Shown here: positions 1-64,000 of the stretch, one piece after another
Numbering within the stretch: position 1 is the stretch's first letter
How the letters are laid out: every line of letters begins with the position of its first letter
DNA from: Hypoxylon rubiginosum
Taxonomy: Eukaryota; Ascomycota; Sordariomycetes; Xylariales; Hypoxylaceae
Length of the DNA: 64,000 nucleotides
Assembly: GCA_902806565.1 (NCBI GenBank)
Contig: CADCXA010000010.1
Coordinates: 62,001 to 126,000 of the forward strand
Reading direction: 5' to 3'
Notes under the pieces: generated by a model
The model's input: only the letters and a program-made list of their open reading frames with translations
The model's database searches: none
Told to the model about the DNA's origin: nothing
Translations under genes and position numbers: made by a program

Positions 1-805
1 AAAATCTTTTGAATACTACGAGCGAATGCAATGAAAGCTTCCGTGTTATCTAGTTTATGAGTAGCGTCATTTTCTTCTGATGAATCGTCATCCTGGTTAT
101 CATCTCTCAACAACATCCCCAGTCGATTCATCCAAAAACTGTTCCCATAGCACAAATAGGCCAAGTCAAATGACAGGACTGCGGGCAGAGAACCAGGAAT
201 CATCCATATCCAGTGGATACGTGCCGGTAAGCAAGGGCGTATAGGTGTGGCTGTTTGTCACAACACGTTGACAATAGTTTGCACCTTGTAAGGATCTCTC
301 AAACTCAGCGTAATAGCGCATCCACTTCTCTTAAGATAGCTTCCGCACTATCTCCACAAGGGAAGCGTATTCGTATAGGGACATCACGAAATACATCCCG
401 CTCGTAACCCTCGAAAATACTAGGTTTTATCCCGATCTCCGGTTCAAAGAAAATAGCCTCTTCTGAAGCAGTCTCCACATCAGTAGCACGCTGTCTCAGC
501 AGAGGCCATCAACATTGAATAGCCTAATACACAGTATCACAGTGTAGCTATCGCCAGTTCGATTCGGAAAAATAGGACGTGTCGTATCCCAGAATATGAT
601 TACAGTCTTCGATAAAAGAAAGCTCACGATCAGATAATATTCAATTCGAAATTCTTGCCATGAGACCCATGGCCACGTGATCAGCATCGTTGGCATTCAT
701 GGAGGGATTCTTCATTAGATTGTCATAATGGGTAGTAAATAGGGCCATACGCTGATGCGTCTGCAGAAGCAACTTGGTCGCATAATTTGTGGCATAGTAT
801 AAAAA
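1..805 (-). pseudogene. Decayed coding region, possibly Helitron rep/helicase-like
   Basis: Read on the minus strand, one frame stays protein-like from about 805 down to about 310, then coding continues in other frames to the window edge. It is interrupted by several TGA and TAG stops that would each be explained by C-to-T or G-to-A changes. The start of the readable part has the pattern YYATNYATKLLLQTHQ, which resembles the Y-x-TNY-x-TK block of fungal Helitron-like helicase proteins. Downstream an acidic stretch (DDNQDDDSSEEND) precedes an alpha-helical segment. No start codon, helicase Walker motif or Rep motif lies in the window, so the Helitron idea is only suggestive. What is clear is that this was once coding and is now dead. 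The gene continues to the left of the window. Confidence 0.4.
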
Positions 806-1041
806 AGCAAGCGTTTAGGTAACTGTGAAGGGAAGAAAATTTATAACAAGTAATGGTACACTTATATTATTGAGTTACAATAACACATTCTTCTTCCAGG
901 ACATCTAAGTTCTGCTGTAAAACTTCGCTAGGCGTCAATTAGTCATTTGCTTTTCTTACGTCGGAAATATCAGGTTGGACGCGCGCCAGATATTTTCCCC
1001 TTGCCCCGACCATATCTGCCACTCCTCGCATAACGTTAACT

Positions 1042-1419
1042 ATGAGTCAATCGCCATACATTGGGTTGGGCAAGGAAGTCAAAACAGGGACCTCAAGCTC
1101 TGTCCACTTCACCGGTGACCTGGTTGCATGGCGTTCATCACCCAATACCCCCACACCTTTAAAAGCGTTTCCTAGTGGTTTGAAGCAAGAGCCGGTTGGG
1201 TGGCCTGATCATCTTGTACGCAGGCGCCCGGCATTCTTCCCTGCGGGGGACATCGGTTATGCTGAGATAGAGAAACACTTCTTGCCGACCGTACTTAAGC
1301 CGCGTCGAGATATGCATATAATGGAATGGTGGGATCGTTTAATAGCTTGCTACAATACGACAGGGAGGATTGATAGAAGGGACTACTTATCCGATTTTGA
1401 CCTTTGGTTATACCTCTAG
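1042..1419 (+). CDS. Small open frame of unknown status
   Basis: This is an uninterrupted 125-codon frame starting with ATG and rich in Pro, Arg and Trp. No domain or motif is recognised. It lies between two decayed regions, and later sequence on the same strand (1800-2070) contains a frame with many stops, so it may be the least damaged part of a dead gene. I see no clear intron signals linking it to anything. Treat it as a hypothetical frame only. The stretch 1420-2800 otherwise holds AT-biased sequence, a YAGGTACCTR-type motif cluster near 2338-2368 and a GCCCC-rich low-complexity patch near 2420-2475, with no supportable gene. Confidence 0.2.
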   Translation: MSQSPYIGLGKEVKTGTSSSVHFTGDLVAWRSSPNTPTPLKAFPSGLKQEPVGWPDHLVRRRPAFFPAGDIGYAEIEKHFLPTVLKPRRDMHIMEWWDRLIACYNTTGRIDRRDYLSDFDLWLYL

Positions 1420-2804
1420 GCAATCCAAGAAGATGTGCAATATCATCATGGCCTCCGAGCTACGTTATGCTCGATTAAGATACCATATCACCCTTACCCA
1501 CAAGGAATAAAAGTGCAGCATTAAGCGTAGGATTAATTGTGCATCTAATTCGGTTCTCAGACGGAGGTGGCTACTCCGCAGTCTTAATTTATGACCACAG
1601 CCGTTGACGCCGGATTTTCGCCGACTCAAGGTCCCTCTGTTGCGAGGCTCGGTTCGACTTAGCTTCCCGGCGTTTACGACGTTGGTTAGTAGAGAGTGGG
1701 ATGGCCCCACAGGGACTTGATGACACGTACGTTTGAAAGCGTAGCACTCTTCATTATATCACAGAGCAATCGAGCTCCTGGACTTGCGGTCTGGTAGCTA
1801 TCAACTTTGTTCAAGCTTTTATGAGGGAAGGGCTTGATGACTGGGAAGACTCATATGGGAAAATCCCAAGATATCTCTATGGGCTCATTGAATCAGCAGC
1901 GCCAAATTGTGCTACCTAGCGAGGTGATTGATCTATCAAATATACCTACTAAGCCGTCGACGTTTAGCACGGCAAAGTATGCCAACCAAAGCGCTGATTT
2001 TGCCTCGAGTTTCAGAATACGCCTTGTCGATACTGTAATGTTAGAGCCGAGCATTTATACCAATTAACATGAAGAAAAGAGGTTTGATTTCTAAGGATGC
2101 TTGAGGTTGTAAAGGCTTAGGAATTGCCCCTCAAGAGCCTAGGTTCTTAAAAACCTCCACAGTGCGTATCGCATCTTCCATTTCCGTACCTTCCATCTCA
2201 TAATCGCCTATCGCTGTTACATCCTCCAGATTGGCGGGGTTGGCGAAGATAACGCACTTAGCATCAAGGGTAGAGGATGTTAATGTAACAAGGGGGGTGG
2301 GATTATGTTTTATATTTTATAATTATTCTTTATTTAGGTAGGTACTAGGAGGTACCTACATGTAGGTATAGAAGAATACAAAGCAATAAAATAAGCTAAA
2401 ATTAGAATGAACCTTGGAATGCACCGCCCCGAGCCGCAACCTTATGCCCCGCCCCGCCCCGAGCCCCAACCTTATCTTAACCAGAGATCTGTTATCACCA
2501 TCTATCTTTTTATTTGTCAGGCTATGCAGTCCATTAAAAAGGACAGCTACTGTACTCCGCTGGTCTCTGAGTGGGGAGTACCTTTTGGGGACTTCCTAGA
2601 TTGCCTCGAAGATCTAAGACGAGCCGTTGCCACGTCCTGAGCCAACTTCTCCAAATCTGACAGATCTTCCAAATTCGATTAATACTACAGCAACAGATTT
2701 CCTACCGCTTCTATATCGCTATTCACATCCATTACTTCACCCGTCCCCTTACCCCATTCCATCCCAGCTACAGCCGAGTGCGGAAAGTGCAATGTAGCTA
2801 CATC

Positions 2805-3046
2805 TGTCACGAGACCGTCCAAGCGATAAGGGTAACTAAGACGTTGTTCCACGAGGAGCTACACACCTAACAGCTACGAGCGTCTTGGTATATACAGGAA
2901 CAACGGACAAAGAAGCCTATCAGGCCAGGGAGCTCCGCCTCCGATATCCCTGGTGGTGTAAACACCCGATATCGCTATTCCAGGGGTCACGATACCTCCT
3001 GGATAGTAAGGGCTAAGGTCTGTGTAACAAGACCTAAGTCCTGACA
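2805..3046 (+). mobile_element. Solo LTR, family 1, copy a
   Basis: This is a 242-bp element beginning TGTCACGAGACC and ending AGTCCTGACA, so its ends form the short inverted TGTCA/TGACA typical of LTRs. It matches 6767-7007 along its full length, and matches 3854-4102 and 49614-49862 in reverse orientation. The flanks acatc and acagc agree at only three of five positions, so a target duplication is not clear for this copy. No internal retrotransposon region adjoins it, so it is a solo LTR left by recombination. Confidence 0.75.
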
Positions 3047-3588
3047 ACAGCATCTAATATATCCCTCTCCCTTTCCTTGGCCCACAGGAACATGTTAAGG
3101 ATATACATAGGTAATTCTTTATACTTTTCTCGCTTTGGCAGCAAGAAAAGGTCAACAAGGCAGACAACAAAATATATTTACCATGGTCTTCGTCTCAGTC
3201 CCACCAGGATACATAAAGCCGCAGTACCGTTCGACGCAATGCCAAAAGCAGTAGCGGTGGATAATGGAGCATGTCCCTCCTTTTGCAAATGTTGGTTAAG
3301 TCTTTAAGCAACATTGGAGCAAGTGATACACCCCATAATGACCCAACCACCAGGAATGGGAAGTTAAGTATAGCGTGAACTGCAGCCAACTTGCTAGTGT
3401 ATTCGGGGTACTGAAGTGCTTCGAATTGTGTAGGCAAATTACCCCATAGCGTATCGGGCTTTGGGGAAGGAAGTTTCGCGCTTGCCGAGGGCTTTGAAGG
3501 AACAGCCTGATAGACAGGCTTGTCGCTAGAACACTTGAAGTAAGAACCTGCAAGCTTTCTATCTCCGTAAGCATGACGCCAGGCCGAA

Positions 3589-3621
3589 ACCTCCGCGGCA
3601 CCTCCGCGGCACCTCCGCGGG
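3589..3621. repeat. Three tandem 11-bp units
   Basis: The unit acctccgcggc occurs three times in a row, the last ending in g. It lies inside the dead DUF7924-like gene. Because 11 is not a multiple of three, each gained unit shifts the reading frame. Confidence 0.85.
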
Positions 3622-3853
3622 CTTCGGCCTCACCACGCAGCTCTTGCCCAATTCGGCCGCCTCACGAAACAACTGTTCCCACGCCTGCGGTCCTGTATCT
3701 TTGCGTTCTTCATCCCAGCTAACAATGACCGGATATATTCGAACTGCTTCGACGTTGGTGGAGGGTACTCAACCTGGCGTTTAATCCTATCAACGACCAG
3801 AGTAACATCGGCCGGGGGGTCGTGAAATTTGTCGTTAAGAAAGACATTGTTGG

Positions 3854-4102
3854 TATCAGACCTTAGGTCTTGTTACACAAGCCTAGCCCTTACTATCCGG
3901 GGGGTATCGTGACCCCTAGGATGGCGAGATTGGGTGCTTGTGCCACCAGGGGAATCAGAGGCGGATACGGCGGGTTCCCTTATCTGACGGGCTTCTTTGT
4001 CTGGCATTCCTGTATATACGAGGGCATTCGTAGCTGTTAGGTCCGTAGCCCCTTGTGCAACAACGTCGTTGTTTTCCTCATCGCTCGGACGGTCTCGTGA
4101 CA
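3854..4102 (-). mobile_element. Solo LTR, family 1, copy b (inside a gene)
   Basis: This is a reverse-orientation copy of the TGTCACGAGACC family. On the minus strand it starts TGTCACGAGACCGTCC and ends GGTCTGATA. Flanks on the plus strand are gttgg and gttag, a 5-bp target duplication with one transition difference. It interrupts the coding sequence of the DUF7924-like gene, so the gene was disrupted after or by this insertion. Confidence 0.8.
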
Positions 4103-4620
4103 GTTAGGTCCAAGATGTTGGACACGAAATTTCGACTCGCTATCTAACTTCTCTTGGTCTGAGTCGAGACGGGTGATCCACGTAGAGATGGTCCGACGAG
4201 TTGACTCAGAAGACGCGTCGTTGGAGGCAAGGTCTCGAAAGGACGAAGGGGGAGAGTTGTTGGAGGGGATCGGAGTTGGCTGCTGTTGAATAGACTGCAA
4301 AAGGATGCGTTAATATAAAACAAACAGCTTACAGCAACTAGATTGCTCATACCTTGGTCGACCGCCTCGTTCTTCGAGGCTTGAATGAATGTAGAAGTTT
4401 CGTTGTTAAAGATGTTGTTATCGATGATGGGCTGCGCTGACTTTGGCCGAGTCAACCTAGATTTCTTCACAGGAGGTGATTCGACCTCGTCAACTGAGCC
4501 GAGCTGTCTTTTCGGAGATAAGCGCTTTCCAAGCGGCGAGAAAGTTGGGATTTGAGGATCTACTACGAAAATGAGAAGAGGTATTTCGTGATTATTGCTA
4601 GATCAGAATACATACTTAAA

Positions 4621-5869
4621 TCCGTATAAGTCTATACCGCTGTTTGGTAATAAATGGAGTCATCGTAGTATATTTGGCGATGGTTTCGAAAGGCCGGGGT
4701 AAGATGGTTGCCTGCCATGTATAAATGATATGTTACAAGCAGCGCGGATTTAATGTAAAGATCTGAAAGATCCAGTAAAGGTGGAGTAAAACAGCTAATC
4801 AAGCATGTAACAACGGCAAAGGAGAAGACATGGGAGAAAAAGGGGAACAGCCAGATAGCGCTGATAGGAATCGAACCTAACACCCCTCATGTATAAGATA
4901 CATTCCGGTATGGGGTAAAGTAGCGCCGTTAAGAATACCAGGTTAAACGAGCTAATTTAATTGGTGGTCCTGCAAGCCATATATGTAGAATCAGCCAGAA
5001 ACAAATGACGAGCTTCAGCTTACTTCCAGACCATTTCGCTATGCTGCAGATCCTTGGGTGATTGCATGAGTTGCATGACCTATATCCAACTTCAGCTTAC
5101 CATGCTGCCATGAACAACTCTTCCTATTATCTCCATTATTATTGTTATTGCGGTTATTATTGATTCCTCAAAGTGACTCGCTAAGAGGGCCAGGGGTCCT
5201 GGAAAGTTGGCGGGGGTAAGGGTGATGACGTCTGGAGCTACTGCCCCTGGCTGCCCTTGTCAATCTCGGTAATAGTTCAGCAATAGCTCAACAATAATTC
5301 AACAACGGCTTGGCAACGGCTCAGCCTTGGGCCAGATGCGACTAACGGTTCCCGCAAGTTGGTCATTGTCCGTGCGGATCAGAATGCCAGTAAGCATCTT
5401 CCACCGCCGGAGACCTGCAGAAAGGCGTCAGAAAAAATGGCTCGGCTCGCGGGCGGTTCACTAACATCATCAACATTTTTGCTTACAACAAAACCACCCA
5501 ATTCTTAACAGAAAATAATCTAAAAAGTCTCGAAATAAACTCTGGGCTAAATTATTTGTTTTAATAACTTTTCCGGACTTCATATCCTATGGTGTTGTGG
5601 TAAATTGTATTATTGAAATAATAACATCTGCTAGTGGCTGAGTCGTTTTTTCTAACGGCTTTCTGACCTGTAAGCTACTATTCTGGAAACCACCTCGATT
5701 TCCAAGATCAACCAGATCGCAGACCAGTGCAAGGCTAGAGCGTAAGCCAATCTCCACCAACAATCCTGTATCAACTAGCTAACGGATTAGGCTTACAGAT
5801 AAGACCCTCGCAGAGCAGTGGGGACAGGACTTTCATCGCGAGGTAAGCCCAACGCGTTCAAAATGTACG
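4621..5869. other. No gene seen; degenerate low-complexity sequence
   Basis: This stretch has mixed composition and no frame that looks coding. A degenerate repeat of caayrgctcarc units lies at about 5268-5325; similar units return at 6408-6450 inside the next open frame. A short block at 4857-4928 has a perfect RNA polymerase III B box on the minus strand but no credible A box. Confidence 0.5.
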
Positions 5870-5891
5870 ATGCCTTACACATATCCAAAGA

Positions 5892-6482
5892 GTGATAAAC
5901 CCATTGCTCCGACTCGAACGTTCAAAACCCCGTCCGAGTATCAGAGTTCCAGGCCCAGACTCAACCACTCCCATACCTCGTCCACTCCCATACCTCCCTC
6001 GTCCACTCCCATACCTCATCCACTATCCGCTGCTTCGGGAATCATCGTTACCTCTACATGCGGATCCGAGCAGTGTTGATCTATCCTTTAAGCACAACCG
6101 CATGTTTATAGAAAGCCAAGACGAGTCCGACGCACCCACCCATCGACCGAGCGAGTATACAGAGGCCCTTGAAGGGCCCGGCGACGGAAACAAAGGTAGT
6201 GAGCCTAGAGGCCAGTCGAAATATGGCGACGACGATCAGCATTCTTCTAGCTCCTCACCTCTGTCATCTCCACCAGAGCTCGGGAACGATGACGAGATTG
6301 ATGAAATCGAGGCTCGCGCTAGCAGGGATAGGGACGGCGAGCCTGACAGTGGCTCTCAAGCTGGTGTAGATGGCAATGCGTCTACCGGAGATGTAGATGG
6401 CGGGCCAACGGTTGTTCAACGGTTGAGCAACGGCTCAGCAACGGCTCACTTGCGCTCGACGGCCGTTATTAAGCCGCCATAG
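5892..6482 (+). CDS. Acidic, Ser/Pro-rich open frame, unknown
   Basis: A 196-codon frame with tandem PRPLPYL repeats near residues 28-42, a long acidic and serine-rich middle (SSSSSPLSSPPELGNDDE) and a Gly/Asp-rich end. The frame stays open after the TAG stop for another 48 codons and there contains a basic RKRKV stretch, so a CAG-to-TAG change may have cut off a nuclear localisation signal. No family is recognised. It could be the remnant of a retrotransposon Gag or of a nuclear protein. The DNA repeat of cactcccatacctc units (5970-6020) underlies the N-terminal repeat. Confidence that it is expressed is low. Confidence 0.3.
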   Translation: MINPLLRLERSKPRPSIRVPGPDSTTPIPRPLPYLPRPLPYLIHYPLLRESSLPLHADPSSVDLSFKHNRMFIESQDESDAPTHRPSEYTEALEGPGDGNKGSEPRGQSKYGDDDQHSSSSSPLSSPPELGNDDEIDEIEARASRDRDGEPDSGSQAGVDGNASTGDVDGGPTVVQRLSNGSATAHLRSTAVIKPP

Positions 6483-6766
6483 AGGAAGAGAAAGGTCCTA
6501 CCTTGGCCACCTAGCCAACGGCGAGTTGCTAGAAACCAAGCTAGAAATATGGCTGTCGTCACTCCCGATTCAGCTACGAGATGTACCCTACGGAAACAGA
6601 GCCAGACAAAAGGTTCATAGATACCATAGGCAAGTTTAGCTTTATGTCATCAATATGTCATCAATTTTTAGAGTTTTGACCGGTTTGACGGGGTTGAGTG
6701 ATATGACCAGCCGTCTAAGGTCGTGCCCGCAAGGGGAAACGAGACTATATTACGATTATGCCGGCA

Positions 6767-7007
6767 TGTCACGAGACCGTTCAAGCTATGAGGGTAACTA
6801 AGACGTTGTTGCACAAGGAGCTATAGACCTAACAGCTACGAGCGTCTTCGTATATACAAGAATGACAGACAAAGAAGCCTATCAGGCAAGGGAACTTCGC
6901 CTCCGATACCCCTGGTGGTACAGGCACCCGATACCGCTATCCTAGGGGTCACGATACCTCCTGGATAGTAAGGGCTAGGTTTGTGTGACAAGATCTAAGT
7001 CCTGACA
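6767..7007 (+). mobile_element. Solo LTR, family 1, copy c, with target duplication
   Basis: A 241-bp element starting TGTCACGAGACC and ending AGTCCTGACA. It is flanked on both sides by cggca (6762-6766 and 7008-7012), a perfect 5-bp target duplication. This shows that the element ends are correctly placed and that the family moved by retroviral-type integration. No internal region is present. Confidence 0.88.
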
Positions 7008-7093
7008 CGGCATATACCATCATTGACTATATCATCAACGACGTGGCTAGAATATTGTCTCCCACGATCCAAAAGATCCTTGACTAATACAAG

Positions 7094-7342
7094 TGTCACG
7101 AAGCCAACCATGCGATAAGGAAACAACTATGTTGTTGAAGAGCTACGAACCTAGGGGGCTACCAAGTCCCATGTATATACAGGAGGTCAGGACAAAGAGA
7201 CATCCTTCCTTCATACACATAAGCCTGTAACCCCTATCCAGGCCCCTTAGCCCCTACCATGGCCATAAGGGCTCCATGACCCCTATCTGGTCCCTAAGGG
7301 TGACCAACAGGTCCGTAGCCCAACAAGGCTATAGTCCTGACA
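7094..7342 (+). mobile_element. Solo LTR, family 2, with target duplication
   Basis: A 249-bp element starting TGTCACGAAGCC and ending AGTCCTGACA, flanked by a perfect duplication of acaag (7089-7093 and 7343-7347). It shares the end sequences and general plan of family 1 but differs through most of its length. Relatives lie at 27987-28187 and 25668-25800. Confidence 0.85.
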
Positions 7343-7843
7343 ACAAGACCTAGTCTAAGACCTTGTTTTAAATCGAGCACGAAACCTAAGCTACCTAGTC
7401 TACCTATCCCCTGCATCCCCTGCATCAACTATAGAGCGAAGAGGACAGCTAACTTGCGAGCAACCTTTACAGCTCCACCCACTCTCGCGCATTATGGTTG
7501 CAGAATTTCCTATTACCGAGGCGTCTATTGAAAGATATGGGATGTATTTTCTGTCCCATAACCGTACAGCCAAGATACCTCTCTTGATTCTAGTAGTAGG
7601 ATAATAGCCGTCTGGAAATGTCCGTTAGGAATTGTACCTTTTGGGCCTTGGCCTACGCCTTTGAGGCCTACTTCCAATGCCATACATACACCTGGAAAAT
7701 AGACCCGTAAAATCTCGCACAGGGCATGGTCATACACGACGAAGGACAATCAGGAGGTATAACGAATGCAATATTAAACATATAACAAATACCCGGTTAC
7801 CTAGACTATGACCTTTGATAACTAACCCAACTCCAGGTGCCCA
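7343..7843. other. No supportable gene
   Basis: Short frames occur here on both strands but none has a recognisable motif or intron signals. It is the 3' flank of the gene at 7844-8559. Confidence 0.5.
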
Positions 7844-8559
7844 TTAATCTTGGACAATGATCGGGTTGTCCGACGTGCCATCACCAAGCAATGATTGAGG
7901 CATCGCCCCATCGTCTGGTAAGGTAAACGGCTGATCTATTGTCCCACGACCGTATATCCCTACAGATGGTGGCTGCTGCTGGAGAGCTACTTGACCCCGC
8001 CTAATAAGCGTTGGGGATAGCGACTCATTTAGACGAAAAGGGAGCCGGTTTGGTGGTATAGCCCAGAGAAGAGTAGCATCATCCAAGTGGACACTTTTCA
8101 ACATGATGTTATCAGACACTGCTCGTTCGGGATACCATGATCGACAATACTCATAAAAAGCTCGGTTTGCCGTCCCGACTTCCCAATGTACAATCCAGGG
8201 TTGGGCTGCACCAGAGAGAAGATTCAATGCCTGGTGTCTCACAACTGACTGTAACCATTCCCCCGCTTGGTTTACTTCGTCTTCGTTAAATGGAAGAAGA
8301 CAGAACGCCTCGGGAGAACGTTGCGCCCAATCGGGACGGGTAAGGAATTGGGCACGCTGGATATATGCACCTAGGATGTCGACGGGAGAAATAGGCGGAA
8401 GCTGTAAGGTGGGCAAACCAACTGCATCAAAAGGATTGAAGTTCCCTTGCCACTGCGTATTATATCATTAGTCAAATTGGTCAAACATCGTAGTTATGCG
8501 TGCTGAAGGAATAAAAACCATACAGGAGACGGACTCGGTGAACGTATAATATCAGCCAT
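7844..8559 (-). CDS. Intact two-exon protein of unknown function, 214 aa
   Basis: The long exon alone lacks an ATG in a good position. An upstream exon of 12 codons (8559-8524, MADIIRSPSPSP) joins it across a 71-nt intron (8523-8453) with GTATGG at the donor, a CTAAT branch site and ACGCAG at the acceptor, and keeps the frame exactly. The predicted protein has a proline-rich start, an aromatic-rich middle (WAQRSPEAF, FYEYCRSWYPE) and a C-terminal tail that ends SDNPIIVQD. That tail resembles a SUMO-interacting motif (three aliphatics followed by acid). No enzyme family is recognised. It carries no premature stop although it lies close to RIP-damaged repeats, so it is likely a functioning gene, or was until recently. 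Confidence 0.65.
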
Positions 8560-9892
8560 CCTGCTAATCCTGCTATTTGATATATAGCAATTAAGGATCT
8601 TTGGAATAGTGTTACAGCAGTATCAGCATAAGATATCCTGTTTAGTAGAACGATTTTGTACGAAGATAGAGGACTCGGAAGCGGGGAGACCAGATCTTAT
8701 ATAACATTATCTATTCTCCAAGAGGCGCCCTATGATATTTATTTGTCTCTTAATAACAGCCATTGCACTACCCCTTATGAGCAACTCACTACCTACTTAA
8801 GGCGAGGAGCTGCGATCTGGTACTTTTCCTGACTTAGACAGTTGAGCTAGGCTAGGTATGGCGCCCGCTATCCTACGAAATTAAGTACATCACGACCGAC
8901 CGCCAAAATAGCAGACACCACGCGCCGATCATCGGGTTGGTATTTAGGCAATTACGTACTCCAGCCATAAGCCATAGCCCAAGAAATGCCAACAGCATTG
9001 GCTAGGTACCTGGGTACCTACCTTCTACATGGAGGCTGTTTTTTGATACCTCTGTTGTCTTTGCTACTAGTGCTGTGAGGCTTACCACTAGCCGGCGATA
9101 TAAAGGGTTTTGAGTAGTGCGCAGGTATTTTATAAGACCACCACACTGCCACAGCACCGTGGTCGGGATGGAGATGCGTTGAGGTAAGCCGTTTGGGCAG
9201 CCTCTACATTCTGGAGAGCTACCTCAGGTATATTCGCTCACGGATGTCGCATAAACGGCTAAACACCACAAATCAGTTGTTGTTGTTGTAAGGCACACAC
9301 ATGATGATGTTCCAACCTTTCCCGTGGGCTCCTCCTGAGCTCATATTCGGCGTACATAGTCTGGGGCTTCATTTAGGTCACTACTGGTCTGTTTCTTGTG
9401 ACAATCTGTGTCAATCCTATTGGTGGACTGAGGTTTATCGAGCCTTGGTTGCCGCGGCGCTGAGACACGGGAGGGCATGTCTAGGTACTAGGGTTTGTAA
9501 TACACCGCTAAACACCTCAACTCACCTACAGACATGGTGGCGTTCCTTTCTTTCACACTATCTCGTCATCTTCAACTCGATACCACGTACAAGTATCTAA
9601 TGTAGATACATACTATCAGGGTCTGGTATATGTTTCGGATTCTTTCCAAATTCGCAAATTTTCGAAGTACTTGTTATGTCATTTTAACAGCTCTTGAATT
9701 CGTGGTCAAAAAGGTAGTAGTGTTGGTGTAAAAGCTGACGAAAAGGGGGCCCCGTTAAAGTTCCCTTGGCTGGCAAGACCGCCTTGATAATTGAGAAAAT
9801 TGGTGATACTTATCTCGGACTACTAGTCAAGACTTTGAGCATGACCGATATCGTGTCCCTCTACCTAGGCTCGAGCCTTTCGACCATGGACC
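8560..9892. other. No gene seen
   Basis: No frame looks coding. A palindromic CTAGGTACC cluster lies near 9000-9025. An open frame of 99 codons at 9301-9600 has no recognisable features and is not called. Confidence 0.5.
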
Positions 9893-9949
9893 CTCATGGA
9901 CCCTCCAGACCCTCATGGACCCCCATGGACCCCCATGGACCCTTAGACG
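9893..9949. repeat. Minisatellite of ATGGACCCYC-like units
   Basis: About six imperfect copies of a 9-10-base unit (atggaccctc / atggaccccc) lie in tandem. A short frame runs through them giving MDPHGP repeats, but its context is not gene-like. Confidence 0.8.
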
Positions 9950-10110
9950 GGAGCTGGGGGCTGGGTACTCTAATAAAAGGTGGGGCTAGTGTTGCATAAA
10001 GAAGTTAAACCCTGGTCACTGATATGGTGATTAAAAAGGATGGAGTATTTGCAGTGAAACTTATCGAATAACTAGCTAGCGGTGACCTTTCGTGGGGTCA
10101 TACTTCGTAG

Positions 10111-10513
10111 TTACAAGTCCGTCATAATAATGGGTCCTTCACGTCCTAAGGACATATTAATACTTGTTAAAATTTTCGCCAAGATATCATGTATGTCACT
10201 GGTAGAGATGTTCTCGACGCCTCTCGCGCCCATATGTGAGCGAATCACGTCTTGCACGGCCCTGGTCTCCTCGAGCTCTTCGGCCTCTACCGCGGAAGGC
10301 TCGCGAGGCGTCCATGGAGGACAGTTCTCGTCGGCATTTAAGCTTGCAGAAAAGACGTACATGGGCGATCCAGGGGGCGGCTGCAGCAGGACCTCGAGAC
10401 GGACTTTCTTTTACTATCAGCTGGCTTTCATTGGTGATGAGAGGGTCAGATACCTGTTGAGAAAGTCACGGACTGACCGGGATCGGCCGATATTGATCAC
10501 ACAGATACCATGA
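10111..10513 (-). pseudogene. Fragment of a decayed coding region, unknown
   Basis: On the minus strand a frame reads GRSRSVRDFLNRYLTLSSP, has two adjacent stops, and then continues as an 83-codon open stretch including TREPSAVEAEELEETRA and HDILAKILTSIN. The amphipathic acidic helices look like real protein, and the stop pair fits RIP. No family is recognised. It may belong to the retroelement debris on its right. The facing plus-strand frame at 10082-10513 is judged to be its shadow. Confidence 0.3.
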
Positions 10514-11406
10514 CCTCATTTGGAATTACTATAACTTGCATCCTCTCTTCCTCATACGAAACCCCAGTATCTTGCTGACAGTGCTGAGACTACGGTCGGT
10601 CGGTGGTCGACCACCCTTATGAACGTATGTCTAGTCGAGTGTCTACTGACTCGAGTCTCCGAATGAGATTGCTGAGCTTCTTGGGAAGATGGCACAGGAA
10701 GCTTGACCTGTTGCCTGGTTGGACACCCCTCGCGAGGGGGTGAAGAACTGACTCTTCCCTGACATTGAGACCACTTGATTGGCTAGAGCAGGCTTGGACC
10801 TCCAAAGAAAGATTCGTGCGGCGTGAACAATTCGGGTCGGGACCGTCCGCGATCCGACAAAATCGGGATCGAGGGTACGCTTCAATTATTCAGAGCCTCC
10901 CCCATGCGAACGCCATCCCTACCCAGAGCGCCAGAGAATTATGGAGTGTCAGATCGGGAAACCCTTTGCCTCCTGGGTTGACCCCTTGGGGAAGAAAGGG
11001 GTTGAACCTCGTCATTAGCCGCTGCAAAGCGCAGAGGCGACTTAGATCGAGCTACCCTCCCATGCGTATGAATGTTAGAGATAACATAGCCATAATTAAT
11101 TTTGAATGTAACAAGATGCAGATCACGGGCCACCATGGAGAAGGTGATCGGTCGATTAGAGGAAACAACAGGCTTACCCAGTGGGGAAGAAGAGGGTGAC
11201 TACTCTGACGAAGCAGCGAGCGATGAAGAGGACCCGATAACAGAGATATTTCTAAGCAAGGGGCAGCAGCCCGGCCGGTGCCAGCAACTAAATGAAACCT
11301 GGGTGAAGAGAAGCAGGTTTACTTTGACGGCCAGATTGCGGAGATAGTCGCAAAACATCTTACCTTGATCCCGGTAGGCCGCGGCCTATCGGAAACAGAT
11401 TTATAG

Positions 11407-12245
11407 CTAGTTAGCCATTTTCTCGGAATGATGAAAGATGGGGCGCAATCTTGGGAATTTCAATATGGGCGTTTTCACCCTGTACGCCGGAAGATTACGA
11501 TGGAGAAGAACGGGTGACGCATCAGGAGGGGATGCTATGTTGATCCGGCGCGTAATGAAAGACATGCGATCAAGTAGGCTGACGCTGAAACGAGATATCT
11601 GAACGGCGAAAGGGAAATTCTGGGAGTCGTTAAAGCGCTGGCAGAAAGTCGGTGGATAGTGCCATTCCCTGTACTGCGACCATATGAACCTGCTGAAAAC
11701 ATTTAGCAATGACAACAACAACAACAAGGGAAGGATCAGTCTGGCTAGAGACTATACTCATTACCCCCATGAAGTGGAAACCACTCAATTGGGCCCACGA
11801 TGGTTACAGTCACTTTTCCCTGGAAATAACATTTTGTCGAATATTTGCTGGAACTAATCGAGTCCCGAAGGCACCAGGACAATGTCTGATTGTAGACCTA
11901 AAACCGACAATTGCTATTCTTCGTTTTGTGCGAGCAACCTGGACCACAGAGGTCGGTTGGGTGTCAACGTCCCGATTCATGGGAAGTCGGCTAGTTTACA
12001 GACTGGTGTACGCTCCATGGTCAAATGGACTCATCGAAGGAGTAGCTTAGATGGTGCGAACGCAATTGCCTCTCTACTTTATCATGATGTCGTCGGATAC
12101 GGCATCATAACCAACCATCTGGAGGATCTACCGGTTGTCCCTAGAGGTAATCGAAGGAGAGGATCTCGAAGATATCATGATCGCTAGAATGACGAGCCGA
12201 ACCGCCATCAGAATGATGGTACTATGCGAAGAATGTGGACTTGAC
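11407..12245 (+). pseudogene. LTR-retrotransposon pol remnant (RNase H-like)
   Basis: The plus strand, read across several TAG and TGA stops, has ETRYLNGEREILGVVKAL followed by AESRWIVPFPV. This resembles the RNase H part of LTR retrotransposon pol genes (E-x-x-Y-x-x-x-E-x-E-x-L-x-x-V-x-A-L). Later blocks are heavily mutated. No LTR or reverse transcriptase motif could be placed with certainty around it. It is old and inactive. The call rests on one motif, so moderate to low confidence. Confidence 0.4.
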
Positions 12246-13739
12246 GAAGCGTGACGGCGGGACGACGGGTAGCATCGATAGGAGAAAATCTAGCTAAGAT
12301 ATGTTAGCATCTTCGACGAACCAACCCTCAGCATAAAAGACATTGGCGACGTGTACAACGCGAACGAACCGAGCGAAGACCCGGATGGAATGTATTCCAC
12401 AGGCAACCGCTTCTCGAACGACGATAATGTAAACCCTGGCTCCATACCGAGTGCTTCAAATGAATTTACTTACGTCAGATCAATGCCTGGAGTTTTCTAT
12501 CTCAACATGGTCCATGCTCTAAAGGATAGAGCAACCTGGCTTACCACCTGGCACTTGGCAACCTGGCATAGCCTGAGGTGGTCTAAGCGTAGCATTGCCT
12601 GGCATAAGTTACCTACCTTATGTACATATAAATAGGTATAAACTCCGGGCTACTTCTATGCCGCCTAGAGGGCGGCCTTGCAATTTCTTCCAGTCCGCAC
12701 ATGTACACCTTTTTTTCTCCTACAACATCCCCCGCATCGAACAAGCTCGTCAGGGTAAGAATATATGTAGGTGGTCCCTGCATTTAAGCAAACTCCCTAA
12801 CATAGAGACCTGGAATACGCAGATGGAAGGTACGGAAATGGAAGGTGCGACACGCACTGTGGAGGTATTTAAGAACCTAGGCTATGGAGGGGCAACTCAA
12901 GCCTTTACATCCTCCATAAGCATCCTTAGAAATATACCCTCTTTTCTTACGCAGCCTTTAAGCCTAGGAGTCTCTTCTTTTTGAATATTCGTTGATTTCC
13001 CCGATGTTTTATCTTCATGATAACCCTAACTTTGGCAGGCCGCTTTGGCATGTTCTTGTATAGTCTACTAAAAAAGAATGCCTAGGAGGTATCTAAGTAG
13101 TTTTTGTGGCTCCGGCCGCATTAGTGGTCTGGTAATTGCATCAGTTCCCCGGGACTCCATTCTCACTCGCTGGCAATATCATACTTGTAAGTGGACCTTA
13201 GTCCTATTAACTCATCTTATTGTCTCAAAAAGGTCGTTTGTCTCAAAAGGAAATCAACTCTAACTTCGGAGTTCCTGGTATAGTACATAATTCCTTATGT
13301 GGTTTTTCTAGTGTACATAGGCAATTCCTCGGGCGGACGGTGGAGTTTCTGCCGAGCGTTGGCTGTCCCCGATCACCAACACCCTAGAAAGCCGCACAGG
13401 TCAGAAGGTCACGCGAGACGCCTTCGGCCCGTCCCGTTTACTATATATGCTTATTTGTGCACCGGGAAGATGGCGGCCTGGATCGAGACTAACTGCTATG
13501 TTCTTGCAAGAAGAGCTAAGATCCTGACAGGGAGGCGAGTGTGGAAGGGAGCGACCCGAGGAATTCTAATTGTTCAAGCAGTTCACACCCACGATAGTCC
13601 TTACTTACTTGATGTTCAAGCATCATGCTATCGCGTTTCAGCTGCGAAGATGCTAATAGAGGGCGGGCGATTTCTCGCAGCCCTACACGTTATCTTTCAT
13701 GAAAATCTCGGAGGCTTAGATAAGGCCGACCAAGAACCA
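12246..13739. other. No supportable gene
   Basis: Open frames here are short or of odd composition. A near-tandem run of tggcatt/cctggca words lies at about 12530-12605. The 167-codon frame starting at 13299 fuses unrelated sequence to the first bases of the older LINE copy, so it is a chance frame. Confidence 0.5.
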
Positions 13740-14230
13740 TCAACCCTGCACTTCGTACTCCCCTGTGGACCAATGGACTCGGCGGAGTGGAGAGCACCCT
13801 AGGGTGATATCTTCTGGCAAACTAGTCTATTACCAGTGGGATGACCTTCACAGGCATACCAGGACAAGCTACTCGGTGTTCAGGCTTGGTGATAGCCATG
13901 ATCTTTTCCAATGTCCTCTTTGCGGAGACTGATCACTACACACTCCTTACGACCCTACCAAAGAGAAGAACAGAGCTGCCAGAGCGCACTCAGTATAGGG
14001 TGGCAGACGACGATTTGGAGAAGCTGGCTGGCCTGGTCGAAGCAAGCGTGGCTTCCCTTTACAGGGCGCAAGACATAGTCTTCAAGGACAGACAAGCAGA
14101 CTGGTAGACCGATGACAGTAGGGAATCGTGGCAAGCCTTTAGGGAAGCCGAGGTGAACAGGGACCTTGGCGAAGAAGGCCACATACCGGAACAACGACAC
14201 TTCTTTTCGGTGGTCCATAAGAATAAGAGG
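13740..14230 (+). mobile_element. Older LINE copy, left part (endonuclease region)
   Basis: Sequence from about 13740 matches the endonuclease gene of the younger LINE (compare 16150-16210), then after a deletion continues with MTFTGIPGQATRCSG and, after another small deletion, DHYTLLTTLP. It ends in EQRHFFSVVHKNKR, and that reading continues at 20122 as KRNYWHGIIDKAYTDG. The younger LINE is inserted between. This copy has several deletions and stops and is inactive. It usefully preserves a CAA codon where the younger copy has TAA. Confidence 0.8.
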
Positions 14231-14269
14231 GGTCCGCTGCAGCCTAATACCCCATCTAATCTAACAAAG

Positions 14270-15922
14270 CAGAATAAGAAGAGGAAGCCTGCAAACGTGC
14301 AGCCTCCTCCAGTCATCGACCTCACTGGAAAGGATGCTTCAAGAAACAAAAACGACATTGCCTCAGCAGCCATTATACCCCATCTCAACGAGATGGACCG
14401 ACTGGCCCGCATAAACAAACAGGTCCTAGGCGACCTGGCCAAGGACCTAGACGCCTTCGTGGGCTCCTACAAGGGAGACCACCTGTCGGAACACAGAGCC
14501 CAGGCAAGATCCTTCGTAGGGATGCTTGTGGGCCACCTTAACACAGCTGTCTTCTCAGCTACGAACGGATCGTTATACGCACCGATATGAATCCGAAGCT
14601 CCCAACCGACCACGTCGTCCGAGCAACCGAAAAGCAATTCGGGCAAACAAGTCTCGTGGGCCAAGGTGGCACAGACGGGCCACCAAAATAAAAACAATAC
14701 AGACCACAGCTCCCACAGCGGGGCTTCAACAAGGAAGACCCTAACAAGAACAGAGTCTTTAATCTCCGGTAATTCCAGTATTACTGCAAGGGAAGATATG
14801 AGGCTCCTGATACGCCTCCCGGCCGAACGCCAACTCAGCAAAGAGCCGCCCTTCACCCTTTATACAGCACTTTGCAAGGAGTTCGAAGACCTAGGGCTGC
14901 AGCTGGCAGATATCCCTGACGTTACCCCCATAGCTACCGGGTGGGCGGTACGAGTCTCGACCAAACAATTGAGACAACAACTCCTCAAGCCTGAAAACAA
15001 GCTGCGTGTTGGCAGGGTGATAAGCGCGACTTTATTAAAGTCCCAGAGGTGTAATACAATTACATCATGGCGAACGTCCCCCATAGTTTTCCATCATACA
15101 TCGAGCCGGGCATAACAATCCTGACTGAGCAAGTCATTCAGGACGAAGTTGAGGCCTAAACAAAGCAACGACCCGTTAGCTGCCGGCCGTCCCGCAAGGG
15201 CCCCGATCCGGTAACAAACAAAGGTACCTGGACCATCTCGTTCCTCACGCCGGTGAGGTCCTTTAGGCTCTTCAACACTAGCCGACCCTCAAGGTTGCTG
15301 GAGAAGAAGCCAGTCATCGAGAGACACGACCCTGGATGCCAGGGCTACTGCAACGTTAGACGCTGCAGCAGACAACCGCGCTGCACAGCGAAAGGATAGA
15401 CTAACACGAGCAGGACCCGTGTGCAAAGTTGGCTCGATGTGCCAACTGCCACGGACCTTTCCCGGCGGACCACGAGAACTGCCCTGCGGCCCCTAAGAGG
15501 GTCGGGGGACAAATTGTTCGACTCAGCAAACGACAGCTCCAATCGGTACGACGCGCCGGAGCCAAAAGATACAGAGACGAGTACGTCCAACCTGGCGACC
15601 AGAGCGCCCAGAACTCCAGTGACGACAGCATAACGGCGGCGCCGCCGACTGGAGGGGCACCTCAACAGGACAATAGAACGAGCAGGAGCCGGACGTCCAG
15701 GGTAGCCAGACCAGACGTCACACCTGCAACGTTCAACAGCGAGGGAGATTCCTCAACTACGGGCACCGGCTCAGGCTCAGGTGCGGAGATCGACAGGGAC
15801 GCGGAAGGGGATGTACAGATGGATACGACCCGAACCCCCGGTGATACCACAGGACGTGGAACCCGCTCGGCTGCCGCCACAGCCAGAGCAGGCTGGAACA
15901 GACCTCTCCCACGTATTGATTA
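14270..15922 (+). pseudogene. LINE ORF1 (Gag-like, CCHC knuckles), frame-broken
   Basis: The ORF1 product has a basic, low-complexity N-terminal part (PPVIDLTGKDASRNK), a helical segment (LARINKQVLGDLAKDLDAF) and a nucleic-acid-binding middle (LSKEPPFTLYTALCKEF). It ends with cysteine knuckles, including CANCHGPFPADHENC at about 15438-15482. It cannot be read in one frame: there are breaks near 14590, 15020-15040, 15160 and 15420 and at least one TAA/TAG of RIP type. The equivalent protein in the second LINE (33518-34975, minus strand) shows the same order. The role in the family is to coat LINE RNA in ribonucleoprotein particles. Confidence 0.8.
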
Positions 15923-16504
15923 ATGCCGAGACACGGATCGGCACGTCAAGGCGGCCAAACAAGGGGCCGCCGGGGAGAGGGGAGAAAACGCCGGCAGAAC
16001 ATGCTGGTAGCATGGTGCAACGTAGGGCACAACGGCCCTGCACACGACACCTTCCTAGCGCTCTGCTTCGACAACGGCGTGGACGTGGTACACGTCCAGG
16101 AGCCGTGGTGCAAAGCCAACACGAAGACAAAGAATCACCAAGCTTACACCTCGTATTCCCCAGTGGATGAGTGGAATGCCAGGAGGGAGCACCCCAGGGT
16201 GATATCCTACACCAGGAAAAGGACCTCTCACCTAATTCAGCTGAGACGTCCTATACCTACACGAGACATGCTCTGGATAGACGTCAATGGGTACGCAATG
16301 CTCAACATCTATCGCAAGGCCAGGAGAGACAAAGTCATCAACTACATTACCAACTTGGAACCACCTCCCAACTGCCTGGTAGGAGGAGACTTCAACGCAC
16401 GCCACCCAAACTTCGAGCCCAGCCACGAGGGCCGAGATAGGGGATGCGACCTGGCAGACTGGTCAGCAACCAGCGGCATGACCTTCACAGGCGTGCCAGG
16501 ATAA
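15923..16504 (+). pseudogene. LINE ORF2, endonuclease part, cut by TAA
   Basis: This is the N-terminal part of ORF2, an AP-type endonuclease that nicks target DNA. Visible motifs are VVHVQEPW (catalytic Glu), YAMLNIYRKA, and VGGDFNARHP (Asp and Asn). The frame then stops at TAA (16502-16504) and resumes as ATRCSGSVIDMVFSN with SGSDHYSLLTT, which holds the SDH catalytic triad residues. The older copy at 13860-13875 reads GQATRCSG at the same place, so the stop arose from CAA by C-to-T. Two more TAG stops follow at about 16736 and 16812. Confidence 0.85.
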
Positions 16505-16805
16505 GCCACTCGATGTTCGGGCTCGGTAATAGATATGGTATTTTCCAACGTCCCGTTTGCGGAGACGGTGGTTACCAACGAGCTACGGAGCGGGTCCGAC
16601 CATTATTCCCTCCTAACCACCATCCCCAGACGGCCAATGGAGCTGCCACAGAGAATGCAGTATAAGGTGGGTGACGACGACCTGGAACGCCTTGCGGGGC
16701 TAGTCCAGGCAGGCGTCGAGACCCTACCGGAGACATAGAACATAGGCTCCACCGGCGAATTGGACAGCTGCGTGGAGAAGCTCACGAAGATCTTTAATCT
16801 AGGCT

Positions 16806-19604
16806 GTGGGTAGGCCCAAGCAACCCCTCTGCAAACAAGCGGACTGGTGGACTGAAGACTGCAAGATGGCCTGGAAAGATTTCAAGGAAGCTGAGGCACA
16901 CAGGGACCCTGGAGAAGAAGGGTACATCCAAGAGCAACGGCACTTCTTCTCCGTGGTACGCAAGGCCAAAAGGGCATACTGGCACGGCATCATAGACAAA
17001 GCGTACACAGATTCCAAGCTCTATAGGGTAGTGGGCTGGCATAAGCTCACGCCCAAAATGACATCCCCTCCCCTGAAGGTGGATGGCAGGATCATCGAGA
17101 ACAACATGGAAAAGGCAGAGGCACTGAGGAAGGAAATCCTCGAACGCTTTAACGCCGACGACGACCTGGATCACGACCCATTAGCCAACTGGAGCCCGGG
17201 AGAACAGAGGCTACCATGGGTTGACACCCTTACGCTCGAGGAAGTGGAGAAACACACAATAGGAGTCTCCAGCACCTCCCCCGGGACGGACTGGATCACA
17301 GTACGCTTCCTGAGAGCCTGCTGGGAACACATCAAGCACTACATCCACGGACTGTTTCTACAGTGCCTACAGAGAGCACACTTCCCCGCGGAGTGGCACC
17401 TGGCAGAGGTAACCATGATACCCAAACCAGGCAAGAGAGATAAATCTTCACCTCGCTCGTGGAGACCTATAGCACTGCTGTCCTGCCTTGGCAAGGGCCT
17501 GGAGAGGCTCCTTGCGAGGAGGATGGCATGGACTGCTCTGATACACAACGTAGTGAGCCCACAGCACTGTGGCGCCCTCCCTAGGAGGTCTGCCATGGAC
17601 CTTGTGGCATCATTCACCCACGATGCAGAGCACGCACTGGCCAGCGGATACAAAGCATCCATGGCCACACTGGATGTGCAGGGAGCCTTCGACGCTCTCC
17701 TAGGAAAACGACTCCTCCTACGGATGCGTCAACAGGGTTGGCCGATACAGTGCCTCAACCTGGTTCGGTCCTTCCTCGAAGCCCGGAAAGTGAGGGTACG
17801 TCTCGAGGACACCGTCACCGGATACGCCACTACAGGGTGCGGCACGCCGCAGGGCTCCCCCCTATCACCAGTCCTGTACATCCTCTACCTGGCAGAGGCC
17901 CTGAAGCAAGACACGAAGCTGAGGTTCGGCTACACAGACAACATATGCCTCTACAGGGTATCACGCACCTTGCAAAGGAATGTCGAGCTACTAGCGGAGG
18001 ACATAAGGAGCCTGAGAGAATGGGGCTTCACTAATGAAGTTTACTTCGCCCCAGAAAAGTGCAAGCTACTGCACTTGACAAGGGTAAGAGGCATAGAGAA
18101 CCCCCCCATAGTGGTGGACGAAACATTTACCATACAACCCATCCCGGTACCCGTATCCGGTGAGAAGGCCCTAGCACTCCGATGGCTGGGAGTATGGTTC
18201 GACAAGAGGCTTAACTTCAGGAGACACGTGGCGGAAAGGGCAGGCAGGGGAATGCTGCTTACCCAGCACATCCGCAACCTAGCCAACACTGTCCACGGCC
18301 CCCCAGCAGATGGGCTACGAAAAGCAGTAATCACCTGCGTATTGCCAACGGTACTGTACGGTACTGAAGCGTGGTACGGAGGGCGAGTGAAACCAGCGAG
18401 AAACCGGGCACAGTCCGGCAAGGAAGTTGTCAGCGCCAGGGTAGGCGGACACATAGCCGAAATCGACCGGGCTATCAAGATGGCTACAAAAGCCACCCTC
18501 CCGGTATGGAGGACCACCCCGAACCCTACACTATACAGGGACTCGGGACTCCCGACAGCACAAGCAGCACTGGATATAGCACTCGGGCGCTTTGCGTACC
18601 GGCTGCGGACAGCGGATCGCAAACACCCCCTCGTTCCCAGAACGGACCTCAGGGCAATAAACAGAGGCAGGGGCACAGGAGGCTTCCAAAGGCTCAAGAC
18701 AAAGGTGCAAACCACAGGCAAACTCCTGCCACCGATAGAAAGACCGCTACTGATACCACCACGATATCCACCCGGCTCCAGAGAAGATCCCACAGGGGGA
18801 CTCACTAAGAAGGAGGCGGCCAACGCCTTCAGGGACTGGCTAACCACCCTACCAGAAACAGACGTCGTGGTATACACGGACGGATCGAAGGAACACCTGG
18901 ATGTTGGCTACGGGGTAGCCATCTATCAGGGCAACAAACTGATAACAAAGGAAAAGGGGAAGCTCCATCCCTGCTCCATAATCTTCGACGCTGAAGTGGT
19001 AGGAGCCTGGAAGGGCCTGGAACACGTCCTGACGAAACTTCAACACCTCCATCAACACAGAATATGGGTGTGCCTAGATAACACAGGAGCCATTTGGGGA
19101 CTGCGGGGCAACGCCGCGATATCCTCTCAGTGGGCATACCGCAAATTCCACAAGGCAGCCGACACCTACGACGTTAAGGTTAAATGGTGCCCTGGCCACT
19201 GCAAGGTGGATGGAAACGAGCTAGCAGACCAGCTTGCCAAAGAAGGCACCAAACTCAACGAAATCAACGGCGATTGCCCACGGACGGCCTATGGGATTAA
19301 GTCCATGGCACGCCAAATAGCCAAACACCGCCGGGAGATCTGGTGGGACAAGGCTGCAGACGACCTATCCACGAGATACAAGAACTGGAACCTCAGCTAC
19401 CAACTGAGCTGCCCACAGGAACTGAAAGAGTTCTCGAGACCAGTACTCCACAGGTATTTAGCTCTGAGAACCGGACACGAAGACTTTACGTGGTACCACA
19501 AAAAGTTCAAGCACCAAAATACCAACCTGAAGTGCTCCTATAATAAAGTAAAGACTCCAAACCACATACTATTCTATAAAAAAAACGCTGGCGTCCTTCC
19601 ATAA
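16806..19604 (+). pseudogene. LINE ORF2, reverse transcriptase and RNase H part
   Basis: A long open stretch of 932 codons. Reverse transcriptase blocks appear in order: PGKRDKSSPRSWRPIALL, ATLDVQGAFDALL (first catalytic Asp), GCGTPQGSPLSPVLYILYL, and the FGYTDNICLYR block. The last should be Y-A-D-D; it reads Y-T-D-N, and both changes are G-to-A. RNase H follows with VVVYTDGSK, FDAEVVGAW, VCLDNTGAIW and CPGHCKVDGNELADQLAKEG, so all four acidic residues are kept. The C-terminal end has a reduced CCHC remnant (LKCSYNKVKTPNH). The frame is open but linked stops upstream and loss of the catalytic Asp mean it should not work. Confidence 0.9.
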
Positions 19605-20121
19605 ATGGCCAGGGAAATCATAAAGCCTTCAAGGACTTCCTGCACATAACGAGCTATTTCAAACGGATTTGCATCCGCCAATAGCTCCCACTAACCCTCT
19701 TTCTTTAACTATAACTCTAGGGATACTTTCAAAAGGCGTTAAGGGCTAAAATCATAAAACACACCATACACTTTTCCTTCATTGCATACAAACACGGGAA
19801 CACCATAGACTGCAACAGCCAGACCACACACAAGATAACCCATAGGGCCTAGACCACAAGGCCTAAAAAGCCACCAACTAAACGTAATTCTAATAAAAAA
19901 ACAACAGCTGGGTACTACCCTTAACCGGCGAAGGGAGGATACAACGTGAGACGCTTTTCAGCAACACATCTTCAGACAAGACTTACTAAATAGATTACCA
20001 TATAAAATAATATAAAATAATCCTAGCTTAGCACGCCCACTATACCCCAAGGGAGGCTCTAAGATAGCTGCGACGCAGCGGTCCCCTGGCGGTTAATAAT
20101 CACTACTACTACACTACTACT

Positions 20122-20231
20122 ATAAGAACAAGAGGAACTACTGGCACGGCATTATAGACAAGGCCTACACAGATGGCTGAAGCGCTCAGAGGAGAGATCT
20201 TAGGACGCTTCAGCGCTGATGATGACTTGGA
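20122..20231 (+). mobile_element. Older LINE copy, middle fragment
   Basis: Continuation of the older LINE on the right of the nested element: KRNYWHGIIDKAYTDG, a deletion, then AEALRGEILGRFSADDDLD. It matches residues of the younger ORF2 around 16975-17180. Confidence 0.8.
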
Positions 20232-20691
20232 TGATGATGAATTTGTTTACGGCCGGCTAACTACCTAGACATACAATATATCTATTGGCACAGCGACGCG
20301 CAACAGTGGCGCATAGGACGTCTGGAGTACCTCCAAGGAGACAGAGCCAGAGTTTCGCCTGACATATAGAAATCCACCGCTGTTCCTGCTCGTTTGCATT
20401 TCCTCCCCTTCGCTTGCCCTATACGGATATAGGGGCTTTTTCTAACCAGGGCGCCGGCCCTAGCTAGCCGATCCATTTCGCTTCAGGAAAAACCCTTCTC
20501 CAAGCCCGCCTATTCTAACGTCTCAGAAACCACCCTCCCGACGCCCGGCGAGCCCTAAAATGGGATTTAAAAAACCTGAGAATCGGATGGTTAAATAGAC
20601 CACGGCGGGATTCGAACCCACTTGTGTCCCCGTGCATTGCAATGCACGGGCCACACACAGCCAGGCGCTTTAACCACTGCGCCACGTGGGA
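20232..20691 (-). mobile_element. tRNA-derived SINE with perfect 14-bp target duplication
   Basis: A 460-bp insertion lies in the older LINE, flanked on both sides by gatgatgacttgga (20218-20231 and 20692-20705). Read on the minus strand it starts with a tRNA-like head carrying an A box (TGGCGCAGTGG) and a B box (GGTTCGAATCC). It then has about 360 bp of unrelated body and ends in a CATCATCAT-type tail next to the left duplication. Head, body, simple-repeat tail and long target duplication are what defines a SINE. Size and plan resemble Mg-SINE of Magnaporthe, but I could not compare sequence. It must have been mobilised by a LINE, possibly of the family it sits in. Confidence 0.85.
20597..20691 (-). 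promoter_or_regulatory. tRNA-like head of the SINE (Pol III promoter)
   Basis: A cloverleaf is partly possible: D arm GCGC/GCGC and T arm GTGGG-TTCGAAT-CCCGC pair, but the outer two acceptor pairs fail. Between the anticodon side and T arm lies a perfect 22-base palindrome starting cccgtgcattg. A and B boxes match consensus and would serve as an internal RNA polymerase III promoter. Because it is at the edge of a SINE, I call it a head and not a working tRNA gene; no anticodon is assigned. Confidence 0.75.
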
Positions 20692-20885
20692 GATGATGAC
20701 TTGGACTACGACCCCCTAGAGGGGTGACAGCAGAGAGAACAGAAACACCCTCACCCTAGAAGAGGAAGGTTTCCATGGCCACCCTAGACGTCCAGGGGGC
20801 CTTCGATGCACTCCTGAGCCGCCGGCTCCTGCAGAGAATGAGACAGCAAGGCTGGCCACTCCAGTGCCTGAGACTTGTGACTAGA
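20692..20885 (+). mobile_element. Older LINE copy, right fragment
   Basis: After the SINE the older LINE resumes with DDLDYDPLEG, then after a deletion MATLDVQGAFDALLSRRL and MRQQGWPLQCLRLV, matching reverse transcriptase of the younger copy. The match ends at about 20885. Confidence 0.8.
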
Positions 20886-21131
20886 AATGGTGCTCATCTG
20901 TGGCGTAAAGGAAGCTTGCGACAGTGACCCCCCCCTTACGAAGCTAGTTATATACAACCGCCTTAATTGCCAAAGAAATATCAGACTTTGAAGTGAATGG
21001 CTCAGCGGCTTACACGGGGTCGTGCCACAAGGGCGAGGAGTGTCTTGCAGATGCGTGAAATTTCGACCAGTGGGTGTTTCCCGAAATGATGCCGAAACGA
21101 TGGACATACCTGCAAACCGCGACCGAGGACG

Positions 21132-21518
21132 ATGAACCAGGATCCGAGAACGGACAGTTCGCAGGACCACCCTCAGGTCGAGATTGAACTCGGTCATGTG
21201 GTTCCCAAGATAGTGTTTGAAACAATGTCTTGCGAGACAAAATATTCTAGTGACCCTTCAGTCCCTTGTAGCATGATTGCACTTCAAAAGGCACATATCA
21301 TACCCAGGCAGTGCCTGCGCGAATACCTCCCCATGGGTGGCCCGGGTGTACACGACCCCATAACCTACTACTTCTCTATATGTCTCGTGTCTTCGGGCGT
21401 GGAGGGGCACGTGAGATCCCCGTATTCTTTATCTACAACGGCACGCCAGGGACAGCTGACACTATCGAGGCTAACACTCCTGACAACTGCGCAACAAGCT
21501 AAGTTCACTACCTACTAA
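21132..21518 (+). pseudogene. Possible HNH nuclease relic
   Basis: A 128-codon frame contains IELGHVVPKIVFETMSC and, further on, PCSMIALQKAHIIPRQC. C-x(n)-A-H-I-I-P is the first half of the HNH_2 motif found in many fungal genes. The second half (N..H) is not seen, and the frame decays after 21520. Downstream to 21850 the plus strand still has protein-like patches (YYKELIYNRERVAIEKL, QYVKKLTRRKVD) with stops. It may be a fragment of another HNH gene related to those at 40 and 62 kb, but similarity beyond the motif is not evident. Confidence 0.35.
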
Positions 21519-22017
21519 CCTCAACTACTACAAAGAGCTTATCTATAACAGAGAGCGAGTCGCTATCGAGAAGCTTAAGGACACACAGACCTACACATGG
21601 TCGAGGCCGCGGATATGACATATCAATTTAATCCTACCCACTACTTCATTAGTCGCGCAGCACCAGCCAATCGCTCCCATAGGCGTTCGAGTACGACGCG
21701 TCGCAGGTGTAGAAATTTCTCAGTATGTTAAGAAGCTCACGAGGAGAAAAGTCGACGCCAGTCACCAACCACCAGAGTCCCTTTGGTCTCCATTCAGGCG
21801 AGATTCTCGAGGACTCTACCGGCATTGAGTATTTCCACCGAATCGCAGCCGACTACCCACCCGCCGATGGATCGCCTCGTCATTCAGGCCGGAATCGAAT
21901 CGAAGTTAAATGGGAGGACGGCAAGGCGACGAAGACAGGCTTGGTCGGGCATAAACGAGATTGGACGCCAAAGATGAACTTTCGCCTCTTTTGGTTCGGG
22001 ATCTATATTTCCCACCA

Positions 22018-23844
22018 TCAGAGTTTCAATTTCCTCACCCAGTTGCGTGCTACCAATACAACAATCTCAATTTCCTTCAAGATTCTAAGCGTTTCAGCAT
22101 CGACAGTCCACGCCGGATAGTCTAACCAACAGAAGCGATTCAGTCGATTTTCAATTTCTCGCTGTATGCGCTGGGCGTCGCCAATCCAGGATGGTGATGA
22201 AACTTCCTTCTTTTTGTCAACATGTTCATCATCATCCTCAAGACGGCGCACGTACTCCGGAATCGCGATATGAATAAATCGGCGGATCAGGTGAACCGCC
22301 GCGGTGCGCTCTTTGGTGCTAGCAAGGGCTTCTGCTGGAGCATCCAAAGAAGGAGGGTTTGCGGAGAGAAATTCTATTCCCCAGAGATTCGCGACGCTCA
22401 AACCAGGCTGCGGTTGTAAACTCTGGCCGATGTTCACGAGACGGACATCGAAATCTCTAAGTCGCCTCTGAGTGTCATCGTAAAGTGTTACTAACCTCTG
22501 TACGGCAGAAAGACTCTCACGCCAAGGATCGGAAACGCATTGCGAGGCGGTGGCCTCTTTTTTGTCATAACCTTGGTCGCCACTGGGTACAACTGCATTG
22601 CGGCAAAGTGCCATCTTCATCCGTCCCTGAAATTCCGTACTTAGTCGGTGCTTAACACAGCTCAGAAGCTCGACTGGTGCAATGTGGGCTAAAAGGCATG
22701 ATGCATCACAAGCAGGTTGTAAAAACGTGAGGTGACTTATCAACTGAGAAACATTTGCGCTAATCAGGCTGAGTTCCCGAGTTGAATTGGCAATAACCTC
22801 GGCATATGTGTATTGCAATTCGGCTACGTCGCGTGGTATATGCTGCAAAGCTTTCTGGCTTTGAGGTAGAGATGATGGAACAGGCGTATCAGGACTGTAG
22901 ATTACAGAGGCGATATCAGAGCCGAGAAAGGCGAGTAGGTCGAGGTAATTTAAGACATGCCCACGATCGACTGTTTGACTCCATTTCCCATGGATATCAA
23001 TTTGCTTCTTCGAAGGTTGCCCTATGTTCTGCGCGCCGCCATACCACGAACTAACTGCCCAGCCATCAGACTCTAGGATGTGTCGGTATTTGGATAAGGC
23101 TTCCGGGGCGTAGGGTACTCGGTAGCAGGTATTGGTATCGATAGGAATACCGACAGCGTGGAAGAGGTTACGGACCGCGATAGAAACAATCGTTCCGGTA
23201 ACCCATAGGAGGAGCTGGACAAGAAGCCTCCCATAAAAAGGTCCGATAAACAGGACCGCCAAGAGGACAAAGATCGCATATTTCAAGCCCCGTTTTCCCG
23301 GTAGTCGTAGTACGGTCGCGAAAAGATTCGTTGGATTAGCTGGGACCTCAGGATCGGTTTTGTCGATGTCACAACTCCCAGGGAGCGCCGGTGCTATTAT
23401 GCGAGATGCTGCTCCCACTCTCGTTTCCTCATCAGTGTCTCGTTGCTTATCCAGTTTTCCCCGACCGGGTGCCACCCTTTTTTCATTGTCCGTGTCTCGC
23501 CGTCGCCGTTGATGATTCGGAAGCAAGCTTTCTCTGTAAGGAGACAGAGACAAAGATGTTGAGTTCTGTGAGGAAGCCGACAGTCTCCGCGAGGTGGGAT
23601 GAGACGAGAGATGAAGGGAAGGGCGCGGTGGTAGACTGGGAGAAGGGCGCGGTGATAGGTTGGGAGAAGGGCATGGCGACAGGTTGGGAGAAGGGCGCGG
23701 CGACAGGTTGGGAGAAGGGCGTGGCGACAGGTTTGCCGAAGAACGAGATGATTGAGAGGAACGACGTCGTTTCCGGTTAAGGGCTTCAAGTTGTTTTCTT
23801 TCTGCTTGATACCTAACTTCGTTCCATTTGAAGCCCTCGTCCAT
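22018..23844 (-). CDS. Single-pass membrane protein with Pro/Ser repeat, 608 aa, unknown
   Basis: One uninterrupted exon. Residues 1-36 are charged and basic (NRKRRRSSQ). Residues 37-80 consist of five to six NLSPRPSP-type repeats. Residues 105-160 are basic and acidic mixed. A strong hydrophobic segment at about 187-224 (YAIFVLLAVLFIGPF and following) is likely one or two closely spaced membrane spans, and is followed by a long helical domain of about 380 residues with NST and NVS glycosylation sequons and several cysteines (CDASC, SCVKH, ALCRN). The protein ends RNWVRKLKL. This plan (cytosolic disordered N-terminus, one span, long outer or lumenal helical domain) is common among lineage-specific fungal proteins. 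No family name is recognised. The reading frame is clean, so it is probably a real gene. Confidence 0.75.
   Translation of the reverse strand: MDEGFKWNEVRYQAERKQLEALNRKRRRSSQSSRSSANLSPRPSPNLSPRPSPNLSPCPSPNLSPRPSPSLPPRPSLHLSSHPTSRRLSASSQNSTSLSLSPYRESLLPNHQRRRRDTDNEKRVAPGRGKLDKQRDTDEETRVGAASRIIAPALPGSCDIDKTDPEVPANPTNLFATVLRLPGKRGLKYAIFVLLAVLFIGPFYGRLLVQLLLWVTGTIVSIAVRNLFHAVGIPIDTNTCYRVPYAPEALSKYRHILESDGWAVSSWYGGAQNIGQPSKKQIDIHGKWSQTVDRGHVLNYLDLLAFLGSDIASVIYSPDTPVPSSLPQSQKALQHIPRDVAELQYTYAEVIANSTRELSLISANVSQLISHLTFLQPACDASCLLAHIAPVELLSCVKHRLSTEFQGRMKMALCRNAVVPSGDQGYDKKEATASQCVSDPWRESLSAVQRLVTLYDDTQRRLRDFDVRLVNIGQSLQPQPGLSVANLWGIEFLSANPPSLDAPAEALASTKERTAAVHLIRRFIHIAIPEYVRRLEDDDEHVDKKKEVSSPSWIGDAQRIQREIENRLNRFCWLDYPAWTVDAETLRILKEIEIVVLVARNWVRKLKL
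23604..23733. repeat. Coding minisatellite, 24-bp units
   Basis: About five tandem 24-bp units (gacaggttgggagaagggcg as part of each) lie in the N-terminal part of the membrane protein. Unit length is a multiple of three, so changes in copy number keep the frame. Units differ at a few sites. Confidence 0.85.
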
Positions 23845-25659
23845 TTTGTTCTTGCTATCGAGATTTGCAGATTTGGGGTTAGGGTAAGGAGTAGACGATG
23901 TTATGCTAATTTATGTGCTAATTTATGTGAGTAAACTTTCTTTATTGATATGTGCTAATTTATGTAAGTAAATTTTTCTTTACTTTCTTTATTTCTTTAA
24001 AATATTTCTATGTTGGTCTAGAGGAGGACAAAGGGCCTTGGTGTCTGGCACTGGTCATTATTAGAAACGTCATGAATGAGGTTGCCACGCGCGAGAGATA
24101 TGCTACCGGTGGTCAGGTTAGCCTTAACCCCTTAACCTGTGTAGATTCTTTTCTAGGCCGCTTTCCCTCGCCCTGAGCCCAGATTTCGGTAGCTTCATCC
24201 ATGTCCAACGTCCGGGTGGTTGCGGTGTATTAATAGATCTCCCAGTACCCATGAGCGAGGTCGGCTGCTTTCGACCGTGGCGATGACTTGAAGGTAGTGC
24301 CGACTCGCATGTACTACAAGCCAAAAGCCCGCATTCCGAGTCTCAAATTCGGCTACGCACCGGCCGCGGCGACTAGGAGAGCCAGAGGCTGTGAGTTTCA
24401 GCGCCTTTGCCGAAGGTTTCCGCCTCTGTAGTTTTTCCTTAATCTTAAAATTTTTTATTTATATGAGGTGGTGTTATTCTATTCGATTTGAATGCCAAGA
24501 GTGCGCATTTTTTCCCCGACGCTGACTGCGCGGCCTAACGGCCGGGGTAACAGGGGTCAACCATGGAACGGCGTTCGCCGCTAGTCAGCGGAGGCCTTAT
24601 AGGTACACCCAATCAGAGCTCGTAAAACTCAGGCCATCGTGCCGCCCGAGGAACTCATGACTTCATGGTGCAGGACAAACGAGCTACATAGTTGAATAAA
24701 AAGGTCTCCCTCTTCCTTCTTCCTACCAATTTTGTTTCATTTCTTTCTTATCACTACTTCCTGTTCATCAACCCGCCATCTCCGTTCACAGGTAGCAAAT
24801 TTTCTTTGCGAGCCTGGCCAGGACCTGTGAACGGGAAATGTCGAGTTGGTACAGGAAATTATGCCCAGTGGCTCCAAGTGGAAATAGTTCTATTCTTCGC
24901 AAACATCATGCCGAGTGGCTTCAAGTGGAAGTGAAAAGGTGCACCTAAAATATTCCTGCTGCAAGACTAGCCCCAAGCTCTCCAAGACGCGCGTTCAACT
25001 TTCTCTTTCCGGTTTTATCATATAATCGCTCCCATCAGGCTGGTGACAATCATCTGTCATTTTTATCGTTTACGCATTTCCAGTTTATTATCGTTTTTGC
25101 ATTGCTCTCTCTTTTATTATTCTCGGTGCTAGCTCCTTTTATTATTCTGGTGTTAGCTCAGCAATAGGATGATCCTGTGGGGTCGGATCGGATTGCGGGG
25201 TTGGCAATTCGCTTAGTATTAACCCCATTAGTACTGGCTGGCGGGTTAGCTTATATCGACCCGCACAGCCCGCACTGCGGATAGACCCGCAATCCAAGAC
25301 CCGCAATCTCGCATTAGCCCCCATATCCCGCCGGCATATTACCAGGTATATGTACCTAGGTACACAGGCCCTATCGCGGTACTACCGTGGATATTGAAGA
25401 GCGGGGGTGGGGGGACTATGTAGTCTTTCGGGTACCTGCATATTGATGCATTACTAGGCCTGCAGGTGCAGCTGAACACTGGGAAATGGTGAAGCTGCCA
25501 AACTACGCACTTCTATGCGATGTGAGACTTCGCGATAAGCATTTCCTCAACCTACAGTTACAGCTGGGGGAGTCTCCAGAATCCATATGATTCGCTTTGG
25601 AACAATAAGACCACTGACGGTATTGCCGCACCTTTGATAATCAGTTATCGCTGCGAGCC
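23845..25659. other. No gene seen; AT-rich and degenerate repeats
   Basis: Contains T-rich tracts with the tandem word tgctaatttatg (23901-23965), and a region near 25185-25320 with repeated acccgca/cccgcac words. No coding frame is supportable. Confidence 0.55.
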
Positions 25660-25800
25660 ACGTTTCACGAGTTTCACGAGGCCAACTATATAAGGAAATA
25701 ACTATCTTGTTGCATGAAGAGTCATGAACACCTAGTTCCGGGTATATACAAGAGGCTAAGACAAAGGGGCCCATATCTTATGCTATCCCTTCTTTCGTAC
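25660..25800 (+). mobile_element. LTR fragment, family 2-like
   Basis: Begins tcacgaggccaactatataagg and keeps the order of blocks seen at 7094 (guanine-cytosine start, gttg, gaagagtcatgaac, gggtatatacaagaggc, agacaaag). The right half is missing, so no target duplication can be placed. Confidence 0.45.
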
Positions 25801-25832
25801 CAACATGACCCAAACCCCCTTTCTGCCAGCTT

Positions 25833-27380
25833 TCAATCGATGTTCCTACTGTCGGTGTCAGAGCTAGAATCACCATCTGCAACAAAAGCTGCAGTGCCAT
25901 TAGAATACTTAGATTCCATATGCTCTGGCATTATATCAATTGGATAATACCGGTTAACCACCTTTTTGGCGCCATCGCCGTAAACATAGTCCCATGGCAT
26001 CTTCATAGAGAGGGGAATAGGCCGTCCCAGCTTTGAATTTCGAAGCCAGAGTCGCACTAGGTGTCTAGACGAAGAAGCGCTATCAATGTATGACTCCCGA
26101 GCATGGAGAACATATAGGTTGTTAATGAAGACCAGGTCTCCAGGCTGAGTATCTAGTCGCAATTGGTGCTTCTTAGCTGTTCCTTGAAGTGTCGAAAGCG
26201 CCTTTTGCTGTTCTAGGGTAAGTTGCGGGATTCGGCGGTTCCGGGCTGAGGGGTTAGGTCCGAGGCGAGCAGGATCCATTGAAATCAATAGGCTCTCGTC
26301 ATGATATTCCAAGAGCGGACATAGAGCAAAAGGAGGATCCTTTCTCGAGGAGCTCGAGCTATGTTGGCATATGTAAGCTATGACATGCTACGGAATTTCC
26401 CTTCTTCGTGAGAGCAATTAGGGGAAATTAGGCAGCACTCACGTTTGGATCGGCCAGTTCGCTTCAGCCAGAGTATGCAGGACTCCGGGGTCTGACTGCA
26501 CTAGATCATTATAGATCGCTGTAATTGACGCTACATAGGTGTGCCCCCTTATATTGGCCAGACTTCGGACTTGAAGACTCAATATTTCACACCCCATGTC
26601 GTTGTGGAAGGGCTGTGGGCGTTAGTCTAAGCTGTAGTTTGTTTTGCGGCTTCCAACCTTTTCCATCCTCCCTTCGCAATGAGTTAGAAAGTCCAGGACT
26701 TACCAAGCTGTCGTTGGTGTGGATTCCATGACGTCTCTCTTTAGACGTCGCCGAGGATTTGGAATCGGTGACGTGGGCTTCCATACGAATAAGCCAATAA
26801 ATATATAAATAACGATGACATATAATGCTTACATAGCACATCCCCTTTGGAGTTCTGGAGGCCTCTCTGGTCGCCGATGTAGCTCCCAAGCGCAAGAAAG
26901 AGGATGGTACTATCTTCATTGTTATAGCTGTCGGGTTTCAGCCCGCGAATGATACATAGCCCGCTCCTCAGGTGAATCTCGTCGGCACATTGCTCGAGTT
27001 CGTATTGAAGTTTCGGAAGGGGGAAAGTTTCTCGCGTCGCTTCGTCTCCGTCCAATTCAAGTTCTGTATGGTAAGTAAATTATATAGGAATAAATATTCA
27101 TTGTTAAGATGGACCTACCACAGAAAGACCGGAAACCTTCGTTAATCTCAGCAATGTAAGATCTATCTAGTTCTAAGGTGTAAACCTGGGGCTTGGTAGG
27201 AGTCCTTCCAGACCAATTCATGGGGTCGTTCACATAAGAAGGGAACCCTCGCGGTAACTGAGAACTGCTTTGGCATGGTTGAGTTAGGGTGTTGGCGGCA
27301 GATTGAATGATCTGGCTATCTGTCTTGGTCTGTATGTCCGCATGGGATTTAGAAACGACGTTAAAAATATTAGCCACCAT
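25833..27380 (-). CDS. TauD/TfdA-like Fe(II)/2-oxoglutarate dioxygenase
   Basis: Multi-exon gene. The ATG at 27380 starts MVANIFNVVSKS. Exon junctions give ..FCELELDGDEATRETF.., ..HVTDSKSSATSKERR.., then PFHNDMGCEILSLQVRS, AIYNDLVQSDPGVLHTLAE, then LLEYHDESLLISMDP and FINNLYVLHARESYIDS, and RHLVRLWLRN. HND supplies the H-x-D iron ligands, the His of VLHARES is the third ligand, and the Arg of RLWLRN is placed to hold 2-oxoglutarate. Donors include GTAGGT, GTAAGC, GTAAGT and GTGAGT. The family uses O2 and 2-oxoglutarate to hydroxylate or desaturate small molecules; the substrate cannot be told. The C-terminus ends in a Ser/Asp tail. All key residues are present and no stop interrupts the exons, so it is likely functional. 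Confidence 0.8.
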
Positions 27381-27986
27381 GTTTTCTTTTTGCAATTACA
27401 CACATAGAAAATATGTATGTAGTCTTAAAAATGGAATAACTTAGGCAGGAGATATAGGAAAGGGTATAGGGAGGACAATGCGGGATGCTGCGCTACATGA
27501 GGTCAATAGAGACATAAATACTAGGTACCCAATGCGCCCAGAAATGGGTATACCTACCTATATAGGTAAGGATTTCCTCTACGAAGCATATGTGTAGGAC
27601 AATGGTACGTGGCGTTAAGCCCATACGAAGCATAGGTGTATGTAGAGTAAAACTTGTCCCCCAGCCCCTGACCTATGGGTGAAGCCATAAACCAGGTTCT
27701 TAGCCCCAACCCAGAGCTAGCAGGTTAGGTGGCTTTTCGCGTAACAATATGGATGCTACCCCGTCATATGGTTGGCCTCGAGACAATTATAGGGAGCTAT
27801 TAGTTTATGTTAGGAACCATTGTGTAGTTGGTGAAAGGCGGGCTCAGGGTGGGGCTCACATCACACAACTTCTATACACCCGCATGTCGCCCCTAGGCCG
27901 GTGAGAAGTATTTAGCACAACAGTCTGTGATTGGACGCCGGTGAGGAGAAGGACCTTGTGAAATATGTTCAGTTAGCGAAGGAGCC
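27381..27986. other. Promoter side of the dioxygenase gene; nothing else seen
   Basis: No coding frame. Palindromic and direct CCTA/TAGG-rich motifs lie at about 27520-27570, as upstream of other genes in the window. Confidence 0.5.
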
Positions 27987-28187
27987 TGTCACGAGCCTGC
28001 CATAAGGCCAACCATGCGATAAAGGGTGTATTTGTAAGAGGCCACCCAGGACCCGAGGGGCTCATCTCCTATGCTATCCCGTAACCCCTATCTACGTACT
28101 AGCAGTCCGGTAACCCTTACCAAGGCGGTAGAGTGAATAATATTGGTCTGTAACCATATCTAGGTGGCAAGGGCTAAGACCCTGACA
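27987..28187 (+). mobile_element. Solo LTR, family 2-like, shortened
   Basis: Starts TGTCACGAGCCTG, includes ccaaccatgcgataa as at 7107-7121, and ends GACCCTGACA. It is about 50 bp shorter than the copy at 7094. Flanks do not form a clear duplication. Confidence 0.65.
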
Positions 28188-28201
28188 CTGTTATAACACA
28201 A

Positions 28202-28308
28202 CTTTGGACGCGGGTTCGGCGACGTAGGTTGATTCGAGTGTAAGGATAGACACTTAGATATCGTGGGACCTTAGGTACCTACATATGCCGCCGAACCCGC
28301 GTCCAAAG
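28202..28308. mobile_element. MITE-like element with perfect 20-bp inverted ends
   Basis: The ends ctttggacgcgggttcggcg (28202-28221) and its exact reverse complement (28289-28308) enclose 67 bp. The inside includes ttaggtacctacata. No obvious target duplication is seen next to the ends. It could be a miniature inverted-repeat element or a stable hairpin with another role. Confidence 0.6.
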
Positions 28309-29299
28309 AGATGTGCCAGAGTGTTCATAGTGTGCCATGTGCCATTACCAATTTAAAGCTACCTAAGTATATTGTCATCGTCCCTTATTGAATCTTGTCA
28401 GCGTCTTAGCACCTTCTACCCAGGCTTGTCTCTGCCTCTTATATGTACCTAGCCCTTCGTTTAGGTAAACCTGGCAGCTTGGCCTGCCAGACTGCCAGAT
28501 GACGCACCGGCCGGTGCCACACGTTATTGTGTCGTGTTTTTTTCTATGGGAGCTCAAGAGAAGTTCCCGAGATATCAACACCGATAGCGTCAATGTCGGT
28601 GACCTCGTTAAGCGCGGTATCCTCGCTACCACGGCCAATCGTTAGAGCCTCGCGCACAGTGGGGGGTGGGGGTTGAGCTGAACCGCCCTGGCAGGTAGAT
28701 CCTCCTCTCCTCGGTCCTTTCTGTATTAAGTACCCGGCTCATAACTAGCGTGGTCAATGAACTGTTCCTGCGATTGGCCGCATGCCTAACTACTGACTCG
28801 AATCATACGATCCTGGGGTAGCGAGATGCAGCCGTCCAAACCAAAAAGAAATTGTGACTTCCGCGAACAAAGTCCGAGGCGTTGCTTGTATCTCTAGGGA
28901 AGAAGTACGACGACTCGACGAAAGTGGCTTGTTGAAGAAAGGTGCCAGTGCCAGTGCCGGGGCTCGCACGCGAAGATTGGGCTTGTCAGGGGGACCTCAA
29001 ATACGACTGAAGAAGGAGCATGGCATGCTCTGTACCGTGATGGGGGAGACGTCTGAAGATGAGTAAAACACATTAGCATTGGTAACTATACCGTATGATT
29101 GAACTTCGACAATAAGGTGTTCAAGGGAGTAAGCCACATAACATTCGCGGTTGGGTGGCCTGAGAGGGAGTGGTTGGAGTAGAGACAGAGACCATAATCT
29201 GGATAATTAGCCATCTTCGTGACCTTTCGCCTCGTTCGCTTGATGCCTCAAACCTGGAGATGTTCTTTTTTTTCATTCAGTGGTCATCTTCCGCGATTA
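28309..29299. other. No supportable gene
   Basis: Short frames on both strands lack recognisable motifs. A 33-base block near 28521-28555 (containing gttattgtgtcgtg) recurs at 42201-42238. Confidence 0.5.
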
Positions 29300-31790
29300 T
29301 CATCTTTTGAAGCAGACCGAGCAGACTGTCACAGTGCTTACGTAACACGCAACGCTACGTAAGCGGACCGCTATCGAAACACTGGCGGAGACCCTGAACC
29401 TTTCATAGAAACCGACGAAATCCTCTCGGACCACCACCGAACCATAGATATCCCAAACCACAACTAGCGAAATGCGTACAAGATGGAACACCTCCGCAAT
29501 ACCGAAACGACTTAGACCTCCCCGACGATCTGACGATCTTGACCCCCGGCGAGACTAGAACTCCATCACAGCTACAAACAACTAGCAGGGAATCTGATAC
29601 CCGGGCTAGACCTGAACACCCACCGTAGACCTCACCGGACAGCCCAGAAACGGACCGGCTACACACCCCCGGGGAATCCACATGCTATGGAGGAACGAAC
29701 CCACAAACCCGTGTATAGCGGCACCATTAAACTGATGGCGGAGCGGCAGCGCAAAGCTAGCGTCACGCCCTCGGGAGACCCGCTCGAAACCTACTACGAT
29801 ACCTCCTAACAGCTACTCCATTCATCACTATTTGGCATGACACGCGGTAAAACACATAGGCACTATCCGTCACCCATGTCTTATGTGAAGCACGAGCCCA
29901 CACCGACAACGCACCTATATTGGATGACGACAACATTACCCAACTGAGGATAAATACCACCTTAAAACAACCCCCGACGGAACGCAAGTGGGACGCATAG
30001 CATAATACAGCTGCCCCGACGGCAAGCCAGCGTACCAAGGGCGGGGAGCCAGAGGTCTTCGCAAGAAATGAATAACCACTGGAGAACAGGCAAAATAAAT
30101 ATTTCCGCTGAAGAACAGTCTTGCGCCAAGCTCGAATTTGACGCCGCGCCCCAATGGATCACCTACGTAGCCACGCGACTAGACTGCGCCGCATTGGAAA
30201 GGATACAGAAAACCTCGAGAGTCGACTGAGTGCTCGAAGCGGGAGATAACACCGCCCTATGGCCGGATGGCTGGCGGGACGTCGGCGACCTTATTAAAAC
30301 CTTGACCAAATCCTACGTCGTCCGGGACCTATATAACGACAGGAAACGTCAACTACAGGCTCGCGCAAGGGAAGCAGCACTACGCCGACTTCATAGCCAC
30401 GTTCATCAACCTGGCGGACCAGGTAGATCTAACACCCCAAGCACGAGTTGATGCCCTGAAGAAGGTGTCGGAGGAACTCAAGACCGCCGCCTTACCGATA
30501 GTGGACTAACCGAAACCGCCGGACCGGTGGCGGAATGTAGGTAAACCCAATAACCGCCCCTGAGTCCCTTTTAACAGCACACGACTTACCAACCGAGGAA
30601 GTAACGGGAGCAATACCGCCGGCAACTCCGCCGCGTCCTCACAGCGGAGATACTAGAGACGGGAAATGAACTTCCACCCCGGTTGGCAGCATTCAAGGAA
30701 TGGATCGATGGCATACCGGAACTACGACAGGTCACTGACGAGGACGTGCAGAAGTACTTAAAAGGTGAGGAACCGGCCTCCGATGAGGAAACGCTCCCGG
30801 AAACGAATGGAACCCCCCTTTTCAAGTGCCTAGTAGCCAACTTCGGGATGATCGGCGCGCCGTCCTCGTTCTAGCACTACATCAACATTGTGCTGTTCGA
30901 CGCACTAGACAAGTACGCCACTGCATACCTCGACGATATTCTTATCTATGGTAGTTCGAAGACGGAACACCGGCGGCACGTACGCGAAATCCTTTCGCGG
31001 CTGATGAAGGCGGGCCTTGCCACGGACATAAGGAAATGTGAATTCCACACCAAGTACCTTGGACTGATGGAAGAAAGTTGCCGAAATCTTACGATGGGAA
31101 AGGATTTTCGGCAATAGCAAAGCCTCTCTCACGTCACTTATGAGCAAGACAAGATGGCCTGGTCGGCTCACCGATGGAGGACTAGCGGCCTTCCAGGAAC
31201 TAAAGAATGTCTTCCTGTAGAAGTTGATGAGTCAAATTGGGCGTCAGGAGGGGTCTCTACCACGACGGCTCGTCAGGGTTCCGCCGCCCGATCGCCTTCT
31301 TCACTAAACACACGCCGGCAGAGTGCAACTATGAGATATAGAAGCCACCGTCCCAGCCGCATTCTCCTGACGACCTAAGGTCGCTCCGGCCAGCTTACGA
31401 GAAGGGGAGGACGCTAGAATACAGAGTTAAGTGGCTACCCACTAACCCACTCGGAACCGGCGAAGAACCTGCAGGGATGAGAAGAAGCTAGAAGCATTCC
31501 ACCAACGGCATCCGACGAAGCCGGGATCACCGGAAATGACAAGGCCGGGGCCGAAAGCGGGAAACTGACGGAGCACCGGCGGACCGGTTGAACACGCTAC
31601 CACGGCTCCTTACCGGGAAGCAGAGGCCACCCCCATAAAAATAACAACGCTCTGTTCCGAGAACATCTCTACCTCCTACCGGAATACCACCTTCGAATAG
31701 TCCCAGTGGCGGCACGCCACATTACCTGGCAGGAGACGGGGCAGCAAGGCCTCCTTCCACCACAGGAGGCCTACGTCGACTAAAAATTAA
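29300..31790 (+). mobile_element. Ty3/Gypsy retrotransposon remnant
   Basis: Fragments read in the plus direction. Gag-like sequence at about 30360-30540 (FINLADQVDLTPQARVDAL) is followed by LVANFGMIGAPSSF, and then the reverse transcriptase core ATAYLDDILIYGSS with HRRHVREILSRLMKAGL and CEFHTKYLG at 30900-31070. YLDD with the following VREVL-like helix and KCEF is diagnostic of Ty3/Gypsy. Large internal deletions remove the first RT motifs and most RNase H; sequence around 31660-31790 (VPVAARHITWQETG) may be integrase or RNase H residue. No LTR pair was found. Confidence 0.75.
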
Positions 31791-32345
31791 TGTCAGCGGT
31801 ATATGTCAATGGTATACCACCAGACCACCACGGGGACGACGGCGCTACTCACATCGGGGTACAACTCGCGGGGGTGCAAGTCCCGGAGATACATGCGCTG
31901 CTGCTGCTGTCACTTACGGACCCCCACCCCCTCATTGACGGCCGCGGGCTTCTTCGCTCCAGCAGGTAAGAGCGCGGCCTTGTGAATCAATTCGGCGACG
32001 TCAAAGGCCTGAAGCAGGCGGAGGACAGCACCGGCGATACGCTCGCGGGGATCCCACGGATAGGCATAGCCTGGAAGGTCACCCTCGGAATCGAGTGACG
32101 CTCTCGGGTCGTCGTAGTCCGGATCGGGGAATGGCTACACGAACTCCAACATGAGATTCAACGCAACACAGGCTCCTTCTAAATCGGCGGTTGGCTAAGA
32201 ATAATGTAGCAATCAGCAAGGGATGGGACAACTGGCGGGACGATAACAGAACACTTACCAGACCTTTCTCTTTCGGACACACTCCATAGGTGAGCATAGT
32301 AGCCCTCTGACCGACGCCAGGAATGCTTCGCATTCCTCTGGGCAG
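31791..32345. other. Retroelement debris without clear motif
   Basis: GC-rich sequence between the Gypsy remnant and the truncated LINE. Some short frames are present but no motif allows assignment. Confidence 0.4.
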
Positions 32346-33372
32346 TTAAGGGTGCCCCCTGACTCGCTGGATCGTTCTTAGCGTTCTAAGTACTTCCTCG
32401 CAGTCTTTTATCCACCAAGGCGCATTGCGGTGGCCCTTGCTAGCCGGTCTGCCTACTGCCTTAAGTGCAGTATCCAACAGGTCTGTGATCTTTTGCGTGA
32501 TCTCATCTAGCATGTCCGGGGTGGGTGCCCCTGTTACCTTCGGTAATAAGGCTACCCCCATGCTCACAATTCCGGTAAAGTCCTCTAGCTTGTCGTCTGG
32601 AACCGCTAGTCGGAACTGGTCCGGCGGTATCTCACCCCTGGTAGAGATTGTGATGAGGAGGGCTTCGTGGTCTCTCCCCGGGTGGAACACGTCGCTCACC
32701 GCGGCTATAGCGAAGGGTATATTCGAGAACGTGATGTCTCGGACATTACCTCCCTCGTGTGTGGGCACGCCTGCTTCTCCTAAGTAGGCTAGCCTGTGAC
32801 TGGTCGGTCGCCCAGTCAACGATCTCGGTGCCTCCGTTTAGGTGACCCTTGTAGTTCGGTTGCTAGAGTACGTTTCCGGCGTTGAAGTCGCCTCCTACCA
32901 CGCTCCTCGGGGGAGGTGCGTACTGTAGGGGGATGTCGGTTGTGGGGACCTCATTAGGTTCCCTCGGTTCCTTATAGACATTCACGAAGGTCAGGCCGAT
33001 GACTGCCGCCCATGTGATATCTCTTGTGATTGTAGGGAAGATTCGTCTGGCTTGTACGCCAGGTGCCTTTCGTACGTAGGTGACTGTTCTTGGGCGGTCG
33101 TCCCGCCCAGTCCAAGTCGATACTGCTGGCATTATTGTATAATTGATGTAGCCTCTGGTCCTGCACTCGCCGCCTAGGTCTACCCTAGTCCAGGCCTCCT
33201 GTACCATTACCATATCTATATCGTTCTTGGCGCATATCTCCAGTAGCACTGGGTTCGCTTCGTTGGATTTCCCAACGTTCGCTTGTACTACGCGTAGTAC
33301 ATCCTGCCGTGGCGCTTGGCCACGGCGTCTATGCCTCCTGTTGGTCCTCGAGGGCTTGGAAGGCACGGGCAT
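32346..33372 (-). pseudogene. LINE copy 2, ORF2 endonuclease part
   Basis: Starts with a basic leader (RTNRRHRRRGQAPRQDV), then VVQANVGKSNEANP, DMVMVQEAW (Glu), FVNVYKEPREPNE and VVGGDFNAGNVL (Asp, Asn). After a stop near 32863 it resumes with ERLAYLGEAGVPTHEGG-like sequence, DITFSNIPFA and PGRDHEALLIT (catalytic DH). It ends at PWWIKDCEEVLRTLR, just where the reverse transcriptase should start. Confidence 0.8.
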
Positions 33373-33517
33373 GTGTGTAGTCTACTCCTGTCGTGCCGCT
33401 CCTTCTGGGGCGGTCGTGGTTTCGTGGGTGGTCCGATGATGGGTCAACTTCCATCTCCTTACCTGTCTGCTCGGTTCGTCCGGCAGTCTTCTTTCTCTTG
33501 TTGGGCCTAGGTCTCGT

Positions 33518-34975
33518 CTAGATGTCAAGGGTGTTTAGGGTGCCCTGTTGCCCATTTGAGTTATCCACGGGCCCGGGGTTGGTAGCCACATTGATGTTAG
33601 TGTCGGTCGCCCCTGTGTAGGGGGCAGAGGTCTCTCCCGTCTCCACCGGCGGTGCTGGTGGTGTTGGGATCTGTGTCGGCGTGTCTGGGTTGGCCTCTCT
33701 GTAAAGGCGCGCCCCAGCGTACCTAATCTTGCCTAGTTCTTTCCTCATAGGGTAGATTAGGTGCTTGTTCTTACGGATTGGCTTGGCCGGGCAGTCCTCG
33801 TGGTCTGCCGGCCGCGGTCTGTAGCAGTTGGTGCAGCTTGGAGGTTTGTTGCAGGGTAGCGGGTGTTCTGCCGATAGTAATTCGCTGCAGTTCCTGCATC
33901 TTGCTTGCCTTGCGCAGAATCTATCCGAGTGCCATACGTAGCACCCCGAGTCGCGCCTAATCAGCTGCGGTTTCTTCTCTATCAGGCGTGATAGGGCGCT
34001 TGTCCCGAACAGCCTCACTTTCGTGAGGAAGGAAACGACCCACATGCCCTCTATGGGGCCTACCCCCTACCTTGAGGGCCTCACATTGACCGGGGCTTCC
34101 CCGATTTGAGCCTTGACCTCTTCATCAATAACCCCTGAGCTATGGACGATTTCTCCCTCCAAGGTGCGCAGCATGGTTGGGTAATCTGGCACAACATAGT
34201 TGAACCATTTGACCAATACTTTGATCTATTCGACACTAATGGCCCTGCCAACTTTATCTTTCTGGTCGATCAGCTTTTGCCTGACCTCTTTGTTCTTTGG
34301 GCGAATCGAAAGGCCCGTAGCTGTTTGGTGGATAGCGACGATGTCCGCTAGGGACAGCCCCGTTTCGCTGCATATGGCGTTTCTCAGGGCGTAGCTGGAC
34401 TGTTCCTTGGCCCAGGATATCCTGTCGGTTAGGAGCCTGGCTAATAGCCATAGGTCTTCCTTTTCCTTTTCCTTCCTCGCGCTGGCGCCGGAGCTCTTGG
34501 AGCTGGTGCTTTTGGAGTTGGCTGTGGAGCCGGAGTTTTCTGTCGGAGCGTATGAGCTAGTCGCTTTCAGCACGGCGGCGTATGTGCTAGTCGTTTTCTT
34601 CGAGTTCCCGGTCACCCTAGAGCTAGCCTGCCCTGTGTCGCCGACTAGCGACGCCCCGGCTTGGGAGCTCGTGTTCAGAGTGTTGGCGTCGGGGATTGCG
34701 AAATGAGAGGGTAATCCCTTCGCAAAAAGGGCTGCGTTTAGGAAGGTCGAGAAGTGCCGTGTAATTTCCAAAGCCACGGATCGTCGGTCTCCCGTGCAAG
34801 AGGCCACCACATTGTCAAGGGATCGAGCCACTAGTGTCAGAACTTCGCGGCGATCGTTTGTTTTTCGTTCAAGTTCAGCTAGCGCTGAGTAAAGGGCGTC
34901 GGTTGTCGAGCCGTTTCCTGGTCGTGGGACGGGGACTGAAGCGAAGGGGTCGCCGTCGGCTCGCTGTGAAGCCAT
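33518..34975 (-). pseudogene. LINE copy 2, ORF1 (Gag-like)
   Basis: ATG at 34975 gives MASQRADGDPFASV and a helical segment. The Ser/Thr-rich linker (NSKKTTSTYAAVLK) and KEDLWLLARLLTDRISWAKE follow. After a frame change near 34226 and stops near 34050-34080 comes LIRRDSGCYVWHSDRFCA and three knuckles, CRNC..HPLPC, CTNCYRPRPADHEDC. Order and spacing match the ORF1 of the first LINE. Confidence 0.8.
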
Positions 34976-35050
34976 TGTTCGAGCAGTCGTGTTCCTTCTC
35001 TGGTTTCCAAGTCTAAGAGGGTGTGCTGGGCAGCATCTACGTGCTATGGT

Positions 35051-36207
35051 GTAGTCTAGACAAACTTGTTTGCAAAGGTATTCTGGCGTTTTTGGGACTG
35101 CGAAAGTCCGTGATGGGAGAAGCCCTTCTATGGCTTCGAACGAATAACGATTTATACTTTGACGACAATTTTTGAAACCTGTGGGGTAAGAAAGAGAATA
35201 TATATATTAATACCTCGGATCCTTTTGGCTGTTGCCCACAACGCCAATACGGAATAAGAATCTGCGGCGCGATCTGGATATGTTCCTCAGCAGGCTAATC
35301 GTCTCCCTACATTCAATGACGACGTTAACGAAAGCGGTTCCCACGCGGAAGCCAAGAGCAGGAGCGATTTTAGCGCCCAAGATCTAATCGAGATTAACGA
35401 CGACAAATTCATGGCTGTGGATCGCGACCCATTTTGGGGGGGGAACGGATGAGGTGGACGGCTTAAACGTGGAAGGATGGGTGAATGCGCGTTGAGAGGC
35501 GGGGAACCTTAGGTACATGTAGGCAGAGATGATGTGGAGAGTGAGACTGGCGTGGGTTTCTTTCCTGACCTAACCGACCAGGTCAACGACGCGTAAAAGG
35601 CTCTCTTCGTACAGCAGTCAATCTACGCAGAGCTTCAGCAAGCGGTCCACTGCGATGGATAACGACCAGGCGCGATAATTCCAGACCTACAGGGAGTCGA
35701 ACTTTAGCGTAAAGTCGTACGTGAATAACCCCCCGAATTTCTTGCCCTGGGATATACATACCTGTTAACAATTTATAGATGGGCGTCCATTAAACTCCGG
35801 CAGCGTGGCGCGGCTGTGGTGACACATCCGGTCTTCCCCTTTCTAGTGTTCAGCCATTAGAAATATACGCACAATCTGCGAATCGATGACAGAAGAACAG
35901 CTTCTCTGCGCCAGTGAGCAGCCCAAGCATGCACCGTTTGCTTAAGGAGATCTTGATTGTTGGTCAGCAGCAGCCCTTGCCGAGCGAAGAAAAAGTCGTA
36001 TTGTTAAGCGTGATCTGCCAGCTGTATCCTCGCCGGTGGGCTTAACAGTTGCTCCGCCTGGTGTAGCAATTGGCAAGGGATCCTAACGAGTTAGCCGCGC
36101 AAAGACTTAACCGATTACAGAGCTCTCTTGACTAAAAGACTTGTTACCTACCGCGGTCATATATTGCAGAGAAACTAGCCGGTGTGATGTAGCTTCCCAT
36201 CAATGAC
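35051..36207. other. No gene seen
   Basis: Only short scattered frames. Possibly includes the 5' untranslated region of LINE copy 2 at its left edge. Confidence 0.5.
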
Positions 36208-36861
36208 CTATGTGAATTGGACAAGACGCCAAAACCCATCAATAAAGCACAATCGACACCAATCCATAGGCATATTCTCGTTTATGCGGGTTCGTTTCCA
36301 AAAGTTAAGTACGCACTGAGATTGGCGACAGAGGGGCACTTCACGAAGAAATGAATGTGACGTCGAAGCTGTCTTCTTATCTACGAAATCATCTTCTCTA
36401 CTATCTATTAAATCTTGAAGAACTTGACCTGCCACAGCATGATTGGGAGATGACGTTTGTTGACTTTTCCTAGAAGATCCCTACGGCTCCGAAGTCTCAT
36501 CATGCTGATGGTTTGGAATGTTGAGGATGCTAGGATGGACGAATCCTGTAGTTTCAGAGGTGTGATGTTGATCTTCCTCTATTTCAAATTCGCTGTACGG
36601 CGCAAATTCTCCAGCCTTTTAATATTCAGAGATGTGATGTTGATGTTCTGAAATTTGAAAAGGATGTTGTCCAAAAGGCACCAAAGGTTTAATAATAGGG
36701 ATGGCCGGACCTATAGGCCGAACAGGGCCCGCAGGTTGAACGTGGTTGGAGAGTTGGAATGTATTTATACCAGATGCTATTCTTTCTCGCATAGGTCTTG
36801 TGTCGTTGTTGACAGGCGGCTCCCTCCTGGAGCCGCGTACGTAACCGGATAGTCTAAACAT
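36208..36861 (-). pseudogene. Unknown protein gene with two in-frame stops
   Basis: One frame runs 217 codons from MFRLSGYVRGSRREPP to FIDGFWRLVQFT with TAA after QHHISEY and TAG after DETSEP; both would revert to Gln by a single C. The middle contains a Pro/Ile-rich stretch (GPVRPIGPAIPIIKP) and two related blocks, HPFQISEHQHHIS and EFEIEEDQHHTSE, about 25 residues apart. The C-terminal part (EVPLCRQSQCVLNFWKR, DWCRLCFIDGFW) is Cys/Trp-rich. No family is recognised. The two stops and no other damage suggest light RIP. Confidence 0.5.
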
Positions 36862-38505
36862 GCTGACAAATATGTTGTGGATTGATTTAACGTGAACATA
36901 TCATGGAAAGACGCCGGGAATAGACTTGATAATAGCTTCGGCATCGACATCGCAAAGCCTAAAACATACCTGACTGTTCATATCTTCTCCATAGTTGCAT
37001 GTGGTGATAGTCTAGCCCAGTATTATTCAATACCTGTATGATGTGGGCCACGATATCCAAAGCAGGGCATACGATATTACTATCCTCATTACCACATTAT
37101 CATTTTATCATTACATATCTACCTAAAAACTATTTTCGCTTCAAGTATACATTAATCCCTATAATTAAAATCTGCTTTACGTGGTAACGCATAAAAATGC
37201 ACAAACCCTATAGCCTTACCGTTGCCTAAGATCACTGGTACTAGAAAAGCCTGAACATATGCAAATTCTGTAGCCTCACCGCCGCCTTGTACGACCACGA
37301 CCAGGCAGGAATAGGATCAATCGTCCTAGAATATTCTAGATGACAGATTTATGTCAACCGAACACAAAAGTTTACAAAGTTTAATTGGCTATATTAGTAA
37401 ATTTTTATTAAGAGGCAACGATAGCCTTAGGAAAGCAATAAGGCGGAACTGGAACTTTGGTTATATGGATAAGCTATAAAAGCTCTCTTCCCTTAATGTC
37501 TCTGCTAGCAACTACGAAATTCTCACCTCTACTCGAAGTCGAAAGACAGGAACTAGAAAGAAATATCACCCAACACTTTAGAAGTCTCGGCTGTGGTTTC
37601 AGCATCGCTAAAACAGTGAGACAGAGGTTGTTAAGATATTCAACGTCATCTTCCTCTTGGGCCCGTTGCAGATGAAAGCGCCAATAGACTTATAGACCGC
37701 TCATAGACGTGTCCTTGCTACTCATACTATACTGGATACGCATCAGACGGCGTATCGCCACATAACTTCCTAGGTAGGTATCCTGTGCCACCAACACAAC
37801 GGCAGGAAAGCTCACCGCAATTGCGCATACTGACATCCTGACAGTCTAGATCAACGGCCCGTCGCGGTTGAAGTTCCCCGTTCTGACGATATCCGGTTCC
37901 GTGCTCCAACCTAAGATTTTAGGATACGTCTCCGAGACACGTACAGCTGTATACCGTGCCGACGGCAGGAAAGCTCACCGCAGTTGCGCATACTGGCAGT
38001 CTAGGTCTGCGACCCATCGCGGCTGGGGGTCCCCTTTTTGACTATAGCTGGTTTCACGCTCCATCGTAGAGATCCGAGACATAAGTGGATATTGTTTTTC
38101 TTGCCCTATCTTAAACGTTCGTTTCGTTTGAGGTACTATCTCTGTTGTAGGATTCTCTGGCTCGTGTAACGCGGCAGCGGATACAGGCTTTGGCTTCAAT
38201 TTTTGTGGGTAAAAACTTCAAACGCGACGAGGTCAGCGAAATTTTTTCATATCGCTTGTGTGACTGATGCAGTTATTAGGTTCAACTTCTATACCTTAAT
38301 AACGATTGCTTCAAACGCAGCAAGGTAGTGGAAAGGATTCCATCTTTTATACGGCATGGTTATTGATACCTACCTACATAAGACTCGACATATTTCCACT
38401 TCAATTAACAACCCAACTTCTTACCAATCCACACTGAACACAACCTCCTCTCTCTTAGATCTGAACTTATTCTCCTCTCTCTTGTCACTTTCGGTTTTCG
38501 TTACC
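36862..38505. repeat. Intergenic region with a duplicated 105-bp block
   Basis: The block at about 37805-37913 (ggaaagctcaccgcaattg and following) recurs at about 37966-38070, roughly 80% alike, both followed by a gctcca motif. On the minus strand each block would read CQY/CQD..LR with a common QPRxxVDLDCQ core, but stops interrupt it. The rest is AT-rich. It is the region upstream of gene A1. Confidence 0.6.
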
Positions 38506-39829
38506 ATGTCCGTGCCCATGACTCCAATGAAGTTGGGCTCGGGACAGGGTTCTCGCTACGCTGGTTCGGGTCTCACCATCACATTCCTCGCCACAGTACG
38601 TTTGGCTGAAAGAATTGAAAGGGACGAACAATTCATCAAGTTCGGTAACCTGGTCCTAGACTTTGGTGTGGCGATGCGCCCGAGGTTTGTCACAGATGTT
38701 GTCAGTTCGGAGTATTATTTTCGGGATACACATGTCCTGATGTCAGCCCACATGTGGAACTTGGGAGAATGCACCGTGAACGAAGGAGACGTTGTCATGG
38801 TTACCGGAACCTTCGCCCCCTGGGCGTTCCGGACCAAGTCTCCGGACGACGGCCCAGCGTGGAGTAGTCTCCTAACTACTTCATTACCAAACATTTCAGT
38901 GCAAGTATTCCATTATCAAGATAATATTTGCCTAGCTGACCATTATCTATAGCATACGGAACGTCAGTCTGCAAGACCCTAATAACTTTGCTCTGATGTC
39001 AGAGTGGGTACCCTGCTCATTTTATGGTCGGGTCTGCTCTGTTGCAGACATGCCGGGGCTCACTCTAAACATAAACCTCGTTTATGAGTTGAGTTCCTGT
39101 GGTGTCTGGGTGGAAATTCAGTATTATCTGAACCGTAGGGACGACAACGAGCCCCTAGGCTGCCTGAAAAAGGGGGCCTACTCGATGTACGTCTTTTTGT
39201 TTTTCGATGAGTCGGCGCGCAAGCGCCACAAGTGGGCACTAGCAGATGGCTCAGTCAAGCTGGCCACCAATGCGTACATCTACTGCACCGGAAGGATATC
39301 TGGTCAACTAAAGGAGGACTTCGTCGTGTCGGCGGGTTATGACAAGGAGACGCCACTAGATCTGTCTCCGGTTCTGGTTGTGGTGCCAAACGAACTACGT
39401 CAACCAGCCACGATGACAGGGACAAGCCAAGCAGGTGTATCGTCACCTACAAAGGCCACTGACGCAAGGTCGGAACTACAGCAGAAGCTGCTGCTCTCTG
39501 CTAAGAAGTCTGCGACGACTTCGAGAGCAGCGCAGAAGGCGCCAATGACAGATCTCACTCGATCAGAGGACTCCGGGTCGGATGGGGACGCTTCCGACCG
39601 CTCACTATCTCCAATTCAGGATATTCTCAAGAGGAAGATAGCTGCAGCTGATGCGGAGGCGGCGGAAGCAGAGGAAGATACTGCTAACGACACGGGTAAG
39701 TGCAAATTCCTACCGCGCTGGTCTAGGCTGACGGTTGCTCTATTGTATACATCAGACGAGGCTCAAATTGAGGAAGATGAGGCGTATGCGCGAGGACTGC
39801 GAAGCGGTACGAAGCGTCGTCGACAGTAA
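38506..39829 (+). CDS. Gene A1: TPxK / basic-tail nuclear protein, unknown family
   Basis: First protein of the A-B cassette. Exon 1 (38506 to about 38.86-38.90 kb) gives MSVPMTPMKLGSG, AGSGLTITFLATVRL and ends near GTFAPWAFRTKS. Exon 2 starts by 39003 with VPCSFYGRVCSV, YSMYVFLFFDESARKRH, YIYCTGRISGQL and LDLSPVLVVVPNE, then a Ser/Asp/Glu-rich linker. A third exon follows a 60-nt intron (GTAAGT..CATCAG) and ends GTKRRRQ. Conserved with A2 are TPxK, GSGL, PW[AS]FRT, CSF-GRV, CTGRI and SPV-V. 'GDVVMVTGTFAPW' and 'AYIYCTGRI' look like OB-type beta strands, which is inference. The basic C-terminus suggests the nucleus. The exon 1-2 junction is not resolved. HNH gene B1 starts 412 bp downstream on the same strand. 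Confidence 0.7.
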
Positions 39830-40240
39830 AGAGGGGAATGCGGACGGAGCCTGGGATTGTTGATTTTTTTTTACACTGCGAAGGCGTTTCAACATGATTG
39901 CCACCGACAGCATTATTCAACATGACTGCTGTCAATGCCTTTAAAGGAAGTTCATTAAAAGTAGCTTAGACTCACAAACAAATTAGGCAGTATTGTGTGC
40001 CCTTTTCTCCCTATCGGTATGTGAGTTCTCTTGAATGTAGGTATCTAGGTACCTAGATGCCGGATGGGGCTGATGGGGTAGGCGGAGTGGTCGGTAGGTG
40101 GAAATACCTAAACCCGATATATACGATGGAGACCCATCTTAAATGAGCCGGATGCTGCCTGTGAGGCTAGACAAGATATTATTCACTCCTACAACCCTTT
40201 CTTTGAATATATATACAAGCACATCAACCTGTATTCCATT

Positions 40241-41926
40241 ATGGCTCAAGAAACTCCCAAGGATCGAGAGTATCCCAAACTCACCCGACTTCCGACAGGT
40301 GCGGAACGAGCAAGAATTCTCAAACGTATCGATTTCTACCACCCAGCCTACCCGAAAGCTCCACCATTGTTCACGGTTCGCGCAGCAGACAATGGAGGCG
40401 TGCACTACAACATACCGTACTACGCCTGCTGTATCATAGCTGGAAATTGTTGGCACGAAGACGAGGGGAGACAATCGAGTCCCGACCACCCATTTTTCTC
40501 CTCGACTCCCGATCCAAATACTCGCATCACCATACCGACCGATAGTATTCTGCGCGACGCCCAATATTGGTTCCAAGTTCCAACGATTATAACAAACTTC
40601 CGTACCGATATTATTGATGATATTTCCGCCGGTTCTCAATACGACATAGGCCCGTATCCGATTGTCCCAAACTTCACACACTGGGACTTCCCCAAACATA
40701 TTCCTAAGCCCTGGAAGGAAGTGCCGATTTTACCCATCAACCCAGCCCCTAGCGAACGACGCAGCCAACACCCAAGTGAGCCTTCAACTTCAACCGCGGC
40801 CGAACAAACCATCAGTGATCCTACAGCAGGTCGAAGATCAGCGATGATTCATGATGAAGCCTGTCGCATCACCGGATCTACTTGGGCTTTAGAGTTGGGT
40901 CATATTATTCCACAAGCTGCTAACCAATGGTTCAACGAAAACCACATGCGCCTATTCCAAGATAATGCTCTGGGAGAGAAGGACAACGGGGCGATTGACG
41001 ATTTTTCGAATGTTGTTCCTATTCGTCAAGATCTGCATAAACTTCACGATAGTTGCTACATTGTCTTCTTCCCATTGCCGAGATACGATGATCCTCGCAC
41101 CTACAGGCTGGTTTCCTACATATTTCAAGGGGCCGACAAGTCCCTCGATACCACACTAGAGGTGCACGAGCTCTTCCACCGGAGTCCATGTTTTCCTCTT
41201 ATTGGAGTTCCTCCTGAGTACCTTTTTGCTCGGTTCGCATGGTCTGTTTTCTACTTGAGATCGATGCCGATCATGAAACAGAAGAAAGAATTCTTCGAGT
41301 TTCGAGTTCTTGAGTCTATTCCAATGAAGGGTCGTCGAGTATTCACAGAAAGAGCAAGGCCAAGCAAATGGACAAAGGAACTGAAGGTCAACCCAACGGC
41401 CGGTAGGAAGCGAAGCCACGAAGAAGCAGGCGACACTGGAGCGCATCCGAATGAGTCGATAGTTGATTCAGACTATGACACCGACTCGGACGTATCCGAT
41501 CGAGCATCTGTCGATTCGGAATTCTACAAACGACCTTTCGATGTCTGTGGCAGTCCAGATGAATATAGCAGCGACAGCGAAAGCGAGCCTGATGATGCGC
41601 ATCCTCCAAAGCGCTCCCGATCCTCATCTACTGATGACATGACTAAGGGGGATAGAGATAGTGGTTTGCCACATCACAGTCAACAGGTCTCACCACCAAG
41701 TAGCGACGTAGATTCAGTACCATCTTGGTCTCGCTCCTCTGCAGCATACATCCTAGTGAAAGTCAACAGACCGGTTTCCCCCCCAGATACAGATATTAAT
41801 TCCGCACCCTCGCTGTCTCAATCTATAGATAGCATCGGAAGTAGCAATACAGGTACTATAGACCACGACGGAGAGAATCATCCAAAGAAGTTAATTGCTA
41901 ATATTCTTAATAAAACAATAACGTGA
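40241..41926 (+). CDS. Gene B1: HNH_2-type nuclease, 561 aa
   Basis: N-terminal block FYHPAYPKAPPLFTVRAAD and YYACCIIAGNCWHEDEGR is shared with B2. The nuclease core has a Cys at 208 (CRITG), His 221 in ELGHIIP, Asn 257 in SNVVPIRQDLH and His 266, so the H-N-H set is complete. A long C-terminal tail is acidic and Ser-rich (YDTDSDVSDRASVDSEF) with a basic PPKRSRSSS stretch. Positions 40606-40653 (GTACCG..CATAG, 48 nt) could be an intron: removing it joins NFR to PYPIVPNF exactly where B2 has an intron. HNH_2 proteins are frequent in fungi but their biological role is mostly unknown. Same strand as A1. No premature stop. Confidence 0.85.
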   Translation: MAQETPKDREYPKLTRLPTGAERARILKRIDFYHPAYPKAPPLFTVRAADNGGVHYNIPYYACCIIAGNCWHEDEGRQSSPDHPFFSSTPDPNTRITIPTDSILRDAQYWFQVPTIITNFRTDIIDDISAGSQYDIGPYPIVPNFTHWDFPKHIPKPWKEVPILPINPAPSERRSQHPSEPSTSTAAEQTISDPTAGRRSAMIHDEACRITGSTWALELGHIIPQAANQWFNENHMRLFQDNALGEKDNGAIDDFSNVVPIRQDLHKLHDSCYIVFFPLPRYDDPRTYRLVSYIFQGADKSLDTTLEVHELFHRSPCFPLIGVPPEYLFARFAWSVFYLRSMPIMKQKKEFFEFRVLESIPMKGRRVFTERARPSKWTKELKVNPTAGRKRSHEEAGDTGAHPNESIVDSDYDTDSDVSDRASVDSEFYKRPFDVCGSPDEYSSDSESEPDDAHPPKRSRSSSTDDMTKGDRDSGLPHHSQQVSPPSSDVDSVPSWSRSSAAYILVKVNRPVSPPDTDINSAPSLSQSIDSIGSSNTGTIDHDGENHPKKLIANILNKTIT

Positions 41927-42514
41927 TTTCTTTGGCAAGTAACTTCGTCGGATTTGATTATATCATTTCATTCTAATCTTTTTGATCTATTTTCATTTCA
42001 ATCGAACACTTTTTTATAGTTAGAAGGATAGGTTGAAATAGTAGGTTAGATTACTAGCTTGGGTTCCTTAAAACAGTTTAGCTTGTTTCAATTAAAGGAT
42101 TATGAACCTAAAACTCGGGTTTATTATGCCGCCCTAGCGCGGGGGGCCTCATTTTACGAGGGTTATTATGTCGTGTGCCCGAGTGCCCGAGTTTACGAGG
42201 GTTATTGTGTCGTGTTTTTTTTTCTATAGGAGGAGCTCGTCGCCCAAATAAGAAAGTAAAACTAAACTCGGGCATGGGCCGACTAAAGTTGCGGTCGATA
42301 ATTTCGCTCTTTATATCAAGGGTTAAATGTCGGACGGGCGATAGTTTGTCAGCAATGTGGTATTATATTGACTACCTACCTCCTATCATCCATTTCCGGT
42401 ACAGCTCACTCTGCATCACCGTAGGGCCAACCTAAATCTCCTACAACTCTGGACAATTGAAGCCCTGCAAGTATTCCCCCCCCCCCGGTATTGCTGCACA
42501 CCGTGACGGTGCTT
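41927..42514. repeat. Intergenic region with repeated acgagggttatt words
   Basis: ttacgagggttattatgtcgtg (42153) and tttacgagggttattgtgtcg (42191) are close direct repeats with actcggg/cccgagt motifs in both orientations around them. The second copy continues into the block shared with 28521-28555. May be a degenerate small DNA element. Confidence 0.5.
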
Positions 42515-44437
42515 TTATATTTTGGCCTGAAAGCGCTCGGTTTCTGGACCCCGAAATGATGGCAAGCTGGAGAAAAAGGCAGCCAGTCTATCTTGGTCAA
42601 CCATGGGCGCATTGACAAAGGCGTCGATTGCCGGGTCGTTGATCATGCCTTCCAACATCGGTAACATGGAATTCATCGCATCGACATCGCGATCCAGCAG
42701 CGCCCGCCGGGACACAATACCGCTCTCAACATACCAGCTCTGGTCTTCCATCATACACGTCGACTCATACAAGGCCAACACTTGCGGCGTCACACTGAGA
42801 CCATGATTGTCTCCGTGTACCATAGCATCCTTGGCAGCCTCGTATGCCATGCGTTGGCCCGTAGCCCGGACTAGCGGCAGAGACAGCGGGAGGAGGCGGG
42901 CATTGAATTCTTTGCCGCGGTGTCCACCGTGAAGAGATGCCCATATCTGGCGGGCCTCGTCCCAAACTCCGGACTCGTGGCGCGCCAGAAGACACTGCGG
43001 GTAACGCGGTTTCGGCGGCGCATACCGGCTGAGTAAAATCTCGCTCGCAAGTCGGATGCAGAGGACCACATAGTCGCCTTCGGCGATGCTGTTGCCCTTT
43101 TCGGCGAGCCATACTTCGCTAATCTGGATGCGGTCGTGACGTGTTAGTTAATTATTACGGAGACATCTCTTTTGTGTGACGGAGGAGTCTACTGACTTGA
43201 TTGTGAGCGTAAAGACCTTGCCAGCCACATCGCTCAACGAGTTCGCTTAGCCCCTTCTGTGTATATTCGATGACGGTGGCCTTGAAAGCGCCGGCGATTA
43301 CGTTCTGCATGTCTAGCATTCCGACGTTTTTGATGAACAACCGCATCGCCTCAATTGCATAATTGTCAAAGATGACGGCATGTGCCAGAATCCGTGCGAT
43401 TGGGCCGTACTGAGTGCTAAAGGACAGGATAGGGGCCGGCTCTGGCGCACCGACCCGCCGTTTGGCGCTGTACCTACCGGCAATGCAGCCTGACACGCGC
43501 AGGGCGGTGGCATTGCTTGTAGATAGGCAAAGCGTGCCGACAGTCACGCGGTAGATAGCGCGCATAAAGTCTTTTCGCTCGTCCTTGGGTGAGCCGTGAA
43601 GACGCCCAAGAAGAGCTTCGGCCGGCAGTGGTACGTGGCAAAAGCTCGTCGAGGAGTGGTCGATGGTCTTGGCTCCTGGACGAGCGGGAAATAGGGTACA
43701 CGCAACGCCGCGGCACATCGCACCCGACGCATCGTTTAGAGGCACGATAAATGGACGTACTCCATTGTCTTTACCAGCTACCATGAGCCGGGCAAAAACG
43801 ACAGCCGTGCGCGCCATACCGGGGTGCGGAGAACTTGGAGGCATCGTCTTGGCTGCACGAGGATTGGGAGTATGAAGCACGAAGGAACCATCAGCTTGAT
43901 GGGTCGCTGTAGTTTCAAGGTTTCTCACGTCTAGCCCGTGGCCCAGCTCGGTCAGCAAGAACTCGCCGCATGTATCGAACCGCTCTAAGGCTTGGAGCAA
44001 AGGCAGCAGGTCCGGCCGCTCAGAAAGAAATGAGCTGATTGTGCCCATGCAGAGATTCCAATGGATGGTCAGGATGGTCCAAGCAGCGGAGTCGAGAATA
44101 AATGCTGGTGAAATATGAGCATTAGATCGTCTAAGCAGTGATATAGCTTAGGGGTCAACTCTGACTATGGCGATGAAAGTCCCAGAACTTTGGCTTCAGC
44201 GAGCGTATATCCTCAATTGTCATTCCTAAATGAACGTTACTACCTCTTAGTATTGATCGCACCTCCAGAGTAATGTAACTTTTTCTAACCGACTGCGTTA
44301 ACGAGACTTCGGGCTCGTTCATATGCAAGCCTGATTCTTGCCTCTACAGATGAGGCTTCTAGCTCACGGCGCTGGTGCCAGATAGGCTCTTGGAGGATCG
44401 GCGCGAACGACTCGACTCGAGAGAACGGGGAAGCCAT
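42515..44437 (-). CDS. Acyl-CoA oxidase/dehydrogenase-like enzyme
   Basis: ATG at 44437 gives MASPFSRVESFAPILQEPIW; after introns come IRSLKPKFWDFHRHS, then ILDSAAWTILTIHWNLCMG, FLLTELGHGLD (flavin-loop block), SFCHVPLPAEALL, and RILAHAVIFDNYAIEAM, ending FRGPETERFQAKI. This order is that of fungal peroxisomal acyl-CoA oxidase-like proteins (acyl-CoA dehydrogenase N-terminal and middle folds). They oxidise acyl-CoA to enoyl-CoA, passing electrons from FAD to oxygen. At least three introns; the last (donor GTCAGT, about 43194-43108) joins AHNQ to ISEVWLAEKGN. The region 44150-44290 needs an intron or has a frame break after NAVG. No C-terminal SKL is seen (ends QAKI), so peroxisomal import by PTS1 is not supported. 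Confidence 0.75.
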
Positions 44438-44928
44438 GGCTGTGGGAGGTGACAGCAGCGGACAGCAGCAGACGAGAGCAGTGCAATAATCGGATAGATG
44501 GGGGAGGGTTGTTTGCAGAAGATGTGGTTACGTTACGGGCAAGCCAAAGAGTTCGTTAGCCAGACAACAGAAGGTAGTCTGTAATGAACGATCACACTAC
44601 GTCCGCGTTCGAGTCTAATCGTGGGAGAACGTGATGTGAACATACGAAATATCCTCGAGCCAAATTTTCTTTTTTATTGCTTAACCAGCAGAGAGACCGG
44701 GCAGCCCGGGGTATGCTCTATCTGGATACAATAGAGCCCTACATTTCCCGTATGTGTAATCGCCTCCTAATTACAAGCAGTGAGACGCCATTATCGTGTA
44801 TACCAGATACCAAAGCATCAGCTACTACCCAAGAACTACCCTCCTAAGCGATAAGCCCCCACCGCTTTCTCGTACACTCTCCTATAGGATTGTCGGATAG
44901 AACATCTCGTAGACGAGCGGCGCACGGC

Positions 44929-44951
44929 GGGGGGGGGGGGGGGGGGGGGGG
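44929..44951. repeat. Run of 23 guanines
   Basis: An uninterrupted G homopolymer preceded by cgcacggc and followed by agcggg. It may form quadruplex structure or be an assembly or sequencing length artefact. The surrounding 44438-45923 has no supportable gene. Confidence 0.9.
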
Positions 44952-45923
44952 AGCGGGATAGATTCATTCACCAAACCCAACCGCTCCAATACATAATGAA
45001 CATACCGAATATCCTCCTCTCACTCGGGATGATTTATTGGGAGATTTTAAAACTGGCTGCAGCTACTTTTGGTTGTAGAGCTAATACATTATCAGGTCTC
45101 GTTACACACCTGCACTCAGCCCCTTGAAATGATATCGGTAAGGTCAGGTTACTTTTACATGTTCGATACTTAATGCTTTCAAACGATGTAAGTACAGTTT
45201 CAGGTATTTTTTATTTATTTATTTTTTGCAAAAGGAAAAAGAAAACGAGGAAATGCACACCGAGGTTTTCAGCTATGAGGGAATATATCAACTTCAAACG
45301 GTACATAAAATAACATTTCGCAAAAGAGCTATACATCCACCTCATAAGTATAATTTACCTGATCCATCGCAAAGAATTGAAAGGCTCGAGTGTGACTTGC
45401 ATATATTAGATTGACAAAGTGGGCGGTTTGTGTAACATGAGATAAAACGAATTCTTCATGATTGGTCTCATTTTTCCCCCACCCTAGTTCTTCCCTACGG
45501 ATGCGACATAGGCGCGTGCGGGGCACCGTCAGCGTCTTACATATTTTACCATTTCATTTGTTAGATTTGCCCCGCAGCTGGCGACGTTTGTCTTCACGGT
45601 TCTATCGCACAAGGCCTAGGAGCGATGCAGCTGATATTAAAGGATTATACGAAGCAAGCTTTATGATTAATTAATTTTACAAAGAAATCAAGGGACGTAC
45701 GTAGAAGTGTGCTGAATTATAGCTAGCCAATTAGAGCTTTCAAAATTCAGACTCATCTGTGGCTGAAGAAAAGGGATAAAATTACCTTCCTCCCATCCCT
45801 TTCTTCCCCTCTAAAAGGACGCGTAACCCAGCTTGCAGTTCTACATCTACACGTTCTCTACCCAGTTCACGCAGATCTCATTCCGGTGAAGAAAAGAAAA
45901 AATATTGTGTAGCCTTAACTACG

Positions 45924-46937
45924 ATGGACTATTCAGACCCCGACGCATTCACCCTGCCCTTCCAGCTTACCAAGCAATACCACCGTGATACTTATCCACT
46001 GTTAGAGCCAACCCAGCCAGAGCTGTCGGCGAAGGGAAAGACGGTGCTTATTACCGGTGTTTCTGGGGGCATAGGCAAGGTAAGAACAATCTCCGGAGGC
46101 TCAATTTCCCTTTCGCGTGATTAATAGATGTAGGCCATCGCCGAAGCGTGGGCCACCGCGGGAGCTTCCGGCGTCGTGATTACCGGGCGGAAGGTCGATG
46201 TGCTCGAGGGCGTCGCCACACGGCTTCGGAGCCTCGCCCCGCCCGGCACTAAAGTCCTCGCCCAGGAGGCTGACATCACCAACGAAGCCTCGGTCGCAGC
46301 GCTCTTCGCAGCAGCCAAGGAGGCGGTCGGCAAGGTCGACGTGCTGATCAACAGCGCGGGGAGTTTGGAGGGGGGGCCCATTGGCGGTGTCGATCCCACG
46401 AAATTCTTCAACGACTTCCAGGTCAACGTGCTGGGGTCATACCTAATGACGCACCACTTTCTCGTCCAGGCGGACGGGGCCGGCACCGTCATCAGCATGA
46501 CGACGGGCGCCATCGGCACCGTGTTTCCGGGCATGGGGGGCTACACGGCGTCCAAGCTGGCCCTCGTCCGCATCATGGAGAACCTGCACGCCGAACAGTC
46601 GGGCATACGCGTTTTCCTGCTCATGCCGGGAATTGTCCAGACCGATATGACGGTCGATTCGTTGAAGCCGTATGCCAAGGATACCCCCGGTCTCAGTGGG
46701 AGCTGGACACTCTTCCTATCTACTCCGCGCGCCGAATGGATGCGCGGCGGCCTAGTCAGCGTAAACTGTGAGTTCCCTTCTAGTGCTTAAAGATCATTAC
46801 TCTTCTGACACGGAATGGCGTCGTAAGGGGATATCGAGGAGATGGAAGCGCATAAGGATCAGATTGTTCGCGACAATCTGCTCAGTAGGGCTTTTCTGAA
46901 CGCCAAGCTCGGCAAAGATGGGCACCCCTGGACATGA
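45924..46937 (+). CDS. Short-chain dehydrogenase/reductase
   Basis: Three exons: 45924-46079, 46134-46767, 46828-46937, with GTAAGA..TGTAG and GTGAGT..GTAAG introns. Motifs: TGVSGGIGK for NAD(P) binding, ADI(T) for adenine, NSAG in beta-4, YTASK catalytic Tyr and Lys, and PGIVQTDM after it. The residue 13 positions before the Tyr, usually the catalytic Ser, is Thr (SMTTG). About 299 aa, ending GKDGHPWT. SDRs reduce or oxidise alcohols and ketones; this subgroup is common in fungal secondary metabolism. Exon 2 is clearly richer in GC than the flanks. The NWDIEE end block is typical of this fungal subgroup, so the splice model is well supported. Confidence 0.85.
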
Positions 46938-48198
46938 GGCGGCGGCTACAGTAAACGACAAGAGACTACGAGGCAAATGTATCCGAGTAGCGCGGGTGTC
47001 AGATTATCGTCTCTACGTACCTAGTGAAAACCATGTATCCTTACAATAACTTCCAACGCCAGTTGAATCCCCTACCTACCTCCTAGGTACCTAAGTACCT
47101 AAGCTAGGTATTCATATTTGCACTATGTACTCTTCCTGGGTTCTTTGGTGGCGCATTTGGTTAGACCACATAGAAGCGAGCGCTTCGGCCCGGATTACGT
47201 GGAATGTCGCTAGATGTCTTGCATGTTTTATCTAGATAAGCTGCAGGGCTTACTGCAGTGTGTACTTAGGTACCTCCTAGGTACACAAAATTTTTTTTTT
47301 AAGAATACCAGTTTGTCTATTCGCACCCAAATCACCACCCACCACCTAGCCGAACTACATACATCTATCTCGCCACCCAACATATGATTTACAGCTCAAA
47401 AAATAACAAAAAAATTAGATACATGGGATTTGAAGGTGCCAGGGGGAGGGGTTGGTGATAGTCGCACATGTGTATCGGTGCAAATAGCTAAACCGAAGAA
47501 AACTGTTACATTATAGGATTAATATAGTATGGATCAACGCTCAGCCTGCTGCGTAGACATAGGATTTTGGTAACGTTTTCCTTTTTTCGGTTAGGTCGGT
47601 GGTGCACAATAGCTTTGAGCTCGCCCATTGGTCGCCAAGATTACATATTCATAGCCTTGTGCAACGACACCTCAATTGAAGATTTATGCACCATATCCAT
47701 TCTAGTATCATTTTTCAGGCTGCAGCTGGCCGGTTGGCTGCAGGCTCGAAGGCCGAAGTTTTCAACTTTGTATCCGAGGGTTACTTCCAGAGGCACAGAG
47801 CTGCAACAGCGATTGGTTAGTTGTTAATGTGATGAAATATGTGATATGTGATATGTGAAATTAAGGTGGTCAACGAGGCAGTGAGAGAAAAAGTTGACAG
47901 TTAGGAGAGACGGTGCAATAGAAAAAATATCAGTCTTACTACGTTATTATCACATGAGACAGCCATTAGTGCCACTGCTGCTGCTATTAGCCCCTTTTTG
48001 TCTTAAGATACGAGTTTTTAAAAAGAACTCGCACCTTAAGGCTCCTTACGACGGCTAACATAACCCTACCAGTCAAATTCTCTCATCTCACGTCCAGGAT
48101 AAGAACGCTAATTTCTATCATACTTCATATCAATGAGGGCATTCATTCTCCACATCATCCTAGCACAGAGGTTTTGATCACTGTTCAGTCCACCAGCA
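46938..48198. other. Intergenic, with CCTAGGTACC palindromes
   Basis: No gene seen. Clusters of CTAGGTACCTA-like palindromes lie at 47071-47110 and 47263-47285, followed by a T9 run. The right part should include the promoter of the rhodopsin-domain gene. Confidence 0.5.
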
Positions 48199-49609
48199 AT
48201 GGACCCTACCAACACGTCCGTCATCCCCCCACCACCTGGGACACAGTCGAATTTCATCAATTCACCCAACCAGTTGCCAGCCGTTTATGTCACGTCAGCG
48301 CTCGTGCTTGCGCTCCCAGCGATAGGGATATCTGCCCGGCTGTTCGTGAGAGTGTTTGTTGTCCCTAGCCATCGAATCGAGGATTACCTGAGTTACTTTG
48401 CCTTCGCTTCCCTTGTTTCCTACGTCGCCGTCATCCTTCATCTTTCTGGGATGGGCCTCACGCGCCATTTGTACGATATAACTCTGGCACAAATTCCCAA
48501 CATCTTGTATTGGACCAATATTGTGTACTGCATATATTCCGTCCCTACAGCCGCCGCAAAACTTTCGGTATTGTTCCAGCTCAAGTCTATATTCACTACC
48601 GGCACCCGCAACGTTGTGTATTGGGTTATAAGTGCGTATGCACAGTCCGGGCAACTGACAACATACACCCACTGACTGGACTGTAGTGGTCTCTATCGTG
48701 ATAAATATTTTCTTTTATGTCGGTCTCTTCTTCTCCTACGTCTTCCAGTGCTGGCCTCGAGATAAGATATGGCTTGGCGACACGGTCGCAGGCCAATGTA
48801 CTGGCGCTGCAGAAGTGAACCTCAGCTCGGGAATACTCAATATCATATCTGATGTCGAGGCCTTACTCATTCCAACCTGGGCTATCTGGCACCTCTCAAT
48901 GCCCGTCAAACGGAAGCTGGCCGCCTTGTCTGTCTTCGGCGTTAGTCTGATGTAGGTCTCACTCCTCTATATCCCTTTCCTTTTTGTTAACAGTAAAGGA
49001 ACAGTGCGATCGGAATAGGCATTGGAGGGATGTATATCCGCGTCGTACTCCTAACAGACATTGATGAGACTTGGTGGTTAACAAAGCTTGCGTTGATCGC
49101 GTAAGTTCTTCCGGCTCAAATTGAGTGGTATAATTACTTCATCCCTGACGCCGGCATATAGGACTTCCGAAATCTCTATTGTCATATTCGTCGGTTGTAT
49201 GCCATTTTTATCTCGACTCTATCACCACTTCCGCGGACCTAGACCTGCCACAAAAACCACGACAAGCTCCAAAGCTGGGGTTGTGACCTTCGGCTCGTCT
49301 GACAAGACGGGAAGACTCCGCAAGAGTCAAAAGCTAGCACATACTCTGGCCAAGTACATGGGTCCGCGTGGTGTTGGCATGACCACACTAGGCTCTGAGG
49401 GCGGCTTTGACGAAGATGAGTTCGAGCTGCGCAAACACGTCGCCTCAACAGCTACAGCTGGTGTGGCTACTCCTGCGACCTACACTCCGATAGAAGATGT
49501 TGAGAGTAGCGGTGAAGCCGTTGTATCTAGCACGAACGGCGCCCAGAAAAACATTTGGAAGACAAGCCAAGTCGACCAGAGCTACGCCAGGCGGCCGGAA
49601 GACGATTGA
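48199..49609 (+). CDS. Fungal rhodopsin-domain (Pth11-type) membrane protein
   Basis: Four exons. Seven hydrophobic segments can be followed: VYVTSALVLALPAIGI, YFAFASLVSYVAVIL, ILYWTNIVYCIYSV, IVINIFFYVGLFFSYVFQ, ILNIISDVEALLIP, LAALSVFGVSL.. and IVIFVGCMPFL. FQCWPRDKIW and a D-x-x-AL-LIPTWAIW block are typical of the family (PF20684). The cytosolic C-tail is about 130 residues and ends SYARRPEDD. Pth11-type proteins are thought to sense surface or chemical cues, but most members lack known ligands. Introns start GTGCGT, GTAGGT and GTAAGT. A solo LTR begins 5 bp after the stop codon, so the native 3' processing signals are displaced. Confidence 0.85.
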
Positions 49610-49613
49610 AACA

Positions 49614-49862
49614 TGTCACGCCTTAGGTCTTGTTACACAAGCCTAGCTCTTACTATCCGGAAGGCATCGTGGCCTCTAAGATGCCGAAATTGAACCTTCG
49701 CGTCACTATGAGTATCAAAGGTGGGAACGATGAATTCTCTTGTCCAATGAGCTTCTTTGTCTGGCATTATTGTATATATGAGGGCATTCGTAGGTGTCAG
49801 GTCCATAGCTCCTTATGCAATAACGTCGTTGTTTTCCTCATCGCTTAGAAGGTCTCGTAACA
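49614..49862 (-). mobile_element. Solo LTR, family 1, copy d
   Basis: On the minus strand it starts TGTTACGAGACC and ends AAGGCGTGACA. Plus-strand flanks are aaaca (49609-49613) and aaacg (49863-49867), a 5-bp duplication with one difference. Matches the copies at 2805, 3854 and 6767. Sits directly against the stop codon of the rhodopsin-domain gene. Confidence 0.8.
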
Positions 49863-50288
49863 AAACGGAAGGGGTCGATGAGATGGCAGAGTTTTAAGCT
49901 TACGGTGTTCATCTTTGTTAGCGCAAGTCCGTGTCCAGTTGTTTGTATTGTTTCCATGAGCTGGCCGGCCCACGCTACGCCGCCTGCCTGCCGAGGGGGC
50001 GATTCTGGCTCGCACCAGATCCTGATTTACTCCAAGGCGCAATAAAATACTAAATATATAAAATATCCGTTATAAATACCTGATATTCAATGTTTTATTT
50101 ATAAGAGTTCAATCCAGTTATTTTAGAAAAAAGATTTTGAAAAAATAATACCTTGATACTTGTTGGGAACTTTTTTTATTTAAAAATCTTTTTTTATATT
50201 TACACTTTTCGTTATTTCTTAGTTATTAAATACGTATCTTAACCGTTTATTATTTCGTTTCTTTTATTTTTCCATCATTTACAGCATA
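49863..50288. other. AT-rich intergenic region
   Basis: Strongly AT-rich from about 50040 with T and A tracts; no coding frame. Likely promoter region of the P450 gene. Confidence 0.5.
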
Positions 50289-52321
50289 ATGATAGCCCCA
50301 GTGCTTCCACAGGTCATCGCGCCACTCTGTCTTGGTGTGAGCCTGCACTTAGGCCTCTTCATCCGCGGCGAATGGCACCTCCATGCCGCGAGTGTTTCCT
50401 TGGCCCATGTCCTTGTCTTTGCTCTTCTGCTTGCCAAACAGCTGGTCTCTCCACTTGCAACTTGGTACGGAGTCGCGCTACCTTTCTTGGTTTATTTCTG
50501 TAGCCTTCTTGTTAGCATAGGCGTATATCGACTCTACTTCCATCGTCTGAGATCTTTTCCAGGCCCTCGCCTGGCCGCACTATCAAAGCTATGGCACGTT
50601 TGGTTGTGCCGAAATTCTCAGAACCACCTTGTGCTGGACTCATGGCGTCAGCAGTATGGGACCTTTGTTAGGACTGGTCAGTCTTTTCCTAGCTACTAAG
50701 TCCACCTGGTCGCGTTTACTGATTCCTCTTCTAGGTCCGAGCGAGATTACCATCTTTCATCCCGCAGGACTCGAATGGCTAGACGGGCCCCAGAGTCGCA
50801 ATGCCAGATCTGACTGGTATGATCTCTTGTGTCCAAGTATCCAGGTGTTTAGTAGAGACCCTGCCGTTCACGTCTCCCGTCGAAAAGTTTGGGACAAGGC
50901 AATGTCATTGTCTGGTGGGTGCCTATTGCCTTTGAGTCTGATATTGTCAGCTGTCTCTTAGCTAACATGGCCGTGCAGTTATGAAGCAGTATTATAAAAG
51001 GATCACAACCCATGTCCTCGGACTCGAGAGCATTATCAGTACGCAGGAAGCCAAGCCCATAGTCATCAACGACCTATTATATAGGATGACGTTTAACGTG
51101 ATCAACGATGTTGGCTTTGGCCTGACGGATATGGAGGCTAAAAATGGGGCTTTCGTCATTGGGTCTTCCCTGAGTATTCTTGGGCCTACGACTCCCTCGC
51201 CCTGGATTCTAAGGATTGCATTTGCCCTCTTCCCAGGAGTCTGGAAAATTCCGCACTGGTTCAAGTTTCTCAAGCTCACTAATAGTATCGTAGAGAAGAG
51301 GATAAAGGTAAAGGCTCACAGCCTAAATTTTAGTGATTCCCTTCTGTCATATACATATCAATTCAGCTGACAGAACGGTATTAGAGCAAGCCAGAGTCGG
51401 TTGATATAGCTTCGTTCTTCATCGCGGATTCCCAACGCAAGGACGCAGATAAGACCGGCCATGAAGCAATCAACGGCGACTCTGGCGTTGTACTCCTAGC
51501 AGGAAGGTTGGCTCATCTTAGAGTTTTAAGGATAGTCGGACAGCGGACTGACACGCAATAGTACCACCGGCCCGGTTCTCATCCTTGTCTTGTACTGTCT
51601 CGCCCGCTGGCCGGAGCACGCAGAGAAGATTCGCCAAGAGCTACAGGACGTAGACTACAATGACATGATGGCTTTGTCTGCGCTGCCACATCTCACAGCC
51701 ACGATCAATGAGTCTCTGAGACTCTATCCCGCGGGGCCGACCTTTGGATCGCGGCAAGCCCCGCCCGAGGGTCTCTACTGTGATGGCGTACATATACCCG
51801 GCGACATCAAAGTCGTTGCCCCACGCTACAGTCTTGGACGACGTAAGACATGGCCGTCATCTCTGATTCGATTATTCATGGTCACTGCTGACATAGTCTC
51901 TTTTGGCATCAGTTGAAGAAGCCTATGAGGCCCCGCACGACTTTATGCCTGAACGCTGGTACAGCAAGCCCGAGTTTATTAAAGACAAAAGAGCCTTCGC
52001 GCCTTTTGCCATGGGTACGTTGATCTTTACATGGGATTTTCATGATATCTTAGAATTCAAGTCAAAAGTAACCTTTTTGTAGGTCGTAACAGCTGCGCTG
52101 GCAAGAAGATAGCAATGTCCCAGATAAGACTTACCGTTGCTATACTTGTCTCTAAGTATTCCATTTCATTCGCCCCAGGGACGTCTAATGGACTGCTTGT
52201 GGAAAAGGACATGAAAGATCAAATGACTGCACTTCCGGGTGAGTTGGAATTGGTTTTTAAACGTCTCCCAACGACAATAGCCTACACCCGTGACAGGGTC
52301 TGGCCAAAGGGTACCGAGTGA
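50289..52321 (+). CDS. Cytochrome P450 monooxygenase
   Basis: Six to seven exons. The first about 90 residues are hydrophobic membrane anchor, then RLRSFPGPRLAALSKLW (proline hinge), KPESVDIASFFIAD before the I helix, NESLRLYPAG (E-x-x-R), FMPERWYSK and FAMGRNSCAG, the haem-binding block with its Cys ligand. All introns use GT..AG and keep the frame: for instance the haem block is split by GTACGT..TTGTAG. The I-helix block reads AGSTTG where A-G-x-D-T-T is expected, so the usual acidic residue before Thr seems missing in the best splice model. Membrane-bound in the ER. Substrate unknown. Its neighbours (SDR, acyl-CoA oxidase, cupin) suggest a small-molecule pathway. Confidence 0.8.
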
Positions 52322-52533
52322 GAGGTTATCAAGTACGAACCGCATGTATCAAACGTCCGTAGCCGCCAGCTTTTGGTTCGACTAGGGGTAGGAGCGGCAG
52401 TGTGGGGGTGTGACAAAAGCTGAGCAGTTGGATGAATGACATCGGGGCACCGTTAGCCACCACTGTGTCCTAATACTTGTACCAGTTCTCAAAGAAAACC
52501 CTACTAAGTTCGAAAGGATTGAATGTATTCTCG

Positions 52534-53000
52534 CTAAATAGGAAGAATCTCACAACCGTGCCCCCGTTCCCCGTTCTGCCGCGATTCTGGAGTATGGTTC
52601 ACAAAGGCAGTGGTAGTAAAGAGGCCGCTAGCTAGAGTCAATAGGAGCTCCTCCTCTTCTATCTTGAGCCCCAGGTTCCCTTTCGGGGCTTGGATGTACT
52701 CTGTCTGAGCATGGAAATAAACCGGAGGCTTCCGTACGAAGATATCTCTACCTTTGATCAAGTCGATGGTGATTTCGAGAGCCAATGATCGTTTGCGGCG
52801 ATGTGGCTTATGCCCAACGACCGCTCCGCGGAAGCCTTGAGTAACATCATGTTAGCATCTATGTTCTTTATTATATACCTAGTGTGGAGTCATGGGGAGC
52901 GACTTACATCCACTCGACCACACTAGAAGCGGACTCATCCATTCTTACAAGGCGATATGTAGCACTGATTTCGGTGGCAGACGTGCGCGCGGGAGGTGGC
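52534..53000 (-). CDS. Cupin-like protein gene, possibly broken
   Basis: The 3' exon reads GHKPHRRKRSLALEITID, KPPVYFHAQTEYIQAPKG, LGLKIEEEELLLTLASG and FVNHTPESRQ. 'P-x-F-H-x-Q-T-E-Y' with a later N-H is the pattern of small fungal RmlC-like cupins. An upstream exon at about 52910-53000 ends SSVVEW next to GTAAGTCGC, and a branch site GCTAAC with CAAG acceptor lies before the 3' exon. The phases do not fit without a one-base shift, so either the splice model is wrong or the gene is damaged. The start is not found. Runs toward and ends 213 bp after the P450 stop, in convergent orientation. Confidence 0.45.
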
Positions 53001-54961
53001 TTGCAGGAGACATTAATGAGCTTAGATCCAATTTGTAGCGCACTCTGCGAACCTAGGATCTTGCACTGCCCGCGCACCTACTGTGATATTTTGGTGGGTG
53101 TCACAGGATTCCATGTCAGTTGCAGCGGGCTTCGGAAATCGGCAGCCAGAAAGTTGTCCTGGAATACGCAAGGGATGAGGCACAGTGGCGAAGTGCAAGT
53201 CCACAAGCCAACTGCATATGCCGCTTACCCATCTATTCAGGAAGGTTGCCGCTTGACTGGGGATCATATCTCGCAGCTTCATGGGAGCAGAGCAAGCGGT
53301 CTAGAGTTACCGGCTGCATATACGTCCGAGGCCAGGTGCCTATACGGAGTACGAGAAGGCAACACTCCGCCCATTTGGCAGTCACTCTCTCTTCAGCTCG
53401 AATGATATGACGCTAGGAGGAGTGAAAGCCGGTGAAGCAGTAATCGAGGTTGGATCGACAGCGAGGACCGTATTGACCTAGGGGTAGGGGATCGCCATCG
53501 AATACGCTGATAGGTAGCAGGTACGTAGTAGGAATAGAAGGAGGAATACCGGCATGCACTTTCGGGGTTCGGCTGCGAGTTAATGCTGTAACACCACGAA
53601 TATTGATGCATGCCACGCCAGCCTGCTTCTTTCGGGGAGTACAAGTTTAGCTACGAAGGTCGGGGCTAAAAATTTCGCATATCTGACCTGGTAGCTCAAA
53701 ATGTCCCCTAAAATAAAAGTCCGAAACACCGAGATAAATTCATATTGCTAGATTCCAATCGCTTTCTTGTGATAAGCATAGTACGAACACGCGTAAAACA
53801 TAGAGCTCTGCCGTGTTGGTATCAGTCCTATTAATGCTGGACCCCTAAAGATCACTGTGTATTACGCACGGTTTGATTGAGCGCCCCTCGGCTGCCAGTG
53901 GGTCAAGCAGCCGAAATGAGTGGCTAAGGGACTGCTGTCAGGTACAGTACATGGTATCTAGGCTGTACATGTATATCTATATGCAAGCAGAGGTATTAAC
54001 ATTCCAAGTGTCACTTCCACCAAGCCTGCCTTAAGAAAATACGCGCTCGGCAAACCATCCAAAGTCGATATCGATTTTTGCTACCGTAGCTTAGCGAGAA
54101 GTGTCATGCCGCTCTACTCCAATAAGCTTTTCGCCATTTTTGAGTACCTACTGCAAATCTATTAGTGTCATACAGCCCGTGTAAATTAGTATCTAATCCG
54201 ATATCCTAGGTTTAATACCGTTGAGCATTGCACGATTGTCACGTGTGACCTACCCACTAGGGTACTATTAGGTACCTGTAGCTAGCGCACCTATCTTAGA
54301 AACCTAGAGAATACAACCTCATTCTAACCATAGTTGACAACGATGGAGCTTGACAATCCAATATTATGTTGGCTGGAGTGAGGGGCAGCGAGTTTCTGTA
54401 GGACATGGGGGCTGACATACATACCTGTATTAGACGCCTTCCAGGGGTGGGCGATAGCGCCTTGTTGGGTTTCGGAAATTTGTACCAAATCTAGACCAAC
54501 ACCAGATGGAAAACGTCGCAAGTTTATTAATGATTACAGCCTCGAACATGACGCGTCGCTCTAACAGTTGTCTTATGCCTAATAATATGTTGGGCATGGA
54601 TTCATATTGTTCAATCCCATCTCTAGGCAGCCGAGAGATAGTGAAGACTAGCTCTCGGATAGCGATACAATCAGCGTATGGGGTATTAGGTAGATTGCAC
54701 ACTATCCCCTAAGGCACGGAGCAGTGCGAGCCCCTTATATCTAGCCAATCAGATTAGCGCTCGGTGCAGGCACCAAAAAGATTCAGATGTATTAAAAGTA
54801 AGGGTTTAGTAGTGAGCTAAGCCTAATAAGTAATTAGTAGAGTATTTAGTTGCACACGAGTGTGTTATGGACCCATTATAAAAGAGAATATACCCAATCC
54901 GAGTACCGCTTGGTGCGCGCGTTATCGGAGCCGCAGAGACGGTCTCGCCAGAACCTAGGTT
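53001..54961. other. No supported gene; possible coding patches
   Basis: On the minus strand, 54420-54700 has protein-like sequence (YADCIAIRELVFTISRL, SMPNILLGIRQLLERR) that, after a one-base shift, continues as PSGVGLDLVQISETQQGA before a GTATGT donor. No family is recognised and no start found. Elsewhere frames look like chance. Confidence 0.35.
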
Positions 54962-57900
54962 CTAGGATAGACTCACTTCGTGGCTTTCGCCAAGGACATC
55001 CGTTGACGCAATCAGGCCGTCGCTGCCGAAAGCAACATGGCGCGCACGCACGACTTCAGAATTAGCGAGTGGAGACTCATCCAGTATCTCCAACAACGAT
55101 GAATCCGTAAATTCCGGTTTAGGGTCGAATATCGACGGCAGCGGTGTGCTGGCGCTGGAGCCTGTTGATCCATCCTCTCCGGCCCAGTTGGAACTAGATG
55201 CGGAGGCAAGGCTGTCGTCACTGGTCTTATGGTTTTCGTCGATGGCCGTCGGCGAAATCTTCCACGGGGTTGAGTTGACAATGTCGATATCCTCGGCTCC
55301 AGTAGCTGCCAAGCCGACGCCGGGAGCATTCGCGCAGTCAATCCGAGGACGACGTCCGCGCCGACCTGGCGGCGCCTTGGAGAGAATTACCCTTTTAGCC
55401 ACACGGGAAGAATCAATATCTTCCCCATCGTTATTGTCAGGCTGCCTTTTGCGTTTCTTCAGAATCGGGGACCTGTGGGCACCATGTACGTCGCCGAAAT
55501 GATACCACAATTCCTCCTCTGTGAAAGTGATGCGCTGCACGACAGGGGACATGATTTAACGTCTGCTGACTGGACACTCTTCAGATATTGTGATATGCAG
55601 TGGGAAACATGCCTTTCCCAGGCCGGCTGATGGATAAACTGCCGGAGCCTCTGGGACGCTGGCAGGTCCTTATTACCAAGGTGGACGGGACAATATCCGG
55701 CACAAGCAGTAGCGTACCGGAACACGACCGGGTCACACCTAGATGGGGTGTTATTGCTATCAATATAGCTCTGAAGGTGACGCTCCCAGGCATCCTCGCT
55801 GATAAACCACTCGCTGCAGAGGAAGTAGAAACCGGCGTACCCGTGATCTCTCTTAAGAGCGGATCCGTAGCAGCGAAATACGTGTTTCCACCGCTTCTGA
55901 TACGAGATGCTAGAACGAAAATCGAGATACTGTCAGCTCTCGAACAAAAAGGCCCAACGGAAAATGTTGTGTTCTCACCTTTCCATGCTCTGGTTACAGC
56001 CGGGCGCCGGACAGATCCCATCTACTGGCCGTAACGCGTTCTGATAAGCAACCCGACAGTCGTTTGTGCGCAAAGCAACGAGATCCTTCACAGCGGATAT
56101 ACCCTCAGGGCTCCTCAGTGGCTTCCTCAAGGGTAGAGTCCTCCCGAGGCGGTCCCGCTCCGGCATCATGTGGCGGATACGGTCGAAGTGAGTCCGAGGC
56201 CAATCTCTCAGGCGTTGCGCCTCGCGCTGATATTTGGGCACGTGCTTCTGGTCGCGACGGATAATCTCCTTCTCCTCATATTTGAGCTTCTGGCGTCTCT
56301 TGTACGCCTTGGCCCGCTCCTGCTTGAGCTGGTCAAGGGCCTCCGGGTGGGCGGTCTCGATCAGAGAAGTAAGCTGTTCGATTTGCCGTGTCAGGGCGAC
56401 ATATTCATCTTTGCTCTCCAACGTCTCTCGTGCTTCTGACGGAAGTGACTAGTGAAGGTCCGGATTCTTTTTCATCGTCGCGGTACGAAAGTCTTCACAG
56501 AGATCTTTCCGGTGCTCCATTCCAAGATAGCATGCTGCGCCGTCGATGGTGGTCAGAGTAGGCAGGTAATAGTTCGCGAGTGTGTTGACGTTTCTGTGCG
56601 CCGCAAACCTCACTAGCTGAGCTACCGAGGCACCACTGTCTAAGTATATAGCGTTAGCTTCGTGACTAAGGGGGTGGAACTGGAGGAATTCGTTACCGGT
56701 GGTCTTGATGAGAATTTCGCGGCGTATGGCGTGTATTCCCAGGCCCTCAGGGAAACCTGCCCGTTTTGCCCACCCCGAGACCTGGTTACCCCATGCCCTG
56801 CTATTTTTAGACTTGTCTTTGGGTCCCGCGTTGGACCATTCTGGAAAGACGGGCTGCTCTAGCATGCTCGGTTTCCACTCCATGCGACAGATGCTGCCAC
56901 CTTCTTCCGGTCTGGAAGCGAGGACTTCGTCGACAGTTTTATAATCGCGGAACGCCCCAGATGAAATGATGTTGGCAAGCCAGTGGATCATAGGCTGCGC
57001 AAAAAGAGGGGGCAATTCTTGGTCTAGCGAATTAGGCCTTTCCGCCAGCGGATGTTCTGGTCTATCTCTTGTGAGCATCGCACCGGAATAAGAATTATGT
57101 AACGAGGCTCACTTGTTATAGTCCAGGCCCTTGCAGACCGCTCTCTCGGAATCCAGCCGAATATCTGGCTGCCCGTCTTTCCACGCGATAATGCATATAA
57201 GATCCTATCAGCAGGTTAGCCCTGGTAATACGTTCGTTTGGTCACCTCCTCGTACCTTATACTTCGCTCCACATGCTTCCTGAAGTCTGGCGGAGGTGTA
57301 ACAGTGGGTATTCAAAAGGTTGGTTGCGTCCACTCGGCTTCCTTCGTGGCTATAATCATAGGGGTCGCCCATCTAGTGATGAAGCTGTAGATCTACGAAG
57401 CATGATATCGTGAAGTAATTATACTTCTTCCTTACTGTAGACAACCCAATCCTCTCCGCTAGTTCGCCCTCGATATACTTTCACTTATAAGCATCTAGAC
57501 AATGGTGCAATTGGTTGACATGGGGATCAGTACTGGGTAAGACTTACTGGTGCCATTGATTTTTTTAACATTGGAAGGGATTTCCATGTTGTTTTCCCGT
57601 TCCCACTTGTTGTAAAACTGTCGAGTCTTGCATCTCACGGACAATGTGGTTGCCCTATTCTTCTGGTTATTATTATTGCGAGCCTCAAGCCTGCCTTTGA
57701 TTCCCCGGGCCATCGTTTCGACGAAGTGCTTCATGATTCTCATATCCCGCGGGTCACGCGGTCTAAATTTGGCTGTGTACCTAGAAGGAGTTAGTTACAG
57801 TTTCTACTAGGACTGAGGTACACGAACGCGTTCCATATCCCCATATCTTGATCATATGCGTCTTCACTGTTTGGCCTCAAACGCCTTCTGACAGGATGAG

Positions 57901-58006
57901 GGTCGATATCCTTTAGATCCGTTGAGAATCCGTCAAGAAGAGCTGCGTTGATGATATTGGATCCGTACGAGGAGCATCGCGGGCTGCTCTGTATAAGGCT
58001 GCCCAT
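54962..58006 (-). pseudogene. DUF3435 tyrosine recombinase (Starship captain family), decayed
   Basis: Read on the minus strand in order: KFRPRDPRDMRIMKHFVE and TRQFYNKWERENN (N-terminal DNA-binding domain), QLHHWMGDPYDYSHEGS, IIAWKDGQPDIRLDSERA, HPLAERPNSLDQELPPLF. The catalytic half has LGIHAIRREILIKTTG (Arg), FAAHRNVNTLANYY (His, Tyr), and TIDGAACYLG. A TAG stop follows KNPDLH, where the frame continues as SLPSEARETLESKDEYV; one transition would restore it. After FDRIRHMMPERDRLGRTLP and CPAPGCNQSM the sequence needs frame changes near 55.98 and 55.53 kb to reach FYFLCSEWFISEDAWERH, YCPVHLGNKDLPASQRL and FTEEELWYHFGDVHGAHR. Several introns fit GT..AG. In Starships this enzyme sits at the 5' end and moves the element. 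Confidence 0.75.
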
Positions 58007-58319
58007 TATTAGAGCTCCGGGAATATGTATTGAAGCGAAAAGAGCAAGATTTTTGGCTGTGGACTGTATAAGAATAGCGAGGGCGTCTGCGAGGGAGAGG
58101 ATAACGAGAGTGGTGCAGATGGGCGAGAACAGTTATATATAGAGCAGCTGACGGAGGCTTGGCAGCGCCGTGTTGGTGCCTTCTCTTTCGACACAGAGAT
58201 GCATCGCCATCTTTACTAGGCTCTTGTTTATGGCCGAGCTATGCTAGAGCAAGACAGGGGGGTAGGTAAGTGGACGACGATTCAGGACTCGGCCATGATC
58301 AGCCCCTGAGAAGCTCCTG

Positions 58320-58440
58320 AGAAATAGTGGGGCTCGCATTTGTTAGCATTGCCGTGTCATAACAAATTTACCTCAACCTGTAACACTCCAAACCCCACAC
58401 ATTCCAACCCTCGCAGGCACGTAACAACAGACTAATGAAA
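58320..58440 (+). pseudogene. 3' fragment of a gene A copy (A4)
   Basis: Plus-strand sequence reads NLPQPVTLQTPHIPTLAGT before TAA, against NLPQPTTPQTPQTPTPART near the end of A3 on the other strand. The change pattern is mostly transitions. Only the C-terminal end of the gene remains. Its downstream sequence also matches that of A3 (see inverted repeat). Confidence 0.7.
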
Positions 58441-58696
58441 GCGAAAGCGCACCAACTAAGGCAGCGTAACCTTACCAGAGCATTTATAATATGTAATAAT
58501 TAAATAGTAAGGGGCTAGACCATCGGCTCTACACGTAATAATATTTAACAGTAATAGATTTATAATTAACACAAAAGAAAATGAAAATAATGCGATAAGT
58601 TATACATAAAACACAAGAAGATAAAAGAATTGCGATAGATTATTAAATAGGTAGGTAAGGCTGATAAACGCGAATGAGTTTTTTATATATTTCTGA
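58363..58696. repeat. Left arm of a 0.34-kb inverted repeat
   Basis: Reverse complement matches 63457-63805 across the 3' end and downstream region of gene A3, for instance cgcgaatgagttt against aaactcattcgcg and ctaaggcagcgtaac against gttacgctgcctcag. Identity by eye about 80%; this arm has become more AT-rich, as RIP would do. Confidence 0.8.
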
Positions 58697-59704
58697 TTTT
58701 AACAAAGATAATAATTTATTACACTCCCGCTTTATCCGAACAATGCTAAGCCCGAATCCACAAAGTCTAAGAAGCTATCAATTAACCGTCTGAGAACGGT
58801 TTCTCGGATAATAAACGTTTAAAATCCAAGGTTAAGAGAGCTACAGCTTAAATATTTAAATATTAAAAGAAAATCAAAAGTGAAGTCAAACATTTGACGG
58901 GTAAACAGGAGCTAGTGGGAAGGAGACGGTTAGTCGCAGTCAGGTATGTGTATGTCTTTGGTGGCAAGTATATATTGTAAAGATAGCTTTTGAAGAGCCA
59001 CACCTGCGAGCTACGATTATAGCTACGAACTGTGGGACAAGTCTAGGCTTACGTAATAGATGCTAGGTGGATTGGCCTTGTGTGTATGATAAGTATAAAA
59101 ATACACGGGAAGCTACAGGTGTTGGATTGACAATAGTAGTAAAGAAATCAGTAATATCAAAGCATGCGTAAAAACAGTGGTTGCATTCAGTCGTGGATTG
59201 ATTGTGGCTAAGTTCTAAGGCGCGGGGTGTGGCTCATAAGTATGGCTGAGGGCAAGCCACACTAGCGCCACACGTGACTCCGCGCATGTGCCGCAGCACA
59301 GACCTAATTCCCCACAACAGGAACAAGAGGGCACCCCACCTCTGGCGTGCCACAATAACCCGAGTTTAGGAGCAGGTCGGAACCAAAAGTTTAAACAAAT
59401 ATCAAAGTCAAAATACTTCAATACGTGTAATACCTCAACAAATAAAGATGTATAACTTCTATCAACAAATAAAAATGTGGAGTTTTATCAGAAAAGGTAA
59501 GTTTAAATCTCAAAACGCACAGATTTTTTTTTTTTGGAAATAATCGCGTTTATTAACCTTCGCTTAATTATAGGTACTCAGTAACTATGAATGCATCGCG
59601 TCGAAAACGAGAATCCATCGCATCGTTGATCTCTTGCTGTGTCTAATTAAAACCCATCGCATCGAAAACCAGAACCCATCGCATTGTTAATCCCTTGCCA
59701 TCTT
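58697..59704. other. AT-rich intergenic region with a short duplication
   Basis: No gene seen. At 59595-59695 the words catcgcatcgaaaac and gttgatctcttgc / gttaatcccttgcc recur in tandem just downstream of A2. Confidence 0.5.
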
Positions 59705-60896
59705 TCAATTAGTTCGCGTCTTCTTTGTTGGAGACCCCTTATTGTCTTCGTCTTCGTCTTCGTCAGTAGAGTCCATGAATCGTGTTCTTCCGCCCGACAT
59801 TCGATTCCGCGGGTTCTTCTTGGCTGTGCTGCTTGGCCCTGATCGCGTTGGAGTCTGGCCAAGGTGTTCGATGCGTCGCAGTATATCTGCTTGTTGTGGA
59901 GTGTCGAAGGTGAATATAGGTTCGGTCGCCTGTGCGATTGCTGGCATGGACATGGGTATCAGAAGCAGGGACTCCCCAGGGACGATAACATAAACCGGGG
60001 ACTTGTCAAGTGGGCAGTTGGCTTCGTGTCCTGCAACCTCTATGTTCGTTTCGTCGATCGTTCCCATGATTCGTCCTGTGCAAAAGATGTACTCTCCATC
60101 TTTAATATAGGGCACCTCGTTATCTTCATTGTCCTTCATGACCTAGCTATGTCTACGTCTTGAATCTTTGTCGAACAAGATGTAGACATAGAAGACATAT
60201 TGTCCTTTTGGTAGAAGCTTGTTCTTCGCCTGCTCGTCAGCGACATCGAAGTTGAAGAATAGCTCTACCAAAACACCGTGCTGTTGTAGTTGTTGAAGCT
60301 TGTCTTCTGCAAACTTCAATTTTGAGTTGTCTGGTTGGTGAACCACTCGTCCCAGGAATGAGCATGATAGCCATTCCTCTTAGACTGCAGCGGTTATGGT
60401 TGATGGCATCCAAGCCCTCAAGCTTGTCAGAGTCAGTAAGTGAGTCCCTTTTAGGTCTATTTCATGGTGGATTTATTACTCACTCTTGTAACCCCCGTCT
60501 AGACCCCAGTAGCAATGTCTGATACGTTTCAAGAACGTCCATCGCGTCCTTGCTCTCAGTTCGAAACGACCAAGGGCATAGCGTAGCCTGTAGAGAGCAA
60601 TACTCTACGTCTGGCTTTGGGTTGAAATTATCGGGCTCGGATTTGAGGTAGAGATGGAATAGCTGTTCCTTCATGCTCTTGAACCACCCATAGTTGGACA
60701 TACCAGGTACCTTTACATTAAGTAGGCTTGTTGTGACGGTGGCCCCAACTCGATAATCATAATCGTTCAGGAGCCGGTTCCCTTTTTTCAGACGTACGTA
60801 GTTCAGGCCCATGATACTCATGTCAACTTGAAGACCGGACCCTTGGAAGCCGTCTTTGGGTTGCGATCGTTTGATGGGAGTCGATGGGGTCGCCAT
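59705..60896 (-). pseudogene. Gene A2: copy of the A protein with a Trp-to-stop change
   Basis: ATG at 60896: MATPSTPIKRSQPKDG, FQGSGLQVDMSIMGL and TLCPWSFRTESKD. After an intron region (about 60480-60365): WLSCSFLGRVVHQPDN, GQYVFYVYILFDKDSRRRHS, then TAG and VMKDNEDNEV. A1 reads ARKRHKWALADG at this point, so TAG replaces the conserved Trp (TGG) by one G-to-A. Then EYIFCTGRIMGT, AGHEANCPLDKSPVYVIVPGE, an acidic stretch (DSTDEDEDEDNK) and SPTKKTRTN. The length fits A1 closely, so apart from this stop (and a splice boundary not resolved) the gene is complete. Lies 640 bp downstream of B2 on the same strand. Confidence 0.7.
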
Positions 60897-61535
60897 TCTC
60901 TCACGTTGGGGTGTGGGTGAAGGAAATTATCTTATCGACGGTAAACTGGTGGTTTAATTGTTTATCTGTAGTATGAAATCGAAAGTTAAAAGGGAGGGAA
61001 CTAGGGAATTGAGTCGGTCTTATATAGGTTTTATCGTGTACACTTACCATTCACTTAATTGCTGTTACTACGTGGGTATCCCAGCTGTTTACAGGCATAT
61101 TACTTGTGCTTTTCATCTGAAATGTTTTTCTTATGAGATGATATTGTTTGCCATCGATGTTTAGAGACACGTTTACATTTGGTCTGAAGAAGTTTGCTAT
61201 AGTTTACTATTTGGAACCTAAACGAGTGAAAGATTGAAATGTCATTATCATCTCGTCCAATTTAATCCTGTGTTTGGTAATCCATTCTTCCTAGTTCCTC
61301 TCCGTATCCTATTCTATTCCTTGCTAACTTGCCCTTGCCCTGGGTACTCACGCTGTAAAACCCCTGCCACATTTAACGAATGTGACCATTCTCATTGATG
61401 TGACCGCCCTTGTTGACGCGACCATTTCCATTGGGTGCGACGCGGTCTTATAAAGTTCTCTTAGAAGACGTAATGTTCAAAGGCAGTGATGGAAACATTG
61501 TCATGATATGGTCATTGTGATTCAAGCTGTAATTA
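60897..61535. other. Intergenic between A2 and B2
   Basis: No coding frame. Imperfect repeat of gtgaccattctcattgatgtg / gaccgcccttgttgacgcg / gaccatttccattgggtgcg lies at about 61382-61443. Confidence 0.5.
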
Positions 61536-63154
61536 CTACTGGCGAGACTTGGAAAGATTTGGTATAGCGTGTTGTAAGGGTGGTTCGGGTTTCAGATCCG
61601 CATTCTCACATCTTTCCACAGATATACCATTCACAGGGTAAGAAGGGGTAGGCTTGATAGGTGTGTTATTACTGTCAGAACAGTCGCTGTGAGAAGAGTA
61701 ATCATCCGAAGAGTCATCGTCAAACATGCAGTCATGGTCCTCTGAGAGGTGATCACTCAGCTCATCATGATCGTCAGTTTCGAACCCGTCATCATCAGAT
61801 TGCCACTCCATTCGGCCTGTACGGTAGGAGTACAACAGCTCCTGGCGCTTGTGTTCCTGGGGGTTGGTTCCACTGACTTCTTCTATTCGTCGCTTCTTGC
61901 CACCAGTGGCCTTGGCAGTCGCTGGAGTAATATCCTTTCCAAGGAGTGTCTTCACTATATGATGTCTGTATCCATACTTATCCACCAGCACGGTGAAAAC
62001 CGCGTAACTCTTTCCAGCGTTGTCATCGTCGAATATATTCATTGTGTAATGCGTAAAGATAGCCCAAGCGAAACGGACAAAGAAGAATTCTACTGGCACA
62101 TGTGGGACTGGGTAGCAAGGTCGATTCTGATATGCGGCGAATATTTGCATGTCGGAATCTTCTGACTTGTCCGGAGGTTCCCACACATGTGTGCCTAGAC
62201 GATACGTCCCTGGGTGGTCAGAGTCAGGCTTCGGTACCATTATGATATAGTTGTGATCCCATATAGTGTGAATATCGTGGCGGAGAAACATTCGGTTGCA
62301 TGGGTGGTCAATGAAAGCTTTGACTCTCGATTTGCCTTTGGTTTTGAACCGTTCCATGTTATTTGCCATAACCCATCCTTGGGCGCTTATTGGCATCACA
62401 TGGGCGTTCGTGGCGCATGTCAAGTCGTATGTCACGCGGCAAGCGGTTCGATTGGCATCGTACTCCACCATATCTTGGACGCATGCGGGGACAGTCCCAG
62501 CGTTGTACGGGTTGGCGGTGGTGTCGGTGCCGCTAGAGGTGGCGGTGGTGTCGGCGCCGCTAGAAGTACTGGTTGATGTACGTTGGGTAGCGCGTGTCCG
62601 TGTTCGTGTTCGTTTGATTCTTAAACCTTCCCAGGGTTTTGGAATCGTCTCTGGGAAGTTCCAGTCATCGAAGTTTGGGACAATGGGGTATGGGTTATCT
62701 GTGATTTGGAGTTAGCCCTGCTTGAGTGGGCAGACAATCTACCGTGAGTAGAGAACTTACCGTTCGTATACCTGGGGACGTGAAAGAAGTAACGCCCGGC
62801 AGGGACAAGATCATCCTGAATGACAAGCCGAGTCTGCAATACTGTGTTGGCAGGGGTTGTGCCATTTTGAACGATAACTCTAGACTCTGGGCCGATACGG
62901 GTTGTAGAGAGGTATGGTCCTTCGGTCTGTTCGTTGCGACCTTCGTCATCTTGCCAACAGTTTCCTGCGATCACACAACAGGCATAGTACACTATGCCGT
63001 AGTCTAGCTTGCCGTCGTCCGAGGCACGCAGAGTAAGGAGTCTTGCTGGAGGTGCATATCCAGGATGATAGATCTCGATTTCGTCTTGAAGTCGTTCGCG
63101 CTCGTCGTCTATGGCAAGCGGCAGAGGTGGTAGACAGAAAGGCTTATACTTCAT
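61536..63154 (-). CDS. Gene B2: HNH_2-type nuclease
   Basis: ATG at 63154 (MKYKPFCLPPLPL). The N-terminal block IEIYHPGYAPPARLLTLRA and YYACCVIAGNCWQDDEGR matches B1. After VPRYTN an intron (GTAAGT..TCACAG, about 62758-62696) leads to NPYPIVPNFDDWNFPETIP, as in B1, then an RTRTRTRATQR basic stretch and a TSSGADTTATSSGTD repeat. The core has TACRVTYDL, NAHVMPISAQ (first His), CNRMFLRHDIH (Asn, His) and NYIIMVPKPDSDHPGTYRLG. FVRFAWAIFTHY matches FARFAWSVFY of B1. The tail is acidic. All three HNH residues are present and no stop is seen. Roughly 520 aa after splicing. Confidence 0.85.
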
Positions 63155-63456
63155 TATAACGAGAATCAGGATCTGAGGTGATATATAGTAAAGGAAAACC
63201 TTTGAAGTTGGATGATGTGTAGAAGTTGATGTCAATGGGGAGTTGTGAGTAAGTGGCGTGAATGATAACTCTCTGCCTAGAAAGAGGCGTTGATGGAACT
63301 TTGTTTTTCCGTTTGACCAATTACGTGCCTAAGTAAGTAGGGCCTTGCCTTTATGGGCCTAGCATGGTTCGGGTAAAGCGGGCATGCAAAGGTATCTCGT
63401 AGCCAATTATCACCATCATCATGATTACATAACATGTCACTTCACCTTCGTAAGAG

Positions 63457-63805
63457 TCAGAAATATATGAGAAACTCATTCGCGTTTATCAGCCTTAGCT
63501 ACCATCTATCTAGCAATTTATCGCAGTTCTTTCGTATTCTTGTGTTTCATGTATAACTCATCGCATTTTTTTTTCGTTTTGTTTCGTGTTGGTTGCAAAT
63601 CCATCGCCGTTGAATTCCATTGCGTGTAGAGTCGATGGTCTAGCCCCTTACTGTTGACCATCACATGTTACATATGCTCTGGTAAGGGTTACGCTGCCTC
63701 AGTTGGTGCGCTTTCGCTTGGTAGGAGACTCGTTAGTCTGTTGTTGCGTACGTGCGGGGGTTGGAGTCTGTGGGGTTTGCGGTGTTGTAGGTTGAGGCAA
63801 ATTTG
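63457..63805. repeat. Right arm of the 0.34-kb inverted repeat
   Basis: Covers the region between B2 and A3 and the last codons of A3; its reverse complement is found at 58363-58696. This arm keeps the A3 reading frame intact, so it is the better-preserved copy. Confidence 0.8.
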
Positions 63806-64000
63806 CTCGGCCTGCGTGTTGCCTTCGTTGCAACATCGCCGACTGCGGCTGGGGCCCATCTCGAGGTGCTGGCTCTGAAGTCCCTGGGACTGGGTCGGCC
63901 GGCGCTGAGATTGGCCGTAGGCTCTCTCCCACGACAATGACATACACTGGAGCTTTGGTGACAGGTGTGTTGGCTTCGTGGCCAGCCTTCTCAACCAGAT
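63699..64000 (-). CDS. Gene A3: C-terminal part of another A protein, runs off the window
   Basis: The minus strand reads LVEKAGHEANTPVTKAP, VYVIVVGESLRPISAPA, then a Pro/Gln-rich linker (NLPQPTTPQTPQTPTP) and ends NESPTKRKRTN. GHEAN-P---(K)xPVYVIV-GES is shared with A2, and SPTK followed by a basic run ends both. The upstream two thirds of the gene lie beyond 64000. B2 begins 545 bp downstream on the same strand, so the order A then B is the same as in the A1-B1 pair. No stop is seen in the visible part. Confidence 0.75.
   Translation of the reverse strand, partial: LVEKAGHEANTPVTKAPVYVIVVGESLRPISAPADPVPGTSEPAPRDGPQPQSAMLQRRQHAGRANLPQPTTPQTPQTPTPARTQQQTNESPTKRKRTN

Follow-up and report, generated by a model that had tools for sequence, protein, structure and literature searches.

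Putative HNH nuclease and OB-like partner genes as probable components of Helitron2-like rolling-circle transposons in Hypoxylon rubiginosum

Within the sections of the literature consulted, the nearest described relatives of the transposon analyzed here are the Helitron2-like elements FoHeli3-5 of Fusarium oxysporum (PMC5148889). According to those sections, FoHeli3-5 start with TGCCT, carry an inverted repeat of 13-16 bp and close at the 3' end with CTCCTGT, and FoHeli3 possesses an extra ORF, placed upstream of the transposase in the opposite orientation, that has no known domains and is confined to Helitrons; the same sections state that RPA-like genes were not found in FoHelis, nor an endonuclease domain in any fungal Helitron, and mention one extra ORF only (PMC5148889). 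For Pleurotus ostreatus, the accessible part of the report on HELPO1 Helitrons describes intact copies with one to four further genes, most of them domainless, and a predicted nuclease, capF, with an RNase H-like fold (COG4328) (PMC4289320). As judged from these cap genes, extra genes in fungal Helitrons were thus already known, and HNH is absent from the main text of that report as far as it was accessible. In oomycetes, effector genes occur in Helitron-rich regions and some contain HNH-like motifs, with no fungal Helitron gene in the portion of the paper considered (PMC5289972), and the corresponding portions of two other papers (PMC5718144 and PMC8914235) contain nothing on an HNH gene in fungal Helitrons. 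In the sections of the open-access literature covered here, an HNH gene was not found in any fungal Helitron.

The window analyzed here is a stretch of 64,000 nucleotides on contig C10 of the 48.3-Mb assembly that was searched, and it contains two ordered pairs of genes designated A and B. A1 (38506-39829) is followed by B1 (40241-41926), both on the plus strand, with a gap of 411 bp, and on the minus strand A3 likewise precedes B2, with a gap of 544 bp. The first exon of A1 (38506-38901), identified as an ORF and by alignment to the A genes of Helitrons on contigs C66 and C25, corresponds to the N-terminal part of the second gene of these Helitrons; it is followed by a putative GC-AG intron (38902-38952), read by eye from the sequence and in the same splice phase as in the C25 gene. 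The second exon (38953-39695) encodes a predicted OB-like domain and then a low-complexity tail, as suggested by alignments, an AF2 model and a weak fold comparison, and the third (39756-39829) encodes a basic C-terminal tail as read from its sequence; the second intron (39696-39755, 60 nt) preserves the reading frame, so that its retention is possible. The exon junction in the A1 protein used as a query is approximate, to within a few residues. B1 is a single exon encoding a 561-aa HNH_2 protein (PF13391, E 2.5e-8, residues 208-276), with the H-N-H set kept in its HNH domain at about 40862-41068 of the plus strand. On the minus strand, B2 (61536-63154) has two exons and is HNH_2-like by genome and protein alignments, and the 3' part of A3 (63699-64000) runs beyond the window to C10:126328, its 5' part not being found. 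Also on the minus strand are A2 (59706-60896), an A-family pseudogene with an in-frame TAG, and a scrap with stops of a gene for RepHel, the Helitron Rep-helicase (506-835, C10:62506-62835); a second RepHel scrap, from another Helitron and with three stops, lies on the plus strand (35765-35992, C10:97765-97992). The first-pass annotation had placed both A-B pairs at these sites and in this order, which a re-reading of the ORFs bears out, and had held the pairs to be too strongly diverged for a fresh copy; the proteins of A1 and A3 are indeed 33% identical and those of B1 and B2 34-46%. An origin of the window pairs by one recent duplication is ruled out by these identities of 33-46%.

Besides clean copies, a search of the genome with B1 and A1 revealed seven TAA-riddled sites at which B comes after A with both genes on one strand, on contigs C53, C57, C6, C27 (two) and C61 (two). 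The AT-rich blocks that contain these copies have a G+C content of roughly 3-14% in each kb, except at their edges and in an insert at C57. Loose alignments were flooded by chance AT-rich or two-letter matches, and exact 24-mers were used instead; long runs of them are shared between the window and the C53 copy. In a purine/pyrimidine code, positions 36241-42264 of the window are 95-99% identical, by stretch, to the seven copies. By a pairing method that detects transitions only, the change from the window to C53 comprises C>T at 1226 of 1417 C and G>A at 1120 of 1334 G, as against 3 T>C and 12 A>G in the reverse direction, and CpA is the top context of the changes in all seven copies. Such one-directional C>T and G>A changes in seven copies point to repeat-induced point mutation (RIP), the window holding the one close copy that was found unmutated. 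RIP and the introns both suggest the genome of a filamentous ascomycete. A clean but more distant relative of part of the window copy, 81-90% identical by stretch, is located at C10:562358-565632.

The mutated copies delimit a larger repeat. Those at C53:348966-363514, C27:360532-375078 and C6:551905-569116 share a common left end and a nearly common right end, as expected of a multi-copy Helitron with common ends; the C6 copy also contains an insertion. Positions 36241-42264 of the window (plus strand), which match C53:357273-363518 and the six other mutated copies, are therefore a RIP-free fragment representing the right ~43% of a 14.5-kb element, referred to as family 2. In all seven mutated copies, as read outside the left 2-3 kb of the element (about C53:349-351.6 kb), A has RepHel upstream, encoded by the opposite strand, and B downstream; the RepHel part is missing from the window copy. 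Since the window copy belongs to a 14.5-kb repeat that carries RepHel, A1-B1 is not free-standing, and a free-standing A-B cassette is ruled out.

The left end of the element begins with TGCCCGAGTGCCCGAGTTTTAGG, a TGCCC start. A 13-bp inverted repeat, CCCGAGTTTTAGG, is present unmutated in the window (42107-42119, minus strand) as the partner of the left terminus at C53:348976-348988. Further to the right, a sequence of ~99 bp (42176-42274, plus strand) starts with TGCCCGAGTGCCCGAGTTT, like the left end of the element, and closes with ACTCGGGCA; by sequence comparison its first ~87 bp are dispersed in the genome, with 24 further match rows on 15 contigs, and it may represent a solo Helitron end or a small non-autonomous relative. 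Because 42176-42264 (~90 bp) also occurs in this dispersed end-like repeat, the element's own end is probably at or before 42175.

A second family was recognized from a clean locus, C66:1080157-1091143, which contains B, a 1439-aa ORF and an A gene divergent to that ORF, and which is flanked by what we take, by eye, to be an isopropylmalate-synthase-like gene and an importin-like gene. A Pfam scan of 1011 aa of the C66 RepHel matched Helitron_like_N (PF14214, E 9.7e-31) and PIF1 (E 1.4e-5; 25.3 bits, just below the cut-off of 25.9), and a 614-aa ORF immediately upstream matched DUF6570 (E 2.8e-15). The C66 element thus combines the Rep (HUH) part and the PIF1-type helicase of a Helitron, and the mutated copies match its Rep part. 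No Helentron-type AP-like endonuclease domain was listed by Pfam for these 1011 of 1439 aa or for the 614-aa ORF. Searches with the C66 A and B assigned nine copies to family 1, with the order A(-) RepHel(+) B(-) or its mirror image, the C66 copy being the only one not affected by RIP; the copy at C55:222372-238846, with A and B 14 kb apart, falls outside the 12-kb limit of the A-B count given below and was added by hand. With the C25 A as query, 12 further RepHel copies also have A, again divergent. The A-RepHel spacing is about 3.0 kb in eight of the nine family-1 copies and 3.8-3.9 kb in the five insert-free family-2 copies.

Across the genome, pooled loci clustered at 1.2 kb number at least 40 for A, at least 62 for B and at least 46 for RepHel, all lower bounds since the search scores the best candidates only and RIP hides genes. 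With neighbors defined by a limit of 12 kb, 31 of the 40 A loci found lie near RepHel, about one being expected by chance placement, and 30 of these are divergent; in the one remaining case the RepHel is the scrap at 35765-35992 in the window itself. A is therefore the usual second gene of these Helitrons in this genome. Among the 46 RepHel loci found, A is present at 31, B at 23 and both genes at 17, and 14 have A but no detected B; of the 15 without A, C10 and C60 account for ten, and four others are long RIP-mutated copies (C31, C59:851591, C64 and C16:1473487). B was found within 12 kb of 21 of the 40 A loci, just downstream on the same strand in 10, in a count whose B list omitted the C1 loci and all but one C60 locus (no other A is on these contigs). 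B is the regular third gene of two Helitron families. It also occurs by itself, in that no A or RepHel was found within 12 kb of 33 of the 62 B loci, and C10 and C60, with 2.2% of the genome, hold 32 of the 62.

For protein A, no significant relatives were found in Pfam or PDB, and six A proteins gave three weak Pfam rows, the best with E 0.047. In being divergent from RepHel (30 of 31 cases), upstream of the transposase and free of strong Pfam matches, A has the properties described for the extra ORF of FoHeli3. An AF2 model of its second half, of low confidence, resembles OB-fold proteins in a weak fold comparison; the DNA-binding role that the first-pass annotation proposed for A may be appropriate. 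RPA is not named among the 50 VIA rows listed for A, although A may still be related to it. For protein B, the full HNH set noted earlier is confirmed by the PF13391 match of B1 (E 2.5e-8) and by an alignment in which the H, N and H residues are kept in all seven clean B genes compared, one of them frame-broken; judging from its sequence, B probably cuts DNA as an HNH-type enzyme. B1 had no relatives in PDB at E up to 10, and an AF2 model of its residues 1-400 was unusable (pLDDT 31.9). No relatives of A1 or B1 were confirmed in viral contigs.

Taken together, A1 and B1 very probably belong to a Helitron2-like rolling-circle transposon with three protein genes, of which the window copy has lost the RepHel half. 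The linkage of A and B that was first noticed in the window is real, non-random, old and selfish in nature. As a two-gene unit it holds only in part: the ordered pair stands, and the self-contained cassette does not, since the most constant partner of A is RepHel (31 of 40). The expectation that A is usually beside an HNH_2 gene is likewise divided, as A is beside B in two Helitron families and B is undetected in others. In transposition, RepHel would nick the DNA and unwind, or peel, one strand, and A, being OB-like, would with about even chances coat the released single strand. As a predicted nuclease, B might act by cutting either the second strand or the target, or by trimming the intermediate, although this is rather doubtful; alternatively, B may be a passenger or an anti-competitor nuclease carried by the element.

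The order is A(-) RepHel(+) B(-) in family 1 and B(-) A(-) RepHel(+) in family 2. Both are identical on a circle, and the families therefore differ only in the positions of their ends. The permuted order could stem from a circular intermediate or from a tandem array, as judged from these two families, in both of which A is next to RepHel, so that for B a matching orientation has an even chance of arising at random; an A-RepHel-B order cut at different points of the circle is the footprint that a circular intermediate would leave. At C59:844994-853072 and C31:1602952-1611946, B and RepHel share a strand, with B ~6.3 kb upstream, and no A was found; these arrangements fit neither family order. 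A wider scenario is offered tentatively: a lineage of three-gene Helitrons with RepHel, an SSB-like coat protein and an HNH nuclease acting in excision or target cutting may have given rise to circularly permuted families as the ends moved in a circular intermediate, and the nuclease may later have left the element and increased in copy number on two small, RIP-poor contigs. For the processing of the second strand by Helitrons and their choice of targets, the conserved partner gene A and the separate nuclease-type gene B of two families are named candidates that can be tested in plasmid assays.

The same observations bear on other explanations, of which the capture of A and/or B from the host or a foreign source, as passengers without a role in transposition, is unlikely but the strongest. 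Helitrons are described as capturing genes in the part of the FoHeli report considered (PMC5148889), the Pleurotus elements carry cap genes of unknown origin according to the accessible text (PMC4289320), and the 33 B loci away from A and RepHel and the 14 RepHel loci with A but no detected B would suit such passengers. They would not be expected to show A divergent to RepHel at similar spacing in several diverged families, open frames in A1, B1 and the C66 A and B, an H-N-H set kept in seven of seven clean B genes compared, or, in two families, a B gene that keeps one orientation with respect to both A and RepHel. Somewhat less probable is that B acts outside transposition as a counter-measure carried by the element and directed at its rivals or at repair and silencing by the host. 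B is undetected in some Helitron families and yet reaches 32 of 62 loci on C10 and C60 (2.2% of the genome), which would fit this role, but there is no evidence of target choice, and the fixed place of B in two families fits a role in transposition equally well.

A drive, homing or toxin-protector pair, in which B would cut cassette-free DNA and A would guide or protect, is very improbable. In the features analyzed here, no sign of meiotic drive, homing or genome defence was noticed. A nuclease-like protein and a possible DNA-binding partner do occur together at the 10 A loci with B just downstream. Their linkage is, however, accounted for by the Helitron, which counts against such a pair, as do the occurrence of A with RepHel and no detected B at 14 RepHel loci and the 33 of 62 B loci that lack A or RepHel nearby.

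As probable members of a Helitron2-like transposon, A and B can be set against the described systems. Like FoHeli3-5, the present element has a RepHel transposase, a 5' TGCC start and a 13-bp terminal inverted repeat set in from the 3' end, and the doubled left end of its C27 copy corresponds to the doubled 5' ends described for FoHelis in general (PMC5148889). Unlike FoHeli3-5 with TGCCT and CTCCTGT, it starts with TGCCC, and CTCCTGT was not noticed at its 3' end when read by eye; it is also longer (~14.5 kb versus 9-11 kb) and has an HNH_2 gene, whereas the FoHeli report found an endonuclease domain in no fungal Helitron (PMC5148889). A fits the extra ORF of FoHeli3 by position. Helentrons are likewise Helitron2 elements with an added nuclease, but theirs is a domain gained from a retrotransposon (PMC5148889), whereas here HNH_2 is a separate gene. 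The Pleurotus cap genes are described as downstream of RepHel with no copies outside Helitrons (PMC4289320); compared by description, A is upstream and divergent, and B has many outside copies. Plant Helitrons with RPA-like genes, e.g. Mothra, resemble the present elements in a second gene that is possibly single-strand-binding, and the Mothra mother copy keeps its RPA-like gene without RepHel, as the window copy keeps A (PMC4683698). Unlike the plant genes, A has no relation to RPA detectable in searches of Pfam and PDB. Fanzor genes, which have a link to Helitrons, are TnpB-related and thus of a family unrelated to the HNH_2 of B. The eukaryotic transposons that carry Fanzor nonetheless offer a parallel in a transposon-borne nuclease-type gene of uncertain role (PMC3627910). 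Relative to the literature compared here, in the sections considered, it appears to be new that an HNH gene regularly forms the third gene in two families of fungal Helitrons, that A and RepHel are paired divergently with B at a constant place, and that A is the usual second gene of Helitrons in this genome.

The Helitrons of this genome appear to exhibit more than one gene arrangement. At and beyond C25:409647-415465, a Rep-helicase (RepHel) open frame of 2108 aa lies divergent to A, the OB-like protein gene that is the usual second gene of these elements, and the genome-wide search detected no B, the HNH_2 nuclease-type gene, within 12 kb; this locus is possibly an intact Helitron of two genes. 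At both C59:844994-853072 and C31:1602952-1611946, RepHel is preceded, ~6.3 kb upstream on its own strand, by a B copy mutated by repeat-induced point mutation (RIP), and this order may represent a third Helitron arrangement.

Within a RIP-mutated Helitron on contig C57, the segment C57:155817-161625 is of normal G+C content and is flanked by identical 184-bp direct repeats. It is probably an LTR retrotransposon and, being of normal G+C within a mutated host, was probably inserted later than the RIP of that element. Two RIP-mutated Helitron copies were also observed at C61:52-80 kb as a near-identical, head-on inverted pair with a spacer of ~0.9 kb, representing either a post-RIP inverted duplication or an assembly artefact.

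Two further genes with the Rep-part domain Helitron_like_N, at C60:110879-111463 (open frame of 1412 aa) and C10:394167-394751 (644 aa), were not picked up by the query from the clean C66 Helitron, and no A was detected within 12 kb of either. The window, itself part of C10, also contains a 95-nt tRNA-His (GTG) at 20597-20691, predicted with bacterial settings.

Together, C10 (679 kb) and C60 (397 kb) constitute 2.2% of the genome and hold 32 of the at least 62 B loci. At 21 of these 32, both A and RepHel were missing from the surrounding 12 kb, and most of the B matches on the two contigs contain few or no stops. The clean B copy at C60:253839-255321, which shares 89-96% identity with B of the C66 Helitron and has neither A nor RepHel among the genome-wide locus positions in its 12-kb surroundings, is a nuclease gene copied out on its own. 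The two contigs look like accessory-chromosome contigs carrying an expanded nuclease family.
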